This document shows, in pieces, positions 1 through 64,000 of a DNA stretch of 64,000 bases. The stretch comes from Candidatus Nitrosopelagicus brevis (GTDB taxonomy: Archaea > Thermoproteota > Nitrososphaeria > Nitrososphaerales > Nitrosopumilaceae): contig NZ_CP007026.1 in assembly GCF_000812185.1 (NCBI RefSeq), forward strand, positions 266,426 to 330,425. The letters run 5' to 3'. The notes under the pieces are model-generated. The model searched no databases, had not been told where the DNA came from, and saw nothing but the letters and a program-made list of their open reading frames with translations. The stretch's first letter is position 1; every line of letters begins with the position of its first letter. The translations under genes were made by a program, and so were the position numbers.

Positions 1-753
1 CCATTACAAGACACTATTGATGAAATACGTGAAATATTTGTCAATCTTGGCTTTTCTGAAATTCTAGGAAACATGACTCAATCCAGTTTTTGGAATTTTG
101 ATGCCCTTTTCACTCCTCAAGATCATCCTGCAAGAGAACTTCAAGATACATTCTATTTAGAAAATTTAGAATCAAAAAATCCCGCATCTTCTTCTCAAAT
201 AAAAAACGTATCTTCATCTCATAAAAAAAATTGGAAATATGATTGGAAATTATCTGAATCACAAAAAATGGTTTTACGAACACATACTACATGTGTAACC
301 ATAAAACATCTTGCAGAACAAAAACCTGAAAACGCAAGAATTTTTTCAGTAGGCAGAGTATTTAGAAATGAAAAAGTTAGTTACAAACATCTAGTTGAAT
401 TTAATCAGATTGAAGGAATTGTAATTGGAAATAATACAACTCTACGTGATTTAATGGGAATCCAAAAAGAATTTTATAAAAAGTTAGGATTAACAAAAAT
501 TAAATTTTGGCCAACATTTTTCCCATACACTGAACCATCTTTACAAACAATGGTGTATAATGAAAAATTAGGAAAATGGATTGAACTATTTGGTATGGGA
601 ATTTTTAGACCTGAGGTAACAAAACCTCTGGGAATCGACAAACCTGTTTTAGCTTGGGGAGGAGGAATTGAGAGAATTGCAATGTTAAAGTATGAACTAG
701 ATGATGTTAGGGAATTTTATAATAACAATCTAAGTTGGTTGAGGAGTGTATAA
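1..753 (+). CDS. pheS: Phenylalanyl-tRNA synthetase alpha subunit (5' partial)
   Basis: Catalytic subunit that charges tRNA-Phe in the alpha2-beta2 enzyme. The reading frame is open from base 1, so the gene begins upstream of the window and the ATG at 73 is internal. Class II synthetase motifs are visible: the motif 2 region with the FRNEKVSYKHLVEFNQIEG stretch, the FWPTFFPYTEPS stretch, and motif 3 with AWGGGIERIAM near the end. The stop codon abuts the start of pheT, so the two subunits are cotranscribed. The N-terminal tRNA-binding part is missing only because of the window edge. Confidence 0.97.
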   Translation, partial: PLQDTIDEIREIFVNLGFSEILGNMTQSSFWNFDALFTPQDHPARELQDTFYLENLESKNPASSSQIKNVSSSHKKNWKYDWKLSESQKMVLRTHTTCVTIKHLAEQKPENARIFSVGRVFRNEKVSYKHLVEFNQIEGIVIGNNTTLRDLMGIQKEFYKKLGLTKIKFWPTFFPYTEPSLQTMVYNEKLGKWIELFGMGIFRPEVTKPLGIDKPVLAWGGGIERIAMLKYELDDVREFYNNNLSWLRSV

Positions 754-2397
754 TTGCCTGTTGTTGAATTAAACATCAATCGAATTAAAAAATTAGTTTC
801 TGGAAATGTAACAAGAAAACAAATTCTTGATGTGTTGCCGTTTCTCGGTTTGGATATTGAGTCTGAAGTTGGTGATGAAATTCGAATTGAATACAGTCCA
901 AATAGACCTGATTACTCGACTGATTATGGAATTGCGACTGGTTTACAAGGTCTACTTGGAATAAAAAAAGGAATTCAAAAAACTAGTATTAAGAAAAAAG
1001 GTAATTTTGCAATTAAAGTAGAATCTTCTGTAACAAAAATTCGACCATATGTAACGGGAATTGTTGCAACAAATGGAAAATTGGATGATGTTGCAATCAA
1101 ACAATTGATGAACATGCAAGAGGATCTTCACTTTGGAATAGGAAGAAAACGAAAGAAATCTTCTATTGGATTACATGATGCAGATAAGATATCTTTTCCT
1201 CTAACATACACAACTGTATCACGAGATCATAAATTTATCCCATTAAACGGTAACACTGAACAATCAATTGATGAAATTTTAACTAATACTGAGGTTGGTC
1301 AAAATTATGGTTCTGTAATTGAAAGTGCCAAAAATGTACCTATAATATTTGATTCAGAACAAAAAACCATATCTTTTCCACCCATTATCAATTCTGCATT
1401 AACTACTGTTACACCAAACACAAAAAACATTCTCATTGAAGTAACTAGTATTGATAAAGAAGCAGCTGAAGACATGCTTTCTGTTGTAGTATCAATTCTA
1501 CAAACTGCTGGATTTGAATTTAATGAATTAAAAATTTCTGGAAACAAAAACTCCACACCTCAATTAAAAGAGAAAATTATGGTCTATGATCCAAAATTTA
1601 CTTCTGAGATAATTGGTATAGACATGAATCCATCAAATATGGTTGCATGTTTAAAAAAATGTAGATTAGATGCATCAGTAAAAGGTAAAAAAATTACATG
1701 TACTATTCCTAGATATCGATTTGACATCTTTAGTCCAATGGATTTGACAGAAGAAATTGCTCTTGGATACGGAATTGCAAAAATTGAACCAAAATTATCT
1801 GCATCAACAACAATTGGTCAAAAAAATGATGTAACAATTAAAACAAAATTACTTAGTCAAACTGCAGTTGGTCTTGGATTTCTTGAGGCAATGAACTCAA
1901 GTCTTACAAGTAAAAAAGTTCTATATGAAATGACAAAAAGGAATTCATCAGAAATAATTTCTGTATTAGACTCAAAAAGTCAAGAACATACAATTCTTCG
2001 TGATTCTCTTTTACCTAGTATGTTAGATAATCTTTCAAAAAATATTCATGAATCATACCCTCAAAAATTATTTGAAACTGGAGTTGTGTTTTCTAAAAGG
2101 AAACCTATTGATGAATCAATTAATCTTGCAGCCGTAATTGCATACAAGGATACAAATTATTCTGAAATTAAAGCAATAATGCAATCACTTCTCAAAACTA
2201 ATTTCAAAATTATTTCAGAAACAAAAACTTCTCAAAATAATGAATTATTCACAAAAGGAAGACATGCAGATATTTTCGTTAATAATAATAAAATTGGTGA
2301 AATTGGAGAAATTGATTCTAATATATTAGAAAATTTCAGAATTAGAACTTCTGTAGTAGGTTTTGAGATAAAATTATCTGGATTAATATTTGACTAG
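754..2397 (+). CDS. pheT: Phenylalanyl-tRNA synthetase beta subunit
   Basis: Non-catalytic beta subunit of the Phe-tRNA synthetase tetramer, 547 residues, the archaeal short form without the bacterial EMAP and anticodon-binding extensions. The start is a TTG directly after the pheS stop (zero spacing), which gives MPVVELNINRIKKLV, a typical N-terminus. The B3/B4-like and B5 regions are present (for example PNRPDYSTDYGIATGLQGL, and RYRFDIFSPMDLTEEIALGY around residue 323). The gene is the end of a pheST operon and is followed by a structured RNA. Confidence 0.96.
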   Translation: MPVVELNINRIKKLVSGNVTRKQILDVLPFLGLDIESEVGDEIRIEYSPNRPDYSTDYGIATGLQGLLGIKKGIQKTSIKKKGNFAIKVESSVTKIRPYVTGIVATNGKLDDVAIKQLMNMQEDLHFGIGRKRKKSSIGLHDADKISFPLTYTTVSRDHKFIPLNGNTEQSIDEILTNTEVGQNYGSVIESAKNVPIIFDSEQKTISFPPIINSALTTVTPNTKNILIEVTSIDKEAAEDMLSVVVSILQTAGFEFNELKISGNKNSTPQLKEKIMVYDPKFTSEIIGIDMNPSNMVACLKKCRLDASVKGKKITCTIPRYRFDIFSPMDLTEEIALGYGIAKIEPKLSASTTIGQKNDVTIKTKLLSQTAVGLGFLEAMNSSLTSKKVLYEMTKRNSSEIISVLDSKSQEHTILRDSLLPSMLDNLSKNIHESYPQKLFETGVVFSKRKPIDESINLAAVIAYKDTNYSEIKAIMQSLLKTNFKIISETKTSQNNELFTKGRHADIFVNNNKIGEIGEIDSNILENFRIRTSVVGFEIKLSGLIFD

Positions 2398-2410
2398 CTG
2401 AAATTAGGTA

Positions 2411-2583
2411 ATGCCCAAAGAGCACGCATTCAGACGGATTAGGATGACGAGATCGTAATGATTACAATGATTTCTAATTCACCCAGGTTTGCGACATTGT
2501 GGGCAACCCCGGTTTCAGATCTGAAATGAGGATTTGGCTAAAACCAATGATTTTTTGCGAGTCAGGACCGGGGAACATTTTTT
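2411..2583 (+). ncRNA. Putative structured RNA, H/ACA-like two-hairpin guide
   Basis: A GC-rich island in an AT-rich intergenic space. TGCCCA (2412-2417) can pair with TGGGCA (2500-2505) to close a 5' domain. CCCCGGT (2507-2513) pairs perfectly with ACCGGGG (2567-2573) to close a 3' domain. One base after the second stem is ACA (2575-2577), followed by six T (2578-2583) as a likely terminator. Inside the 3' domain, a GAG bulge, GA, then TTGG...CCAA and TGA can form a kink-turn such as L7Ae binds. These features fit an archaeal H/ACA pseudouridylation guide, but the upper stem is weak and the first hairpin lacks a clean ACA. Strand is inferred from the ACA and the T-run. Confidence 0.55.
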
Positions 2584-2624
2584 AAAATTTTAAATGTCCA
2601 TTTCTAAAATCAATTTTGATTGAA

Positions 2625-3044
2625 ATGGTAAATTATTGGCTTGCAAAACAAGAACCAAGTGGACCTAGAGGTTATCACATTCTTGATCTAAAAAAAGATA
2701 AGACAACTGTATGGGATGGTATTCATAACAATCAAGCACTAAAGTTTATGCGAGATGCAAAAAAAGGTGATGAAATCATTTACTATCATACTGGTACTGA
2801 AAGACAAGCAGTTGGTATAATGACTATTACATCAAATCCATACCCTAATCCAAAAGAAGACAACAAAAGATTCATTGTTGTAGATGTAAAATTCAAAAAA
2901 TTGTTTAAAACTCCTGTAACGCTTGACGAGATGAAACTTCAAAAAAGTTTCAAAAACTGGGAACTATTGAGAATAATGAGATTATCTTTCATGCCTGTAC
3001 CCCCAAATATTTGGAAAACCATTTTAAAATTATCTGATAAATAA
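2625..3044 (+). CDS. EVE domain protein
   Basis: A 139-residue single-domain protein of the EVE (Thy28-like) family, PUA-related folds thought to bind modified bases in nucleic acid. The N-terminus NYWLAKQEPSG, the VWDGIHNNQALKFMRDAKKGDEIIYYH block and the AVGIM strand match the family. The length is typical for EVE proteins. An in-frame TTG at 2616 would add three residues. I prefer the ATG at 2625 because family members begin directly with the NYWL strand. The substrate is unknown. It follows the putative guide RNA at a short distance. Confidence 0.85.
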   Translation: MVNYWLAKQEPSGPRGYHILDLKKDKTTVWDGIHNNQALKFMRDAKKGDEIIYYHTGTERQAVGIMTITSNPYPNPKEDNKRFIVVDVKFKKLFKTPVTLDEMKLQKSFKNWELLRIMRLSFMPVPPNIWKTILKLSDK

Positions 3045-3090
3045 TTTTCCCAATAGGATAATTGATATACATGAACGTTGTAGTTTTTCC

Positions 3091-3330
3091 ATGGCAACAG
3101 CATATGTACTCATTAACTGTGAGCTTGGTTCTGAGGAAGCTATCATCTCTCAGTTGAAAAATCTAGAAGGAGTAATAGAAGTTCACGGTACATTCGGTGC
3201 TTATGACATCTTGGCAAAAATTGAATCGTCAACAGTCGAAGCATTACGTGAAACAATTACCTGGAAGATTAGAAAAATAGAAAAGATTAGATCAACCCTA
3301 ACCCTAATGGGCATAGAAGGTCAAACCTAA
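3091..3330 (+). CDS. Stand-alone Lrp/AsnC ligand-binding (RAM) domain protein
   Basis: A 79-residue protein made only of the alpha/beta ligand-sensing RAM domain of Lrp/AsnC regulators (AYVLINCELGSEE, then a GVIEVHGTFGAYDILAKIE core). There is no helix-turn-helix, so it cannot bind DNA by itself. Such proteins form dimers or octamers that bind amino acids and may modulate full-length Lrp partners. The partner is not evident here. An ATG start was chosen. It lies between an EVE gene and an HExxH protein on the same strand. Confidence 0.85.
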   Translation: MATAYVLINCELGSEEAIISQLKNLEGVIEVHGTFGAYDILAKIESSTVEALRETITWKIRKIEKIRSTLTLMGIEGQT

Positions 3331-3350
3331 TCACTACCCTTTTTGTTAAA

Positions 3351-3917
3351 ATGCTCTTACATTTTATTTTTGTAATTAAAGAAGAAGATCTGCCGCATCG
3401 TAAAGATGAATTTGAATATGTTAAATCTATGGCAAAATTTTTTCAAAAATGGATAAAAGAAAATTTTTCAATATCATATGAAATTCAATGTGATGAGATG
3501 ATTACAGAACCTCGTAGTATTCTTCAAAAACTTGATTCTCATACTTTGTTAGATGATCATCGTCAACGTGGACAGGAAATTTACCATTTCTATTTAACAC
3601 ATTTTAGACCTCTATGGACTGATTGTACATGTGAAGGTTTTCATGCAGAAAACTTTGGTATGGCACTGTGGCAAAAACCAAAAAATGGTTATGATGAACT
3701 ATTTCTTGCAGAAAAGAATTGTACTACTGTATGTCATGAAATTTTACATGAAATGCTAAGACAGAAAAAACATAAACGCTACATTGAAGATGTTCATGAT
3801 TTACAAACCCAACATCTGTTCAATGATTTACCTTTCATTCAATATGATGAAAATTATGAAATTACTGAAAATAAACCAAAATTCCTTTCAATGGATATAT
3901 CTAAAATAGATTTCTAA
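3351..3917 (+). CDS. Unknown protein with HExxH metallopeptidase-like motif
   Basis: A 188-residue protein that I do not assign to a family. It contains CHEILHEMLRQ (around residues 127-137), which fits the HExxH zinc-binding motif of metallopeptidases, and a nearby CTCEGFHAENFG segment rich in Cys and His. There is no signal peptide or membrane segment, so it should be cytoplasmic. The third zinc ligand is not identified, and peptidase activity is an inference only. It is convergent with the next gene; the stop codons overlap by four bases. Confidence 0.7.
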   Translation: MLLHFIFVIKEEDLPHRKDEFEYVKSMAKFFQKWIKENFSISYEIQCDEMITEPRSILQKLDSHTLLDDHRQRGQEIYHFYLTHFRPLWTDCTCEGFHAENFGMALWQKPKNGYDELFLAEKNCTTVCHEILHEMLRQKKHKRYIEDVHDLQTQHLFNDLPFIQYDENYEITENKPKFLSMDISKIDF

Positions 3918-4555
3918 CACTTTACAACAGAATAAATTCTGTTTTCAAAATTTGCAGTTTTAAATTCTAATTTATTTTCTGCATCATCTTTTCTTGACTT
4001 GCTCAACTCTTCTAATCCAATTAATGCATCTCCTTTGAAACCAACAGATGAACCATAGATTGCATCAATTAGCTGTGTTCCATGTTCTCCACTTTTTACG
4101 TCGTCAGCAATTTGATAAAATTTTTCGACATCTTTTTTATTAATTGCATTTCCTGTTGCTTTGTTAAATGCAATTGCCATGTACATTCCATTACTTTTAA
4201 TTGCAATTGGAACTTTGTGTTCCTTTCCAGATTTTCCTGGAATACTTTCGTTAATCAAAACTTCACATTTATGATACATGCTAGAAACATATGCAAAAAA
4301 TCTATACTGTGCATATTTCCCTTTTTTGTCTTCTTCACAGTCGACAAAAATTCTGTTTAATAGCTCCAATGCATCATCATTCATGCTCTGTAACCTGTCA
4401 TCAATTCTTCCTCTTTCTAGAAGCTCTGAATCTGTATCTTTAGCAACTAATTTTAGAATAAAGTCTGGTAAATTGTAATTTTTTAATGCTGTAACATAGG
4501 CACCTGCTTGTGACATGCCAAATTTAGGAAAACCTTTCTTAACCATGGATGTCAC
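3914..4555 (-). CDS. Conserved-looking protein of unknown function
   Basis: A 213-residue soluble protein with no recognised domain. The N-terminal half looks helical. The C-terminal half contains VPIAIKSNGMYMAIAFNKATG followed by a long helix and ends in a beta strand. The pattern of hydrophobic strands with conserved-looking charged residues is compatible with a nuclease-like alpha/beta core, but I cannot establish that. No signal peptide is visible. Its stop overlaps that of the HExxH gene on the other strand. Confidence 0.7.
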   Translation of the reverse strand: MTSMVKKGFPKFGMSQAGAYVTALKNYNLPDFILKLVAKDTDSELLERGRIDDRLQSMNDDALELLNRIFVDCEEDKKGKYAQYRFFAYVSSMYHKCEVLINESIPGKSGKEHKVPIAIKSNGMYMAIAFNKATGNAINKKDVEKFYQIADDVKSGEHGTQLIDAIYGSSVGFKGDALIGLEELSKSRKDDAENKLEFKTANFENRIYSVVKC

Positions 4556-4657
4556 ATCTCCTAGTTATTTTGTATCTTAATGCTAAAAACACAAAGCAAA
4601 TAATCCATTTTCTCTTATAACTGTATGTTAAAATTCCAAAATTTTTATCACTGACCG

Positions 4658-4665
4658 TTTATAAA
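4658..4665 (+). promoter_or_regulatory. TATA box for aconitase
   Basis: TTTATAAA is centred about 27 bp upstream of the TTG at 4688. That spacing places the transcription start at or beside the TTG, so the mRNA is probably leaderless. There is no in-frame ATG nearby, and this spacing is the main support for the TTG start. Confidence 0.6.
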
Positions 4666-4687
4666 CCAAAAATTCTATTGTTAAATA

Positions 4688-6970
4688 TTGTCCAAAATAT
4701 CAATAGAAACTACACCAGAATTTGTAAAAAAAGTATATGAAAAATCTGAAAAAAACATTTCAAAATTCCGTAACACACTAAAAAGACCTCTTACCCTTAC
4801 TGAAAAAATTCTTGCAGGACATCTTGAAGATGAATTTTTAGATAAACTATTAGATGAAAAAAAGAATTATGTATTTCTTAGACCTGACCGTGTTGCTCTA
4901 CAAGATGTCACTGGTCAAATGGTTATGTTACAGTTTATGCAAGCAGGCTTGAAATCTGTCACCTTACCTACAACTGTTCACTGTGATCATCTAATACAAG
5001 CAAGAACTGAAGGAAAATCTGATACTAAATTAGCAATGTATGAAAATAATGAAGTTTACAAATTTCTTGAAACTGCATCTAGCAAGTACGGTGCTGGATT
5101 CTGGAATCCAGGTGCAGGAATTATTCATCAAGTAGTTTTAGAAAATTATGCATTTCCTGGTGGTCTGATGATTGGAACTGATTCTCATACTCCAAATGCA
5201 GGTGGATTAGGAATGATAGCTGTAGGTGTTGGTGGTCTTGATGCAGCTGAAACAATGGCTGGTATGCCATGGGAATTACTTTACCCAAAAAGAATTGGTG
5301 TTCATCTTAAAGGAAAAATGAGCGGATGGACTGCACCTAAAGATGTTATACTATACGTTGCAGGAAAACTTTCAGTATCTGGAGGAACAAACTCTATTAT
5401 CGAATATTTTGGTCCTGGTGTAGAATCAATTAGTTGTACTGGTAAAGCAACAATTACCAATATGGGCGCTGAAATTGGTGCAACATGTTCAATATTTCCT
5501 TATGACAAAAGAATGGAAACATATCTGAATTCAACAGATAGAAAAGAAATTGCATCTCTTGCAAATGATCACACAAGTTTACTTCAAGCTGATCCAGAAG
5601 TAGAACAAAATCCTGAAAAATTCTTTGATAAGATTATCGAAATTGATCTTTCAACTCTTGAACCTCATGTAGTTGGACCTCATACGCCTGATCTTGCAAG
5701 ACCAATTTCGGAATTATCTAATGAAATAGACTCAAATGATTATATCGATAAAATTTCTGTTGCACTAATTGGAAGTTGTACAAACTCATCTTATGAGGAC
5801 ATGTCTAGATCATCTAGTGTTGCAAAACAGGCTGAAACACATGGAATTAAGGCAAAAATCCCATTATTAGTCACTCCTGGTTCTGAACAAATTCGATCTA
5901 CCATTGAAAGAGATGGACAAATTGATACTTTGAGATCAATTGGCGCAACTGTTCTTGCTAATGCATGTGGTCCTTGTATTGGTCAATGGCAAAGACCAGA
6001 ATTAAAAGATGGAGAAAAAAATTCCATTGTTACATCGTTTAATCGAAATTTCCCTGGACGTAATGATGGAAAACGTGATACTATGAACTTTATAGCAAGT
6101 CCTGAAATTGTAACTGCACTTGCACTAGGAGGAAGTTTATCATTCAATCCTCTTGAAGATTCACTTGAGGGAAAAGATGGTAAAAAAATTAAACTATCTC
6201 CTCCTGAAATTGCTCCTGAAGTTCCTGCAAACGGATTTGTAAATACCGAAGGAATCTATCTTTCTCCGTCTGAAAATCCTGAAAATGTTGAAGTTTTGAT
6301 AGATCCTAATAGTGAGAGATTACAAAAACTTGAACCATTTTCCTCTTGGGATGGGAATGATTTTGTTGGATTAAATTTAATTCTTAAAGCAAAGGGAAAA
6401 TGTACTACTGATCATATTTCTCCAGCAGGTCCTTGGCTTAGACTTCGTGGTCATCTGGATAATCTTAGTGACAATTTACTCTTGGGCGCTGTAAATGCAT
6501 TTAACGATGAAGTGGGTAAGGCAAAAAATATTCTTACAAATAGTATTGAAAATTGTTCGCAGATTGCAAGAAACTACAAAGAAAAAAATATGCATTGGAT
6601 AATAGTTGGAGATAATAATTATGGTGAAGGCAGTAGTCGTGAACATGCTGCAATGACTCCTAGATTTTTGGGTTGTGCTGTTGTTATTGCAAAATCTTTT
6701 GCAAGAATACATGAAACAAATCTCAAAAAACAAGGTATACTTGCATTAACCTTTGAAAACTCTGATGATTATGAAAAGATCAAAGAAGATGATAAAATTA
6801 GTATTTCAGGGTTAAGTGATTTTGCTCCTGACAAATCTTTTGAATGTAAATTAGAACACTCTGATGGTAGTACTGAAAAAATTATGTTAAATCACTCTTA
6901 CAATTTATCACAAATTGAGTGGTTCAAAGCTGGTTCTGCTTTGAATGTTTTAAAAAATAAAACATCGTAA
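4688..6970 (+). CDS. acn: Aconitate hydratase
   Basis: Interconverts citrate and isocitrate in the TCA cycle. It is a 760-residue enzyme resembling the mitochondrial-type (aconitase A superfamily) form. The 4Fe-4S cluster Cys are in GSCTNSS and in ACGPCIG. GTDSHTPNAGGLG and the C-terminal swivel-domain GDNNYGEGSSREHAAM are also intact. The start is TTG, supported by the TATA box about 27 bp upstream. The stop codon directly abuts the 3' end of the tRNA-Trp gene on the opposite strand. This enzyme is distinct from the two isopropylmalate-isomerase-like pairs at the right end of the window. Confidence 0.96.
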   Translation: MSKISIETTPEFVKKVYEKSEKNISKFRNTLKRPLTLTEKILAGHLEDEFLDKLLDEKKNYVFLRPDRVALQDVTGQMVMLQFMQAGLKSVTLPTTVHCDHLIQARTEGKSDTKLAMYENNEVYKFLETASSKYGAGFWNPGAGIIHQVVLENYAFPGGLMIGTDSHTPNAGGLGMIAVGVGGLDAAETMAGMPWELLYPKRIGVHLKGKMSGWTAPKDVILYVAGKLSVSGGTNSIIEYFGPGVESISCTGKATITNMGAEIGATCSIFPYDKRMETYLNSTDRKEIASLANDHTSLLQADPEVEQNPEKFFDKIIEIDLSTLEPHVVGPHTPDLARPISELSNEIDSNDYIDKISVALIGSCTNSSYEDMSRSSSVAKQAETHGIKAKIPLLVTPGSEQIRSTIERDGQIDTLRSIGATVLANACGPCIGQWQRPELKDGEKNSIVTSFNRNFPGRNDGKRDTMNFIASPEIVTALALGGSLSFNPLEDSLEGKDGKKIKLSPPEIAPEVPANGFVNTEGIYLSPSENPENVEVLIDPNSERLQKLEPFSSWDGNDFVGLNLILKAKGKCTTDHISPAGPWLRLRGHLDNLSDNLLLGAVNAFNDEVGKAKNILTNSIENCSQIARNYKEKNMHWIIVGDNNYGEGSSREHAAMTPRFLGCAVVIAKSFARIHETNLKKQGILALTFENSDDYEKIKEDDKISISGLSDFAPDKSFECKLEHSDGSTEKIMLNHSYNLSQIEWFKAGSALNVLKNKTS

Positions 6971-7047
6971 GTGGGCCCGATCGGATTTGAACCGACGATC
7001 GACGGTTTTGGAGACCGTCGCCCTACCAGGCTAGGCTACGAACCCAC
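6971..7047 (-). tRNA. tRNA-Trp (CCA)
   Basis: A 77-nt cloverleaf on the minus strand. The acceptor GTGGGTT pairs with GGCCCAC (two G-U pairs). The anticodon loop is CTCCAAA on the stem ACGGT/ACCGT, and the T loop is TTCAAAT on TCGG/CCGA. No intron is present, whereas many archaeal tRNA-Trp genes carry one. No CCA is encoded. It begins immediately after the aconitase stop codon in the convergent orientation. Confidence 0.95.
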
Positions 7048-7121
7048 AAGAATTAAAATATTGAGCGGGAATTTTAACCATTACCAAGGTTTATTTGCAA
7101 ATTATCATTATTTGCAGTAAA

Positions 7122-7655
7122 ATGGTTAAACCTGTTCTTCTTGTTGCTGGTGCAATTCCTGTAATCTTTGCAATAATAATTGTTATTCCTCTAGTAACTA
7201 CCCCCGAAATACCAAGCACTGCAATAGATCCTTCTGATAAATCTGAAATAGAATTTACAACACATCATCTTAGAAATGTTTCACCAGGTATAACAGATAG
7301 AATTACTGCTGATCAAACAGAAATTATTGTTATAAAAAATGATGGTACAGTAACTTACTCGATCACTAAAGATGGAGAAGTTAGTCTTCCAAAAACTGTC
7401 AAAATTGAAAATGCTCAAAGAATTAAACTTGTTGCTATGATTAAAGAAACTGGTTTTCTAGCATTACCATTTGAATCATTTTCAATAAAAGAAGGAACTG
7501 AAACTTATCAGAAATATGGTCTTAAGATAACTCTTAATGATGATACTAATCAGCTATACTGGCCTGAAGCAGACGCAACCGAAAAAATGATTCCTCCTAT
7601 AATTACAATGGTTCAAGAGGAGCTTGAATCTATAATGGAGATTATAAGGGAATAA
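7122..7655 (+). CDS. Membrane-anchored protein of unknown function
   Basis: A 177-residue protein with one N-terminal hydrophobic segment (about residues 4-25) and a soluble domain that should face outward. The domain has beta strands (TEIIVIKNDGTVTYSI) and an FLALPFESFSIKEG segment. The ATG at 7122 is preferred over an in-frame ATG at 7095, because it puts the positively charged MVK directly before the membrane segment. No function is recognised. It lies upstream of pdxS but is probably a separate unit. Confidence 0.75.
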   Translation: MVKPVLLVAGAIPVIFAIIIVIPLVTTPEIPSTAIDPSDKSEIEFTTHHLRNVSPGITDRITADQTEIIVIKNDGTVTYSITKDGEVSLPKTVKIENAQRIKLVAMIKETGFLALPFESFSIKEGTETYQKYGLKITLNDDTNQLYWPEADATEKMIPPIITMVQEELESIMEIIRE

Positions 7656-7679
7656 ATATCGATGAGGCAAAGATAGTAT

Positions 7680-8648
7680 ATGATTCCACTTTCTGGCGAT
7701 ATCCCAAGTGCAAAAGGTTCAGTATGTGAAAAAATTGATTCCAATTCAATTGTTCGTGGAACATCAACTTTGAAACGAGGTTTTGCACACATGCTAAAAA
7801 ATGGTGTAGTGATGGATGTAACAACTGTTGAACAAGCCCAAATTGCTGAAGAAGCCGGAGCAGTATCTGTTATGGTTTTAGATAAACTACCTTCTGATGT
7901 AAGAAAAGCTGGTGGTGTAGCACGAACTGCAAGTATTAGAATTATAGAAGAAATTATGGATCATGTAACAATTCCTGTTATGGCAAAATGTAGAATTGGT
8001 CATATGTATGAAGCAAAAGTTCTTGATGAAACTAATGTTGACATGATAGATGAATCTGAAGTTTTAACGCCTGCTGATGAATATCATCACATCTGGAAAT
8101 GGGATTACACTACTCCATTTGTAAACGGTGCACGCTCTTTAGCCGAAGCATTAAGAAGAGTTGAAGAAGGCGCTGCTATGATACGTACTAAAGGAGAACC
8201 TGGAACTGGCAATGTTGCCGAGGCAATCTATCACATTAAAAAAGTGAATGAAGAATTACGTGCAATCAAGAGTATCTATGATTCCGATGATAAACAAGAT
8301 CTTGTAAAAATGGCTAGAGACTTCAAAGTATCTTATGATTTAGTTGAAGAAACTGCTAAGATAGGAAGACTCCCTGTTGTAAATTTTGCAGCCGGTGGAA
8401 TTGCTACTCCTGCAGATGCTGCATATCTTATGTCTCTTGGTTGTGATGGAATCTTTGTTGGTTCTGGAATATTCAAAGCTGAAGATGCACAAGAACGTGC
8501 TCGTGCAGTTGTTCTTGCAACAACATTTTGGGAAGAACCAGACAAAGTGAAAGATGCTCAAAAAATGATTGATGAAAGACAATCTCTTCTTGGATTAGAT
8601 GTAAAGAACTTAGAATTAAAAATGCAGGATAGAGGTAGTACAGTTTGA
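7680..8648 (+). CDS. pdxS: Pyridoxal 5'-phosphate synthase, lyase subunit PdxS
   Basis: Makes PLP from ribose 5-phosphate, glyceraldehyde 3-phosphate and ammonia, as part of the PdxS12-PdxT12 complex. It has 322 residues, about 25 more than bacterial PdxS because of an N-terminal extension. The key residues are intact: Asp46 in VVMDVTT, Lys103 in [10 protein letters not shown] (Schiff base with the sugar) and Lys171 in [10 protein letters not shown]. The phosphate-binding [14 protein letters not shown] and GSGIF segments are present. Its TGA overlaps the TTG of pdxT by four bases, so the two are translationally coupled. Confidence 0.98.
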
Positions 8649-9262
8649 GTAAAATCAAGATAGGTATACTTGCAGTACAAGGAGATGTCACTGAAAATTT
8701 TCTAGCGACCATGGCTTCTATGAGTGAATTAGGTATTGATGGTTCGGTAATTCAGGTAAAAACTGTAGAACAAATTTCCACACTTGATGGATTAATAATT
8801 CCTGGAGGAGAAAGTACTGTAATTGGCCAAATGTCTCTTGTTAATGGTGCAATAAAAAAAATTAAAGAAAAAATCGAATCTGGAATGCCTGTATTTGGAA
8901 TATGTGCAGGAATGGTATTTTTATCAAAAAACTCTCAGGACCGAATTGTAGGAAATGTTGATCAACCTCTTTTAGATATTTTAGATGTAAAAATTGAAAG
9001 AAATTCGTTTGGAAGACAAAAAGATTCTTTTGAAGCAAAAATTTCGATGGAACCAATTGGAATTTCCTCTTTTCATGGTGTTTTTATTCGAGCACCATCT
9101 GTTTCTGAAACTGGTTCTGGTGTGGAAGTATTGGCAAAATTCAATGAAAAAATTGTTGCAGTAAAACAAGGAAATGTAATTGCAACTGCATTTCACCCTG
9201 AACTTACAAAAGATACGTCTCTGCACAAATCATTTGTAAAATTAGTTGATAATCAGTCTTAA
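8645..9262 (+). CDS. pdxT: Pyridoxal 5'-phosphate synthase, glutaminase subunit PdxT
   Basis: Class I glutaminase of 205 residues that feeds ammonia to PdxS. The catalytic triad is visible: the nucleophile Cys in FGICAGM, and His and Glu in FHPEL. The GGESTVIG oxyanion segment is intact. The start is TTG, overlapping the pdxS stop as TTGA. The gene's end overlaps the valS stop (convergent) by four bases. Confidence 0.97.
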
Positions 9263-11580
9263 CTAATTTCTAAATTATGCATTGCGATTAAATCTTTCTT
9301 GAATTGATTTAGGTTTTCTGGAATATCTATTTTGATAGAATCTTTTAGGGATAAATTATTCTGTTTTTTCTCATTCCAAACCTTAGAGTTAAACTCCACA
9401 ATTACTTGAGTCATATTTGTCATATCTTCTATGTTCTCTATTTTTGGTAACTGTTCTTTATGTATGCTATTTTTTGAGTAAAGTGTTTGCCATAGATGTT
9501 CTGTAATGAATGGTGTAATTGGAGCTAATAGTTTCAATATTGTTGAAAGTACTTTGTGTAATGTAAAAATGGCACCATCTCTTTCATCATCATCAAATCC
9601 AATTCCGTATGCTCTAGCTTTTGCCATTTCAATGTATTGTGCTGCAAAAATATTCCATGTAAATTCTCTTAATGCTGTTGCTGGTATGAAGAAATTATAT
9701 TTTGAATACCCTTCATTACATACTGAAATTAATTTATCAAGTTCAGATAATATCCATTTATCTGAATCTGTTAATTTTCCTGATTCAATTATAGGAAAAC
9801 TTGAAAGGAATCTTGAAACATTCCATAATTTACTCAAGAATTTCTTTGTTGATTCTATCTTTTGTTCTGAACATCTAAAATCGTATCCTTGATTAATTTC
9901 ACTTGCACTCCAAAATCTAAAAGTATCAGCGCCTGATTTTTGAATTACCGGTAATGGATCAATTGCATTGCCCTTACTTTTACTCATCTTCATTCCTTTT
10001 TCATCTAACCCATAACCCATAACCCATGCTTCAGACCATGGTTTTTGTCCAGTTAGTTTCTCACATCTAAGTAATGTATAGTACAACCATGTTCGAACAA
10101 TATCTTTTGCTTGAGGTCTTATTCCAGTAGGATACGTTTTTTTGAAAAATTCATCATCTCTGTTAAATTTTGTAACAAACAAAGGTGAAACACTAGAATC
10201 CATCCATGTGTCAAATGTTCTATCTTCTCCAGTAAATTCTGTATTACCACATTTTTCACATTTTTGTGCAGGACAGGAATCTTTCCAAGGTCTATAATAT
10301 TTTCCAGGTTCTGGAACAAATGGTTCTGAACATTCGTTACAATACCATATTGGTATCTCTGTTCCATAGAATCTTCTTCTAGAAATTGGCCAATCAATAG
10401 ATATTGATTCTAACCAATTCATCAAAATTTGCTTATGCATATTTGGATAAAACTCAATTTCTGAGCCTAACTTTTTCATTTTTTCAATTGAATCCTTCTG
10501 TTTCAGATAGTATTCTTCCATCGGTACAATTTCAATTGGAATTTTACTTCGCTCTGACAAAGGTGTTCTATGGGAAATTTCTTCAATTTTCTCTACTAGA
10601 TTTGCATTTTCTAAATCCTCGATAATTTTTGTTCTTGCCTGCTTTGGTTTTAGTCCTTGATAGTTTCCTGCAGCTTCTGTCATTCGTCCGTCCAAACCTA
10701 TTGCAATCACTTCCTCTAATTGTAATTCTCTAAATAATGCAACATCATTTTGATCACCATAACTACAAACCATTACTGCACCTGAACCAAACTCAATTTT
10801 TGCAGAATGATGTGGTGTAATCTCAACTTCTTTGTTTGTTAATGGAACTACCAAGTTCTTCCCAATTAAATTTGAATATCTCTCATCATCAGGATTTACA
10901 ATGACAGTCTTACATGCACATAATAATTCTGGCCTTGTACTTGCAATGATTATTTCTTTTTCTTCATCTTTTACTATGAATTTCATGTAGACGAGTTTTG
11001 TTGGAAGATCATCGTATACTATTTCTGCATCTGCAATTGTTGTACCTGAAACCCAATCGTAGTTATTTGGTCTTGTTGCAAGATAAATGACACCTTTTTT
11101 CCAAAGATCAATAAATGTTTCTTGAGTAAATTTTCTATATTCTTCTGAATCTGTTCTATAATAATTCTTAAAATCCCCACTCAATCCAAGACTTTTCATT
11201 ATCTGTATCATCTCGGCTTCTAAATCATCTAGTGCATTTTTACATAAATTCAAAAACTCTCCTCTCTCTGTTTCTCGCATTCTAATACCGTGTTTTTTTT
11301 CTGTGTAGAGTTCTACCGGTAATCCGTTTCTATCAATGCCTATTGGAAAGTAAACATTTTTTCCATTCATTCTTGCTGTTCTTGCAATCATATCGATTTG
11401 TGCATAATGTGATGCTGCACCAATATGCCATGGTCTTCCTGATGGATATGGTGGTGGTGTGTCTATTGTATAATTTTCATCTTGTAATTTAAAATCATGA
11501 AGCTTCTCATCATCCCATTTTTTTAAAATCGCATCCTCTAGTTTTGGCTCCCATGCTTTTTCTGTAATCTTTGGATCCAT
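9259..11580 (-). CDS. valS: Valyl-tRNA synthetase
   Basis: Class I synthetase of 773 residues that charges tRNA-Val. The signature HIGA is at residues 52-55 within PPPYPSGRPWHIGAASHY, and KMSKSKGN lies near residue 531. An editing (CP1) domain contains IIASTRPELLCACKTV. Two CxxC pairs (IWYCNEC and CEKCGNTEF) form a zinc module. It is shorter than bacterial ValS, with no C-terminal coiled-coil arm, as is usual in archaea. The ATG start follows a short intergenic gap from the pterin dehydratase gene on the same strand. Confidence 0.97.
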   Translation of the reverse strand: MDPKITEKAWEPKLEDAILKKWDDEKLHDFKLQDENYTIDTPPPYPSGRPWHIGAASHYAQIDMIARTARMNGKNVYFPIGIDRNGLPVELYTEKKHGIRMRETERGEFLNLCKNALDDLEAEMIQIMKSLGLSGDFKNYYRTDSEEYRKFTQETFIDLWKKGVIYLATRPNNYDWVSGTTIADAEIVYDDLPTKLVYMKFIVKDEEKEIIIASTRPELLCACKTVIVNPDDERYSNLIGKNLVVPLTNKEVEITPHHSAKIEFGSGAVMVCSYGDQNDVALFRELQLEEVIAIGLDGRMTEAAGNYQGLKPKQARTKIIEDLENANLVEKIEEISHRTPLSERSKIPIEIVPMEEYYLKQKDSIEKMKKLGSEIEFYPNMHKQILMNWLESISIDWPISRRRFYGTEIPIWYCNECSEPFVPEPGKYYRPWKDSCPAQKCEKCGNTEFTGEDRTFDTWMDSSVSPLFVTKFNRDDEFFKKTYPTGIRPQAKDIVRTWLYYTLLRCEKLTGQKPWSEAWVMGYGLDEKGMKMSKSKGNAIDPLPVIQKSGADTFRFWSASEINQGYDFRCSEQKIESTKKFLSKLWNVSRFLSSFPIIESGKLTDSDKWILSELDKLISVCNEGYSKYNFFIPATALREFTWNIFAAQYIEMAKARAYGIGFDDDERDGAIFTLHKVLSTILKLLAPITPFITEHLWQTLYSKNSIHKEQLPKIENIEDMTNMTQVIVEFNSKVWNEKKQNNLSLKDSIKIDIPENLNQFKKDLIAMHNLEIS

Positions 11581-11611
11581 ATCTAAAACATTGATCTTTG
11601 TCTATAAATCT

Positions 11612-11911
11612 CTAGAGTGATGGAATCACTGGTATCTTATCTAGATATTTTGCAAGATTGATGTCATTTTGAGAAATTCCTCCTACATCATGTGTCATAA
11701 GATCAATCACAAGTTTATTGTAAACATTAAACCACTCTGGATGATGATTCATTTTTTGAATTTCAACAACTGCTATAGTCATAAAATTCCATGCTACATC
11801 AAAGTCAGAAAATTCGATTTCTTTGTGTAATTTACCATTTTGAACACTCCATCCATTCAACTCTCTTAGACCCTCTTGAATCTCATTATCTGAAAGTTTT
11901 GACAATCCCAT
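11612..11911 (-). CDS. Pterin-4a-carbinolamine dehydratase
   Basis: A 99-residue PCD/DCoH family protein that dehydrates 4a-hydroxytetrahydropterin, a step in pterin recycling. The active-site pattern NHHPEWFNVYNKL and the downstream THDVGGIS block are complete. Archaeal homologues may serve pterin or molybdopterin metabolism rather than aromatic hydroxylases, and no such hydroxylase is seen in the window. It is divergent from the asparagine-synthase-like gene, with which it probably shares a TATA element near 11943. Confidence 0.93.
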   Translation of the reverse strand: MGLSKLSDNEIQEGLRELNGWSVQNGKLHKEIEFSDFDVAWNFMTIAVVEIQKMNHHPEWFNVYNKLVIDLMTHDVGGISQNDINLAKYLDKIPVIPSL

Positions 11912-11936
11912 GTTATGATAGAAAATATGAACAATA

Positions 11937-11950
11937 ATAAATTATACAAT
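11937..11950. promoter_or_regulatory. Shared TATA region of a divergent gene pair
   Basis: AAATTATACAATTT reads as a TATA-like element on both strands. It lies about 24 bp upstream of the ATG at 11966 on the plus strand and about 32 bp upstream of the pterin dehydratase start at 11911 on the minus strand. It is the reason for choosing the internal ATG at 11966 for the plus-strand gene. Confidence 0.45.
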
Positions 11951-11965
11951 TTAATTCACAAAATC

Positions 11966-12709
11966 ATGAATCAACTATTAGACGAAATTCTTAATTCCAT
12001 CAAAACTACTGTATTAGATAATTCTGTTGGTGTTGCTTTTTCAGGCGGTGTGGATAGTACATTAATTGCAAAACTGTTGGATGACAATGGTTATGATATA
12101 CATCTTCTAACTATTGGTTTTCCTGATTCACATGACATTAATTTTGCAAAAGAGGTAAATGAAATTCTAAAATTTAAACATAATATTTTAGAAATTGAAC
12201 TAGAATCTTTTCAAGAAACTAGCGAAAAGGTAAATGATATTATAAAAACTGATAATCTTTCCTGGAATGAAAATTCAATTGCGTTTTATTATGTTTCAAA
12301 ATTAGCTAAAAAATTGGGAATTTCCACAGTTGTCACTGCAAATGGAATTGATGAATTATTTTGTGGTTATAATGCATATCGTGAGGCTATCGGAATTGGA
12401 GTTGATGAAGTAATGAATGTCATGAATCAAAAGTTGGATAATGAGAAAAAAATGATGATTGCTGTTAACAATGTTACATCATTATTTGATGTAAGAATAT
12501 TACAACCTTTACTGGATGAAAATTTTATTTCATATGCAAAAACTATCCCAATCTCTGAAAAGATAATTGATGAAAATGATTTACAACGTAAGCATGCTAT
12601 AAGAAAACTTGCAGCATCTTGTGGTGTACCTGAAATATCTGCTTACAAACAAAAAAAAGCATTACAATATGGGTCTAAAATACACAAACAGCTCTTAAAA
12701 TTACGATAA
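11966..12709 (+). CDS. Stand-alone asparagine-synthase-type ATP-PPase domain protein
   Basis: A 247-residue protein consisting only of the ATP-pyrophosphatase half of asparagine synthetase. The PP-loop AFSGGVDSTLIAKLL is near the N-terminus, followed by ANGIDELFCGYNAY and a C-terminal RILQPLLDENF segment. The N-terminal glutaminase domain of AsnB is absent, so ammonia or another amine would be the donor; the substrate is unknown. An in-frame ATG at 11915 would add 17 residues, but it lies upstream of the apparent TATA box. Its 3' end overlaps purB by nine bases, convergent. Confidence 0.85.
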   Translation: MNQLLDEILNSIKTTVLDNSVGVAFSGGVDSTLIAKLLDDNGYDIHLLTIGFPDSHDINFAKEVNEILKFKHNILEIELESFQETSEKVNDIIKTDNLSWNENSIAFYYVSKLAKKLGISTVVTANGIDELFCGYNAYREAIGIGVDEVMNVMNQKLDNEKKMMIAVNNVTSLFDVRILQPLLDENFISYAKTIPISEKIIDENDLQRKHAIRKLAASCGVPEISAYKQKKALQYGSKIHKQLLKLR

Positions 12710-14062
12710 TTTTTTTGCATTAACTTTAACGTGTTTATCTACATTGTTTATGATAATTTGTGATGCTCCAAGATGTTTTTCAGGTACAAAAATATCTTTA
12801 ATTTCTTTTTCTGTTAATGATTTTAAGATATTTTTATCTCCAATTAACGCATCCATGTAATTCATTTTCTTTTCATGAGCCTCAAATGCAACTCTTTGTA
12901 CATCTCTATATGCTACAAATCTTGGAATTCCTTTTTTGATTAATGCTTCTAATACAAATTCTGCAAAAATTTGACCTTTAGTTATGTAAAGATTTTCTCT
13001 AACTCGTTTGTCATTAATTTGCAAATTACTAATTATTCTAATCATTGTTTCAATCATTTCATCAAGTAGAATTGATGCCATTGGTATTGTGAATCTTTCA
13101 TTGGCTGAATTTGATAAATCTCTTTCATGCCATAATGGAATATTTTCAAATGACGTATTGATCTGACTACGTAATAATTTAGACAATGAAGAAATTCTTT
13201 CACTCTTGATTGGATTTCTTTTTACAGGAACTGCACTACTTCCCATCTGACCTTTTTTGAAGTGTTCGGCAACTTCCCCAATTTCTGTTCTTTGTAGATT
13301 TCTTATTTCAATTGAAATTTTTTCTAATGTTGCACCAAGAAGTGATAACTGAAAAATATATTCTGCATATCTTTCACGTGGAATAATTTGTGTTGTCACT
13401 TTTGCAGGGAATAATGATAATTTTTTTGCTACTCTATCTTGAACTTTAACTGCATTTTTACCCATCAAAGAACCTGTACCTACAACTCCTAGTGTTTTAC
13501 AGATAAGAATTCGTTTTTTTATTTCATCAAGACGTTCAAGATGTGTTGACATTTCAGCTGCCCAATTTGCAAATTTTAGACCAAATGAAATGATGCTTGC
13601 ATGTTGACCGTGTGTTCTACCTACTGCTGGAAGTGTTTTGTATTTCATTGCATTTTTTGTTAATACCAATGCAAGTTTCCCAACCTTTGGTTGAATAATA
13701 CGAATTGCATCTCTCATTTGCATTGAATTACTTGTATCTACAAGATCATTACTTGTTAATCCGTAATGTATCCAGGGTCTTGATTCTTTTTTACATCTTT
13801 CAGCTAATGATTCAACTAATGCAGCAGTGTCATGATCACTTTTTGCCTCTAACTGTTTAATTCGTTTAGCTGTAATCTTTCCTGAACGTGCGGCCCTTGC
13901 AATATCTTTTGCAATTGATTTCGGAATTAGATTAATTTCGCCTTGGGATAATGCCGCAGCAGCTTCAATTTCTAATTGATAATCAACCTTTTTCTGCTCG
14001 CCAAAAATTTCAAGCATCTCTTTTGTGCCATAACGTCCACTGTCTATAGGTAAAATTGCCAC
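12701..14062 (-). CDS. purB: Adenylosuccinate lyase
   Basis: Fumarase-superfamily enzyme of 453 residues. It acts twice in purine synthesis: SAICAR to AICAR, and adenylosuccinate to AMP. The superfamily signature is present as GSSAVPVKRNPIKSERI, with the flexible catalytic serines in QMGSSA. The TSNDLVDT and GRTHGQHA segments that bind substrate are intact. Its partner purA lies at 31766 on the plus strand, so the two are unlinked here. Confidence 0.97.
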   Translation of the reverse strand: MAILPIDSGRYGTKEMLEIFGEQKKVDYQLEIEAAAALSQGEINLIPKSIAKDIARAARSGKITAKRIKQLEAKSDHDTAALVESLAERCKKESRPWIHYGLTSNDLVDTSNSMQMRDAIRIIQPKVGKLALVLTKNAMKYKTLPAVGRTHGQHASIISFGLKFANWAAEMSTHLERLDEIKKRILICKTLGVVGTGSLMGKNAVKVQDRVAKKLSLFPAKVTTQIIPRERYAEYIFQLSLLGATLEKISIEIRNLQRTEIGEVAEHFKKGQMGSSAVPVKRNPIKSERISSLSKLLRSQINTSFENIPLWHERDLSNSANERFTIPMASILLDEMIETMIRIISNLQINDKRVRENLYITKGQIFAEFVLEALIKKGIPRFVAYRDVQRVAFEAHEKKMNYMDALIGDKNILKSLTEKEIKDIFVPEKHLGASQIIINNVDKHVKVNAKKLS

Positions 14063-14102
14063 TAATTAGTATGGATTTTTTACAAAAATAAACTTATGTC
14101 TA

Positions 14103-14750
14103 TTAAAAAATATAATTTGAATTTGAACCGTCAAAATTGATTACCACTCCTGAAAGATATTTTATCTCTTTTTCCACTATGGAACTTACAAAATCGCCTA
14201 TCTCTTCTGGTTTTCCTAATCTTTTCATAGGTAAACTATCTGCATATTCTTCCACATTATCTACTAATTCTTTTGTTCGATCTGTATTGATTGGTCCTGG
14301 TGCAATGTTGATTAGACTAACATCTCTTTCAGCAAATTCTTTACTTAGAATTTTAAAAACACTTGAAAATGCTGCTCTATAAGCACTGGAAATAATTAAT
14401 TTTGAATTTGGTTCTTTGATAACATTAGATGTTATTGCAAAAACATACCCACCATCATTAATTTTGATTTTTTGTAGTAATGTACAAAATCCAACAAATA
14501 ACTGATTATGATATTTTTCCCAGTCTTCTTTACTTATTTTTTCAAATTCAATAATTGGTGGACCACCTGTGTTTAGCACCAATATGTCAGTTGAATTATT
14601 TTCATTAGCAAATTTGTTTACACTATCCAAATTTGATGTATCTATGTCATTACTTGATAATGAAAATACATCCAAATCCAGTTTTTTCAATGAATCTGAA
14701 ATTGATTTACCAATACCTCTGCTGGCACCTAAAACAATTGCTTTTTTCAT
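14103..14750 (-). CDS. SDR-family oxidoreductase, atypical active site
   Basis: A 215-residue Rossmann-fold short-chain dehydrogenase. The cofactor motif GASRGIGKSI is at the N-terminus, NTGGPP takes the place of the usual NNAG, and APGPINTDRT follows the active site. The catalytic YxxxK is altered: the segment reads AYRAAFSSVFK, so the Lys four residues after Tyr is replaced by Phe. A subset of FabG-like SDRs shows the same kind of change, so the fold and cofactor binding are likely but reductase chemistry is uncertain. It sits next to purB but has its own spacing. Confidence 0.9.
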   Translation of the reverse strand: MKKAIVLGASRGIGKSISDSLKKLDLDVFSLSSNDIDTSNLDSVNKFANENNSTDILVLNTGGPPIIEFEKISKEDWEKYHNQLFVGFCTLLQKIKINDGGYVFAITSNVIKEPNSKLIISSAYRAAFSSVFKILSKEFAERDVSLINIAPGPINTDRTKELVDNVEEYADSLPMKRLGKPEEIGDFVSSIVEKEIKYLSGVVINFDGSNSNYIF

Positions 14751-14837
14751 TATGTATTGGAAATTGTTATTTCATTTTAATTTATTCAAATAATTGAATT
14801 TCATTTAAATTGCCATATGCAGTTTTTACTATAGATA

Positions 14838-16286
14838 ATGACTGATTTGAAACCAAAAAAAATAGGTGAAAATCAGTATCAGATTGATGCTGATTCATCA
14901 CTAGGAATGAAAGTACCTGTAACAATTTATGCTAATGATGTATTATTAGAAAAAATGATGACTGATAGAACAATCAAACAAGCAGTAAATGTATCAACAC
15001 TGCCTGGAATTCAAGAACATTCGATAGTTTTACCCGATGGTCATGAAGGATATGGATTTCCTGTAGGTGGAGTTGCTGCAATGGATGCTGAAGAAGGAAT
15101 GATTAGTCCTGGTGGTGTTGGTTATGACATTAATTGTGGTGTAAGACTGTTAAGAACAAATCTTACTGAAGAACAAGTTAGACCAAAACTTAACGACCTT
15201 GTTAATGATCTTTTCAAATCTATTCCGTCTGGAGTTGGTTCAAAAGGAGCTGTTCGTTTGACACAATCTGAATTGGATGAAGTATTGGTGAAAGGTGTAT
15301 CATGGGCAATTGACAATGGATATGGCACAAATGATGATGCAAATGTATGTGAGGAAAATGGACAAATGGCGAATGCAGATCCAAACAAAGTATCTGATAA
15401 AGCACGAAAGCGCGGATTACCACAACTAGGAAGTTTAGGTTCTGGAAATCATTTTCTTGAAGTCCAACGTGTACAAGAAATTCATGACGAAGAAGCTGCA
15501 AAAAGAATGGGAATAGAAGAAGGAACAATCACCGTATTGATTCATTGTGGTTCTCGAGGTTTTGGTCATCAGGTTTGTAGTGATTATTTACGAATCTCTG
15601 AACAAGTTCAAGAAAAATATGATATCAATTTAGCAGATAGAGAACTTGCATGTGTTCCAAATACTTCTGAAGAGGGAGAATCTTACAGAAAAGCAATGTT
15701 TGCAGCATTAAATTTTGCATGGAGTAATAGACAAATGATTACTCATTGGACACGAAAATCTTTTGAAAGAGTATTTTCTCAGTCTGAATCCGATTTAGAT
15801 ATGAAATTAGTTTATGATGTGGCACATAATATTGCCAAAGTTGAAAAACACAGGATTGATGGAAAACAAAAGAAGGTTGTTGTACATAGAAAGGGTGCTA
15901 CTCGTGCTTTTCCTGCTAACATGGATGAAGTTCCTAGTAAATATAGAGATCTTGGTCAACCTGTTTTAGTTCCTGGTTCTATGGGTACTGGAAGTTGGAT
16001 TCTTTTGGGAAATGAAAATTCAATGTCTGCAAGTTTTGGTTCAACAGCTCATGGAGCTGGAAGAATGATGTCTCGTTCTAAAGCAAGACGAAATTTTACA
16101 GAATCCGAAGTAAAAAAATCCCTTAATGATAAAGGCATTTTTATAAAATCTCTGACAAGGGATGGTGTGGTTGAAGAAACACCTCAAGCCTACAAAGATG
16201 TTGATTCTGTAGTTAATGTATCTCATAATCTTGGCATAGCAACAAAGGTAGCTAAATTAGTTCCAATTGGAGTGATCAAGGGATGA
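14838..16286 (+). CDS. rtcB: RNA-splicing ligase RtcB
   Basis: GTP-dependent 3'-5' RNA ligase of 482 residues that joins tRNA exons after intron removal. Metal and guanylate motifs are present: PDGHEGYGFPVGG, the CGVR Cys, LGSGNHFLEVQ, HCGSRGFGHQ and STAHGAGRMMSRSKAR with the guanylated His. No intein is visible. It starts a three-gene operon (rtcB, PDCD5-like, unknown) with four-base overlaps. A substrate is present in the window: the intron-containing tRNA-Tyr at 55990. Confidence 0.98.
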   Translation: MTDLKPKKIGENQYQIDADSSLGMKVPVTIYANDVLLEKMMTDRTIKQAVNVSTLPGIQEHSIVLPDGHEGYGFPVGGVAAMDAEEGMISPGGVGYDINCGVRLLRTNLTEEQVRPKLNDLVNDLFKSIPSGVGSKGAVRLTQSELDEVLVKGVSWAIDNGYGTNDDANVCEENGQMANADPNKVSDKARKRGLPQLGSLGSGNHFLEVQRVQEIHDEEAAKRMGIEEGTITVLIHCGSRGFGHQVCSDYLRISEQVQEKYDINLADRELACVPNTSEEGESYRKAMFAALNFAWSNRQMITHWTRKSFERVFSQSESDLDMKLVYDVAHNIAKVEKHRIDGKQKKVVVHRKGATRAFPANMDEVPSKYRDLGQPVLVPGSMGTGSWILLGNENSMSASFGSTAHGAGRMMSRSKARRNFTESEVKKSLNDKGIFIKSLTRDGVVEETPQAYKDVDSVVNVSHNLGIATKVAKLVPIGVIKG

Positions 16287-16696
16287 GTGAAGAAGATAAA
16301 GAATTAGAAATGCTAAAGGCTAAAAGATTAGCTGAAATGCAGAAAAATTTTTCTGAACAGGATCAATTAAATGATAATACAAATAATGAACCTGAAAAAC
16401 CAAAACCAACACTACGTGATTATGTAGTGAATAGTTTAGGTCATAGAGGAATGGAAGTATTACAAAATGCAGAATATCAATTTCCAAACGAATCAAAAAT
16501 TATTATAGAAAAATTAGGAGAATTGATTTCCACAGGTGATATTAATGAAACATTAGATGGAGGAAAACTATTGGTTTTATTCAGATCTGTTGGAATTAGT
16601 ATCAGAATGGAAAATAAAATCAATGTTGAGAAAGATGGAAAATTCATTTCAATTACAGATAAATTTAAAAAAACAACAAATGACGATGAATTATGA
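16283..16696 (+). CDS. PDCD5-family DNA-binding protein
   Basis: A 137-residue protein of the archaeal/eukaryotic PDCD5 family (TFAR19-like three-helix bundle). It begins with an acidic coiled helix (LKAKRLAEMQKNF), has a low-complexity linker of about 20 residues, then the helical core around YVVNSLGHRGMEVLQNAEYQF. Nucleic-acid binding is known for homologues, but the cellular role is unclear. It overlaps both rtcB and the next gene by four bases, which indicates translational coupling with tRNA ligase. Confidence 0.88.
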   Translation: MSEEDKELEMLKAKRLAEMQKNFSEQDQLNDNTNNEPEKPKPTLRDYVVNSLGHRGMEVLQNAEYQFPNESKIIIEKLGELISTGDINETLDGGKLLVLFRSVGISIRMENKINVEKDGKFISITDKFKKTTNDDEL

Positions 16697-17010
16697 CATA
16701 TTATATTCAAATTAGTACAACTGACTGGCCTAAAGATAGAGTTCTTTTCGAAGATACTTTAAACACGTTAGAAAAATTATGTGATGTTCAAAGTGGCTAT
16801 ATCCTTAATGAGCCTGTATCAAAATTTGGTTGGACATTTATTGATATGATTTTAAAAGGTGATTTTCATATGTCACTAGAGCAAGAATTTATTGATCAAA
16901 TTAAGAAATCTAAAGGATCAAAACCTGAAGAAAAATTTGTAACCTTTTTTTCAAACTATTTGGAAAATAATGGTTGTAAAATTAAATTAAAATTAATGCA
17001 ATCTAACTAG
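16693..17010 (+). CDS. Small protein of unknown function, rtcB operon
   Basis: A 105-residue soluble protein with no recognised family. It reads as an alpha/beta protein ([21 protein letters not shown], later a long basic helix and a KIKLKLM strand). The ATG overlaps the stop of the PDCD5-like gene by four bases and the stop overlaps the uS11 stop on the other strand. The operon position suggests a link to RNA ligation or translation, but nothing in the sequence proves it. Confidence 0.75.
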
Positions 17011-17507
17011 ACTCTTCTTCCACGTTTTCCACCTTTCTTTCTTGTAGTATCATGTGGAATTGGTGTAACATCGTCGATTTTACCAATCTTAAATCCGCCT
17101 CTTGCAAGGGCGCGAATTGCAGCTTGTGCTCCTGGTCCTGGAACTCTAGAACCAACTCCTCCTACAGCACGAACTCTAATGTGTAATCCTGTGAATCCTT
17201 TTGTTTTTGCAGATTCTGTTACCACGTTTGCAGCTTTCATTGCTGCAAATGGTGATGACTCATATCTATCTGCATTAACATGGTGACCTCCAGAACTAAT
17301 TGAAACTGTCTCTGCACCTGTCAAGTCAGTAATGTGGATGATAGTATTGTTGTAACTACTAAAGATATGTGCAATACCCCATTTGTCTACTACTTTTGCT
17401 TTTGTAGGCTGTTGCGGTTTTGCTTCTACAACCTCTTCAGTTGCTTCTACAACCTCTTCAGTTGCTTCTACAACTGTTTCTGGTTTTTCTTCAACAGTTT
17501 CTGACAT
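17007..17507 (-). CDS. rps11: Ribosomal protein uS11 with acidic N-terminal repeats
   Basis: Small-subunit protein of the platform that binds 16S rRNA near the mRNA exit. The core ([23 protein letters not shown] to the basic C-terminus [10 protein letters not shown]) is a standard archaeal S11. The first ~38 residues are an extension containing a duplicated TEEVVEA heptad plus further Glu- and Val-rich sequence, encoded by a 21-bp tandem repeat at about 17421-17462. The total of 166 residues is about 35 more than usual. The stop overlaps the end of the plus-strand gene. Confidence 0.97.
17421..17462 (-). repeat. 21-bp tandem repeat inside rps11
   Basis: Two exact copies of a 21-bp unit beginning TGCTTCTACAACC on the plus strand, followed by a partial third copy from 17463. 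Each unit encodes one acidic TEEVVEA heptad of the uS11 extension. The units are identical at every base, which suggests recent slippage or duplication. Confidence 0.9.
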
Positions 17508-17551
17508 AGATTTTGCAGATTTTTTTGGCTTTATAAAAGAATGCCCTAGAA

Positions 17552-18490
17552 TTATCTAAAATGCTGCCATCCATTATCTTCAATCTTAAATGAACTATTT
17601 CCATCATCAAAAAACACACCTTTTCCTTTATACACATAACCAATCTCAAAAATACTAATTTTGTTCTTTTTTGCTAGTGCATGAATTTTTTTTAAATTTT
17701 CAGGCATGACTGTAAACACTAACTCAAATTCTTCACCACCGTCAAAAACTAATCTGTTTAGACTAGTGTTATTTTTGTTTGAAAATTCTATGACATCCTT
17801 ATTTGTGGGTATTTTTGTAATTAGAAATTTTTTCTTATTTTGGTTAGACAATTCATTCAAACATGATGATAGTCCGTCACTTGAATCAATGGATGAAGAT
17901 GTATAATTAGTTAATTTATGACCAAATTCTAATCGTGCTTTTGGTCTAAAAAAAAGATTTTTTGATTTTGCTGAAAATGCTTTACTAGATTTTTTCTTTT
18001 TCAATATTATATCCAATGCCGCAGCAGTGTATCCAAATGCACCTGTTGTGCATATTACATCTCCTATTTTTGCACCTTTCCTTTTTGTATATTTTTTTAC
18101 ATTTCCAAATAATACTACATGTATTGAAATTTCAGTACCTTGATTTGTATCTCCCCCTAATAATTGAATTTTGAATTCTTTACATGCTTTTGAAAAACCT
18201 TTTGATAATTCTTGTACCTGTTTTTTTGATATTGTTTTTGGTAATGTTACAGATATAATACAAAATTTTGGTATTATTCCTTTTGCAGCAAAGTCACTTA
18301 CACTAGAAACTATGCTTTTCCTTGAAATATCTGATAATTTTGAGCCTTTTGGAATATCGGTACTCTCTACTAATGTGTCAACACACACTGCGCATTGTTT
18401 ATTTGCTAGATTAAAAATTTCAACATCTTCTGAACTAACATGTTTACTATTGATTATTTTAATAATTTCTTTTTCATTTAATTTCTTCAT
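17552..18490 (-). CDS. thiL: Thiamine-monophosphate kinase
   Basis: Phosphorylates thiamine monophosphate to thiamine pyrophosphate. It has 312 residues of the PurM/ThiL fold. Signature segments include LGGDTNQG, the [11 protein letters not shown] metal site, [12 protein letters not shown] and the C-terminal GWQHF. Its start lies inside the 3' end of the upstream phosphohexomutase gene (17-bp overlap), so the two form an operon on the minus strand. Confidence 0.95.
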
Positions 18491-19763
18491 AACAATTCTC
18501 TACCATCTTTATCATCTCTTTTTGTATCTTTACTAACAATTCTCTATCATTTGATTCAGTTGAAATTCTAATAATATCTTCTGTATTTGATTTCCTAATT
18601 AATGACCATGTATTATCATCTATACTAATTTTTATTCCATCCAATTGACTAATTTTGTATTTTCCTTCTATTTTTTTTACTATTTCTGTTATTATTTTAT
18701 CATGCAAACTAGACTCAATTGACACTTTATCTCTTATCTGTGAAAAACTTTCAAAAAATTCTATATCTTTTTGAATAGATTCATCATCAATCATAGATGC
18801 TATTAGTCCACTTGTCAATAATCCATCTCTACACATGTTGAAATCTTTTAAAATAAATCCCCCACTACTTCCTTCACCTCCTGCTTCTGCATCATTTTCA
18901 ATCATCATTTGAATTACATTTGCTTCTCCCACTTTGGATCTCGAAACTTTCCCTCCATGTTGTATGATATATTTCTCAACAGCTAAACTGCTGTCTATAC
19001 TTAGAACAAATTTTTTTATTCCTAACTTTATTGCTTTTACAACTCCTAACCCTAGTGTAATATCTGAAGATTTTTTTTCACCATTCATCACTAAAATTAC
19101 TCTATCAGAGTCTAAGTCAAAAGCAAAACCAAGATCTTTTGTTTTACTGACCAGCTCAGTTAATTCATTTGAGGTTGGATCTGGACCTCTTGAACATCCA
19201 TCTAACTCATCATTTATTGTCTCAACTTGACATCCAATTTCTTGTAATAGTTTTGGAGCGATAGTTTTTGCAGCTCCTCCGCCAATATCGACCGTAACTT
19301 GCTGTGTCTTGTTTAGTTTTCCAATGATTTTTACTGCATCCGAAATATAATTTGATTCTGAAATAATTTCTTTACCTATCTCATTTTTATCTAAATTCTT
19401 TTCATTTTTGACAATTTCTAATTCGTTTAAGGTGATTCCTCTTCCGTCAATAATGAATTTTAATCCATTCCATTCTAGCGGATTATGTGATGATGTTATG
19501 ACTATTCCTGCACCAATCTCTTTCGCTTTTCTGAATACAACTGGCGTTGGAATAATTCCTAGATTATAGACATCAATTCCTCTTTCTAACATGGTTGCAG
19601 AAACTAATTTTTGTATCATCTCTCCTGTTTCTCGTGTATCCATACCTATTGCACATTTCCCAGTTTTAATTAATTTAGAAAAACCATTGCAGAATTTTAT
19701 CACATCTTCTGGAAAGAAATCTTTTCCATACACTCCTCTTATTCCTGATATTGAAATTTTCAC
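18474..19763 (-). CDS. Phosphohexomutase (phosphoglucosamine/phosphomannomutase family)
   Basis: Alpha-D-phosphohexomutase of 429 residues that moves phosphate between C1 and C6 of a sugar. The phosphoserine loop is TSSHNPLEWNGLKFI, the Mg loop is DLDSDRVILV, the sugar loop is GGEGSSGG, and the C-terminal phosphate loop is RISTESND. Sugar specificity (GlcN, Man or Glc) cannot be read from sequence. I chose a GTG start at 19763, giving MKISISGIRGVYG. The frame stays open into the tRNA-Thr gene, but that extension is not plausible. A TATA box lies 25 bp upstream of the GTG. It is in an operon with thiL. Confidence 0.92.
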   Translation of the reverse strand: MKISISGIRGVYGKDFFPEDVIKFCNGFSKLIKTGKCAIGMDTRETGEMIQKLVSATMLERGIDVYNLGIIPTPVVFRKAKEIGAGIVITSSHNPLEWNGLKFIIDGRGITLNELEIVKNEKNLDKNEIGKEIISESNYISDAVKIIGKLNKTQQVTVDIGGGAAKTIAPKLLQEIGCQVETINDELDGCSRGPDPTSNELTELVSKTKDLGFAFDLDSDRVILVMNGEKKSSDITLGLGVVKAIKLGIKKFVLSIDSSLAVEKYIIQHGGKVSRSKVGEANVIQMMIENDAEAGGEGSSGGFILKDFNMCRDGLLTSGLIASMIDDESIQKDIEFFESFSQIRDKVSIESSLHDKIITEIVKKIEGKYKISQLDGIKISIDDNTWSLIRKSNTEDIIRISTESNDRELLVKIQKEMIKMVENCYEEIK

Positions 19764-19784
19764 TTCTTTAAACCAGAAACGCTT

Positions 19785-19792
19785 TTTATAAA
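19785..19792. promoter_or_regulatory. Palindromic TATA box shared by two divergent genes
   Basis: TTTATAAA is a perfect palindrome. Its centre (19788.5) is 25.5 bp from the first base of tRNA-Thr (19814) on one side and 25.5 bp from the GTG of the phosphohexomutase gene (19763) on the other. Both distances are the standard archaeal TATA-to-start spacing, so one element probably serves both directions. Confidence 0.7.
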
Positions 19793-19813
19793 CTCTGAGA
19801 AGAAATCGTTCGT

Positions 19814-19886
19814 GCCTCGATAGCTCAGCCTGGTAGAGCATTTCACTCGTAATGAAAAGGTCGTGGGTTCGGATCCCACTCGAGGC
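19814..19886 (+). tRNA. tRNA-Thr (CGT)
   Basis: A 73-nt cloverleaf with acceptor GCCTCGA/TCGAGGC, anticodon stem TTTCA/TGAAA, loop CTCGTAA (anticodon CGU), and T arm GTGGG/CCCAC with loop TTCGGAT. It has no intron and no encoded CCA. The TATA box at 19785 sits at the correct distance upstream. Confidence 0.96.
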
Positions 19887-19887
19887 T

Positions 19888-21696
19888 TTAATTTCTTAAT
19901 GAGTAATTGTCCCTAAACTCATAATTTGTTTCATAGGGTGGACTGTCTGGATTTAATTCTAATTTTATTTTACAAATTATTCTATTAATCAAATCTTGTT
20001 CAAAGCAACTGTCTGTTGTTGCTTCATCAATAGTCACATTTTCAATCTTTGCATTTTTAAAAAAAGAATTTTGTATCTTTGCGCTGTTTAAATTAGCATT
20101 TGTTAAATCTGCTCCGCCCAAATCTGTATTACTCAAACTTACATTAGTCATATCTACATTTTTAAAATTTGCAGAATTTAGGTATGCTGAATCTAAATTA
20201 GCATCTGTTAAATTCGAATTCTCAAAATTAGAATCTTTTAAAACTGCATTCTGAAAATTAACTCCTGTTAAATCTAATCCTTTGAAATTTTGTCCTGGCA
20301 TGTGAATTCCTTGCAAATTAGCATTTCGTAAATCCGTATTTTCAAAACTAACTCCCATCATGTATGCCCCATTAAATTTTGCACCGTTGATATCTACCTT
20401 TTTGAAACTAGTATTTTCTAAATAAGCTCCTGTCAAGTCCACTCCATACAATTTAGAATTATCTAAAATTGCATCTTTGAGATTTGCACCAGATAAATTT
20501 GAATTAGATAGATTTGCACCGGATAAATCTGCACCTACTAAATTAATGCCAGATAAATTTGCACCTATTAATTCTGCATTTACCAAATTTGTATATGATA
20601 AATCTGATCCTTCAAAGTCAACATGTGCCATTTTGTTATTAGACATATCTGATTTTGAAAAATCTATTTTATGGAATTTTGACTCTGAAATGTCCATATT
20701 ATTGATCTTAGAATTTGAAAAATCTTTTTCTGATAAATTCGAATATTTTTGTAACATTTCTGTATCTGATTTTTCATAAAAACTATCCGTCTTTGTTTTA
20801 TCTACGTTATTCATGTTTGCACCATTAATTTTTGCCGAAGTAAAATCTACTCCAAAAATTTTAGCATCTGTCAAATTTGCATTCTCCAAATCAGCATTTG
20901 TAAAATCAGCATTTTGTAAATCAGCTTCAGTTAAGTCAGAATTTTTTAAATTAACTGAATATAGGTTGCTTCCCTTAAAATTTACTTTTTTTAGTGAATT
21001 TCCTGAAAAATCTGACCCAACTAAATATGATTCTTCAAAATTAGTTTCATACAAGATTGCATTTCCTAAGTATGTATATTGCATTTTTGTATGTGCTAAA
21101 TTTGCACCACTTAGATTTGTATTATGAAAAATTTTTTTAGTTAAATCTTGACCACAAAAATTTGAATAAGATGCATCCACATTTGTAAATTCTGTATCTG
21201 CAAGAATTGTTTTGTAGATGTATGCGTGTTTTAATGATGCATTATTTAGATTAACATCTTCCATTATAGTATCTCTTAAATCCACTCCATCCAAAACTGC
21301 ATCTTCCAAATTAGCTTGATACAAATCTGCTTGTCTTAAATCAACACCAAATAATTTTGCATTACTTAAATCCGCACCCACTAAATTAACTCCTGTTAAA
21401 TCCGCACCACTCAAATCCGCACCACTCAAATCCGCACCTGCTAACGAAACATGTCTTAGTACTACTCCTGTTAGATCACAATCAGACCAGTCTATATCAA
21501 ATTGTGATGAAATTGTCATATACGTTTCAAATGATTTGTCTGTTTTGGAGTTTTCACATTGATTAATTTTTTTCAATGTTTCTTGATGTTCTATTCCTTT
21601 CAAACTTGAAAATGAGGTATCAGATGCACTCCAAAATGCAAACACTACTAGAATAATTCCAAGAATTACAAAAGATAGATTGTTAATCTTCATCAA
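19888..21696 (-). CDS. Large exported pentapeptide-repeat protein
   Basis: A 602-residue protein with an N-terminal hydrophobic segment (about residues 5-23) that acts as a signal or anchor. From about residue 75 to 570 it is almost continuous pentapeptide repeats of the A(D/N)Lxx type, for example ADLSGADLSGADLTGVNLVG. This predicts a very long right-handed quadrilateral beta-helix outside the membrane, with an interruption near the middle (DKTKTDSFYEKSDTEML). The C-terminal ~30 residues are non-repeat. Pentapeptide proteins can mimic DNA or act as scaffolds; the role here is unknown. The stop is two bases from the end of tRNA-Thr. Confidence 0.93.
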   Translation of the reverse strand: MMKINNLSFVILGIILVVFAFWSASDTSFSSLKGIEHQETLKKINQCENSKTDKSFETYMTISSQFDIDWSDCDLTGVVLRHVSLAGADLSGADLSGADLTGVNLVGADLSNAKLFGVDLRQADLYQANLEDAVLDGVDLRDTIMEDVNLNNASLKHAYIYKTILADTEFTNVDASYSNFCGQDLTKKIFHNTNLSGANLAHTKMQYTYLGNAILYETNFEESYLVGSDFSGNSLKKVNFKGSNLYSVNLKNSDLTEADLQNADFTNADLENANLTDAKIFGVDFTSAKINGANMNNVDKTKTDSFYEKSDTEMLQKYSNLSEKDFSNSKINNMDISESKFHKIDFSKSDMSNNKMAHVDFEGSDLSYTNLVNAELIGANLSGINLVGADLSGANLSNSNLSGANLKDAILDNSKLYGVDLTGAYLENTSFKKVDINGAKFNGAYMMGVSFENTDLRNANLQGIHMPGQNFKGLDLTGVNFQNAVLKDSNFENSNLTDANLDSAYLNSANFKNVDMTNVSLSNTDLGGADLTNANLNSAKIQNSFFKNAKIENVTIDEATTDSCFEQDLINRIICKIKLELNPDSPPYETNYEFRDNYSLRN

Positions 21697-21732
21697 TTAT
21701 TGATAGTTGAAATTTATTATAAAACTTAAGAT

Positions 21733-21813
21733 CTAATTGTCATCAATTGTGGTTTCAATGTCTACTTGAAGCTCTTCTCCAAGTCCTTTCCACCATTCGA
21801 TCTTATCTGCCAT
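21733..21813 (-). CDS. Possible 26-residue small protein
   Basis: An ATG-initiated frame encodes MADKIEWWKGLGEELQVDIE followed by TTIDDN and a TAG stop. A purine-rich GGGGAG lies just upstream of the ATG and a TATA-like TCTATAAA about 40 bp upstream. The sequence is amphipathic with two adjacent Trp and an acidic C-terminus, and does not look like random AT-rich translation. It lies in an otherwise empty gap between the pentapeptide gene and a small membrane protein. Existence as a gene is inferred. Confidence 0.45.
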   Translation of the reverse strand: MADKIEWWKGLGEELQVDIETTIDDN

Positions 21814-21881
21814 GCTCCCCAGAAATTTGTCTCTCTGGTCCTTTATAGATCTGCCGGTATAGTTTTGATTGAGCTATTGAT

Positions 21882-22073
21882 CTATTTCGATAAATTTTGA
21901 TCTTGTTTCTTTCTTTGTTTCTTTCGATAAATGATTATTGCAAGTGCACCTAACGCGCATCCCCAAAAAACTGGATTGAGTCCTCCTTCAAGATTTGGTA
22001 TTAATCCTGGAATGAAAGAAACAATTGTTCCTCCAATCAATCCCAATCCTACTAAATCTAATATCTTAGACAT
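21882..22073 (-). CDS. Small two-helix membrane protein
   Basis: A 63-residue protein with two hydrophobic segments (about residues 8-24 and 34-49), a Gly-rich turn (NLEGGLNP) between them and a basic C-terminus (RKKQRKKQ). By the positive-inside rule both ends are cytoplasmic. It has no recognised family. It is divergent from another small membrane protein at 22119. Confidence 0.65.
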   Translation of the reverse strand: MSKILDLVGLGLIGGTIVSFIPGLIPNLEGGLNPVFWGCALGALAIIIYRKKQRKKQDQNLSK

Positions 22074-22118
22074 CTAATATGATAAAACAGATAAATGATT
22101 TAATGATTTGGTATTTCT

Positions 22119-22337
22119 ATGAACAAATATCTAATGGTAATTTTTTGTTGTATGTTGATAGGAATTCCTATTGCATTTGTTAATCCAACTGAAGGTGGTC
22201 TGCGTGAAGAACCTATCATTGGTCTATTCTATGTATCAATTGCTGGTCTCATAATCATTGTACTCTACAGTTCTATGCAGACACGTAAAGAACAACAAAG
22301 ACTTAGACGTGAAAGAAGAAAGAAATTCAGAAAATAA
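22119..22337 (+). CDS. Small two-helix membrane protein
   Basis: A 72-residue protein with two hydrophobic stretches (about residues 4-21 and 35-51) joined by NPTEGGLREEP, and a strongly basic tail (RLRRERRKKFRK). Its layout of two helices, a GG turn and a basic tail resembles the divergent neighbour at 21882, so they may be related or work together. Function unknown. Confidence 0.65.
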   Translation: MNKYLMVIFCCMLIGIPIAFVNPTEGGLREEPIIGLFYVSIAGLIIIVLYSSMQTRKEQQRLRRERRKKFRK

Positions 22338-22339
22338 AA

Positions 22340-22618
22340 TTATAAATCTAAACCAAAAGTACCTGCAAGATCTGAGAACTTTTGATAAGATTCTAGATAC
22401 TGTCTACCTTTTTCAGTAATGACAAATGTGTGTCTTCCATCGAACTCGATCTTGTTTATCAATCCTGCACCAGTCAAATTTTTAACAAATTTCTCTAATC
22501 TTGAATGTGAAAGATTAGCCTTTGTAAGAAGTGATGTAGTTTTGATGCCTTCTTGACCAGTTTGTTCTGTAACTGTTAGTACATCTGCTACAATTTGCAT
22601 ACTGGTTCTATAGGTCAT
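22340..22618 (-). CDS. Winged-helix regulator (paralogue A)
   Basis: A 92-residue single winged-helix domain. The recognition helix region is SLLTKANLSHSRLEKFVKNL, followed by a wing (IEFDGRHTFVITEKGRQYLE) and a C-terminal helix ending FSDLAGTFGLDL. It closely parallels the protein at 29525, which shares TKANLSHSR/QKANISHSR and the F-x-(E/D)-(L/F)-x-x-x-FGL ending. Such short winged-helix proteins are common transcription regulators in Thaumarchaeota. The target is unknown; it is divergent from the gene at 22700. Confidence 0.85.
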   Translation of the reverse strand: MTYRTSMQIVADVLTVTEQTGQEGIKTTSLLTKANLSHSRLEKFVKNLTGAGLINKIEFDGRHTFVITEKGRQYLESYQKFSDLAGTFGLDL

Positions 22619-22699
22619 TATACATCAAATCCCTTAATGAGATATAAGAGTATTACTCAATCTCTGATGAGATAAATAGGCAAAAATTGTTTGTTAATC

Positions 22700-23281
22700 G
22701 TGTCTGAAAACCCCTCGATCTCTTGGTATGATGATTTTCTAGGTGTTGCATATCGCTATTTTGACATTAGAATGAATGTAGTTTTAATGTTTAATGAAAG
22801 CAAACCCACTCGTGATCTGTGGTATGAAACTATGCATTGGTGGAACGATCATACAATAAAGATAAGATTTATTGAAACAGGAGATGATTACTGGTTTGTA
22901 ATGGGTGCTGATTCTAGACGTCCAGATACTAACAAGTACTTTTACAAAATTCTAGAAAAATCTGCAAATTATGAACGCTTCAAGAAAGGTCACCAAGGAA
23001 GCGCATACATGAGATTTGGTATCTATTCCAGAAAAACAGTTGATGAGGTAAAAAATGATGCATTATGTGATTGTGGTCATCGAAAAGACGATCATGATGT
23101 AGATTCACATTCTTGTCTCTACGAGGTCTGTGATTGTACAAACTTTGACACTTTTCAATTGAACATACTAAAAAAGAAAAAGGTTGTAACCAATATCAAA
23201 TTCTTATCTGAAGATGATGTAAAAGACGATGCATTAGCATGGAATTGTCTTAACAGAAATAAGTATTCTAAAAATGATTAA
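22700..23281 (+). CDS. Unknown protein with Cys/His-rich C-terminal zinc motif
   Basis: A 193-residue soluble protein. The first ~120 residues are an aromatic-rich alpha/beta region (SWYDDFLGVAYRYFDIR, WYETMHWWNDH). Then comes CDCGHRKDDHDVDSHSC and CDCTNF, a CxCxH...H...C...CxC arrangement that should bind zinc. GTG at 22700 gives MSENPS and is preferred; an in-frame TTG lies at 22691. Function not recognised. It is convergent with a second small zinc protein, separated by two bases. Confidence 0.72.
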   Translation: MSENPSISWYDDFLGVAYRYFDIRMNVVLMFNESKPTRDLWYETMHWWNDHTIKIRFIETGDDYWFVMGADSRRPDTNKYFYKILEKSANYERFKKGHQGSAYMRFGIYSRKTVDEVKNDALCDCGHRKDDHDVDSHSCLYEVCDCTNFDTFQLNILKKKKVVTNIKFLSEDDVKDDALAWNCLNRNKYSKND

Positions 23282-23283
23282 TC

Positions 23284-23469
23284 TTATCTTAAATTCTTCT
23301 TTTTCTCATCATCATCCATCAGATTTAGTCTAACATGTTCTCCTGGATAATGTTCTGAAATATTTTTTGAATAACACTTGCTACATAGTGGTCCCTTTAT
23401 TTTCCATTCTGGCATTGGGTTGTAAGGTGTTGCTCCAACATCTTCATCACATTGTGTACATTTAGTCAT
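23284..23469 (-). CDS. Small zinc-ribbon protein
   Basis: A 61-residue protein with two CxxC pairs (KCTQC and LCSKC), spaced about 23 residues apart, which fits a zinc ribbon. The C-terminus is charged. A TATA-like TTTTATAG lies about 25 bp upstream of the ATG. The architecture suggests nucleic-acid or protein binding, but no specific family is identified. Confidence 0.72.
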   Translation of the reverse strand: MTKCTQCDEDVGATPYNPMPEWKIKGPLCSKCYSKNISEHYPGEHVRLNLMDDDEKKKNLR

Positions 23470-23612
23470 ACAATTTCAACGAACAAATTTGGCTATAAAA
23501 TCATTTGCCGGAAAAAATGACGTAAATACTACTATTGTATACTATGATCGGTAATAGTCTGGTCAATGTAACCTCCTGCAAGATTTTACACTGGCCGGAT
23601 TGTTACCTTTTT

Positions 23613-25439
23613 CTAAATTCCAAAAATAGTTTTCTTGATAAATGAAATCTCTTCTGTTTCTTGTCCAATCTTTCTATCTATAATCTTCAACATGTCATTA
23701 CCATAGACTTGATTTGAAAAGAAGTTATGAGCAGTATTTGATTCCTCAATCTTTGTTTCTACTGCTGAATCTTCTAAGAATTTTGTGACTACTTTATCTG
23801 CAACATGTAAAACCTTCTCACATAATCCAAAGTTTTTCATTATCTTTTCTAATTCTAAAATATCCATTTTGAAATCGTCATGTTTTGCCAAAATATTCTT
23901 GTGAATTATTCTCGCTGTAACTGCAACAAACAAACTTTGCGCATATCTCTTATTCTTATTTTGAGTATTTTTTCTGTCATAACCTAATTGATTTTTAGCA
24001 AATTCTCGAATCAAATGTGGAAATAGGAAATATCTATAATCACATTCTAATTCATCATTGAAAACATTCTCATACTTTGCTCCATTTGGAAGATACTTTG
24101 CAATTCCTCCGTAGACCTCGTTTGGTTTTTGAACAAAATATGATACAAATGATGCAATAGCTGAATCATCTTTTATTCTACATCTATCCTTTGCATCCGG
24201 CAAATACTTGTTATACATTTCATCTCCTTGAAATTTTGCCTTTTCAGCTGTAGAAAGATTTAGCCATAATCCTTGTTGATGCTCAAAACAATAATCCAAT
24301 CTTGTTGCTAGCATATGATGAATTGATACAAAGTAATCTTGTAATGATACGTAATCTTTACCTTTTACTGCATTTTGTGAATTACGATACTTTGTAATTT
24401 TTCTCTGATGTTCTTCGTCTTTTGTTTTAATTACTGTGACTAAGACTTCGGCATCCACATTATTTGCTTTTTTCTTCTTATCGAGAATACTCTTTGATGT
24501 CTGTGCACCATTAACAATCTGAGCACCCTTGAGGTATAACTCATTATTTTTAATTGAAACATCATCCACTGTAATGGTAATTCCATTATTCCACTCAAAG
24601 AATTGATGTGGATCATCTTCAAGTGTGGTTGAGATTTTTTTATTTATTGAGCCTTTTCCGCCCAGATGTTTTCTGATATTTGATTCAAAAATATAATGTT
24701 CATTTTTCTCAACTAATTCTGCTAAATCAAAAGCAGATACCACACAAACTTTACAATTTTTGTGCTCTAGTGGTTGTTTGAGAATCCTTAAACTTGCGTT
24801 TTGACCTTTAGCGGGTTTCTTGATTCGTTCCCATAATGTTTGGTATACCTGCTGTCTCCCCATAACTCTGACTTTGTCATTTTGATAATCATCTACACAT
24901 TGGTCTGTTATGTAGACTAAATCCACCTTCATTTTCTTATCATTAAGAATTTTCCAGAGAATCTGTAATTCATCTCTTTTTAGTTTCGATTGTTCTTTTT
25001 CTTTTAGTCGAGCTACATCTTGAACAAATTGGTCTATTGCTCCTATGGAATGAGCAGAACCATACTTTGATTGAAATAATCTAATTCTCTTTTCGTCAGA
25101 ATCTACTAGGTAGGCGTCAATTCCTTCATCATAACCGCCATCAATAATTGCATTTTCTGCAATATCTTGTAATACATCTTCAACGTTAATCAAATGCCAC
25201 AAGAGATAATCCCGACCTTTCTCAACTGTTGTGTTTGAATCCTTCATGAACTCAGTAATACTAACATCAACTGAATGAGTGGCAAATCCTTCTAATGGTG
25301 CACTGGAAAATTTTGAAAGAATATCACGTCCTTGTTCACTATATTCTAAGAGATTTGCTCCTTTAGGTGGCATTTTTGTTATTTTGTTTTGTTTATCCTT
25401 AAGAAGAATAGGGTGATTACGAGATAACCTTAGAGTCAT
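23613..25439 (-). CDS. AIPR-family protein with nuclease-like N-terminal motif
   Basis: A 608-residue protein of the AIPR (abortive infection phage resistance) family. The AIPR core lies at about residues 280-360, with FFEWNNGITI, then GAQIVNGAQT and TKYRNSQNAV. Before it, residues 100-125 read DGGYDEGID...FQSKYG, a D-(15)-QxK pattern like the PD-(D/E)xK nucleases of the Mrr type. The simplest reading is an anti-phage or nucleic-acid-cleaving enzyme. It stands alone: no methylase, helicase or toxin-antitoxin partner is adjacent, and no mobile-element scar is seen. The intergenic DNA on its 3' side (23470-23612) holds weak inverted repeats only. Confidence 0.88.
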   Translation of the reverse strand: MTLRLSRNHPILLKDKQNKITKMPPKGANLLEYSEQGRDILSKFSSAPLEGFATHSVDVSITEFMKDSNTTVEKGRDYLLWHLINVEDVLQDIAENAIIDGGYDEGIDAYLVDSDEKRIRLFQSKYGSAHSIGAIDQFVQDVARLKEKEQSKLKRDELQILWKILNDKKMKVDLVYITDQCVDDYQNDKVRVMGRQQVYQTLWERIKKPAKGQNASLRILKQPLEHKNCKVCVVSAFDLAELVEKNEHYIFESNIRKHLGGKGSINKKISTTLEDDPHQFFEWNNGITITVDDVSIKNNELYLKGAQIVNGAQTSKSILDKKKKANNVDAEVLVTVIKTKDEEHQRKITKYRNSQNAVKGKDYVSLQDYFVSIHHMLATRLDYCFEHQQGLWLNLSTAEKAKFQGDEMYNKYLPDAKDRCRIKDDSAIASFVSYFVQKPNEVYGGIAKYLPNGAKYENVFNDELECDYRYFLFPHLIREFAKNQLGYDRKNTQNKNKRYAQSLFVAVTARIIHKNILAKHDDFKMDILELEKIMKNFGLCEKVLHVADKVVTKFLEDSAVETKIEESNTAHNFFSNQVYGNDMLKIIDRKIGQETEEISFIKKTIFGI

Positions 25440-25537
25440 TCATACTGTAGAAAATAATTGAATATGAATATAGGGTCAGTTTTAATTCTAGAGTTACAAT
25501 TGGTTAGCTCTAAATTCCTAAAGCGAATAAATCAGAT

Positions 25538-25960
25538 ATGAATAAGAAAATCGCCATAATCCCTATCATAGTAATTATTGCCATAATTGGAGCAGTTTCT
25601 CAAATGGGTCTAGAAGAATCTACTGAAACACAAACTGTTGAAATTGAAACAGTTGAAGAAGTTGAAGCCATGATCACAATTCCTGTAAAAGCTGCAAGAC
25701 CTGCATGTGGACCACACCCTGAATGTTATATCCCATCATACTATGTTACCAAACTCGATGAGCCTGTAGTTTGGTTAAACGAGGATTCTGCATTTCATAG
25801 TGTAACTAGTGGAAGTTATGGAGAACCTGATGGACTGTTTGATAGTGGTCATATGGATCCTTATGGAACATTTTCATACAAATTTGAAGAGACTGGAATG
25901 CATCCTTACTATTGTACCTTACATCCTTGGATGGCAGGAAATATCAAAGTAGAAAGGTGA
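25538..25960 (+). CDS. Membrane-anchored blue copper protein (cupredoxin)
   Basis: A 140-residue plastocyanin/azurin-fold protein. The N-terminal hydrophobic segment (residues 5-23) exports or anchors it outside the membrane. The type-1 copper ligands are visible: His in AFHSVTSG, and Cys, His and Met in YYCTLHPWMAGN. A CGPHPEC segment precedes the fold and could form a disulfide. Many such proteins in ammonia-oxidising archaea are taken as electron carriers in place of cytochromes c. The TGA stop lies inside the 3' end of tRNA-Cys on the other strand. Confidence 0.95.
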   Translation: MNKKIAIIPIIVIIAIIGAVSQMGLEESTETQTVEIETVEEVEAMITIPVKAARPACGPHPECYIPSYYVTKLDEPVVWLNEDSAFHSVTSGSYGEPDGLFDSGHMDPYGTFSYKFEETGMHPYYCTLHPWMAGNIKVER

Positions 25961-26026
25961 CGAGGGGAGTCGAACCCCTTTAGATAAGCTTTGCAGGCTC
26001 ACGCATAACCGCTCTGCCACATCACC
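25956..26026 (-). tRNA. tRNA-Cys (GCA)
   Basis: A 71-nt cloverleaf on the minus strand. The acceptor GGTGATG pairs with CGTCACC. The anticodon stem TGAGC/GCTTA carries loop CTGCAAA, and the T arm is AGGGG/CCCCT with TTCGACT. It has no intron. Its last five bases overlap the stop codon of the cupredoxin gene. Confidence 0.94.
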
Positions 26027-26064
26027 AATGAAAAAAATGAATATTTGCAATTAAACTCTTTACT

Positions 26065-26286
26065 TCAAATCTTTCCTGATGATTTTGCAGCTAATTTAAC
26101 ATCTTCAGCTTTGACTGTTTTCCTACCTGCATGTTTGCCCATATCTACGGCATTTTTGGCAATCTCTATGCCAATATCTTCAAGAACTCTTCTCAATTCT
26201 TCAGCTGATTCATCACTAACTCTGTCGGCACCAGCCTTTTTCAAAATTCTATACATGGCTGAAACTCCCAAATCAGATGTTTTCAT
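26065..26286 (-). CDS. Archaeal histone
   Basis: A 73-residue histone-fold protein of the HMf type that wraps DNA into archaeal nucleosome-like structures. It has helix 1 (VSAMYRILKKAGADRVS), the long central helix (ELRRVLEDIGIEIAKNAVDMGKHAGRK) and the TVKAEDVKLA C-terminal helix. It lacks N-terminal tails. A TATA-like AGTATTTTAT lies upstream of the ATG. Confidence 0.96.
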   Translation of the reverse strand: MKTSDLGVSAMYRILKKAGADRVSDESAEELRRVLEDIGIEIAKNAVDMGKHAGRKTVKAEDVKLAAKSSGKI

Positions 26287-26344
26287 ACTATTATGAGTAA
26301 AATTGGCGATAAAATACTTTTAGTGAAAAAATCTAACACATGAC

Positions 26345-27100
26345 ATGAGCTGGATTTACGATGCACACATTCATCTCTCAGATCCTGAATACAAATCTGA
26401 TATTGACATGATTCTAAATTACATGGATTTGTTAAAAATCAAAGCATGTTGCGTTTCAATGGATATTGAAACCTCCAACGAAACAATGGCTCTTTATGAA
26501 AAATCAAAAAATGTTTTACCTTTCATTGGGACTCATCCAGAAATGGCTCAAAAAAGTTCTGAACCTGTTTATGAACTGATTGAAAAAAATAATGAAATTA
26601 TTTCTGGAATTGGTGAAATTGGATTAGATAGAACCTATATCAATTCTGAAGATGAATGGAAAATCCAAAAAGATGTTTTTTCAAAACAACTATCATTAGC
26701 AGAGAAATTTAACAAACCTGTATCAATTCATTCAAGAAAGACATTATCTGATATTTTTGAAATATTACCTTCATACAAAATACCTGGAATTTTACTCCAT
26801 TGGTTTGATGGAAACAAATCTCAATTGAAAACCGCTATGGAAAATGAATATTTTGTATCATATGGTCCTCTGTTGGTTTATGCAAATGATAAACAAGTAC
26901 TGCTTTCAAAAACAGATCCATCTAGGCTTTTGATCGAAACTGACGGTCCTGTAAGATTCTCTCGTTGTTTTGAATACAAAACTACTGAAATCATGTTTGT
27001 GCCAAGTGTGCTATTTTGTGCTTCAAAAATTCTTCATACATCATATGAAAATTTACTCACACAAATTGAAGATAATTCGAAGAAATTTTTAGGAATTTGA
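26345..27100 (+). CDS. TatD-like metal-dependent hydrolase
   Basis: A 251-residue TIM-barrel hydrolase of the TatD family (3'-5' DNase or RNase in bacteria). Metal ligands are visible: DAHIHL at residues 6-11, GIGEIGLD with Glu, SIHSRKTL, LLHWFDG and ETDGP near residue 199. Its enzymatic target in archaea is not established. It is divergent from the histone gene and followed at short distance by eS17. Confidence 0.88.
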   Translation: MSWIYDAHIHLSDPEYKSDIDMILNYMDLLKIKACCVSMDIETSNETMALYEKSKNVLPFIGTHPEMAQKSSEPVYELIEKNNEIISGIGEIGLDRTYINSEDEWKIQKDVFSKQLSLAEKFNKPVSIHSRKTLSDIFEILPSYKIPGILLHWFDGNKSQLKTAMENEYFVSYGPLLVYANDKQVLLSKTDPSRLLIETDGPVRFSRCFEYKTTEIMFVPSVLFCASKILHTSYENLLTQIEDNSKKFLGI

Positions 27101-27105
27101 TGGTA

Positions 27106-27116
27106 CATATATAAAA
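27106..27116 (+). promoter_or_regulatory. TATA box for rps17e
   Basis: CATATATAAAA is centred about 27 bp upstream of the GTG at 27138. The spacing fits a leaderless mRNA beginning at the GTG and supports that start choice. Confidence 0.6.
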
Positions 27117-27137
27117 AACCAAAAAACCAAACTGCTA

Positions 27138-27560
27138 GTGGATAGAATAAAACGAATTTCAAATGAACTCATGAATGAATATTCTGAGCGTTTTGGAACT
27201 GATTTTGTAACCAACAAACAATCATTGAACGAAATCTCAATTGTCCGTTCAAAAGGACTCAAAAACAAAATTGCCGGTTACATCACCAAAATACTTCAAA
27301 GACAAGCAAAATTCGAAGAACGTAAACAAATGATTATTGATAATGAGAAGAAATCTCAAGAACGTAAACAATCAAGATCTAAAAAACCTGAAGTTGAATC
27401 AGAAGAAGATGCAGCATCTATTGAAATTGTTGATGGTGTAGAAGATCCTCATACAGATGAAGGAGTTAGACATGTCACTGAAGAACCAAGTTCTGAGACT
27501 GAAGTGTCTGAAGAAAAATCAATTGCTGAAGAAATCGTTGATGAATCAAAATCTGAATAA
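27138..27560 (+). CDS. rps17e: Ribosomal protein eS17 with acidic C-terminal tail
   Basis: Small-subunit protein found in archaea and eukaryotes. Residues 1-55 match S17e: DRIKRISNELMNEYSERF, then IRxKGLKNKIAGYIT-like sequence. After that, about 75 residues are highly charged: first Lys/Glu-rich coiled, then strongly acidic (VESEEDAASIE through EEIVDESKSE). Normal archaeal S17e is about 65 residues, so the tail more than doubles it. The tail resembles the acidic extension of uS11 in this window. Confidence 0.9.
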   Translation: MDRIKRISNELMNEYSERFGTDFVTNKQSLNEISIVRSKGLKNKIAGYITKILQRQAKFEERKQMIIDNEKKSQERKQSRSKKPEVESEEDAASIEIVDGVEDPHTDEGVRHVTEEPSSETEVSEEKSIAEEIVDESKSE

Positions 27561-27596
27561 CAAAATCAATTAATTTACCAAAAATAATGAATCCTT

Positions 27597-28373
27597 ATGG
27601 TTACTGTTAATCTTGTAGGCGGTGCTCGAAAATCTTTTCAAACTGATTCTTTAGAAATAACTCAAAGTATAGATGATATCTCTGAATTACTTTCCCACCT
27701 TATTTCAAAAAAACCTGAAAATACCCCCGACTTTGATGGAAAAAATCTATTGATAGCTGTAAACGGAGTTGATTCTTCAGCCCTTGCTGGAATTGATACC
27801 AAACTAAAACAAAATGATGTTGTAAACATCATTCCAATCATTCATGGTGGGTCTACTGCAAAAACCAATGTATCATTAACAATAAAAAATAATTCGATTC
27901 GATTATTTGAGATCAATAAATCTAATTCAAATAAAGAGTATCTCTTATCATTACGAAAAAAATTCCCTAAATTACAACTACAAGCAATTTCATCAAAATT
28001 CATACTTGATAAAGAACACGCAAAAAAAATTATCACTATCTCTATAATTCAAAAATCAAATAATCATTTATTGTCTGATAAAATTGAAACTGATCTTTTA
28101 CTAAGATTTGGAAATACTACTCAAATTAATGAAGCGATAAAGAATGTTGGATTATCCCCAAATCAAAATTTCATTCTAATAGCACTAGGAAACAAATCTC
28201 ATCAAATTAAATTATTTGAATCAATTCGTGATGATTTAGATATAATTTTTAAGAAAAATAATCAAAATTTCCTTAAGAAACATTTCCAAATTTCAAATCA
28301 AACCTTAAACTCAATAGAATCTAAAACCCCTCTCGTTGATTTACTTGTTGAAAAGGCATCAATACTAATCTAA
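27597..28373 (+). CDS. Fusion of MoaD/ThiS-like domain and KEOPS subunit Cgi121
   Basis: A 258-residue two-domain protein. Residues 1-85 are a beta-grasp domain of the MoaD/ThiS kind: VTVNLVGGARKSF, later LLIAVNGVDSS and NDVVNIIPIIHGG, ending in Gly84-Gly85. Residues from about 100 match Cgi121/TPRKB of the KEOPS complex for t6A synthesis: LQAISSKFILDKEHA, then TDLLLRFGNTTQINEAIKNVG and FILIALG. The Gly-Gly is internal, so it is free for conjugation or thiocarboxylation only if the chain is cleaved after it. Neighbours are eS17 and, convergent, the THUMP and Sua5 genes. Its stop overlaps the THUMP gene by nine bases. Confidence 0.82.
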   Translation: MVTVNLVGGARKSFQTDSLEITQSIDDISELLSHLISKKPENTPDFDGKNLLIAVNGVDSSALAGIDTKLKQNDVVNIIPIIHGGSTAKTNVSLTIKNNSIRLFEINKSNSNKEYLLSLRKKFPKLQLQAISSKFILDKEHAKKIITISIIQKSNNHLLSDKIETDLLLRFGNTTQINEAIKNVGLSPNQNFILIALGNKSHQIKLFESIRDDLDIIFKKNNQNFLKKHFQISNQTLNSIESKTPLVDLLVEKASILI

Positions 28374-28886
28374 TTCTACTCGTTTTTCCCTATCGACACT
28401 TAGAATTGTATCTGGCGGAATAACACTAACTCCTGTCTTGTTTCTTAATATCTGAACAATAATTTCCCAATCTGAATTTTCTAATGACACTTTATTTGAT
28501 AACGAATCTGCAATATTGGAAATAATATCCTTAGTATGTAATGATGAATGTCGTTTTTCTACGGTAATTCTATAAGTTTCATTTTGTTTCATTACATTTG
28601 ACAATTCAACTGCCACATCTCTGATCTCCTCTAATTTTGTTTCACATTCTTTCTGAATAGGAATTATTCTTGAACAATATTTGATTAGCCATGGTTCATC
28701 TTCAATTATTTCTCTAAAATTATCTAAAACTTTGATATTGTCCAGAGATGTTTTGACCAGAATTATACCTGAAAATGGTGTTTTCTCAATTAATGCTTCT
28801 TTATCGCCAAACCGCTCTAGCATGTTTTGAGCTTCTAACATAGCTGGATCTTCAAGATTCCTTTGACAGGTGATAATCAAGTTCAT
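28365..28886 (-). CDS. THUMP-domain tRNA-modification protein (Tan1-like)
   Basis: A 173-residue protein with an N-terminal NLIITCQRNLEDPAMLEAQ stretch typical of archaeal Tan1-like proteins, and a C-terminal THUMP domain (ITVEKRHSSLHTKDIISNIA, then DWEIIVQILRNKTGVSVIPP). THUMP domains bind the tRNA 3' end and dock modification enzymes. Tan1 assists N4-acetylcytidine formation at position 12. It overlaps the Sua5 gene start by four bases, so the two are cotranscribed. Confidence 0.88.
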   Translation of the reverse strand: MNLIITCQRNLEDPAMLEAQNMLERFGDKEALIEKTPFSGIILVKTSLDNIKVLDNFREIIEDEPWLIKYCSRIIPIQKECETKLEEIRDVAVELSNVMKQNETYRITVEKRHSSLHTKDIISNIADSLSNKVSLENSDWEIIVQILRNKTGVSVIPPDTILSVDREKRVELD

Positions 28887-29500
28887 AGTATGTTCTCAAT
28901 CTCTTCTTTTGAAATAGATCCTTCTCTAATTATTTTTAATTCTCCATTGATAAAATCAATAATAGTTGATTCTCCTTCACTAACAATTGTTCCACCATCT
29001 ACCAATGTATTGACTTCTGGTAATTTTATTTTAAATTCATTTGAATCTAAAATTGATTTCTCACCTGAAATATTTGCACTTGTTCCAATAATTAATTTAC
29101 ATTGTTTTAAAATTGATAAAATGCATTTATTTCCTGGTACTCTTACAGCCAACTTTCCATTATTTTCTATCTTTTCAGATATTTCTTTTCTAATTGGAAG
29201 CAATAGTGTCACTTGCCCTGGCCAAAATTTTTCTGAAATCTTTTCTGCATCTGAATTGAACTCTACAATTTTTTCTAATTCGTCTTTTGATATTCCTAAA
29301 ATTGGAAATTTTTTTTCACCATCTCTTTTTTTTAATTCAAAAATTCTTGTTATACTATCTTTTTTGAATGGATCACATCCTATTCCATAAACCGTGTCTG
29401 TAGGAAATCCAATAATTTCCCCATTTTCATAAGATCTCATAATTTCATTAATTCCCTTCTCATCACACGGTACTACATTCATGATAAATCCAAGATTCAC
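28883..29500 (-). CDS. Threonylcarbamoyl-AMP synthase (Sua5/TsaC family)
   Basis: A 205-residue YrdC-domain protein that makes threonylcarbamoyl-AMP from threonine, bicarbonate and ATP, the first step of tRNA t6A37. Key segments are GEIIGFPTDTVYGIG, FWPGQVTLLLP, AVRVPG and IIGTSANISGEKS. It lacks the C-terminal Sua5 domain, so it is the short TsaC-like form. ATG codons at the first and seventh residues are both possible starts. It is upstream of the THUMP gene in an operon, with the Cgi121 fusion convergent. Confidence 0.94.
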   Translation of the reverse strand: MNLGFIMNVVPCDEKGINEIMRSYENGEIIGFPTDTVYGIGCDPFKKDSITRIFELKKRDGEKKFPILGISKDELEKIVEFNSDAEKISEKFWPGQVTLLLPIRKEISEKIENNGKLAVRVPGNKCILSILKQCKLIIGTSANISGEKSILDSNEFKIKLPEVNTLVDGGTIVSEGESTIIDFINGELKIIREGSISKEEIENIL

Positions 29501-29524
29501 GAATAATTATGTTATTTGATTTTT

Positions 29525-29812
29525 CTAAATTGTCAAACCAAAATTATCTGTAAATTCAGAAAATGTCTTGTATTCTTTTAGGAAATCTTTTCCTGTCATG
29601 CTAATTTTATATTTACACGCTCGTTTTGAATCAACTTGTTCCAATAATCCTTGTGAAACCAAATTCGTTAAAATTTTTGAAATTCTACTATGGGAAATAT
29701 TTGCTTTTTGAATTAATTTTGTTATTGATGCACCTTCTTGATCAATAGTTAGTTCTTCTGCTGCATACAAAATATCGCCTACAATTTCAATCTGTTTTCG
29801 ATATGCGCCCAT
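29525..29812 (-). CDS. Winged-helix regulator (paralogue B)
   Basis: A 95-residue winged-helix domain with helix-turn-helix ASITKLIQKANISHSRISKILTN and a wing (DSKRACKYKISMTGKDFLKEY), ending EFTDNFGLTI. It is clearly related in layout to the protein at 22340. Two such regulators within 8 kb suggest a lineage expansion. The target is unknown. Confidence 0.85.
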   Translation of the reverse strand: MGAYRKQIEIVGDILYAAEELTIDQEGASITKLIQKANISHSRISKILTNLVSQGLLEQVDSKRACKYKISMTGKDFLKEYKTFSEFTDNFGLTI

Positions 29813-29905
29813 TTAACACATTTCTGTTTGATCTTGCTATGATCTTATTCAATCTATTGAATCAACAAAGAGAGTAAACTTTTTTGACTCTGTAAAATTT
29901 CATGC

Positions 29906-30598
29906 CTATCTTCCAAACTTTTCATCATCTAAATCATCAAATTTCATATCATCCTCCTCATCATCTAAATCATCAAATTTTATTTTTCTTAATGGTAATC
30001 TTGAGATTGGTAAGAATAATGAAATTAATCCAGAAATTTTCAGTAAAATTGACACTGAATATAGAATTGATTCTGGGAAAACTAATGAATACCATGCAAT
30101 AAATTCTCCAAATGCTAATAATGCAAGTCCGGTACCTACTGCAAGTGCACCTTTTTGTTTTCCTTCCAAAAATGAAACAAATGTTTCAATCGCGCCATAA
30201 ACAAGTAAAATAAATGAAAATGATCTAATGATGTGTTCAATATTCATTGCAGATAATGCAAACAGTGGCAAAATTCCCACTGATCTGAAATATCTTGATT
30301 TTGGGAAAAATGATTTTATTGTATGTGAAAATGCAATGAAAAAATATCCTATTGTTTGTATTCCTAAACCTAATGCTTGCAAACCTCGATTAATTTTTCC
30401 TTCTTGAAGATAAACATCATCTACCACGTATCCCATCCAAATTATCCCAAAACCAATCCCAATTGCTATAAATGCAATTGTTAATCTAAATAAAACTGGA
30501 CTGCCAGTATTTTTGTATCCAACATATGCAAAAACACCGATAATTATTCCAATAATAAATCCTATTAGATTTAGAATGTTTTCTAGTAAAAATTCCAT
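29906..30598 (-). CDS. Multi-pass membrane protein with repeated acidic tail
   Basis: A 230-residue protein with about six or seven hydrophobic helices across residues 5-195, including a likely pair at the N-terminus (FIIGIIIGVFAYVGY). The cytoplasmic tail holds two copies of KFDDLDDE, encoded by a 23-bp direct repeat. No transporter or enzyme family is recognised. The acidic tail could bind cations or a basic partner. Confidence 0.75.
   Translation of the reverse strand: MEFLLENILNLIGFIIGIIIGVFAYVGYKNTGSPVLFRLTIAFIAIGIGFGIIWMGYVVDDVYLQEGKINRGLQALGLGIQTIGYFFIAFSHTIKSFFPKSRYFRSVGILPLFALSAMNIEHIIRSFSFILLVYGAIETFVSFLEGKQKGALAVGTGLALLAFGEFIAWYSLVFPESILYSVSILLKISGLISLFLPISRLPLRKIKFDDLDDEEDDMKFDDLDDEKFGR
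29922..29980. repeat. 23-bp direct repeat at the 3' end of a membrane-protein gene
   Basis: TCATCATCTAAATCATCAAA plus TTT occurs at 29922-29944 and again, exactly, at 29958-29980. It encodes the duplicated KFDDLDDE segment of the membrane protein at 29906, which suggests a recent internal duplication. Confidence 0.85.
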
Positions 30599-30668
30599 TT
30601 AATTATTTTCCTATTGCTAAATTAATTAAGTCTTGTAGAAAATTGATTCATAAAATGATTAATTTCAT

Positions 30669-30881
30669 TCAGTCTTCCCATTCGTCCAATGTGCCCGCTG
30701 TTTCGCCCTCTGTAGCTCCGGTGTAATCACCTAAAATATCTGAATATTGAGCTTCACTATGTGCAACGTATCTTACATATTCTCCATAACTCATATCCAA
30801 ACCACATTTTTTACATTCAACATAGGAAAAATCTGGAGCTAACTCTGCATCTTCCTTACATTTTGGACACTTGATCTTCAC
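30669..30881 (-). CDS. Small zinc-ribbon protein
   Basis: A 70-residue protein with a CPKC and ECKKCG pair, 15 residues apart, forming a zinc ribbon at residues 4-26. An acidic, Gly/Thr-rich C-terminus follows (LGDYTGATEGETAGTLDEWED). The fold is clear but the function is not. It is divergent from the iron-trafficking-like gene at 30956. Confidence 0.72.
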   Translation of the reverse strand: MKIKCPKCKEDAELAPDFSYVECKKCGLDMSYGEYVRYVAHSEAQYSDILGDYTGATEGETAGTLDEWED

Positions 30882-30955
30882 ATCCTATTTTTGTTTCTAG
30901 GGTATTATTGCTTTTATCAATAAGAGATAAATTGAAATAAAATTTCTCTATCTTA

Positions 30956-31234
30956 TTGAGTATAATATGCACAAAATGCAAAGAAGAGATTCCTGAAAAT
31001 GAACAATTAGAATCTCAAGCAGAAAAATATCCACTTTGTACGAAATGTTGGAATGAATGGAAAGAGATGAAAATCATGGTGATTAATGAGATGCATCTTG
31101 ACCTATCTCTATCAGATCATCGAAAAGTACTCCGAAAACATGAGAAAATATTTGCAGGTGTTATGACTCCTGAGGGTGATTATGTTGACTTTACAAATGA
31201 AGATAACAGAAATCCTGAAGAGAAATCAGCCTAG
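30956..31234 (+). CDS. Zinc-ribbon/YggX-like iron-trafficking family protein
   Basis: A 92-residue protein. The N-terminus has two CxxC pairs (CTKCKEE and LCTKCW). Residues 32-75 resemble YggX/Fe(2+)-trafficking proteins: the pattern W-x-E-W-K-x(4)-M-V-I-N-E-x(2)-L-x-L...D-H-R-K-x-L lines up with the bacterial core, and EGDYVDFTNED resembles the end. YggX protects iron-sulfur clusters from oxidation. The start is TTG. The added zinc or iron-binding Cys pairs are unlike enterobacterial YggX. Confidence 0.75.
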   Translation: MSIICTKCKEEIPENEQLESQAEKYPLCTKCWNEWKEMKIMVINEMHLDLSLSDHRKVLRKHEKIFAGVMTPEGDYVDFTNEDNRNPEEKSA

Positions 31235-31692
31235 AAATTAAATAGCTTTTTTGCCGAATCCGGAGATAACAAATTCATCTTTCTTTTTGATTCTTCATCG
31301 AGTCTATCAAAAACTGCTTTTATTGATGCTATCAACACTTGTTTCTTTTGATTATCAACCTGTAGAAATATTTCAAATATTGCATCTAAATTAAAAAGGA
31401 TGATCTTATCTGGGGATATCAGTATTTGTTTGAAATAATTTGAAAACATATCTTCTCTATTTCTCGCATCAATAGTTGCAAGTACTTCTAACCATGTTTT
31501 GAATAATTTTGAGAAATTTGGAAATGGAATGGTTGGACCTGCATTAAGTGCATTTACTATAATCTCTGCTTTTTCTTCATCATTTTTGGAAAAAAACTCT
31601 GTCATTCTTTTTTTGAGAATTGGTGTTCTTAGAAAATCTGGTAAACTAGCAAGATTCACAATAATGTTTCCTGCAAAATTAGGTTCTGACAT
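31231..31692 (-). CDS. Helical protein of unknown function
   Basis: A 153-residue soluble protein that reads as nearly all alpha-helical, with no Cys clusters, signal peptide or membrane segment. Notable stretches are LPDFLRTPILKKRMTEFF and LDRLDEES-like repeats of amphipathic helices. No family is recognised. Its stop overlaps the end of the plus-strand gene by four bases. Confidence 0.65.
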   Translation of the reverse strand: MSEPNFAGNIIVNLASLPDFLRTPILKKRMTEFFSKNDEEKAEIIVNALNAGPTIPFPNFSKLFKTWLEVLATIDARNREDMFSNYFKQILISPDKIILFNLDAIFEIFLQVDNQKKQVLIASIKAVFDRLDEESKRKMNLLSPDSAKKLFNF

Positions 31693-31765
31693 ATTGAGAT
31701 CTTTTAAGACTTGATATTAACCCTAATGCACTTTAGCTTAAATACATGATTTGAAAATTTGTGTT

Positions 31766-32767
31766 ATGGGTGCTACTATTGTAATTGGTGGTTTTTTTGG
31801 AGATGAAGGAAAAGGGAAAATCATTTCATATTTGGCTCAGAAAGATGATCCTACTATAGTTGTTAGAGGTGGAGCTGGTCCTAATGCAGGTCATACCATC
31901 AAAGATGGCGATAAAACCTTCAAGGTTAGAATGCTTCCAAGCGGATTTCTAAATAAAAATTCTAGAGTAATGATTGGTCCTGGTGTAGTTGTTAATCCCG
32001 ATGTTTTTTTAAAAGAAATAAATGATTTTGGAACTGATGGTAGATCATTTCTTGACAATAATTGTGGAATAATTGAAAAGCATCATCTTGAAGATGATTC
32101 CAAAGGCAGATTAAAAGAAAAAATTGGAAGTACTGGTTCTGGAACCGGTCCGGCAAATGCTGAACGCGCAATGAGAACTTTGAAGATGGCCAAAGAAATT
32201 GATTCATTACAAAAATACATTATTGATGTTCCGTTAGAAATCAATAATGCTCTAGATAGAAATGAAAATATTCTGATAGAAGGAACTCAAGGAACACATC
32301 TATCTCTCTGGCATGGAACATATCCATTTGTAACTACAAAAGATGTTACTGCATCGGGCATATGTGCTGATGTAGGAATAGGTCCAAAAAGAATAGATGA
32401 TGTGATTGTTGTGTTCAAATCCTACCTAACTAGGGTAGGTACTGGTCCTATGGCGGGTGAACTTAGTGCTGAAGAAACATCTCAAAAGGGTTGGGAAGAA
32501 TTTGGGACAGTCACGGGTAGACTAAGACGTGCAGCTGAATTTGATTTTGAATTAGCTAGTCGTGCAATCATGCTTAGTAGCGCGAATCAAATATCAATAA
32601 CAAAATTAGATGTAAGATTTCCTGATTGTGCAGGTGCACAATCATTAGATGAGTTAGGTGCAGATGCAAAATCATTCATAAAAAATATTGAAGACAAGTT
32701 AGGTGTGAAAGTCACATTAATTGGAACTGGCGCAGGCGTGAATGATATAATTGATTTACGCACGTAA
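31766..32767 (+). CDS. purA: Adenylosuccinate synthetase
   Basis: Converts IMP and aspartate to adenylosuccinate using GTP, the step before PurB. It has 333 residues, the short archaeal form (about 430 in bacteria). The GTP loop GGFFGDEGKGKI and the catalytic GAGPNAGHTI are intact, and EGTQGTHLSLWHGTYPFVT matches the IMP-binding region. I chose the ATG at 31766 (MGATIVIGG) over the in-frame TTG at 31751, because family members start five to six residues before the GGFFGDEG loop. Confidence 0.96.
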   Translation: MGATIVIGGFFGDEGKGKIISYLAQKDDPTIVVRGGAGPNAGHTIKDGDKTFKVRMLPSGFLNKNSRVMIGPGVVVNPDVFLKEINDFGTDGRSFLDNNCGIIEKHHLEDDSKGRLKEKIGSTGSGTGPANAERAMRTLKMAKEIDSLQKYIIDVPLEINNALDRNENILIEGTQGTHLSLWHGTYPFVTTKDVTASGICADVGIGPKRIDDVIVVFKSYLTRVGTGPMAGELSAEETSQKGWEEFGTVTGRLRRAAEFDFELASRAIMLSSANQISITKLDVRFPDCAGAQSLDELGADAKSFIKNIEDKLGVKVTLIGTGAGVNDIIDLRT

Positions 32768-32812
32768 TTTTTTTCAGTAAGCTTTAATTTACAAATTCTA
32801 AAAAAGTAATTT

Positions 32813-33475
32813 ATGGCAACTCTACCAAATTATGTCCAATTAGATTCACCTTTAGAATTCACACGGTTAGTATGTGCACTAGAACGCTCTCCTCGTGTAT
32901 CCTTTCTTCATGAACATAACGGCAAAAAAGTATTGTCTGTACAGATGGATTTACTCAAAGAAAAACCTGTAATTTACTTTACACCAATTGAAAATATAGG
33001 TCATTATCTCTGTTATGGCTTTAATTCTGGTCAGGAAAAACTTGAGTTAGTCGACACCACTCTTGATAATTCAAAACTTTATTCTCCAATAATTAAAATC
33101 AAATCTCTTCCTGCATCCTTAAAACCTGATATTGAAGCGTCGAAAGAAAAATACAATCCTATTGAATTGGAAGATCTTTCTAGTTTGGCTAAACTAAGTT
33201 TTGGTTATGAAGAAGCACCATTTCCGTTATTTGCATTCAAACAGAAGGATAAATGGTTCATGGGGGTTTTTCTGAACTTCAATGAAGATGGACCATCATA
33301 TTTCTGTCACGTTAGTTTGGACGAAGAACCAACAAAACCATTCCTGAAATACACCACATCAAAAAATACTGAACCTGAATTTGTTAATCATACTGGTGAA
33401 CATGGTTATTCTTACATCAAAATAATAAAGTTAAAAGACTCACACCCATTGGTCGATTATGACCAAATTCAGTGA
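32813..33475 (+). CDS. Protein of unknown function upstream of pyrF
   Basis: A 220-residue soluble protein, apparently rich in beta strands (VSFLHEHNGKKVLSVQMDLL, KWFMGVFLNFNEDGPSYFCHVSL). No known domain or motif is recognised. The gene ends 17 bases inside pyrF, so it is cotranscribed with it and may be translationally coupled. That is the only hint of a role. Confidence 0.75.
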   Translation: MATLPNYVQLDSPLEFTRLVCALERSPRVSFLHEHNGKKVLSVQMDLLKEKPVIYFTPIENIGHYLCYGFNSGQEKLELVDTTLDNSKLYSPIIKIKSLPASLKPDIEASKEKYNPIELEDLSSLAKLSFGYEEAPFPLFAFKQKDKWFMGVFLNFNEDGPSYFCHVSLDEEPTKPFLKYTTSKNTEPEFVNHTGEHGYSYIKIIKLKDSHPLVDYDQIQ

Positions 33476-34196
33476 TAGAATAAAAAAATCAGCAAAAACA
33501 TCTCCGATCATTTTAGCAAATGACTACGATCCAAAAACACCAAACATTGAATCAAAGACATTAAAGAATATGAAACTTCTAAGTGACTATCTGTGTGGAA
33601 TAAAAATTAATTTTCATCTTTTACTACAATTGGACAAAAAACAAATATCAAAAATTAATAAAGTTGCACACGATTCCGGTTTACAATGTATTGCTGACAT
33701 AAAATTAAATGATATAGGAAATACAAACATCATAACTACAGAAAATCTATGGAATATGGGATTTGATGCAGTAATTGTTAATCCAATTATGGGAAAAAAA
33801 AGTTTGAAAAATTTGGTTGAACTTTCACATAAAAAAAACAAAGGAGTAATTTCGTTATGTCATATGAGCGCTCCAGAAGCAAAACTATCATATGAATTAG
33901 AAATTAAAAATCGTTCAAAGAATCAACAACTTTACCAATTATTTCTAGATTGGGCATTATCTACTCATGTAGATGGAATAATTGTCGGTGCTACATATCC
34001 AAAAATTATCTCATATTGTAAAAAATCTGTGCGTGGAAAACTTTCTCTATTCTCACCTGGAATAGGAACACAAGGTGGAAGTCCATCAAAAGCCAAGAAA
34101 CTTGGTTCAGATTATCTTATTGTGGGAAGAACAATTCTTAATTCTAAAAACCCACTTAAAACTACAAAAGATCTAGTTAGTGATTCACTTATCTAA
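33459..34196 (+). CDS. pyrF: Orotidine 5'-phosphate decarboxylase
   Basis: TIM-barrel enzyme of 245 residues that forms UMP from OMP. The catalytic Asp-Lys-Asp array appears as ADIKLNDIGNTN, the substrate phosphate is bound by SPGIGTQGG, and LIVGRTIL closes the barrel. It has the longer archaeal/bacterial type III-like arrangement with ILANDYDPKTP at the start. Its end overlaps the Nudix gene by 12 bases, convergent. Confidence 0.93.
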   Translation: MTKFSDRIKKSAKTSPIILANDYDPKTPNIESKTLKNMKLLSDYLCGIKINFHLLLQLDKKQISKINKVAHDSGLQCIADIKLNDIGNTNIITTENLWNMGFDAVIVNPIMGKKSLKNLVELSHKKNKGVISLCHMSAPEAKLSYELEIKNRSKNQQLYQLFLDWALSTHVDGIIVGATYPKIISYCKKSVRGKLSLFSPGIGTQGGSPSKAKKLGSDYLIVGRTILNSKNPLKTTKDLVSDSLI

Positions 34197-34595
34197 AAAT
34201 TCTTTAGATTTGAGTAAAAGATTTTTTGCATTTTCATAAGTTGTTTTGTTTAGCGCATTATCAAATTCTAACCAAATGTAATCCAAATGTTCATGTGATA
34301 ATATGATATCTTTAGTTTTTGTCTTCCCAAGAAAAAATATTACTTTTTTATGAATTTCTTGATTATCTGCATAGAAATAATATTCAATTTCTTCTTCAAA
34401 TCCCTCAAGAAATTCTACATCTGAAATTCCCGTTTCTTCTTTGGTTTCTCTAAGTGCCGTCTCATGAGGTGTTTCATCTTTTTCCATCTTACCTTTAACA
34501 AAATCCCAATGTTTTGATGGATAATTTAATAACAAAAATTTTCTGTCTTCATTGTCATTAAATAAAATTATTCCTGCTGAAACTTCTTCTTTCAT
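34185..34595 (-). CDS. Nudix hydrolase (Ap4A-hydrolase-like)
   Basis: A 136-residue Nudix hydrolase. The Nudix box is complete: GKMEKDETPHETALRETKEE followed by TG. The preceding SAGIILFN and HWDFVKGKME and the later HLDYIWLEF segment resemble dinucleoside tetraphosphate hydrolases. The substrate is inferred. It is separated by one base from the cis-prenyltransferase gene on the same strand. Confidence 0.93.
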   Translation of the reverse strand: MKEEVSAGIILFNDNEDRKFLLLNYPSKHWDFVKGKMEKDETPHETALRETKEETGISDVEFLEGFEEEIEYYFYADNQEIHKKVIFFLGKTKTKDIILSHEHLDYIWLEFDNALNKTTYENAKNLLLKSKEFLDK

Positions 34596-34596
34596 T

Positions 34597-35298
34597 CTAT
34601 TTCCCTATTCTTCTTTTTCTTTTTTGGAATGTCCTAATTGCTCTCATTAAATCAATTTTTCTAAATTCTGGCCAAAAAATATCTAGAAATACTAATTCAC
34701 TATACGCACTTTGCCATAATAGAAATCCACTCATCCGTTTTTCACCTGAAGTTCGTAAAATCATATCTGGGGATGATTGTGGTAAATGAGATGTATACAA
34801 ATTAGATTCTATTACTTCTTTATTGATCTCTTTTGCATCTAATTCACCATTTTTAATTTTCATTCCAATTTTTTTTACAGCATCTACTAATTCATTTTGT
34901 CCTCCGTATGCAATTGCAATATTTAGAAAATGTTTGTTATAATTTTTAGTAACTTCATCTAATCTTCCAAGAACTTCCTTGATTGATTCTGGTAGCAGTT
35001 CTATGGTTCCAATTGCTTTTACCCTCATTTTGTTTTTGTGTATTCTAGGATCGTTATACAATTTTTCTAATCTTTTGTAAATCAAATCATAAAGATAATC
35101 TAGTTCCTCATTTTTCCTATCTAAATTCTCAGCTGATAACACGTATAATGTGATAATTTTGATATCAAACTCTTCACACCAGTCTAACAGATTTTCTACT
35201 GCGTCTGCACCTTTGAAATGACCCTTTTCTTGAATTGTTAAATTTCTTTTAGCCCATCTTCTATTACCATCTAGAATTATTGCGATATGATTAGGCAT
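34597..35298 (-). CDS. uppS: cis-Prenyltransferase (undecaprenyl/dolichyl diphosphate synthase family)
   Basis: A 233-residue Z-type polyprenyl diphosphate synthase that makes the long lipid carrier for glycosylation. It has HIAIILDGNRRWAKRN with catalytic Asp, the ENLDRKNEELDYL region, AYGGQNELVDA and the C-terminal DMILRTSGEKRMSGFLLWQ binding site. In archaea the product carries N-glycans and S-layer sugars. The next gene upstream is a DUF373 membrane protein. Confidence 0.96.
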   Translation of the reverse strand: MPNHIAIILDGNRRWAKRNLTIQEKGHFKGADAVENLLDWCEEFDIKIITLYVLSAENLDRKNEELDYLYDLIYKRLEKLYNDPRIHKNKMRVKAIGTIELLPESIKEVLGRLDEVTKNYNKHFLNIAIAYGGQNELVDAVKKIGMKIKNGELDAKEINKEVIESNLYTSHLPQSSPDMILRTSGEKRMSGFLLWQSAYSELVFLDIFWPEFRKIDLMRAIRTFQKRKRRIGK

Positions 35299-35375
35299 AT
35301 CACCTTCAAGTATTTCACTTTCTAGTCTCTTGGAATAGATTGAATAAAATCCTGAAAGATATAGTGCTGCGTCTT

Positions 35376-36515
35376 TTATTCCGTTAATAATTTGCCACCT
35401 CGTTTCCTGTATCTACGGAAAAGTAGTGTGGCTGATATCAGTGTTATTGCTGCACCTGCTAACAATGGTGGAATTAATGTAAATGAACTATCATTTGTAG
35501 TTAGTATGTTTGTAAATTGTGCAGCTGTTGGATAAATTGCTGCTAGTACAATTATTCGCAAGACATCGCTGATGTGCTTTAATTTTCTGTTTAACCAATT
35601 ACTAATTAAAATTCCAGCTGAAATTGTTCCAAGTCCCATCCACAAAAATGGAAACAAACCTTGAAGGAATTGCCCCACTACTATTTGATTTGATAATGAT
35701 TGTGAAAAGTCCAATCCGTTTTCAAATAACTGGGAATCAATATTTGCAATACCTGCGGGAACTGATGCGAGGATCAAAATAATTCCTGTTACAAGTGCAA
35801 ATATTCTAATGAATCCTGTCGGAGTTGCCTTTGTCCAATTAGACCATGATTTGTCTATGTCAAATGCACGAATAAGAAATGCACCTCCCAAAATACTTAC
35901 CAATACTGCAAAAATTTCTGCAGTATATCCTACTACCGTGCCAATACCTCCTATTAATAATAAAATTCCTGGAACTCCCAGAAAGAATTTTGAATATGTT
36001 TTATCATAAACTACCATCTTCAAGAATTTTCCAAATACTGCATAGGAATGTTCAATTGTTCTACTAACTTGCATTACAACTCTTTGAACCGAAACAACAG
36101 GTACCACATTTTGAATAACTGGAATTACCATCTCATCATCCTCTCCATCGGAAACAATTACTGCACCATTTGCCGAAAATTTTTCTAAAATTGATCTTAT
36201 CTCGCTAACAATTTTTTCATCAGCTTGAACTCCTCTTTTTTCTACTCCTGTAACTACTGCAACTTCCACATTGTATCCTTTACTGACCAAATCTTCATAG
36301 GTTTTTACTGCATAAAATATGGAATTTGAATCTGCATCTTCAGGATCTTCTAAGGCAAGTCTTTGTGCTGCATTAATGCAAGAATCTCTGCCAACTACTG
36401 GGGTTGCAATTCCTGCTTTTCTACCAACATCATCATCTCTATCTACACAAATTACAAGTAGTTTCGATGCTGCAGTGGACTCGATATCTCTCTCTAATCT
36501 CTTATTTGTTGACAT
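35376..36515 (-). CDS. DUF373 membrane protein
   Basis: A 379-residue archaeal DUF373 protein. The first ~150 residues are soluble alpha/beta (LLVICVDRDDDVGRKAGIAT, VAVVTGVEKRGVQADEK, VIVSDGEDDEM). The rest has about six membrane helices. The family is restricted to archaea and its function is not established; the DRDDD and DGEDD acidic patches suggest metal binding. It lies upstream of uppS on the same strand. Confidence 0.9.
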   Translation of the reverse strand: MSTNKRLERDIESTAASKLLVICVDRDDDVGRKAGIATPVVGRDSCINAAQRLALEDPEDADSNSIFYAVKTYEDLVSKGYNVEVAVVTGVEKRGVQADEKIVSEIRSILEKFSANGAVIVSDGEDDEMVIPVIQNVVPVVSVQRVVMQVSRTIEHSYAVFGKFLKMVVYDKTYSKFFLGVPGILLLIGGIGTVVGYTAEIFAVLVSILGGAFLIRAFDIDKSWSNWTKATPTGFIRIFALVTGIILILASVPAGIANIDSQLFENGLDFSQSLSNQIVVGQFLQGLFPFLWMGLGTISAGILISNWLNRKLKHISDVLRIIVLAAIYPTAAQFTNILTTNDSSFTLIPPLLAGAAITLISATLLFRRYRKRGGKLLTE

Positions 36516-36585
36516 GTATACTAGTAATTACAAAATTACCTTTTAATGATTTCCAACTAATGAATATAGTATTTTTTGTATTTAC

Positions 36586-37086
36586 TCATGGTTTTGAAGA
36601 GTTTGCCATCTCTGCATATTGAACTGATTCCTCTTTCAATTTCTCTATATTTTTCATAATCTCAGCAATTTGTTCTTGTTCTCCGTCACTATTGATTAGA
36701 TTTGCAATAACCATTGTTTCTATGATATATGATTCAAATGATTTTAGTGATGCAATTCGATTGATGTACGTTTCTTGCCACTCTTGTGGTGCATCACTAT
36801 ATGCTAATTCCATTAATAATGCGTTATTTTGTGATGAAGAAGTTTCTGCAATTCTAACATATTCGTCTAGAGATATCTTCTCATTAAGGAACTCTGAAAA
36901 TGACTCTTCTACTGCATTTGCAACTATCTTATGTCTTTCATAAATTCCTGCATCATGATTCTCAAAATCAGTTACAACTATAGTCATTTCATTATTTGAT
37001 GGATTATCAAACCATACCATGAAACTTGCAATGGTGATGGCAATCAAAACTACTACCGTAATTACTACTCCTTTTTTCGAACCCAT
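36586..37086 (-). CDS. Membrane-anchored helical protein of unknown function
   Basis: A 166-residue protein with one N-terminal membrane helix (about residues 7-25) and an exterior helical domain rich in Glu, Ser and Asn. The helices (ERHKIVANAVEESFSEFL, LKSFESYIIETMVIANL) suggest a helical bundle. No family is recognised. The basic MGSKKG before the helix supports an N-in orientation. Confidence 0.7.
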   Translation of the reverse strand: MGSKKGVVITVVVLIAITIASFMVWFDNPSNNEMTIVVTDFENHDAGIYERHKIVANAVEESFSEFLNEKISLDEYVRIAETSSSQNNALLMELAYSDAPQEWQETYINRIASLKSFESYIIETMVIANLINSDGEQEQIAEIMKNIEKLKEESVQYAEMANSSKP

Positions 37087-37274
37087 GTCCCTATCAAATC
37101 TTTGATCATTATAATACTAATCTATTTAATTTGAATAATGAGTATTTTTCATAATTTTGATCAATTTTGGAAAATTTTCTAACTAGTTTATAAAAAAAGC
37201 CCTTTACATCTAGTCTGAAGTAAAATAATGTTCACATTCTCTTTTCAAATACAAGATTGCTTTGGATTTGTTGT

Positions 37275-37418
37275 ATGACCGAAGCATATTGTGTAAAATG
37301 CAGAAAAAAAGTAGAAATCCAAGACGCGGAAGAGACTAAATTAAAAAATGGTCGTCCAGCCGTAAAAGGTGTCTGTGGAGAATGTGGAACTAAAGTTTTC
37401 CGAATAGGTAAACCTTAG
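37275..37418 (+). CDS. DUF5679 small zinc protein
   Basis: A 47-residue protein with a CVKC and CGECG pair and the conserved LKNGRPAVKGVCGECGTKVF core, ending in RIGKP. This is the DUF5679 family seen in many archaea and some bacteria; the function is unknown. The four Cys form a zinc ribbon. A TATA-like TTTATAAAAAA lies about 80 bp upstream, near 37190. It heads the aIF2-beta cluster. Confidence 0.88.
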   Translation: MTEAYCVKCRKKVEIQDAEETKLKNGRPAVKGVCGECGTKVFRIGKP

Positions 37419-37474
37419 AAACCTTTTCCTTTTTCTAACTAAACCCATATAGGGGATTTTAACAACTTATAGTT

Positions 37475-37894
37475 ATGACGAAATCTGATTATGAGAATTT
37501 ACTAAAACGAATTGAAAAAAATATTTCAAATACCTCCTCATCTGGAAAACGTTTCGAGTTGCCTCCAATTGACATTACTTGGGAAGGAAAAAAAACAATT
37601 CTTAGAAATTTTGCAGATTTTCCAAAAGCGTTAAGGAGAGATCCAAATACCATCTTACAATATCTCTCAAAAGAATTTGCTGTACCTGCTGATCGTGTAG
37701 GTGATAAAGCAATCTTTGTCGGTAAACGTGATCCGGATGATTTCTCCAGACTATTTGGTATTTATCTGAAAGATTATGTTGAATGCCCAACATGTCAAAG
37801 CCCTGACACAAAAGTGGAAAAAGAAAATAGAATTTCTTTTTTAATATGTGAAGCATGTGGAGCAAAATCTACAATTAAAGGTAAATACGCATAA
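37475..37894 (+). CDS. Translation initiation factor aIF2 beta subunit
   Basis: A 139-residue subunit of the aIF2 heterotrimer that delivers initiator Met-tRNA. It has the central alpha/beta domain (ITWEGKKTILRNFADFPKAL and the LSKEF segment) and the C-terminal zinc ribbon with CPTC and CEACG. Its final base is shared with the start of the DUF424 gene, so the two are coupled. Confidence 0.96.
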   Translation: MTKSDYENLLKRIEKNISNTSSSGKRFELPPIDITWEGKKTILRNFADFPKALRRDPNTILQYLSKEFAVPADRVGDKAIFVGKRDPDDFSRLFGIYLKDYVECPTCQSPDTKVEKENRISFLICEACGAKSTIKGKYA

Positions 37895-38190
37895 TGCTTT
37901 TTTCTACAAAAGTTGTCAGTGCAAGTGGAAATTTAATGCTAAATATCTGCGACCCTGAATTAGTAGATAAAACTCTTCATGATGGAGATACAAAAATCAA
38001 AATTAATCCAAATTATTACGCTGAACGTAATGTTGATGAGCATGAGGCAAAAACATTACTCACACAATGTAACTCCATAAACATGGTTGGAGAAAAAACA
38101 GTTTCTCTTGCTATTGGTCTTGGAATTGGTTCTGAAAAAAGTATTAGACGAATTGAAGGTGTACCATTCTTGATAGTATTCAAGATGTAA
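37894..38190 (+). CDS. DUF424 protein
   Basis: A 98-residue archaeal DUF424 protein with the characteristic strands LMLNICDPELVDKTL and the later NMVGEKTVSLAIGLGIG segment. Members sit beside aIF2-beta and aIF1A in many archaea, which suggests a translation role. The function is not established. It overlaps aIF2-beta by one base. Confidence 0.9.
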   Translation: MLFSTKVVSASGNLMLNICDPELVDKTLHDGDTKIKINPNYYAERNVDEHEAKTLLTQCNSINMVGEKTVSLAIGLGIGSEKSIRRIEGVPFLIVFKM

Positions 38191-38226
38191 CACCACAATT
38201 ATATACAAAATTCACATATCTTTTTC

Positions 38227-38538
38227 GTGGGAAAACGCAAAGTACTCAATGAAAGTGCACTAAAAGAAATCAGACTAGCTGAAGAAGGTGAAATGTATGG
38301 TAGAGTGATCAAGCTTTTAGGAAGTGATCAAGTTCTTGTAAAATGTACTGATGACATTACTAGAAGAGGAAGAATACGAGGAAAATTAAAAAGAAGAATT
38401 TGGATTAGAGATAATGACGTTGTGGTTATTGCACCTTGGGATTTTAAAGAAACTGAACGTGGAGATATCGTATGGAGATTTACTTTACCTCAAGTTGATT
38501 GGTTAAAAGATAACGATCATATTCCTAAAGACTTTTGA
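38227..38538 (+). CDS. Translation initiation factor aIF1A
   Basis: A 103-residue OB-fold factor that occupies the A site during initiation. It has the EGEMYGRVIKLLGSDQVLVKC core and RRGRIRGKLKRRIWIRDNDV. The start is GTG. A TATA-like ATTATATACA lies about 30 bp upstream, so it may also have its own promoter within the cluster. Confidence 0.95.
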   Translation: MGKRKVLNESALKEIRLAEEGEMYGRVIKLLGSDQVLVKCTDDITRRGRIRGKLKRRIWIRDNDVVVIAPWDFKETERGDIVWRFTLPQVDWLKDNDHIPKDF

Positions 38539-38577
38539 TTTTAGAAATGATTTTCTATTTGTAGATGTAGTATAGAT

Positions 38578-39357
38578 ATGTCTGATAATTCTGAAAAAAA
38601 AATTGAATTAAAGATAAAATCTAAACTTGAACAAAAGAAAAAAAAGAAAACTCTTGATGATGGTTTTAAAAAAAATAAAGTAGTGAATGAAGTTTTAGAT
38701 AAAATTACTATATTGCAACTTTATGATTTGATAAATTCTAAAATAATTTCTTATGTAAATGGTGTTGTAAAGGCAGGAAAAGAATCTGTTGTATTTTGGG
38801 CAAAAGATCCTGAAGAAAATGATATCGCATTAAAAATATACTTAGTCACTACATCTAACTTTAAAAAAAGAAGCCAATATCTTACTGGTGATCCTAGATT
38901 TACTAGTGTCAAAAAAGGAACAAAAAACATAGTTTATCTCTGGGCTAGAAAAGAATTTCAAAATATTTCTAAATGTTATGATTGCGGCATTCCTGTTGTA
39001 AAGCCTAGACATGTTTCAAAAAATATACTGATAATGGATTTTGAAGGAAAAGATGGCAAACCTGAAAATACTTTACTAGAATCCGAAATTGATGAAAATG
39101 ACTATCATCAATCAATTGAATTAATTTCTGATTTATTCAAAAAGGCAAAATTGGTTCACGGAGATTTTTCAGAATATAACATCTTTAAAACCAAAAATGG
39201 TCTAAAATTGTTTGATTTGGGATCTGCAGTTGATAGAACACATCCTAATACAATGAATTTTTTGAAAAGAGACATTAATAACATAACCAACTTCTTTGTA
39301 AAACGAGGATTGACGGTAGAAAACCCTGCTGATATTCTTGAAAGGATAACAAAATGA
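38578..39357 (+). CDS. rio1: RIO1-type serine kinase
   Basis: A 259-residue atypical protein kinase involved in late small-subunit ribosome maturation. It has the nucleotide loop GVVKAGKESVVFWAKD, the ALKIYLV lysine, the catalytic VHGDFSEYNIF and the metal Asp in LFDLGSAVD. The N-terminal ~30 residues are Lys-rich and disordered. The stop overlaps the start of the Dim2 gene by four bases. Eukaryotic Rio1 and Dim2/Pno1 both act in 40S maturation, so the pairing is functional. Confidence 0.95.
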   Translation: MSDNSEKKIELKIKSKLEQKKKKKTLDDGFKKNKVVNEVLDKITILQLYDLINSKIISYVNGVVKAGKESVVFWAKDPEENDIALKIYLVTTSNFKKRSQYLTGDPRFTSVKKGTKNIVYLWARKEFQNISKCYDCGIPVVKPRHVSKNILIMDFEGKDGKPENTLLESEIDENDYHQSIELISDLFKKAKLVHGDFSEYNIFKTKNGLKLFDLGSAVDRTHPNTMNFLKRDINNITNFFVKRGLTVENPADILERITK

Positions 39358-39923
39358 GCTTTGAAAAATTAATTAGAATTCCAGTAGATAGAATTGGTGT
39401 AATTATCGGAAAATCTGGAAAAACAAAACATCAAATTGAAAAAAAATGTCATGTTGATTTGAATATTGATAGTGAAACTGGCGAAGTAATAATCACTAGT
39501 GATAAAATTGACGGAAATATTAGTCCGTTCAAAGCTGTTGAAATTGTTTCAGCTATGGGTAGAGGTTTTTCACCAGAAAACTCACTGCGTCTTTTACGTG
39601 GAGAAAATAGTTTACACGTAATTGATTTACGGGAATTTGGTGGAAAGTCTCCTGATCAAATTGAAAGAATTAAGGGAAGAATTATTGGTGAAAATGGAAC
39701 TGCAAGATTAAACATGGAAAATCTAACCGGTGCAAAAATTTCTGTTTATGGTAGAACTGTCGGAATAATTGGAGAACCAAATCAATTACGTATGGCAGTT
39801 GATGCAATATCTTCACTTTGTAGTGGCAGTATGCATGGTCCGGTTTACAGTAAACTAGAAGCTGCAAGAAGAAAAGAAAAAGCAGATAAGGCATTATTGT
39901 GGGAAAACCAAGATGTCTTCTAA
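39354..39923 (+). CDS. KH-domain rRNA-processing protein (Dim2/Pno1-like)
   Basis: A 189-residue protein with two KH domains. The first carries GKSG in VIIGKSGKTKHQIE, and the second carries GENG in RIIGENGTARLNME. Between them lies the GRGFSPENSLRLL segment typical of archaeal Dim2. It binds the 3' end of 16S rRNA and recruits RIO-type kinases and the Nob1 nuclease. It overlaps rio1 by four bases and top6B by 11. Confidence 0.95.
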   Translation: MSFEKLIRIPVDRIGVIIGKSGKTKHQIEKKCHVDLNIDSETGEVIITSDKIDGNISPFKAVEIVSAMGRGFSPENSLRLLRGENSLHVIDLREFGGKSPDQIERIKGRIIGENGTARLNMENLTGAKISVYGRTVGIIGEPNQLRMAVDAISSLCSGSMHGPVYSKLEAARRKEKADKALLWENQDVF

Positions 39924-41781
39924 CGAAAATTTTAATCAGATATCTCCTAGTGAGTTTTTTTATCGTAATCGTGATCTTGCGGGATTTAGTAATCCTACGC
40001 GTTCATTGTATACTGCTGTGCGTGAATTTGTAGAAAACTCTCTTGATGCTTGTGATCACAGTGGAATATTGCCTAATATTCACATGACAATCAAGGCTGT
40101 AGATCCTGAAAAACCTGATCCTAAACAATATATCTTGACTGTAAAAGATAATGGTCCTGGAATTCCTTCAAAACATGTACCTCTTGCATTTGGTACTGTT
40201 TTGTATGGCTCAAAATTTGGGTTGAAACAAGCTCGTGGAATGTTTGGTCTTGGAGCTACTATGGCAATACTTTATGGACAAATTACAACAAACAAACCAG
40301 TTAAAGTAAAAAGTAATGCAGATGGAAAAACTCGTTTTGATTTTGAGATGAAACTCGATATTCAAAAAAATAAACCAGTAATAATGAAAAAACAGGAAAC
40401 ACCAAGTACTGAACAAGGATTAAGCGTTAGTATTGTTTTAGATGGTGATTATGCAAAAGCAGGAACAAAAATCCGTGATTATGTTTACCAAACATCATTA
40501 ATCACTCCGTATGCAACAATTTCCTTTGATGATCCAAAAGGTGAGAAATTTCATCATAAATCAATTATTCGCTCAATGCCTCCTGCTCCGACAGTGATTG
40601 CACCTCATCCATACGGAATTGATGTTGAGACAATTCGTCGGATGCTTGTTGACACACATTATCAAATTCCAAATGTTGATGATAAAATGATTGAAAAAGT
40701 TAGAAAAGAACTTGGAATGTCAAAACAGAAATTTACCTATAATGAAATAATGAAAAAGACTGAAAAAAAATGGAAATCACTCACTCGACCTGTTCGTGTT
40801 GTAATAGCTTTGATGTCATTTTTAGAAGCTGATTTTGAAAAATTACAGCGAATCAGAATTGAAGATGTTGATCTTAGAAATAATAAACTAATCTACTGGG
40901 ATTATAGTACATCTCAAACTCTCGCAGCAGATATGGATGTCGAAAGCCCTTACTACAAACAATTAGCAAATACGGTTCAAGGTGAGTCTCTTACTCACTT
41001 TTTAACAAAAAGATTTCAGAGAGTGGGTCCAACAGCTGCACTTGAATTTTGTAAATTTGCAAAATTCAAACCTGAAACTAGAGTTGGTAATATGACAGAC
41101 CAAGAATTAGTAAAATTAAGTGACGCATTGCAAACATACGAAGGATTTAGATCTCCTGACCCTACATGTTTAGCACCTCTTGGTGCAGAACCTCTTGAAA
41201 AAGGAATTCAACGTAGATTCGAGCCTGATTTCATGGCTGTGGTTCAAAGAACTGCCTCTGCATATTCTGGATTTCCATTTGTTGTAGAAATGGGAATTGC
41301 ATATGGAGGTAAAATTGAAACACGTGGTACTACTGTGTATAGATTTGCAAATAGAATTCCATTGTTATATGATGAAGGTAGTGACGTTGTACTAAAAGTT
41401 GTTAAAGATGCTGACTGGAATCGTTACAAAGTGAAAAGTGATTCTGCACCATTTATCATAGTTTCACATATTTGTTCAACAAGAGTTCCATACAAAACAG
41501 TAGGAAAAGAAAATGTGGCTGATAGGCCAGAAATTGAAAAAGAACTTAGATTGGCGCTTCAATTCCTTTCAAGAAAACTTTCTGGATATATGTCTAAAAA
41601 AGGCCAAGCAGAGGCTGCAAAGAAACGTGCTAACCTATATTCAAAATATTTGCCACTTGTAGCACAATTTTGTACAGAATTGTCTGGAAAAAAGAAAGAG
41701 CCAAATTATGAAAAAATGATTAAAGAAGAAACTGCAATAAACAATACAGATGAAAATAAAGAGGTAGAAAAGAATGGCTAA
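39913..41781 (+). CDS. top6B: DNA topoisomerase VI subunit B
   Basis: ATPase subunit of 622 residues of the type IIB topoisomerase that relaxes supercoils and separates linked DNA. It has GHKL motifs: EFVENSLDACD (N box), DNGPGIP and GMFGLGATMAILYG (G box), with the switch Lys in the transducer domain. It overlaps the Dim2 gene and the following top6A, which it needs for activity. Confidence 0.98.
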   Translation: MSSNENFNQISPSEFFYRNRDLAGFSNPTRSLYTAVREFVENSLDACDHSGILPNIHMTIKAVDPEKPDPKQYILTVKDNGPGIPSKHVPLAFGTVLYGSKFGLKQARGMFGLGATMAILYGQITTNKPVKVKSNADGKTRFDFEMKLDIQKNKPVIMKKQETPSTEQGLSVSIVLDGDYAKAGTKIRDYVYQTSLITPYATISFDDPKGEKFHHKSIIRSMPPAPTVIAPHPYGIDVETIRRMLVDTHYQIPNVDDKMIEKVRKELGMSKQKFTYNEIMKKTEKKWKSLTRPVRVVIALMSFLEADFEKLQRIRIEDVDLRNNKLIYWDYSTSQTLAADMDVESPYYKQLANTVQGESLTHFLTKRFQRVGPTAALEFCKFAKFKPETRVGNMTDQELVKLSDALQTYEGFRSPDPTCLAPLGAEPLEKGIQRRFEPDFMAVVQRTASAYSGFPFVVEMGIAYGGKIETRGTTVYRFANRIPLLYDEGSDVVLKVVKDADWNRYKVKSDSAPFIIVSHICSTRVPYKTVGKENVADRPEIEKELRLALQFLSRKLSGYMSKKGQAEAAKKRANLYSKYLPLVAQFCTELSGKKKEPNYEKMIKEETAINNTDENKEVEKNG

Positions 41782-42895
41782 AAAAGTAACAAAAAAAGTA
41801 ACAAAAAAAGAAACAAAAAAAGAAAAAATTGATAAATCAAAAAAACTTATCCAAGCTCTCAAAAACCATGGTGCTCAAATATATGAGGATCTTGAAAATG
41901 GTGAATTTCCAAAGTTTTCAATTCCGAATCGTTCCATTAGTAATATCATCTATGATAAAAAACTAAGACAATACGTACTTGGAACTAACGCTTCTCTAAG
42001 AAGTGCAAGAAATAGTTCTCAATTACGTTCATTTACTCAATTGCTATGGCTTGCATTTTTTGCAAATAAATTAACACATGAGAAAAAATCATCTACTCTT
42101 CGAGATGTTTATTATTCATCTCAAGCATTTGCAGTAGATTTTGAAGACCAACAAGAATCTGATAATATTATAGTTGATCTAGAAGCCGTCTTATCTCAAC
42201 CTCGTGAAGATTTCTTTGTATTTCCTGAAGAGCGAAGTAGTATTTTTGGTGACTTGACAATTGAATATACAATTCCAGGTTATGAAGGAAAAACACAAAA
42301 TCTTTCTAGTCATCCTGACGGATATGCAATTGGTCCTAGTATGACTTCTGCTCAATTAACTGATACCAGTGCAGAAATGGTAATTGCAATAGAGAAAGGT
42401 GGTTTGTTTACTAGGTTTGTAGAGGAACAAGTTGATAAAAAATTCAAATCTATTATCATTAATACTGGCGGTCAAGCTCCTCGTTCCACTCGAACATTGC
42501 TAAAGCGTTTACATGATGAATTGGGATTACCTGTTGTCATACTGACAGACGGTGATGTGTATGGAGAACATATTGCAATGGTAATAAAATCTGGTTCTGC
42601 AAATGCAGCTCATCTAAGAGAATTAACAGTACCTGATGCAAAATGGATGGGTGTCTGGGCCACAGACATTGATAAATTCAAACTACCTACAATTCCAATG
42701 ACTGAATCTGATATCAAGCGTTGTTATGATTTACTAAAAGATCCTAGATACGAAGAAGGATTGTGGAAACGAGAACTAGAAGTATTCATAAAAATTAAGA
42801 GAAAAGCAGAACTGGAAGCATTTTCAAAATATGGTTTGACAAATATTACTGAAAAATATTTACCTAAAAAATTAGAAGAATCAAAGAGCTTCTGA
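41774..42895 (+). CDS. top6A: DNA topoisomerase VI subunit A (Spo11 homologue)
   Basis: DNA-cutting subunit of 373 residues. The catalytic Tyr is in STLRDVYYSSQAFA, and the toprim metal site includes VIAIEKGG and VILTDGDVYGEH. The N-terminal ~20 residues are Lys-rich with the pattern KKVTKK, encoded by A-rich near-repeats of 12 bp. It overlaps top6B by eight bases and the next gene, on the other strand, by 15. Confidence 0.98.
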   Translation: MAKKVTKKVTKKETKKEKIDKSKKLIQALKNHGAQIYEDLENGEFPKFSIPNRSISNIIYDKKLRQYVLGTNASLRSARNSSQLRSFTQLLWLAFFANKLTHEKKSSTLRDVYYSSQAFAVDFEDQQESDNIIVDLEAVLSQPREDFFVFPEERSSIFGDLTIEYTIPGYEGKTQNLSSHPDGYAIGPSMTSAQLTDTSAEMVIAIEKGGLFTRFVEEQVDKKFKSIIINTGGQAPRSTRTLLKRLHDELGLPVVILTDGDVYGEHIAMVIKSGSANAAHLRELTVPDAKWMGVWATDIDKFKLPTIPMTESDIKRCYDLLKDPRYEEGLWKRELEVFIKIKRKAELEAFSKYGLTNITEKYLPKKLEESKSF

Positions 42896-43354
42896 TGTTC
42901 TAATTCTTAATGTTAAGACACCATTTCTATACTTGAAATCACCAATTTCCATTTCTTTTGGTCCTTCAATTTGAACTTCCTTTGAAAATCCTTGTGAACC
43001 TCTAATGTATAAAATTCCATCAATTAATCTGACAGCAATTTTATCTTCTGGTCCTGGAACTTCTGCAACGAAAACTGTTTCATTGTCTCCTTTGATTAAA
43101 TCGTATACCCAATTCTTTGATTCCTGTTCTCTTGCAGTAAATTTTGGTTTTTGAGTAACAACCATTTTCTTAATGACTCTGGTCCAATAAACTATAGTCA
43201 CTAAGGCAATTCCAATTAATATGAAACTAACAAATCCATTATCTGCTCGTAATGACATTGCATATACTAATCCAAAGAAAATCAATAAAATTATAGGTAC
43301 AACATAATTTAGTGATTTTTCGGTTGGTTGTGTAGCGTTTGCATATTTACTCAA
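42881..43354 (-). CDS. Membrane-anchored Hsp20/alpha-crystallin-like protein
   Basis: A 157-residue protein with two N-terminal membrane helices (about residues 16-34 and 42-58), then a cytoplasmic Hsp20-like beta-sandwich: TVFVAEVPGPEDKIAVRLID, ILYIRGSQ and GVLTLRIR. The usual C-terminal IxI motif is absent. I chose a TTG start at 43354 (MSKYANATQ) because a TATA box lies 27 bp upstream; an in-frame ATG at 43378 is inside that TATA box. Chaperone activity is inferred. Confidence 0.78.
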   Translation of the reverse strand: MSKYANATQPTEKSLNYVVPIILLIFFGLVYAMSLRADNGFVSFILIGIALVTIVYWTRVIKKMVVTQKPKFTAREQESKNWVYDLIKGDNETVFVAEVPGPEDKIAVRLIDGILYIRGSQGFSKEVQIEGPKEMEIGDFKYRNGVLTLRIRTSEAL

Positions 43355-43376
43355 TACACACAAAATTAGTTTTACC

Positions 43377-43385
43377 AAATATAAA
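43377..43385 (-). promoter_or_regulatory. TATA box for the membrane Hsp20-like gene
   Basis: On the minus strand this reads TTTATATTT, centred 27 bp upstream of the TTG at 43354. A second TATA-like element (TTTTTATAGG, 43396-43405) on the plus strand sits 26 bp before the divergent TTG at 43426. Confidence 0.55.
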
Positions 43386-43425
43386 GCATCTTTGATTTTT
43401 ATAGGTATAATCCCATCTCAAACCA

Positions 43426-43665
43426 TTGACTGAAAGCTCTTCAAAAAAAATTACAACAAAGGATATTGTTGCCAAAGGCTCCTTAATTGCAATAATAATC
43501 TCTGTACCTACTTTGGTAGTATTTTTTGGTATATGGACAATAACTGATGATCTTATCTTTGGAGGCGTTGGAGGATTGATAACTAATTTTATTGCCTTAG
43601 GTATTGCATTTAAAATAGTAAGCAAGAAATTTGTTAAAAAACCAAAAGATAACTTTGAATTATAA
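43426..43665 (+). CDS. Small two-helix membrane protein
   Basis: A 79-residue protein with two hydrophobic stretches (about residues 18-38 and 48-64) and basic ends (SSKKITTKD, KKFVKKPKD). The start is TTG, supported by a TATA-like box 26 bp upstream. It is divergent from the Hsp20-like membrane gene. A 113-residue antisense frame covers the same DNA but lacks a coherent product. Function unknown. Confidence 0.68.
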   Translation: MTESSSKKITTKDIVAKGSLIAIIISVPTLVVFFGIWTITDDLIFGGVGGLITNFIALGIAFKIVSKKFVKKPKDNFEL

Positions 43666-43673
43666 TTTGTAAA

Positions 43674-44036
43674 ATGAATCTCTCTCAAATAATCAAAACT
43701 CTTGTTTCTGAAATTAAATTAACAGAAGTCCAGGCGAAAATTTTCCTACATGTTGTAATTAATGGTAAAATGAATACTTCTAAAATTTCTAATGATCTGA
43801 AAATTTCTTTAGATGATGCAACTCAAAATTCAAAAAAATTAGTAGAGTTGGGTGGCTTTATTGATATGCCTAATGATGAGTTTGAGGCAATGCATCCTAG
43901 ATTTACAGCAGTCAATATGTATCGAAAAATGTGTGAAAGAGAACAAAAAGAGTTCAAGAAAAATCTTAACGTTGACAATATTGGAGTTGCGTTAGAAGTA
44001 TCTTACGATGATGCAAGGACTAAATATAACAAATAA
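43674..44036 (+). CDS. Helix-turn-helix (TrmB-like winged-helix) protein
   Basis: A 120-residue protein. Residues 15-60 fit a winged helix-turn-helix: KLTEVQAKIFLHVVINGKM, then SKISNDLKISLDDATQNSKKLVELGG. This resembles the DNA-binding part of TrmB-like regulators without the sensor domain. The C-terminus is charged and helical. The DNA target is unknown. It is in a run of small same-strand genes (43426-44817). Confidence 0.72.
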   Translation: MNLSQIIKTLVSEIKLTEVQAKIFLHVVINGKMNTSKISNDLKISLDDATQNSKKLVELGGFIDMPNDEFEAMHPRFTAVNMYRKMCEREQKEFKKNLNVDNIGVALEVSYDDARTKYNK

Positions 44037-44047
44037 AATGAAAAAAT

Positions 44048-44530
44048 ATGACTGAATCTGATGCACCTTCTGGCAAGCCTCAAAGCTATACTAGAAAAAC
44101 TCTAGGTGACTCTGATGACAAACCAAAAGCTCCTGAAATTTACAAATGTTGTAGTAATCCTCAGATAACATATCTTGCTCCTGTAAACATCAACATTGAT
44201 GAACGAACTATTGGTTCAGTTGATGTCTGGAGATGTGCTGCATGCATGAAAGAATTTTGTGAAGAAAAAACATTAGGAATTGATTCTATTTCTGATATTG
44301 TTGGAATGCCACGAATTGAAGATGACGAAAAATGGGCAGTTATTGTAAGTAAATTGCAAAAAGGAAAAGACAAATGGAAATTAGTTAAATTAAAAGAAAC
44401 TGGAATGATAAAATTTGAAACTGCTGATGAAAAACTTATTGATTTAAAAATCCAGGATTATAAAATCGTGGATGATTTTCATTCAAGCTTTCTTGTCTTG
44501 GATCATATACATCATGCAGTTGAAATTTAA
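44048..44530 (+). CDS. Unknown protein with Cys-rich motif
   Basis: A 160-residue soluble protein. A CC (residues 34-35) and a WRCAACMKEFC segment (about 61-71) could together bind zinc. The C-terminal ~80 residues read as an alpha/beta domain (WAVIVSKLQKGKDKWKLVKL). It has no recognised family. It ends two bases before the next gene. Confidence 0.68.
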   Translation: MTESDAPSGKPQSYTRKTLGDSDDKPKAPEIYKCCSNPQITYLAPVNINIDERTIGSVDVWRCAACMKEFCEEKTLGIDSISDIVGMPRIEDDEKWAVIVSKLQKGKDKWKLVKLKETGMIKFETADEKLIDLKIQDYKIVDDFHSSFLVLDHIHHAVEI

Positions 44531-44532
44531 TC

Positions 44533-44817
44533 TTGAAACTAACTGTTAACATTCAAGAGATTACCGGCACTCAAATGGCTGCAAAAATAGTTGGTAATTT
44601 TGTAGTTGATGAATATTCATTTCCTTTTACAGGAATTGCTTTTGGAAGAATAGGTGGTCAGAATATAGGCGTAAAACTTACTGATGATGTTGAAAAAAAT
44701 ATCAAAGATTTAGGTTATGATCTTGATGTTGTAATTGACACTCTACAAAAAAATCTTATCCAAGGTGATCTTACTTTACCTGAAGGATTACAAAAAGAAT
44801 CATTCGCTGATGATTAA
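44533..44817 (+). CDS. Small protein of unknown function
   Basis: A 94-residue soluble protein beginning at TTG, with several beta strands ([26 protein letters not shown]) and an acidic C-terminus. No motif is recognised. It follows the Cys-rich gene by two bases, so they probably share an mRNA. Its stop overlaps mtnP by four bases, convergent. Confidence 0.62.
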
Positions 44818-45605
44818 AATTCTGCTTCTTCTAATGCCTTTTCACAAGAACATGATTTTGAAACAGGAATTTTATCAATTAATTCTGTAAGGAGTTTCTT
44901 AGTTAATTCAACATTTTTTGATAATGTTTCAATAACCTCTTTTGCTGTGACTGGTTTTTCTGCCCATACGTCATAATCTGTAACTGTTGAAATTGATGCA
45001 TAGCAAATTTGTGCCTCTCTTGCTAATTGACACTCTGGCACTAGTGTCATACCAATTATCTCTGCACCCGTACTTTTGTAAAATTTTGATTCTGCTTTAG
45101 TTGAAAATCTAGGTCCTTCAATGCAGACATATGTTGCTTCTTTATGAATTTTTAATTCTTGTTTGTCTGTTACATCTAAAATTGCTTTTTGTAATTCTGG
45201 GCAAAATGGATCTGCAACTGAAATGTGTATGACTCGTCCATCTTCAGAAAATGAACCTTTACGTGATTTTGTAAAATCTAAAAATTGTGTTGGTAATGCA
45301 AAGTCTCGTGGTGCAAATTCTTCTTTTAAACTTCCAACTGCTGATGGAGCAATTATTCTTTTTACTCCTAATTCTTTGAATGCCCAAATGTTTGCTCTGT
45401 AATTTATCATATGTGGTGGAATTGTATGTTTTTTTCCATGTCTTGGTAAAAATGCAATTTTTCTTCCGTTGAATTCGCCAATTGTTATGGTATCAGAAGG
45501 TTTTCCGTACGGTGTATCTATAGCAATTTCTTTTGGTTCTTTTAATAACCCTGAATCATAAATTCCTGTACCGCCAAAAATTCCAATTTCTGCAGTTTCT
45601 TCCAT
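44814..45605 (-). CDS. mtnP: 5'-Methylthioadenosine phosphorylase family protein
   Basis: Phosphorolytic cleavage of methylthioadenosine (or a related nucleoside) to a free purine base and sugar phosphate; 263 residues. It has [32 protein letters not shown] and [12 protein letters not shown], all typical. The C-terminal CSCEKA pair resembles the CxC of archaeal MTAP. It overlaps apt by one base. The base released can be salvaged by Apt, so the pair forms a short pathway. Confidence 0.95.
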
Positions 45606-46117
45606 TAGTATTCCACCAATGATTCTGATCTGTAATCTTTAATCTTTTCTCGACCGTTTAATTCAAGTAATTCTATAATGAATGCGAATCCCACTATGGT
45701 TCCATTAATTTTTTCAATTAATTTTGCTGCAGCTTTTGCTGTACCTCCAGTTGCTAACAAATCATCACAAATCAAAACACGTTGTCCTTCTTGAATGACG
45801 TCTTTCTGAACTTCTAATGTTGCCTTACCATATTCTAGAGTATATGATGTCTTAACAACTTTGCCAGGCAATTTTCCTGCCTTTCGTACAAGAATCATTC
45901 CTTTGTTGTATTTCAGTGCTAATGCACATGCTATGATGAATCCTCTAGATTCAATTCCAGCAAAAACATCCACGTCGTTAGGATGGAATTTCTTTGAAAA
46001 TTCTTCTATCATAAATGATAGTGCTGATGGATCACCTAAGATTGGTGAGAAATCTCTAAACAAAATTCCTTTTTTAGGGAAATTTGGATAATCTGCAATC
46101 TTATCTTTTAGATTCAT
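45605..46117 (-). CDS. apt: Adenine phosphoribosyltransferase
   Basis: Type I phosphoribosyltransferase of 170 residues that turns adenine plus PRPP into AMP. The PRPP loop is [17 protein letters not shown], and [12 protein letters not shown] and [10 protein letters not shown] match the Apt family. It lies directly upstream of mtnP, overlapping by one base, so adenine from MTA is recycled in one operon. Confidence 0.96.
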
Positions 46118-46158
46118 AAGTTTAGACGAAAAATTGAGAAATAAAAACCGTTAGTTGA

Positions 46159-48282
46159 TCAACTAATCGTGAATTTTGTAGATGTGTTTGATGCACCGTC
46201 ATCTGCAGTCATCTCATATTCTCCACTTTCTAAATCTGCTGGAATCTGCCACATTGTAAGATATTCCCCATTACTCTTAGCAGTAATATTTAATTCATCA
46301 ATTTTAATCCCTTCTGAATCAAATATTTTGATTGTTACCGTTGCTGATAATCTCGCACCTGAACCTGATATATTCAATAATTCATTTGTATTATAATTAC
46401 TCTTATCTGTGAATATTTGTAATTCGTTGTTTTCTCCAGAAACTGAAAATTCCACATCTTTAAAATTTCCACCACTTTTTGCATTAACATTCCACTTTCC
46501 TACCGTTGCATCTAATGGGATTCTAAAATTATCTACTTTGAATACTCCAAATCTATCAGAAAATGTTTCAATTTTCTTTATAATCTTTCCATTAGAATCA
46601 CTAATTGTGATATCTAATAGCACATTGATTGCACCTGTACTTCCAAGAATTAAAATCTGTTCTCCTTGCTTGTAATCATCTCTAGTTGTTTGAATTGAAA
46701 TTGCGCCAGAACCTGTTGTCAATCCAATTGTAAACACTGCTGAACCAGAACTTTCACCTCTCTTTGCATTCAAAGTGAACGATCCATTTGGCAAATCATT
46801 TGATTTAATTTTATATACCTCTTTACCATCTGGTCCCAGATTCAATGTATCTGAAAGTTTTTCTCTATCTGCAGAGTCAATCAAAATAATTGCAACTTGT
46901 GAGTTAACTGGACCCTGAATTTCAACGTTAATCATTTCATCACTTGCAAAATTTAATTTTGTTGGTCTCACAATTAATATTGGTTCAGGTTCCTGCCCCA
47001 CGCCAAAAGTTGTAATTCCAGATTCATTTCCTTGAAATGCTGATAAAATGTAAGTTCCTTCGACTGAACCTCTTGGTATTTCTACATTGAAGTTGACTAA
47101 TCCTGATTCTCCAACTGAAACAGTTCTAGAGAATATCTCTGTATTAATGGCGTCTTCAATAATTATTGACATCTCTTGATTTGGGATTGCAGTGCCCTCA
47201 AATGTAATAGACTCGCCTGCTTCAATACTTGTTTCTGTACCTGAAATATTGATTAATTTTGCACTTATCACTTCCACATTTCTTAATGCCTTGCCTTTTC
47301 CATCATCAATTTCAATGGAAATCATTCCTAAATCCAACTCTGGAGAAATCAAATTATCATACGTCCATTTACCATCAAATCTTACTTGAATTGTATCTAT
47401 GGCAAGAATATTTCCGTTGTTATCTTTTGATGTAATAGTTAATGTTGTATTTGGCGTTGCCATTCCATCAAGTGTAATTACATCTCCACGCTTAGCTTCT
47501 TGTGGTGTGTTTCCAAGTGACAATTTTATCACATCTGCAATCTCTCTATTTTCTAATTGTGGAATTCTTATACTGAGCGTTTTTTCATTTCCTCCTGAAT
47601 CTCGTAAAACAAATTCAGTTCTTTCATCATTAAGAATGGCTGGTAATTTAGACGTAAACAGTATCTTTCCGTCTGAATCAACTTTCACTGATTCTTTTAG
47701 TTCATTTGCAATGTAGAAATCAAGTGATTGGTTTGGAACAAAGTCTTCTCCAACTACTCTAAAATAAGAATTTGATGCAGGTTTTTCTGGAATAAATCTG
47801 AAGTTTGAACTCTCTTTTATTGTAACAATTTTAGGCTGATTTAATTCTGGTTTATTTTCTGATATTTCTGATTTTGTTACAGTTGTACTTGCTGAACTAA
47901 TTATTTCTCCCTTTGAATCTAATGCTTTCCAATTTATCACTGGATTATTTTCTATAGTCTTAATTCCAAATTTTACAGATTGACCTGGGTCTATTTCCGT
48001 TTGTGATGTAAACACAATTACTCCTTGTGGCGTATTTTTACCCATCCATCCATTTTCAGTTTTAAAAGACTTGAATTCATTTTCTCCACTCAACCAGATT
48101 CTTACCGTATCTATACTCGCAGTATTTCCTCTATTGTTTTTTAATTCAAGTATAGTTGAATCCTCAAAACCTGTACTTACACCGATGACTTTATCAGCAA
48201 AACTAGTATCAAAACTTGATACAAAAATGACTGATGAAATTAATAATAATGAAAAAACTAAAACTGAATGTGAGCCCATCAT
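46159..48282 (-). CDS. Large secreted beta-sandwich (Ig-like) repeat protein
   Basis: A 707-residue protein with an N-terminal signal peptide (hydrophobic core at about residues 6-24, then FDTSFADK). The rest is a chain of about six to seven ~90-residue beta-sandwich repeats, each with strand motifs such as GEQILILGSTGAINVLLDI and NTNELLNISGSGA and a conserved VEFSVSG-like end. There is no C-terminal membrane anchor, so it is either released or bound to the S-layer. Similar repeat proteins are common in Thaumarchaeota. No enzyme motif is seen. Confidence 0.88.
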   Translation of the reverse strand: MMGSHSVLVFSLLLISSVIFVSSFDTSFADKVIGVSTGFEDSTILELKNNRGNTASIDTVRIWLSGENEFKSFKTENGWMGKNTPQGVIVFTSQTEIDPGQSVKFGIKTIENNPVINWKALDSKGEIISSASTTVTKSEISENKPELNQPKIVTIKESSNFRFIPEKPASNSYFRVVGEDFVPNQSLDFYIANELKESVKVDSDGKILFTSKLPAILNDERTEFVLRDSGGNEKTLSIRIPQLENREIADVIKLSLGNTPQEAKRGDVITLDGMATPNTTLTITSKDNNGNILAIDTIQVRFDGKWTYDNLISPELDLGMISIEIDDGKGKALRNVEVISAKLINISGTETSIEAGESITFEGTAIPNQEMSIIIEDAINTEIFSRTVSVGESGLVNFNVEIPRGSVEGTYILSAFQGNESGITTFGVGQEPEPILIVRPTKLNFASDEMINVEIQGPVNSQVAIILIDSADREKLSDTLNLGPDGKEVYKIKSNDLPNGSFTLNAKRGESSGSAVFTIGLTTGSGAISIQTTRDDYKQGEQILILGSTGAINVLLDITISDSNGKIIKKIETFSDRFGVFKVDNFRIPLDATVGKWNVNAKSGGNFKDVEFSVSGENNELQIFTDKSNYNTNELLNISGSGARLSATVTIKIFDSEGIKIDELNITAKSNGEYLTMWQIPADLESGEYEMTADDGASNTSTKFTIS

Positions 48283-48343
48283 AGAAATGTTCTATTATCT
48301 ACAATTAAATCTTAATGAGAATTAATTCGTGAAATATCTAATT

Positions 48344-49348
48344 CTATGCAACCTGAGTAGCTTTCAATTCATATGGATTTTCTGACCACCATTTTGTGTA
48401 TAGCTGGTCAATTTCTTTCATATCTGAATTATTTAGATATCCTCCATTTGACATATCTGAAAATGTTTGAATTTCTTCTTCACTGATTACCGTTGGAAAA
48501 ACTGAAGAAATCCCTTCTTTTGATAAGATGAATTTAATAGCCAATTCTTTAATGCTTAATCCATTTCTGTCAGCGATTGGTTTTAACTCTTCAACTTTTT
48601 TCAATGAAGCTTTTATCCATTCACCTTTTCTTACTGAACGATGATCTTTTTCATCGATTTTTGTATCTGCATTTACTTTACCTGTCAAAATTCCTGATGC
48701 GTCAGGAACTCTAACTAGAATTCCTACGTTATTTTCTATACCTGAGTTTAACAATTCATTTCCTGGTGTTTGTTCTAAAATATTAAAAACAGTTTGAACT
48801 GCAGTCACATTTTTTCTTTTCATGGATTCTAATCCCTCTTCTGTCCATCCTATTGCTGGCCCTAAAGCAATTTGATACGTTTTAATTTTTTCCTCTTCAA
48901 TCAAACTATCTAATGTATTGAAAATAGAATCATCTTTAATATGATGCATTTTTGGATTATGCAAACCATACATGTCGACATAATCTGTCTTCAATCTATC
49001 CAAACTATTGGTTAATGCTTTTCGGGTGAATTTCTCATCAAATTGTTGTGGTAATTCTGTATGTCCAACTTGTTTAACTTGCTCAAAATCATAACCATAT
49101 TTAGTTGAAATTATAACTTCATTTCTCATGTCTTTGAAAGCTTCTCCAATCAATCGTTCACTTTTGCCCTTTCCATACATGTCCCCAGTTTCAAAGAAGT
49201 TTATTCCACAATCATAAGCTTTTTTCAACATTCTTTTAGCTTCGTCTTCATCAATTTCTTTTCCCCACCAGTTTAATGCAATAGTCCATGCTCCAAAACC
49301 AATTTCGGAAACCTTAATTCCACTTTTTCCTAATTTTTTATATTTCAT
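48344..49348 (-). CDS. Aldo/keto reductase
   Basis: A 334-residue NAD(P)H-dependent TIM-barrel oxidoreductase. The catalytic tetrad is visible: Asp and Tyr in FFETGDMYGKGKSE, Lys in ISTKYG, and His in YGLHNP. The C-terminal NADPH-binding region KFILSKEGISSVFPTVISEE is intact. The substrate is unknown. It overlaps the DUF1802 gene by four bases. Confidence 0.93.
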   Translation of the reverse strand: MKYKKLGKSGIKVSEIGFGAWTIALNWWGKEIDEDEAKRMLKKAYDCGINFFETGDMYGKGKSERLIGEAFKDMRNEVIISTKYGYDFEQVKQVGHTELPQQFDEKFTRKALTNSLDRLKTDYVDMYGLHNPKMHHIKDDSIFNTLDSLIEEEKIKTYQIALGPAIGWTEEGLESMKRKNVTAVQTVFNILEQTPGNELLNSGIENNVGILVRVPDASGILTGKVNADTKIDEKDHRSVRKGEWIKASLKKVEELKPIADRNGLSIKELAIKFILSKEGISSVFPTVISEEEIQTFSDMSNGGYLNNSDMKEIDQLYTKWWSENPYELKATQVA

Positions 49349-49917
49349 TTAACTATCTCCTTGAACTCTTCTAGTTTTTTCTCAATCTCATTATCTTCCA
49401 AAGCTGATTCTCTTCTTCTACGTCTAACCATCCATTCTGTATCTTGAAAATTTGAATTTAATTCTATCCAAGATTTACATCCTGAAAACTCTGATTTTAG
49501 TGGTAAATCAAACTCTGGAACTTTCATTATTTTTAAGAATACTGCTTTCATTGGTTTTTCAGGCTTCCAATTTCTTCTTTCTTGAATGTATGAATCACTC
49601 CAAATATGAAATGATGATAATTGATTGATTATTTCATTGGATTCAATATCCTTTTCAAATAAAATTTCTGCATATGAAGAAATTTTATTAAATCCTGCTT
49701 TTGGTTTTTTGTCTAAAACTTCATTTAGGAAATCATGGAATTCTGGTTTAACATGTTTTGTTTCTTGGTGTTCCCATGTCGGAAACAAAAAAAATTTTTT
49801 AGATTCAATATTAAATCCTGATGCAGTTTCTAAAATACCACCTTTTCTTAAAATCACGGTTTGTTTTCCTTGTTCTAGAGCTTTTACTACCGTAGCCCAC
49901 TCTTTTAGTCCTTCCAT
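49345..49917 (-). CDS. DUF1802 family protein
   Basis: A 190-residue protein matching DUF1802: LKEWATVVKALEQGKQTVILRKGGI, then FFLFPTWEHQ. The family is found in bacteria and archaea and its function is unknown. Its start shares one base with the end of the chlorite-dismutase-fold gene, and it overlaps the aldo/keto reductase gene, so the three form an operon. Confidence 0.88.
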   Translation of the reverse strand: MEGLKEWATVVKALEQGKQTVILRKGGILETASGFNIESKKFFLFPTWEHQETKHVKPEFHDFLNEVLDKKPKAGFNKISSYAEILFEKDIESNEIINQLSSFHIWSDSYIQERRNWKPEKPMKAVFLKIMKVPEFDLPLKSEFSGCKSWIELNSNFQDTEWMVRRRRRESALEDNEIEKKLEEFKEIVK

Positions 49918-50597
49918 TATCCAAGACTCGTAATTATAGGGACTATATCTTTTTTCACACAGACTATCATCGGTGTATCTTCTTTGACATATGCTGAAAC
50001 TTTGGTACCTCTAAGTTCCATAATCATATCTTGAAATACATTTAGATCATCTGATTCGAATGCTAACATGAAATCTTGGTCGTGAATACCAAAGGAGTAT
50101 GTTGTGTTTAGTTCTACTTGTGGATATTTTTGACTAACTTTGATATGCTCATCCATCATTGCTTTGCGTTGTTCAAGAGGTAAGAGATACCATTCTCTTG
50201 TTTTGATAAAAGGGTAAACAACTGTGTATTTTTTTGCCTCTAATCCTCCAACAAATGAATGGATTCTGTCTTTTTGTGCATATATTGATGGTCGTGTTGA
50301 TGAAAAATAAACTATGGATGGCATGATATATTTCCCAACTACTGTCAAGTATATTTTTGAAATTGTTTCTTGAATATCTTCAATTGATTCAGACATGAAC
50401 CAAATTAAAAAATCTGCATCATTTCTTAATCCTAGTGTTGAATATGTTCTAGATTGTACTGGAGCATTTTCTAAAATATTTTCTAACTCTTTTGCTGATT
50501 CCTCTTTTGCCAAATCCGCCATCCATCTCCATTTTGGATCTATTTTAAAAAATGAGAAATTGAAATAGTATCTTTTATTTTCTTCAGACATGATCAT
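49917..50597 (-). CDS. Chlorite-dismutase-fold heme protein (HemQ-like)
   Basis: A 226-residue protein of the Cld/HemQ family, which in bacteria decarboxylates coproheme or degrades chlorite. The family block VYPFIKTREWYLLPLEQRK continues with MMDEHIKVSQKYP, which holds the likely proximal heme His. YSFGIHDQDFMLAFE follows. The distal Arg of true chlorite dismutases is not evident, so a heme-synthesis role is more likely. ATG codons at residues 1 and 3 are both possible; the second fits a TATA box at about 50618 best. Confidence 0.9.
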   Translation of the reverse strand: MIMSEENKRYYFNFSFFKIDPKWRWMADLAKEESAKELENILENAPVQSRTYSTLGLRNDADFLIWFMSESIEDIQETISKIYLTVVGKYIMPSIVYFSSTRPSIYAQKDRIHSFVGGLEAKKYTVVYPFIKTREWYLLPLEQRKAMMDEHIKVSQKYPQVELNTTYSFGIHDQDFMLAFESDDLNVFQDMIMELRGTKVSAYVKEDTPMIVCVKKDIVPIITSLG

Positions 50598-50634
50598 TCA
50601 TTTGTTGTCTAATATTTAAAATAATTTTAATTTC

Positions 50635-51408
50635 TTACTGCTTTGCTTCTTCAAGAACCCAATCATAACCACGTTTTTCAAGTTCTTGTGCAAGACTTGC
50701 ATCTCCGCTTTTCAAAATTTTACCATCCGCAAAAACATGAACATGATCTAACTTGTCTAAGAAATTAAGAATTCGTGCATAATGTGTAATTACAATTGTT
50801 GTTGAATCTTTATCTGATACCTGACTAATTGCTTTTGCAACTGATTGTACTGCATCAATATCTAATCCTGAATCTGGTTCATCTAAAATAGAAATTTTTG
50901 GTTTTAGTACTGCCATTTGTAATACTTCTGCACGTTTCTTCTCTCCTCCAGAAAACCCTTCATTCAAATATCTTGAAAGAAAGTCTTCTCTTAATCCAAC
51001 GGAATTGATATTTTCTTTTAGATAATTTTGAAATTCTCTTACAGTGATGAACACTTCACGTTCTTCACCTTTCATTGCTTTACTAAGTGCATTGTAAGAT
51101 GTTCTAAGAAAATGTGAAAAACCTACTCCCGAAACTTCTGTTGGATATTGAAATCCCAAAAACAATCCTTTTTTTGCTCTCTCATCCGCTGTTAATTCTA
51201 AAATACTCTCTCCATCAAGTAGTATGTCTCCTTGAGTTACTTCGTACTTTGGATGTGCTAATAGTGTATATGATAATGTACTTTTTCCAGAACCATTAGG
51301 TCCCATAATTGCATGAACCTCACCTGGGCCAGTTTTCAAATTCACACCTTTGAGAATTTCTTTACCTTCTCTTGTTACATGTAAATCCTTTATCTCAAGT
51401 TCTGCCAT
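50635..51408 (-). CDS. sufC: Fe-S cluster assembly ATPase SufC
   Basis: ABC-type ATPase of 257 residues in the SUF iron-sulfur assembly complex. The Walker A GPNGSGKST, the ABC signature FSGGEKKR and the Walker B ISILDEPDSGLD with H-loop VITHYA are intact. SufB and SufD are not in the window on either side. TATATAAT at 51430-51437 is centred 25 bp upstream of the ATG, so the mRNA is probably leaderless. Confidence 0.96.
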   Translation of the reverse strand: MAELEIKDLHVTREGKEILKGVNLKTGPGEVHAIMGPNGSGKSTLSYTLLAHPKYEVTQGDILLDGESILELTADERAKKGLFLGFQYPTEVSGVGFSHFLRTSYNALSKAMKGEEREVFITVREFQNYLKENINSVGLREDFLSRYLNEGFSGGEKKRAEVLQMAVLKPKISILDEPDSGLDIDAVQSVAKAISQVSDKDSTTIVITHYARILNFLDKLDHVHVFADGKILKSGDASLAQELEKRGYDWVLEEAKQ

Positions 51409-51429
51409 GGATTTATCCTCTGATCTTCG

Positions 51430-51437
51430 TATATAAT
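51430..51437 (-). promoter_or_regulatory. TATA box for sufC
   Basis: ATTATATA on the minus strand, centred about 25 bp before the sufC ATG at 51408, the standard archaeal spacing. No ribosome binding site is seen between it and the ATG. Confidence 0.6.
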
Positions 51438-51466
51438 CTCGACGAATTTTAGCTAATCCTAATCTA

Positions 51467-51487
51467 AAATAAAGAAGAAAGGGGGGG
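51467..51487 (-). terminator. Pyrimidine-rich terminator candidate after tfb
   Basis: Downstream of the tfb stop the minus strand reads seven C followed by TTTCTTCTTTATTTT. Archaeal polymerases stop in T-rich non-template tracts. The C7 tract is unusual in this AT-rich DNA. Confidence 0.4.
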
Positions 51488-51488
51488 A

Positions 51489-52451
51489 TTATTTTTTGGC
51501 TAAAATAGGTCTTAATGTCAAAGTCATCTTATGTGTTGAAAGAATCTCCTTGACTCTATTTCTGATTGTGACTTCTGTGATGCCAGAAACTGTTGATACA
51601 TCTCTTTGTAGAACATTTTGCCCTAACAAAACTGATGATACATACAGATAAGCTGAGGCTATTCCATTTGGAGCCTTTCCATCTGTAATGTTTTTGGTTT
51701 CTGTTTTTGCGGCAATTTCTAAAGCAAGTCGCTCAACTCTTACATCTGTTTTAGTTAGATTTGCGATCTTTGAGATATATTTGTCCATGGTAACTACTGG
51801 GGTTACAACATTTCCTATCTCTAAAACAAGATTTCTGTAGTATTTTGCAGCTAACTTTGTTTTTGCCTTTACATCTTTTGGTGCACAAACATTTTTGCAA
51901 ATCTCATCTAATGATCTAACAATTCCGCATTGTTTGCATGCCATATACACTACTGCTATGGTAATGCTTACGACTGATTTGCCCTTGACCTCGATGTTTT
52001 TTCCATCTAGGCTACGATAAATCATGGATGCTGTTTCTACCACATTTTTTGGAAGACTACAACTAACACAGGTTTCAGAAATCTTTCCTAAAACATTAGT
52101 TAATCTTCTTTCACGTGGAGATGTTACGCGAACTCTTTGTTGCCATTTTCTTAGATTTTGCATTTGATTGGAAACTGTGCTTGGAATTTTTTTGCCACTA
52201 AAATCTGTGGATGAAATTGAGATGTCTGTAGCAATTCCCATATCATGTTGTGCAAGTGTTGTTTGTCCAGATGCTCTTGCTAATCTCATTTTATCTTCGA
52301 GATTTGATGTTTTTGTTTCTGGACCCATATCAGCCATTTGTTCATCAACGACAATGCCGCATCCGGAACAAATTCTCTCACCATTGTGAATGTCATCTAT
52401 TACTGGAGATTTACATTCAGTACAGCAAGATTGTATTTCTATTGTACTCAT
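51489..52451 (-). CDS. tfb: Transcription initiation factor TFB
   Basis: A 320-residue TFIIB homologue that bridges TBP and RNA polymerase. The N-terminal zinc ribbon has CTEC and CSGC, followed by a B-reader segment and two cyclin-fold repeats (for example KNVVETASMIYRSLDGKN and the second repeat with GIASAYLYVSSVLLGQ). The C-terminal helix-turn-helix contacts BRE DNA. It overlaps gar1 by four bases. Nitrososphaerota carry several TFB paralogues, so which one this is cannot be told here. Confidence 0.96.
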   Translation of the reverse strand: MSTIEIQSCCTECKSPVIDDIHNGERICSGCGIVVDEQMADMGPETKTSNLEDKMRLARASGQTTLAQHDMGIATDISISSTDFSGKKIPSTVSNQMQNLRKWQQRVRVTSPRERRLTNVLGKISETCVSCSLPKNVVETASMIYRSLDGKNIEVKGKSVVSITIAVVYMACKQCGIVRSLDEICKNVCAPKDVKAKTKLAAKYYRNLVLEIGNVVTPVVTMDKYISKIANLTKTDVRVERLALEIAAKTETKNITDGKAPNGIASAYLYVSSVLLGQNVLQRDVSTVSGITEVTIRNRVKEILSTHKMTLTLRPILAKK

Positions 52452-52711
52452 CTATGTCTTCTCCTGCTTTTTTTCTTTGCAGGAGCTTGATCAAGCGCAA
52501 AAACTTTTTTCCCATTAATCTTTCTCAAGTTATTTGTTAATGGTATGGCTGACGCAAAGGGACTTGATACTGGTCCAATTAGCTCTGTAACTTTTGCAAT
52601 TTTTTGACTATTGCTATCACAAAGAATTTGACCTTCAGGTACCTCTGAGTTGAGTCGTACAATGACTCTGCCACTATTGGCTAAGTGCATAACTTCACCT
52701 ACCTCCTGCAA
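52448..52711 (-). CDS. gar1: H/ACA RNP protein Gar1
   Basis: An 87-residue subunit of the H/ACA pseudouridylation particle, with the beta-barrel core VGEVMHLANSGRVIVRL, KIAKVTELIGPVSSPFAS and a basic tail (KKKSRRRHR). The start is TTG. An internal ATG at 52690 is preceded by a strong AGGAGGT, but that purine tract is itself coding and the family's N-terminus favours the TTG. Gar1 and TFB are adjacent in many archaea. The putative H/ACA RNA at 2411 is a possible client. Confidence 0.92.
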   Translation of the reverse strand: MQEVGEVMHLANSGRVIVRLNSEVPEGQILCDSNSQKIAKVTELIGPVSSPFASAIPLTNNLRKINGKKVFALDQAPAKKKSRRRHR

Positions 52712-52781
52712 TTACAATTCAGAAGTTTTGATAGTTTTCATTAAGTTCTGTCAACAAAACTTTAGTTCGTAGCTATTTTCG

Positions 52782-53084
52782 TTACTGTTTTGATTGTTTT
52801 GCCCTTTTAGATACTAATTTTTGAGAAATTTTTTCAAGCATTGTTGTCTTTTTTTCTGTTTTTGGTAGAACAATGTATCCAGATCTGACATATGGTCTTT
52901 TTGGATATCTCACTTGTTCTTCTGTTTCTTTTGGTTGTAGTCCTGCAGAGTTTGATGCATCAATTAATTCTTTTAACGATGGATCAAAAACACATTTTTC
53001 TTTTGATAATCTTCTACCTTTGTTACGTGGTAATGTCTTGTTAAAATAATCAAGCCAGATTACGACGTGTTCGTAATCTTTCAT
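52782..53084 (-). CDS. srp19: Signal recognition particle 19 kDa protein
   Basis: A 100-residue protein that binds SRP RNA and lets SRP54 join. The VIWLDYFNKTLPRNKGRRLSK start and the YPKRPYVRSGYIVL strand are typical. The basic tail follows. It lies four bases from eS8. SRP54 is 5 kb to the right, on the other strand. Confidence 0.95.
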   Translation of the reverse strand: MKDYEHVVIWLDYFNKTLPRNKGRRLSKEKCVFDPSLKELIDASNSAGLQPKETEEQVRYPKRPYVRSGYIVLPKTEKKTTMLEKISQKLVSKRAKQSKQ

Positions 53085-53088
53085 ATCT

Positions 53089-53472
53089 CTACTTTACTAA
53101 AATTCCGCTAACTGTTCCGCTTTGACCTGGTCTTGATACAATTCTACACTTTCCGTCTTCTGTTTCAACAATTGCACCTTTTGTAATGATTCCACGTCTT
53201 TGATAATCATTGTTTGTTTGATTTTCTAAAACTTTGATAATCTTTGATCTTTTTACTTTGGAATCGGCCATAACTAAATTTACAAAGCTTGCAATCTTTA
53301 ATCCAGTTTTTCTATTATTTCCTCTTGTCTTTCTTGTAATGGTTTGCTGTTCTTCTCCCATTTCTGCTTCATTTGGGTATCTGTCAGTTTCAAATTTCTG
53401 TCTAGTCTTTAATGGATGTCTAAGACCACCAGTAATCTTACTTGTTTTTAGATTCTCTACAGATTTCTTCAT
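53089..53472 (-). CDS. rps8e: Ribosomal protein eS8
   Basis: A 127-residue small-subunit protein of the S8e family, with KITGGLRHPLKTRQKFETDR, RKTRGNNRKTGLK and the C-terminal TKGAIVETEDGKCRIVSRPG segment. The gene order eS8-srp19-(gap)-gar1-tfb is conserved in archaea and supports the call. Confidence 0.95.
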   Translation of the reverse strand: MKKSVENLKTSKITGGLRHPLKTRQKFETDRYPNEAEMGEEQQTITRKTRGNNRKTGLKIASFVNLVMADSKVKRSKIIKVLENQTNNDYQRRGIITKGAIVETEDGKCRIVSRPGQSGTVSGILVK

Positions 53473-53533
53473 GGAATGTTTTTGAATTACTCTAATTTAT
53501 ACAAAACGCAAGATTTGTGAATTTTTACGTGTA

Positions 53534-54094
53534 TTAATTATAATTCACTGTACTAGGGGCTGTATTTCTAGTACGTACCTTTTTGAATAATTTTTGTCTC
53601 AATGTATCATCATCTCCTTGAATACCAAAATATTTTCTAAACTTCTCTGTTGTAGTATAAATTTTGTATCTTCCAACCGTCTGATGTTCTATAAAATCAA
53701 GTTGGGTTAAATCTTTCAAATGTGAATAAACTCCTGTACCTCTAACTTCTACTAGCTGTTTACTAGAAATTGGTTGTTCATATGCAATGTAAGATAATGT
53801 TTTTTGTGTTGCTTTTGCTAACATCGGTCTAGATGCATACTTCCTTCCAATTGTTGAACTATACTCTGGTTTTAGTTGAAAAACATATGAGCCATCTGGC
53901 AAATTTGTAATCTCGATTGCTTTGAAAGATGATTTTGTCTTCTGGATAAGTTTTGTTAGTAAATTTAATGTTGTTTTTCTTGATTCTGTTCCTGATGCTC
54001 TGATAAGATCCTCTACGCTTAGAGGTCTTCCTGCTGAATATAGTGCAGATTCTATTCGTGCAGTTGCCTCATTTTCATTATCAACCTTAACCAT
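53534..54094 (-). CDS. scpB: Segregation and condensation protein ScpB
   Basis: A 186-residue winged-helix kleisin partner, with ARIESALYSAGRPLSVEDL, and QPISSKQLVEVRGTGVYSHL in the second winged helix. It works with ScpA and SMC in chromosome organisation. I chose the ATG at 54094 (MVKVDNENEA); an in-frame ATG at 54106 adds four residues. scpA follows upstream on the same strand. SMC itself is not in the window. Confidence 0.92.
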   Translation of the reverse strand: MVKVDNENEATARIESALYSAGRPLSVEDLIRASGTESRKTTLNLLTKLIQKTKSSFKAIEITNLPDGSYVFQLKPEYSSTIGRKYASRPMLAKATQKTLSYIAYEQPISSKQLVEVRGTGVYSHLKDLTQLDFIEHQTVGRYKIYTTTEKFRKYFGIQGDDDTLRQKLFKKVRTRNTAPSTVNYN

Positions 54095-54160
54095 GAATAT
54101 CTCCACTTTGAAATTGACTTAAAATCATCCTTTTCATATCGTTGATCAAATTGTAAATTA

Positions 54161-54892
54161 TTATTTGATTAGGGTGACCCTAATTTCCTCTTCTCCTTCT
54201 TCTTGCAGAATATCTATTTTTTCATCTCTTGCCAAGAATAATATCGCAAAAAAACATCTAATAGAATCTGTTGTATCCAACTCTTCTACAATCTTTTCAA
54301 GTAGAAGTGAGCCATTTGCCTGGAGCTTTCTTAACACTAAGTCTTGATACTCTCCTATAATATTCTCAAGATTATTGAAAATTTTCTTAAAATCTGGTGG
54401 TTCTATTGGTTCAAATCTTAATTTGTTACCCTTTCTTTCTCTAGGATTTGCTATTGTTCCAATTAGATTTTCAAGTAAATCCAGTAATTCATCTAAACTA
54501 ACAGGATAAGTTGATTCATGTCTATACGGAAATTCCAAAATATCTATGTCTACGTCAGTTCTCTGTCGAAGAGGCTTTTTTTCCATTGCTGCTTTTTGTA
54601 ATGCAAAAATACTCTCTACTTTTAATTTGTAAATTAATGAAGATGATAATGCCGCCATTCCTGCTACTCTGAGATCTTTTTTATCAGTCTTTTCAAGAAT
54701 TTTTAATAACATTGATAAAATCTGAATAAGATCTATATCCCAAACATCCCTTTTTTGAATTCCTTCAGGATTAAATAATACATTTATTGGAACTTTGGAA
54801 ATAAGTGATTTTGTTTCTTCCTGACTCACAAGTTCCCCACATTCTAATTGAATAATATCTATCGGCTCTATTTTCTTTTCATAATCAGTCAA
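54161..54892 (-). CDS. scpA: Segregation and condensation protein ScpA (kleisin)
   Basis: A 243-residue kleisin that bridges the SMC heads. The LIQILSMLLKILEKTDKKDLRVAGMAALSSS region matches the N-terminal SMC-binding part, and the C-terminal winged helix (RCFFAILFLARDEKIDILQE) is clear. The TTG start is the only candidate near the 5' end. It is convergently arranged with nothing and lies upstream of scpB. Archaeal ScpA is less studied than the bacterial form. Confidence 0.9.
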   Translation of the reverse strand: MTDYEKKIEPIDIIQLECGELVSQEETKSLISKVPINVLFNPEGIQKRDVWDIDLIQILSMLLKILEKTDKKDLRVAGMAALSSSLIYKLKVESIFALQKAAMEKKPLRQRTDVDIDILEFPYRHESTYPVSLDELLDLLENLIGTIANPRERKGNKLRFEPIEPPDFKKIFNNLENIIGEYQDLVLRKLQANGSLLLEKIVEELDTTDSIRCFFAILFLARDEKIDILQEEGEEEIRVTLIK

Positions 54893-54914
54893 CTCTTATA
54901 TTATAAAATAAAAA

Positions 54915-55979
54915 ATGCCTTTTGTGAAAGCGGCACGAATAATCGAACCTGATAAACCACTTGAACTAAATCAAGTTGAAATTTCTGACCCTTCAGGAAC
55001 TGAAGTATTAATCAAAGTTATCTCAACAGGCGTTTGTCACAGTGATCTTCATCTTTGGGAAGGTGGATATGACACAGGTGATGGATTCATGAAAGTTACA
55101 GATAGAGGCGTAAAATTCCCTGTCACTCCTGGTCATGAAGTTGTTGGTACTATTGAAAAAATCGGTGACTCTGTACAAGATGTAAAAATTGGCGATAATG
55201 TCTTAGTTTACCCTTGGATTGGACCAAAAAACTGTGAATGTACTTCTTGTAAAAAAGGAGATACAAATTTGTGTGAAACTCCACAATCATTAGGTGTCTT
55301 TCAAGATGGAGGATATGCTGAAAAAATTATTATTCCTGATTACAAATTTTTAGCAAATATTGGTGATGTAAATCCTGATTCAGCATCTTCACTAGCATGC
55401 TCTGGATTAACTGCTTACACTGCAATCAAAAAAGCATTAGTAAATAATCCTGAATCAATTTTAATTGTTGGTGCAGGTGGTTTAGGTTTAATGGGTGTTC
55501 AGTTAGCAAGCCATATGGCAAAATGTAAAATCATTTGTGCAGATATTGATGATGAGAAATTAAAAACTGCAAAAGAATTGGGTGCAACTGATGTAATTAA
55601 CACAAAAGAAAGTGATGCATCACAAAAAATAATGTCTATTTGTAATGAAAAAGGTGTTGATAGTATAGTTGACTTTGTAAATGCACCTCCAACTGTAAAA
55701 CTTGATCTGTCTGTAATTAGAAAACGTGGAAATATCATCTTAGTTGGCCTGTTTGGTGGTTCTGTAGACTTGCCTTTAGTATCTGTACCATTAAAGGCAA
55801 TCACAATTCAAGGTGCATATACTGGAAACTACAAAGATATGGTTGAATTAATTGAACTTGCAAAACAAGGTGTTATCAATCCAATTGTATCAAAACATTA
55901 TACTTTAGATGAAGCAACTGGTGCTTTAGATGATCTAAAGAATAGAAAAATTTTGGGACGCGCAGTAATTAATCCTTAA
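54915..55979 (+). CDS. Zinc-dependent alcohol dehydrogenase family protein
   Basis: A 354-residue medium-chain dehydrogenase. The catalytic zinc ligands are in GVCHSDLHLWEGG and GHEVVG, and the structural zinc site is CECTSCKKGDTNLC. The Rossmann motif is VGAGGLGLMGVQLA, with Asp in ICADIDD favouring NAD. The substrate is unknown; archaeal homologues act on alcohols, aldehydes or sugars. It is divergent from scpA. Confidence 0.93.
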   Translation: MPFVKAARIIEPDKPLELNQVEISDPSGTEVLIKVISTGVCHSDLHLWEGGYDTGDGFMKVTDRGVKFPVTPGHEVVGTIEKIGDSVQDVKIGDNVLVYPWIGPKNCECTSCKKGDTNLCETPQSLGVFQDGGYAEKIIIPDYKFLANIGDVNPDSASSLACSGLTAYTAIKKALVNNPESILIVGAGGLGLMGVQLASHMAKCKIICADIDDEKLKTAKELGATDVINTKESDASQKIMSICNEKGVDSIVDFVNAPPTVKLDLSVIRKRGNIILVGLFGGSVDLPLVSVPLKAITIQGAYTGNYKDMVELIELAKQGVINPIVSKHYTLDEATGALDDLKNRKILGRAVINP

Positions 55980-55989
55980 TTAAAAAATG

Positions 55990-56112
55990 GTCCCCACTGA
56001 AGGATTTGAGCCTTCGACAACCCGATTTCTGTATGCCTAGTAGACTACTGTTATTCAGCCCTAAGCCGACAACTACAGTCGGAAGCTCTACCAGGCTGAG
56101 CTAAGTGGGGAC
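55990..56112 (-). tRNA. tRNA-Tyr (GTA) with intron
   Basis: A 123-nt minus-strand gene with acceptor GTCCCCA/TGGGGAC, T arm GAAGG/CCTTC with CTCAAAT, and anticodon stem TCCGA/TCGGG carrying the loop CTGTAG+A. The anticodon is GUA. A 46-nt insertion lies between positions 37 and 38, leaving a 77-nt mature tRNA. It has no encoded CCA. Confidence 0.95.
56027..56072 (-). other. tRNA-Tyr intron (46 nt, bulge-helix-bulge)
   Basis: The intron sits at the canonical 37/38 site. The anticodon-loop CTGT in the 5' exon can pair with ACAG at the 3' end of the intron. This gives a short central helix flanked by bulges with cleavage at AG^T and AA^A, as the archaeal splicing endonuclease needs. The intron also contains GTCGG, which could compete for the 5' half of the anticodon stem (CCGAC). 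Confidence 0.8.
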
Positions 56113-56199
56113 ATCTTTTTTGATATTTTTTTTATTTATTAATTATTAGTTTTGTACATTTTTGAACAAATTTAATTACTTTAGCCGATTTTGAGATTC

Positions 56200-56811
56200 A
56201 TGACCGATAATCCAAAAACTACCGGCGGATATGTCTGTGCTCCATACCTCCATGACCATGACTCAATTGAATTAAAGGATAGTTGGGTTACATCTAAAAA
56301 CATAGAATCTCTGTATTTTGTCACCGCCACCTTTTCTGAAGACAGTAAGCCTTACTTTTTGACTTCGTCAAATCATTACATATTAGCAAAATTCAAAGAT
56401 TCTGAAAAAATTTCCAAAGAAATTCTCGCTCAAGAGACCGATAAACCTTCATTCTTATTCAAAGTGGATGATAATATCTTTGAAAGACCGTTAACTGAAA
56501 AAACAAACTTTGTATCAATTTACTATTTGGAATATGGGGATTCAAAATACGATTTGAGAGATGTATCTGCTCATGTTGCTAGAAGAGAGAAAGTATATCG
56601 TGCTGGATTTGGAAACATGAAGTTATTATCGAAGGAATCGCCGAAATTTGAATTTCCATACAGCGATCATATTGTAATGTTAGAGATTTCAAGTGACAAG
56701 AGTCATCAAAGTGACAACAAATATTGCGAACAAACTAGACGTGATATTTGCAGAAAAGGAATTGTAATGAATAATCTAGTTAGTCTCTCAATTCTTGAAA
56801 CAATGAAATAA
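56200..56811 (+). CDS. Protein of unknown function
   Basis: A 203-residue soluble protein with no family recognised. It is rich in aromatic and acidic residues (SLYFVTATFSEDSKPYFL, FVSIYYLEYGD) and has Cys near the end (NKYCEQTRRDICRKG). It reads as beta strands followed by a helical C-terminus. I chose the ATG at 56200; a TTG at 56191 is also in frame. It is next to tRNA-Tyr and upstream of aif5A. Confidence 0.7.
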   Translation: MTDNPKTTGGYVCAPYLHDHDSIELKDSWVTSKNIESLYFVTATFSEDSKPYFLTSSNHYILAKFKDSEKISKEILAQETDKPSFLFKVDDNIFERPLTEKTNFVSIYYLEYGDSKYDLRDVSAHVARREKVYRAGFGNMKLLSKESPKFEFPYSDHIVMLEISSDKSHQSDNKYCEQTRRDICRKGIVMNNLVSLSILETMK

Positions 56812-56845
56812 AAAAAGGTAAATACCCCTCAAAAATTATTTTGTT

Positions 56846-57259
56846 ATGAGCAAACCTTCTGATTTGGGTTCATTAAAAATTGGTTCTTACATTTTACTAC
56901 CTGTTGGTGATCAACCAACCGGTGAACCTTGTAGAATATCTGAATATGATACAAGCAAACCTGGAAAACATGGTGCTGCAAAGGCACGTATTGTTGGAGT
57001 AGGTGTTTTTGATGGTGCAAAACGCCCACATGTAGGTCCTGTAAGTATGCAAGTGCATGTTCCACTAATTGATAAAAGAGTTGGACAAATCATTTCAATG
57101 ACTGGTTCTGAAATCCAAGTTATGGATGGAGAAACATTTGAGACCGTTGACATTCAAATGGTTGATGAAGAGGTTGATGGAAAATTAGAACAAGGTCAGG
57201 ATATTGAATATTGGAATGTTATGGGAAGAACTAAAATCATGCGAATTAAAACATCCTAA
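56846..57259 (+). CDS. Translation factor aIF5A
   Basis: A 137-residue aIF5A that helps the ribosome through difficult peptide bonds. The hypusine (or deoxyhypusine) site is Lys41 in TSKPGKHGAAKAR. The N-terminal SH3-like barrel and the C-terminal OB domain (IQVMDGETFETVDIQMVDEE) are both present. It is followed by a box C/D RNA and dph6. Hypusine and diphthamide are both modifications of translation factors. Confidence 0.96.
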   Translation: MSKPSDLGSLKIGSYILLPVGDQPTGEPCRISEYDTSKPGKHGAAKARIVGVGVFDGAKRPHVGPVSMQVHVPLIDKRVGQIISMTGSEIQVMDGETFETVDIQMVDEEVDGKLEQGQDIEYWNVMGRTKIMRIKTS

Positions 57260-57262
57260 ATT

Positions 57263-57327
57263 GGATGCTAATGATGATTGGAAAAGCCAACTGATTTCTG
57301 ATGAAGATTATGAGTTTTGAGGCATCC
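57263..57327 (+). ncRNA. Box C/D sRNA, predicted guide for elongator tRNA-Met C34
   Basis: A 65-nt RNA. The terminal stem GGATGC (57263-57268) pairs perfectly with GCATCC (57322-57327). Box C is ATGATGA (57271-57277), box D' CTGA (57291-57294), box C' TGATGA (57299-57304) and box D TTGA (57317-57320; one change from CTGA). The two guide spacers are 13 and 12 nt, the archaeal norm. The D guide (57305-57316, AGATTATGAGTT) pairs with ACTCATAATC, the anticodon loop of elongator tRNA-Met. The nucleotide paired to the fifth base upstream of box D is C34. The D' guide is self-complementary (TTGG...CCAA) and has no target that I recognise. The gene fills the gap between aif5A and dph6. Confidence 0.85.
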
Positions 57328-57343
57328 TATTTTTTATTTTAAA

Positions 57344-58033
57344 ATGAAATTAGCTGCTTTATTTTCTGGTGGAAAAGATAGTACATACGCAATTCATCTT
57401 GCAAAAAAATTATCACATTCTGTTGATGTATTATTAACATTATATCCTCATTCTGATGAAAGTCATTTACTTCATCATCCAAACATAAAATTCACTACAT
57501 TACAATCTGAATCTATGGGAATTCCCCAATTAATAGAAGAAATTCCATCTGTTGAAAATGAAACTGAATTTAAAAAACTTGAAAAATTGATCACTTTAGC
57601 AAAAGAAAAGTATTCCATTGAAGGAATTGTTCATGGTGGAATACTCAGTAAATACCAAAAAGATAATTTTTCTTTAATCTGCCAACAAAATGATCTAGAA
57701 ATTATATCTCCATTATGGAATAAAAATCCTGAATCTTACATGAAAGAATTATTGGAAGAAAATTTTGAATATATTATTTCTAGTGTGAGCTGTGATGGTT
57801 TGGATGATTCATGGCTTGGACAAAAAATTGATGAAAATAGATTAAAAACTCTTGAAAATCTACAAAACAAATTCGGGTTTAATCTAAATTTTGAAGGTGG
57901 TGAAGCTGAAACATTTGTAACAAATTGTCCATTATTTAAAAAACCGTTATTTATTCAAGATTCAAGAACTGAATGGGATGGTTATAGGGGAAGATTTGAA
58001 ATATTGGAGGCGAAATTAAAAGATAATGCTTGA
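57344..58033 (+). CDS. dph6: Diphthine--ammonia ligase (Dph6)
   Basis: A 229-residue PP-loop ATPase that performs the last step of diphthamide synthesis on elongation factor 2. It has LAALFSGGKDSTYAIHLAKK, EGIVHGGILSKYQKD and ISSVSCDGLDDSWLG, and ends with the conserved FEGGEAETFVTNCPLF. I chose the ATG at 57344; the in-frame ATG at 57317 lies inside the box C/D RNA. It overlaps srp54 by eight bases. Confidence 0.92.
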   Translation: MKLAALFSGGKDSTYAIHLAKKLSHSVDVLLTLYPHSDESHLLHHPNIKFTTLQSESMGIPQLIEEIPSVENETEFKKLEKLITLAKEKYSIEGIVHGGILSKYQKDNFSLICQQNDLEIISPLWNKNPESYMKELLEENFEYIISSVSCDGLDDSWLGQKIDENRLKTLENLQNKFGFNLNFEGGEAETFVTNCPLFKKPLFIQDSRTEWDGYRGRFEILEAKLKDNA

Positions 58034-59351
58034 TAATTTGAAAGACGGTTTAAGAACCGCCATTAAAAAAATCGTAAGCTCTTCTGGGATTGATGAAGAA
58101 TTAATTAAAGAATTAGCAAAAGATGTACAACGGTCACTTTTACAATCTGATGTAAATGTAAAATTAGTTCTTGAGATCACAAAAAACCTACAAGAACGAT
58201 GTATTAATGAAACTCCTCCTCCTGGGCTGTCACGAAAAGATCACATTGTAAAAATTCTTTATGATGAATTATCAAAATTATTAGGAAATGATACTGAGTT
58301 TCATTTCAAATCCGGAAAAATTAACAAAGTTTTGATGCTTGGTATTCAAGGAAGTGGTAAAACTACTGTATCATCTAAACTAGCAAAATTTCTTACAAAA
58401 CAAGGATATCGTGTTGGTGCTATTGGTGCAGATACCTACAGACCTGGTGCCTTAGTTCAATTAAGAACAAATTGTGAAAAATCTAATGTTGAAGTTTATG
58501 GCGAAGAAAACAACAAAGATTCTGCTGAAATTGTGAAAAATGGTTTAAAACATTTTGAAAATTCGAATATTGATGTAGTATTGATTGATACTGCAGGTCG
58601 TCATAAAGAAGAAAAAGATCTTCTTGATGAAATGACTGAAATTTCCAAAGTATCTAATCCTGATTTAGCATTACTAGTAATTGACGGTACAATTGGCCAA
58701 CAATGTTTCTCGCAAGCTGAAGCATTTAACAAAATTGTTCCTGTTGGAGGCATAGTCATTACAAAACTTGATAGTTCTGCAAAAGGTGGTGGTGCTCTAG
58801 CAGCATCTGCTGCAACAGGTGCACAAGTAATGTATGTTGGAACCGGTGAAAGAATTGATGATTTAGAACAGTTTTCACCTACTAGATTTGTTGGCAGACT
58901 TTTGGGAATGGGTGATGTTCAAGCTGTGCTTGACCTTGCAAAAAGACTTGGTGATGAAGCAGATGAAGTTCGTATGAAAAGAATATCAAGTGGTAAAATG
59001 AACATGGAAGATTTCTTTTATCAACTTGAGGAAGTTACCAAAGTCGGTTCACTTCAAAGTTTAATGGAAACAATGCCTGGATTATCAGGAATGGTAAAAG
59101 AAGATCAACTTGAAGTTATGGAACAAAGAATGGACAAATGGAGATACATTATTCAGAGTATGAATACAAAAGAAAAAGCTGATCCTGATCTACTTAATTC
59201 ATCTAGAATCAAAAGAATTGCACGTGGTTCTGGTTGGCCTGAGCATGAAGTTAAGGAATTAATAAAAAATTATAAAAATTCTAAATCAATGATGAAAGCA
59301 TCTAAAGGAAGACAAATGCAAGGTATGCTTCGTAAACTTGGAATGGGTTAA
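58026..59351 (+). CDS. srp54: Signal recognition particle protein SRP54
   Basis: A 441-residue SRP GTPase that brings ribosomes with signal sequences to the membrane. GTPase motifs are GIQGSGKTT, DTAGRHKEEKD and TKLDSSAKGGG. The Met-rich M domain (for example MMKASKGRQMQGMLRKLGMG) binds signal peptides. It overlaps dph6 by eight bases and cofE by four at the 3' end, convergent. Confidence 0.97.
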   Translation: MLDNLKDGLRTAIKKIVSSSGIDEELIKELAKDVQRSLLQSDVNVKLVLEITKNLQERCINETPPPGLSRKDHIVKILYDELSKLLGNDTEFHFKSGKINKVLMLGIQGSGKTTVSSKLAKFLTKQGYRVGAIGADTYRPGALVQLRTNCEKSNVEVYGEENNKDSAEIVKNGLKHFENSNIDVVLIDTAGRHKEEKDLLDEMTEISKVSNPDLALLVIDGTIGQQCFSQAEAFNKIVPVGGIVITKLDSSAKGGGALAASAATGAQVMYVGTGERIDDLEQFSPTRFVGRLLGMGDVQAVLDLAKRLGDEADEVRMKRISSGKMNMEDFFYQLEEVTKVGSLQSLMETMPGLSGMVKEDQLEVMEQRMDKWRYIIQSMNTKEKADPDLLNSSRIKRIARGSGWPEHEVKELIKNYKNSKSMMKASKGRQMQGMLRKLGMG

Positions 59352-60112
59352 CTAGAAAAACTTCTAATGTATACACATTGTTCATAAGGAATTATCATTT
59401 CATCTGAAACAATTTTTCTATTTGTCAATTCACATCCTGAATCTCTAACAATTGCTATTGGGTGTAAATCATCCCCTTCTCCCATCTTATGATTTGCAAT
59501 AGATGCTAAATTATCCGCAGTTGCTTGAAATGTAACTTTTAGTGGGTTTCCATCCAAATCTTTTTCTCCACGTAAATCTTTTGTTGGTTCTATTCCCGCA
59601 CATGCTATTGCAACTCCTGTTGTACCAATTCTTGCAGGCATTAACCTACTATCCACTATGATTATTCCAACATGTAATTTTAACTCAAGAAAAATTCTTC
59701 TTTTTAATTCTTCAGCAAATTTATCTGGTTCATTAGGATACAAGATAATTTTTGTTCCTTTAGAATTTGATTTATCAATTCCAGCGTTAGGTGCCAATAT
59801 TCCATTTGTAGTTGCCATGGCAAATCCTGCTACTCCTCCTAAGATTTTATCTGATTCTCTATAAACAATTTCCATAAATTTTTCGTTAGTATTGAATTTT
59901 TTTGCAATTTTTTTTGCTTCTTCACAAACCCTTGATTTTTCTATCTCTAAAATTCGTCCCTGTGAATTCGAGATAAATTTACTTGAGATTACTAAGATAT
60001 CCCCTTCTTTGATTACAACTTTGCTGCTCTTGATTATATTCTTCAGTTCATCAAAAAAGCAAAATTTTTCTGTCTTTTTTCTTGATGTTAATGGAATTAC
60101 TGTCAAATTCAT
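59348..60112 (-). CDS. cofE: Coenzyme F420:L-glutamate ligase
   Basis: A 254-residue enzyme that adds glutamate to F420-0. GILAPNAGIDKSN, VDSRLMPARIGTTGVAIACAG and DLRGEKDLDGNPLKVTFQATADNLA match the family. This implies that the cell makes F420, an electron carrier of many archaea. It is convergent with srp54 and stands alone on its strand. Other cof genes are not in the window. Confidence 0.94.
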   Translation of the reverse strand: MNLTVIPLTSRKKTEKFCFFDELKNIIKSSKVVIKEGDILVISSKFISNSQGRILEIEKSRVCEEAKKIAKKFNTNEKFMEIVYRESDKILGGVAGFAMATTNGILAPNAGIDKSNSKGTKIILYPNEPDKFAEELKRRIFLELKLHVGIIIVDSRLMPARIGTTGVAIACAGIEPTKDLRGEKDLDGNPLKVTFQATADNLASIANHKMGEGDDLHPIAIVRDSGCELTNRKIVSDEMIIPYEQCVYIRSFSS

Positions 60113-60184
60113 AGATATTTTACATCTTATTCTCTAATTATTGTTCTGAAAAGCTTTTAATCTCAATCGATGGCATTGTCGTTT

Positions 60185-61456
60185 ATGAACATAACTGAAA
60201 AAATACTAGCTCGTGCTTCTGAGAAAAATACCGTTTCTCCGGATGATATTGTATTTGCTAAGGTCGATAAGGTTATGGTACATGATGTTTCTGGACCTGG
60301 AGTTTTGAAAGTTTTTGATAAATTACAAAAACAAGGAATTGATACATCAAAATTACATGATCCATCAAAAGTTTGGATTGCTGAAGATCATTTTGTTCCA
60401 TCTGCAGAAAAAATTTCTGCAGAAAATATTGTAAAATTATCAAATTTCTCAAAAAAATATGATATCAAAAAACATTTCAAGTATGGAATGGGACAATATG
60501 GAATATGTCATACATTATCTCATGAAGAGGCGTTAGTCAATCCTGGAGATGTCTATGTTGGCGGTGACTCTCATACTAACACTACTGGTGCATTGGGTGC
60601 ATTTGCTTGTGGATTAGGCCATACTGATGTTGCATATGTATTATTGAATGGAGAAATTTGGTTTAAAGTACCTGAAACATATCATTTCAAACTTAATGGA
60701 AAATTACCTTCACATGTAATGGCTAAAGATTTCATACTCAACGTTATTGGAGATATTGGAAATGATGGCGGAGCATACAACACTATGCAATTTGGTGGAA
60801 CAGGAATTGATGAAATGTCTGTAGAAAGTAGATTGACATTATGTAATATGACTACTGAAGCAGGCGCAAAAAATGGAATTATTGAATCTGATCAAAAAAC
60901 AGTTGAATATCTAACTCAAAGAGGCGCAACCAATGTTTCAGAATTCCACGGAGATTCTGATGCAGAGTATTCTAAAACTTTCGAGTATGAAGCATCTGAA
61001 TTAGAACCTACCGTTTCAAAACCATTTTCTCCTGACAACATTACAGTTGCTAGGGAACTGTCTTCTACTGAATTAGATAAATCATACATTGGTTCTTGTA
61101 CTGGTGCAAAATATGAAGATCTTTTAGCAGCCGCTAAAATCCTCAAGGGAAGACAAGTAAAAATACGAACTGAAGTATTGCCTGCGGCAATTTCAATATA
61201 CAAAAAAGCTGTAAAAGATGGCTTGATTGAAATATTTCTAAATGCGGGTGTCACTGTAGGTCCACCTACATGTGGTGCATGTTGTGGTGCTCATATGGGT
61301 GTATTAGCAAAAGATGAAATTTGTGTTAGTACCACAAACAGAAATTTCCCTGGTAGAATGGGTCATGTCGAATCTCAGACATATCTCGCTTCTCCACAAG
61401 TTGCTGCTGCATCAGCTGTAACTGGAAAATTAACTGATCCGAGGGATTTGAATTGA
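60185..61456 (+). CDS. leuC: 3-Isopropylmalate dehydratase family large subunit (archaeal type)
   Basis: A 423-residue Fe-S hydro-lyase of the archaeal LeuC/homoaconitase type. It has GDSHTNTTGALGAFACGLGHTDVA, GSCTGAKYEDL and TCGACCGAHMGVLA, with the three cluster Cys. The ATG at 60185 (MNITEKILARA) is preferred over the one at 60170. The stop overlaps the next gene's TTG as TTGA. The substrate (isopropylmalate, homoaconitate or another) cannot be told from sequence. Confidence 0.93.
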   Translation: MNITEKILARASEKNTVSPDDIVFAKVDKVMVHDVSGPGVLKVFDKLQKQGIDTSKLHDPSKVWIAEDHFVPSAEKISAENIVKLSNFSKKYDIKKHFKYGMGQYGICHTLSHEEALVNPGDVYVGGDSHTNTTGALGAFACGLGHTDVAYVLLNGEIWFKVPETYHFKLNGKLPSHVMAKDFILNVIGDIGNDGGAYNTMQFGGTGIDEMSVESRLTLCNMTTEAGAKNGIIESDQKTVEYLTQRGATNVSEFHGDSDAEYSKTFEYEASELEPTVSKPFSPDNITVARELSSTELDKSYIGSCTGAKYEDLLAAAKILKGRQVKIRTEVLPAAISIYKKAVKDGLIEIFLNAGVTVGPPTCGACCGAHMGVLAKDEICVSTTNRNFPGRMGHVESQTYLASPQVAAASAVTGKLTDPRDLN

Positions 61457-61935
61457 TTGGAAATGTAATAAAATATGAACAGGATAATATTGACACTGAT
61501 GTCATAATCCCTGGAACATATCTAAAAATCCATGATTACAATGAATTAGCAACACACGCAATGGAAGGATTAGATCCTGAATTTCCATCAAAGGTTAAGG
61601 ACGGAGATTTCATTGTTGCAGGAAAAAATTTCGGTTGTGGTTCGTCAAGAGAACATGCACCTATTGCACTCTCAACATGTGGGATAAAAGCCGTAATTGC
61701 TACATCTTTTGCAAGGATATTTTATAGAAACTCTGTTGATGGGGCATTTTTGTTACCTATTGAAGTAGATGACGAAACATACAAAAAAATATCAAATTCT
61801 GATCAACTAGAAATTAACATTGAAAAAAATGAGATAAAAAATATCACAAAAAATGAATCATATTCTATGAAACCTTTTTCAGAAATAATTGCAAAAATTA
61901 TTGCTGCTGGTGGTCTTTTCAAGTACAAAAGGTAA
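61453..61935 (+). CDS. leuD: 3-Isopropylmalate dehydratase family small subunit (archaeal type)
   Basis: A 160-residue swivel-domain partner of the previous gene, with [20 protein letters not shown] at the start and [16 protein letters not shown]. The segment after GTYL that sets substrate specificity reads [10 protein letters not shown] cannot match it confidently to IPM or homoaconitate forms. The start is TTG, overlapping leuC by four bases. Confidence 0.92.
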
Positions 61936-61943
61936 ATTATCAA

Positions 61944-63353
61944 ATGACTGAAACATTATTTGAGAAAATTTGGAATTCTCATGTTGTAGTTGAAAGAAAA
62001 AATGAACCTTCATTAATTTACATTGATCGTCATCTTATCCATGAAGTAACATCTCCTCAGGCTTTTGATGGATTAAGAGTTAACAACCGAAAGGTAAGGC
62101 GCCCTGATTTGACTGTGGCTACAATTGATCACAATGTTCCTACTACTGATAGGAGCTTACCAATGATTGACGAAACTTCATCAACACAAATCAAAACTTT
62201 GGAAAAAAATTGTAAAGATTTTGGAATAAAGCTATTTGGAATTAATGATCCTAATCAAGGAATTGTACATGTAATAGGTCCACAATTAGGAATTACCTTA
62301 CCTGGAAGTACAATTGTGTGTGGTGATAGTCATACTTCCACTCAAGGTGCATTTGGTGCATTTGCATTTGGAATTGGAACAAGTGAAGTTGAACATACAC
62401 TTGCAACCCAAACACTTTGGTTAGAAAAACCAAAAACATTTGAAATTTTAGCTACCGGTAAACGTAAAAACTCATTTGCAGTGACATCTAAGGACATAAT
62501 TCTAAGTATAATCAAACAGATTGGAACTGACGGAGGCACTGGTCACGTATTAGAATATCGTGGAGATGCAATAAGTGATTTATCCATGGAACAACGAATG
62601 ACTATTTGCAATATGTCAATTGAAGCAGGTTCAAGAGCAGGTCTTATCGCACCTGATGAAAAAACATATGATTATCTCAATAATAGGGAATACACTCCAA
62701 AAAATTATGATGAACTTGTTGATGAATGGAAAAACAATCTAATGTCTGATCCTAACTCAAAATTTGATAAAAGTTTTACAATTGATGTAGAACAAATTGA
62801 ACCACAAGTAAGTTGGGGAACAAATCCTGCAATGGTATCTGATGTAACTGGAAAAATTCCTACTCCTGAAGATTTTGGTCAAAATAATGAAATACAAATT
62901 GAAAGTGCAAAAAAGGCTTTGTCTTACATGGATTTGAAACCTGATACTGCTATCGTGGAAATTCCAATTGACAGAGTTTTCATTGGTTCATGTACAAACG
63001 CACGTTTAGAAGATTTGAAAGATGCTGCAGAAATTGTAAAAGGTAAAACAGTTAATTCAGATGTCAACGCAATGGTTGTTCCTGGTTCACAAATGGTAAA
63101 ACTTGAGGCTGAGAAGTTAGGATTAGACAAAATATTCAAAGATGCAAATTTTGAATGGAGAGAATCTGGTTGTAGTATGTGTCTTGGAATGAATCCTGAT
63201 ATCTTAAAACCGGGTGAACGATGTGCTAGTACCTCTAATAGAAATTTCGAAGGAAGACAGGGTTCTGGTGGACGAACTCATCTTGTTAGCCCTGTCATGG
63301 CAGCTGCATCTGCTATCGCTGGTCATTTTGTTGATGTGAGAGAATGGTGTTAA
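61944..63353 (+). CDS. leuC: 3-Isopropylmalate dehydratase large subunit (bacterial type)
   Basis: A 469-residue LeuC of the longer bacterial type. It has [20 protein letters not shown], the [23 protein letters not shown] site, [16 protein letters not shown] and [13 protein letters not shown] with the cluster Cys. It converts 2-isopropylmalate to 3-isopropylmalate in leucine synthesis. It directly follows the archaeal-type pair with an eight-base gap, so the two isomerases are likely cotranscribed. Confidence 0.95.
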
Positions 63354-63356
63354 ATC

Positions 63357-63944
63357 TTGAAACCATTTTCTAAAATTAATAGTATCATCACTCCGTTTGA
63401 TAAAGCAAATGTAGATACAGATCAAATAATTCCAAAACAATTTCTTAAACTTATTACAAAATCTGGATTTGGAAAATTTCTTTTTTATGATTGGCGATTC
63501 AATCATGACGGAAAGGAAAAAGACGATTTCATTTTAAATGATTTACATTATCAGAATTCCCAAATACTTGTAACAAACGAAAACTTTGGTTGTGGTTCAT
63601 CAAGAGAACATGCAGTTTGGGCTTTGAAAGATTTTGGTTTTGATGTAATCATATCTCCTTCGTTTGCTGATATTTTCTATAGTAATTGCTTCAAAAATGG
63701 TGTTTTACCAATTATTTTAGATATTGAAAATATTAAAAAATTATTAAAATTCAAGGATAAAATTGAACTTGATTTACAGTCTCAAACAATCAATTTTGGT
63801 AGTGAATCGATAAATTTTCAAATTGATTCTCATAGAAAAACTAGATTGTTAGAAGGTCTAGATGATATCGATCTTACTCTCAAAGAAGATGGAAAAATAG
63901 AAAATTTCGAAAAAAATTCTTCTAGAATATCAATTTTTGAATAA
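63357..63944 (+). CDS. leuD: 3-Isopropylmalate dehydratase small subunit (bacterial type)
   Basis: A 195-residue LeuD partner of the bacterial-type LeuC, with DKANVDTDQIIPKQFLKLI and [15 protein letters not shown]. It is longer than the archaeal-type subunit above. The start is TTG. The gene ends the leucine/aconitase-like block in the window. Confidence 0.95.
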   Translation: MKPFSKINSIITPFDKANVDTDQIIPKQFLKLITKSGFGKFLFYDWRFNHDGKEKDDFILNDLHYQNSQILVTNENFGCGSSREHAVWALKDFGFDVIISPSFADIFYSNCFKNGVLPIILDIENIKKLLKFKDKIELDLQSQTINFGSESINFQIDSHRKTRLLEGLDDIDLTLKEDGKIENFEKNSSRISIFE

Positions 63945-63967
63945 ATACAAAAAATTTTCTGAAAAGA

Positions 63968-64000
63968 CTATCTGTATGATTTCTGTTTTCTTCTTCTTGC
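63968..64000 (-). CDS. 3' end of a gene with basic C-terminus (partial)
   Basis: The minus strand carries an open frame ending in ARRRKQKSYR and a TAG stop at 63968-63970; the rest lies beyond the window. The basic tail would suit a nucleic-acid-binding or ribosomal protein, but ten residues are too few for a call. A chance frame cannot be excluded. Confidence 0.35.
   Translation of the reverse strand, partial: ARRRKQKSYR

What the first reader, a model, noticed from the sequence alone, without database searches (positions are those of the whole stretch)
27597..28373. Ubiquitin-like (MoaD/ThiS) domain ending in Gly-Gly fused to KEOPS subunit Cgi121
Seen: a beta-grasp N-terminus that ends in HGG at residues 83-85, followed by a region that matches Cgi121. 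Established: MoaD/ThiS/SAMP proteins act through a C-terminal Gly-Gly, and Cgi121 binds tRNA and Bud32 in KEOPS for t6A. Inference: the fusion could release a small modifier by cleavage after Gly85, or use the beta-grasp fold as a docking module. Either would link sulfur transfer or protein tagging with t6A synthesis. I do not know of a described protein with this architecture.
Basis: partly seen in the sequence, partly recalled or inferred. Interest (0 to 1): 0.83.

Follow-up and report, generated by a model that had tools for sequence, protein, structure and literature searches.

The report
Urm1-like modifier fused to KEOPS Cgi121
In a marine ammonia-oxidizing archaeon, the only gene for a ubiquitin-like tag of the Urm1 kind is joined end to end with a gene for a tRNA-modifying complex; the fusion was reported in 2010, but the perfectly preserved Gly-Gly at the joint, kept through several independent fusions, suggests that a protease cuts there to release the tag.

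Summary
ORF 27597-28373 (+) encodes a ThiS/MoaD/Urm1-type beta-grasp domain ending in HGG (residues 83-85) followed by KEOPS Cgi121. It is not undescribed: Makarova and Koonin (2010) reported a Ubl-Cgi121 fusion in all thaumarchaeal genomes then available, co-transcribed with S17e.

New here: (1) Fusion is general in Nitrosopumilaceae, but most other families carry two adjacent genes, and there the Ubl ends in HGG-stop (33 of 44) or HGG plus 1-9 residues. (2) Internal HGG is kept in 87 of 88 unique fused proteins; in Nitrosopumilaceae H83, G84 and G85 show no change over 21 substitutions per site, while residue 86 changed 20 times. (3) Cgi121 fusions arose about four times, fusions to a phosphoribosyltransferase twice, and one Nitrosopumilaceae genome has re-split. 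(4) Thirty-six Nitrosopumilaceae genomes hold no detectable free Ubl: the only two are fused, to Cgi121 and to E1. All have JAMM-family proteases.

Best reading: an Urm1 precursor cut after Gly85, as in mycobacterial MoaX and Deinococcus MoaD-MoaE; the freed Urm1 then serves E1-dependent tagging or sulfur transfer. Cleavage itself is inferred, not shown. Docking without cleavage is the main rival.

The parts
27597..28373 (+). Urm1/MoaD-like Ubl - Cgi121 fusion gene, 258 aa
27597..27851 (+). beta-grasp Ubl domain, residues 1-85
   Evidence: Pfam ThiS 7e-9; Foldseek Urm1/SAMP1/MoaD; Pfam Urm1 matches orthologues
27843..27851 (+). H83-G84-G85, proposed cleavage after Gly85; invariant in Nitrosopumilaceae
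   Evidence: lowest-confidence, probably flexible segment of the model is residues 82-87
27852..27866 (+). short variable linker, residues 86-90 (S86 is position +1 after GG)
   Evidence: position 86 changed 20 times on the tree
27867..28370 (+). Cgi121 domain, residues 91-258
   Evidence: NCBIfam NF011465, Pfam PF08617; Foldseek 4ww5, 8up5, 7kjt
27138..27560 (+). ribosomal protein S17e, 36 nt upstream, probably the same operon; long acidic C-terminal tail
   Evidence: Pfam Ribosomal_S17e 1.3e-18; conserved upstream neighbour
28883..29500 (-). Sua5/TsaC, makes the threonylcarbamoyl-AMP used by KEOPS; conserved neighbour
   Evidence: NCBIfam TIGR00057 over cut-off; synteny
28365..28886 (-). THUMP-domain protein, converging with and overlapping the end of the fusion gene
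   Evidence: Pfam THUMP 2e-7; synteny
26345..27100 (+). TatD-family nuclease upstream of S17e, part of the conserved gene order
   Evidence: Pfam TatD_DNase 7e-48; synteny

Best explanation
This is a precursor ('polyprotein') of two working proteins: an Urm1-like ubiquitin-like modifier/sulfur carrier and the KEOPS subunit Cgi121. Shown by sequence: an Urm1-type Ubl with a C-terminal-type HGG lies upstream of Cgi121 in a conserved t6A-linked gene block; the genes are separate in most related families and fused in Nitrosopumilaceae and a few other lineages, and the HGG stays invariant although it is now internal. Inferred: a protease, most likely one of the two JAMM/MPN+ (desampylase-like) proteins, cuts after Gly85; freed Urm1 is adenylated at Gly85 by the single ThiF-type E1 and used for protein tagging and/or tRNA thiolation with NcsA/TtuA, while Cgi121 joins KEOPS and presents the tRNA CCA end. 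The fusion itself is then a tolerated consequence of tight operon linkage, giving 1:1 supply of the two parts, rather than a new enzyme.
For: Internal HGG kept in 87 of 88 unique fused ORFs; both Gly codons use all four synonyms, so the amino acids are under selection. On a Nitrosopumilaceae tree of 21.2 substitutions per site, H83, G84 and G85 have no change while residue 86 has 20. Split homologues end exactly in HGG (33 of 44) or HGG plus 1-9 residues. About four origins of Ubl-Cgi121 fusion on the tree (6 state changes including one re-split); two Ubl-phosphoribosyltransferase fusions also keep HGG inside. G261, nested among fused relatives, has an in-frame TGA one codon after HGG. No free ThiS-family Ubl in 36 Nitrosopumilaceae genomes; Pfam Urm1 hits there lie only in this gene, and among the 14 control genomes only in Sulfolobus acidocaldarius. 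Every Nitrosopumilaceae genome searched has at least one JAMM-family protein, complete ones usually two; G000 has two with HxHx10D, one nearest to haloarchaeal desampylase. E1 in all Nitrosopumilaceae searched, NcsA-type thiolase matches in all genomes searched. Low model confidence only at residues 82-87. Precedents: MoaX cut between Gly82 and Ser83; JAMM DR0402 cuts MoaD-MoaE; Saccharolobus Urm1 ends in HGG and has 783 conjugation sites.
Against: No proteolysis, mass-spectrometry or genetic data could be consulted. One fused sequence (L040, a draft genome in another family) has lost GG, so a fused Ubl without GG can exist. JAMM proteins also occur in genomes with split genes, so their presence does not track fusion. 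Profile searches could miss a very divergent free Ubl. HvJAMM1 is reported not to need the GG for linear fusions, so GG conservation speaks for use of the freed C-terminus rather than for protease specificity.
Confidence: 0.72

Rival explanations
1. The Ubl is a permanent docking or regulatory domain of Cgi121 in KEOPS (for example binding Bud32, Kae1, E1 or tRNA) and is never released; GG is kept for structural reasons.
For: Fusion is general in Nitrosopumilaceae; the linker is only about 5 residues and the Cgi121 fold is intact. Gene linkage with Sua5 and Cgi121. One fused homologue lacks GG.
Against: The same HGG is the free C-terminus in split homologues. The constraint stops exactly at Gly85; residue 86 varies freely. 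The segment is the least ordered part of the model. The Ubl has also been fused to an unrelated partner, a phosphoribosyltransferase, and re-split once.
Confidence: 0.15
2. Urm1 regulates KEOPS: cleavage of the junction, or Urm1 conjugation to KEOPS subunits, controls t6A, coupling thiolation or proteasome tagging to t6A (close to the 2010 proposal of regulation by SAMPylation).
For: Linkage of HGG-Ubl, Cgi121 and Sua5 in many Thermoproteota families; proposal in PMC2948915.
Against: No direct evidence; linkage may reflect only a translation-related gene block (S17e, Sua5, THUMP); Urm1 in Saccharolobus has hundreds of targets.
Confidence: 0.1
3. Cgi121 is made separately by internal translation start, so the fusion ORF only looks obligatory.
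For: 41 of 87 fused genes have some start-type codon within 18 codons after GG.
Against: 46 of 87, including the window gene, have none; overlapping starts are seen only in split genes.
Confidence: 0.03

Closest known systems
Ubl-Cgi121 fusion of Thaumarchaea (Makarova and Koonin 2010, PMC2948915)
   Same: Same protein family, same fusion, same S17e linkage.
   Different: They stated conservation in all thaumarchaeal genomes then available; more genomes show it is not universal, arose several times, re-split once, and has invariant internal HGG. In the passages read they proposed regulation by SAMPylation or coordinated functioning, not precursor cleavage.
MoaX, fused MoaD-MoaE of Mycobacterium tuberculosis (PMC4326299), and Deinococcus MoaD-MoaE cut by JAMM DR0402 (PMC8832034)
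   Same: Beta-grasp Ubl with internal GG followed by its operon partner; cleavage directly after GG; MoaX has Ser at +1, also the commonest residue here.
   Different: The Ubl is Urm1-like, the partner is a KEOPS subunit, MoaE is absent from the 15 Nitrosopumilaceae tested, and cleavage is not demonstrated.
Archaeal Urm1 of Sulfolobales (PMC4569737, PMC12625751)
   Same: C-terminal HGG; Urm1 profile match; S17e linkage reported for Sulfolobales in the 2010 paper.
   Different: Free-standing there; fused to Cgi121 here.
Archaeal Cgi121 of KEOPS (PMC7718258)
   Same: Fold and family; expected to recruit tRNA by the CCA tail.
   Different: N-terminal Ubl extension.
Ubiquitin-ribosomal protein fusions of eukaryotes (own knowledge)
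   Same: Ubl made as a linear precursor with a translation-related partner and cut after GG.
   Different: Different Ubl family, partner and domain of life.

Membership tests
ThiS/MoaD/Urm1 beta-grasp Ubl | profile match and beta-grasp fold | tested here: met
   Pfam ThiS over cut-off; AlphaFold2 and Foldseek
ThiS/MoaD/Urm1 beta-grasp Ubl | C-terminal Gly-Gly available for adenylation by E1 | tested here: inconclusive
   GG is present and invariant but internal in the encoded protein; it is C-terminal in split homologues; cleavage not testable here
Urm1 rather than MoaD or ThiS | match to Urm1 models and HGG tail as in Sulfolobales Urm1 | tested here: inconclusive
   Window protein below the Pfam Urm1 cut-off (18.4 vs 21.8 bits); 21 of 32 genomes searched over it; HGG shared with Saccharolobus Urm1; no MoaE in 15 Nitrosopumilaceae
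Cgi121 (KEOPS) | profile over curated cut-off and Cgi121 fold | tested here: met
Cgi121 (KEOPS) | binding to Bud32 and to the tRNA CCA end | not testable with these tools
   needs biochemistry
Cleavable Ubl precursor (MoaX type) | internal GG at the domain junction under selection | tested here: met
Cleavable Ubl precursor (MoaX type) | candidate protease encoded | tested here: met
   JAMM-family proteins in every Nitrosopumilaceae genome searched; two with HxHx10D in G000
Cleavable Ubl precursor (MoaX type) | actual cleavage after the second Gly | not testable with these tools
   needs mass spectrometry or a cleavage assay

The most novel reading that the evidence does not exclude
Junction cleavage is a regulated switch: the cell controls release of Urm1 from Cgi121, so that t6A synthesis and Urm1-dependent tagging or thiolation are set together from one precursor, and all Ubl signalling in these archaea runs through cleaved fusions (Urm1-Cgi121 and Ubl-E1).
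Probability: 0.12. Interest if true: 0.85.

Novelty: new variant of a known kind. Interest (0 to 1): 0.55.

Why it matters
Ammonia-oxidizing archaea are very abundant, and on this evidence their only detectable Ubls (in Nitrosopumilaceae) are locked inside fusion proteins. That makes a sharp, testable prediction: Ubl processing, so far seen as a side branch of archaeal ubiquitin-like biology, would be obligatory here. It also gives a natural archaeal parallel to ubiquitin-ribosomal-protein precursors, and a concrete handle on the long-suspected tie between Ubl proteins and tRNA modification. The architecture alone is not new.

Tried and rejected
MoCo role: rejected for Nitrosopumilaceae because MoaE is missing in 15 of 15 tested. 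Sequencing or assembly artefact: rejected, the frame is intact across many genomes and genera. Fusion as the ancestral state of the phylum: not favoured, most outgroup families are split, although support is weak in places and five rows are on long branches. Simple JAMM-presence/fusion correlation: uninformative. Paper searches for thaumarchaeal Ubl or JAMM experiments found nothing relevant; a 2025 URM1 gene-shuffle paper mentions neither KEOPS nor fusions.

Full report
WHAT IS THERE. The ORF at 27597-28373 (+) is real and as described: 258 aa, with S17e 36 nt upstream and THUMP and Sua5 genes converging from the other strand. Residues 1-85 are a ThiS/MoaD/Urm1-type beta-grasp domain that matches to the last position of the ThiS profile at Gly85; residues from ~91 are Cgi121. 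AlphaFold2 from 24 orthologues gives pLDDT 89.6 with one stretch below 50, residues 82-87, the HGG junction; pTM 0.65 leaves the relative placement of the domains open. Foldseek returns Cgi121 from KEOPS structures, and Urm1, SAMP1 and MoaD for the first domain. The nearest named genomes are Candidatus Nitrosopelagicus.

PRIOR ART. [quoted passage not shown] They suggested regulation of KEOPS by SAMPylation or coordinated functioning.

DISTRIBUTION. In 61 relatives and 296 genomes of the class, listed full-length Nitrosopumilaceae matches are single open frames, except G261. In most other families the two parts are separate neighbouring genes, often overlapping. HGG-Ubl and Cgi121 also lie side by side in several families outside the class, within a block histone - TatD - S17e - Ubl - [phosphoribosyltransferase] - Cgi121 facing THUMP - Sua5. 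On a tree of 110 loci the fused state needs 6 changes: Nitrosopumilaceae, part of family f8 (g51), L040 and L188, plus a re-split in G261. In two further lineages (L046, L291) the Ubl is fused to the phosphoribosyltransferase instead, again with internal HGG.

THE GLY-GLY. 87 of 88 unique fused ORFs have HGG at the junction; the exception is L040, a draft genome. In 33 of 44 split homologues HGG is the exact C-terminus; 11 carry 1-9 more residues (my count). Codons for G84 and G85 use all four synonyms. For 81 Nitrosopumilaceae fusions (tree length 21.2), H83, G84 and G85 show no change, residue 86 shows 20, and the mean Ubl column 13.7. Residue 86 is Ser in 53 and Ala in 18 of 87. A Ubl that is never released has no evident reason to keep an E1-type tail while the next residue drifts.

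THE REST OF THE UBL MACHINERY. In 36 Nitrosopumilaceae genomes the ThiS profile finds, as a rule, two Ubls and never a free-standing one: this fusion, and a larger ORF that in G000 is a Ubl-ThiF (E1) fusion, again with internal GG (the larger frames in the genomes were not each opened). Pfam Urm1 finds only the Cgi121-fused Ubl, and among 14 control genomes only S. acidocaldarius. S. islandicus Urm1 ends in HGG and is a bona fide modifier. G000 has one E1, two JAMM proteins with HxHx10D motifs, one closest to haloarchaeal desampylase though below its cut-off, and an NcsA/TtuA-type thiolase; MoaE is absent from Nitrosopumilaceae.

MECHANISM. Shown: conserved junction, split ancestry, machinery present. 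Inferred from precedent: cleavage after Gly85. MoaX is cut between Gly82 and Ser83 and needs this for activity, and a JAMM protease cuts Deinococcus MoaD-MoaE. Inferred further: freed Urm1 is charged by E1 for tagging or thiolation, and Cgi121 enters KEOPS, where archaeal Cgi121 recruits tRNA by its CCA tail. A special regulatory tie to t6A is possible but not needed.

LIMITS. No cleavage data were available; the identity of the protease is a guess; a divergent free Ubl could be missed; several tree branches are weak and five rows are long. The novelty grade refers to the cleavable-precursor reading; the bare architecture is already known. The score reflects a known architecture with a newly sharpened and testable mechanism.

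Noticed in passing
L051:3950-5293 (G000:C1:~1068831-1070174, outside the window): The only other Ubl of this genome is fused to E1 (ThiS + ThiF) with internal VAGG, also kept in the related E1 fusions seen. Ubl-E1 fusion in Thaumarchaeota was mentioned in 2010; whether it too must be cut is open.
   Followed up: partly
L046:2775-3632, L291:2940-3872, L195:944-1549, L210:957-1559, L294:3113-3742: A phosphoribosyltransferase gene sits between Urm1-like Ubl and Cgi121 in several archaeal lineages and is fused to the Ubl in two; its role with Ubl or t6A genes is unexplained.
   Followed up: partly
L229 (G261, Nitrosopumilaceae): In-frame TGA one codon after HGG, followed directly by TTG: an apparent return to two genes within a fused clade.
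   Followed up: yes
L040:688-1611 (G050): Fused Ubl-Cgi121 in which HGG is replaced by HCS; either real loss or a draft-assembly error.
   Followed up: partly
window 27138-27560: S17e carries a long acidic, Glu/Ser-rich C-terminal extension (140 aa against about 67 in the NCBIfam model).
   Followed up: no
G123:C1:898634-898870 and 1706500-1706733: Ubl matches lie in unusually long open frames (814 and 419 aa) in this large Nitrosopumilaceae genome; not opened.
   Followed up: no
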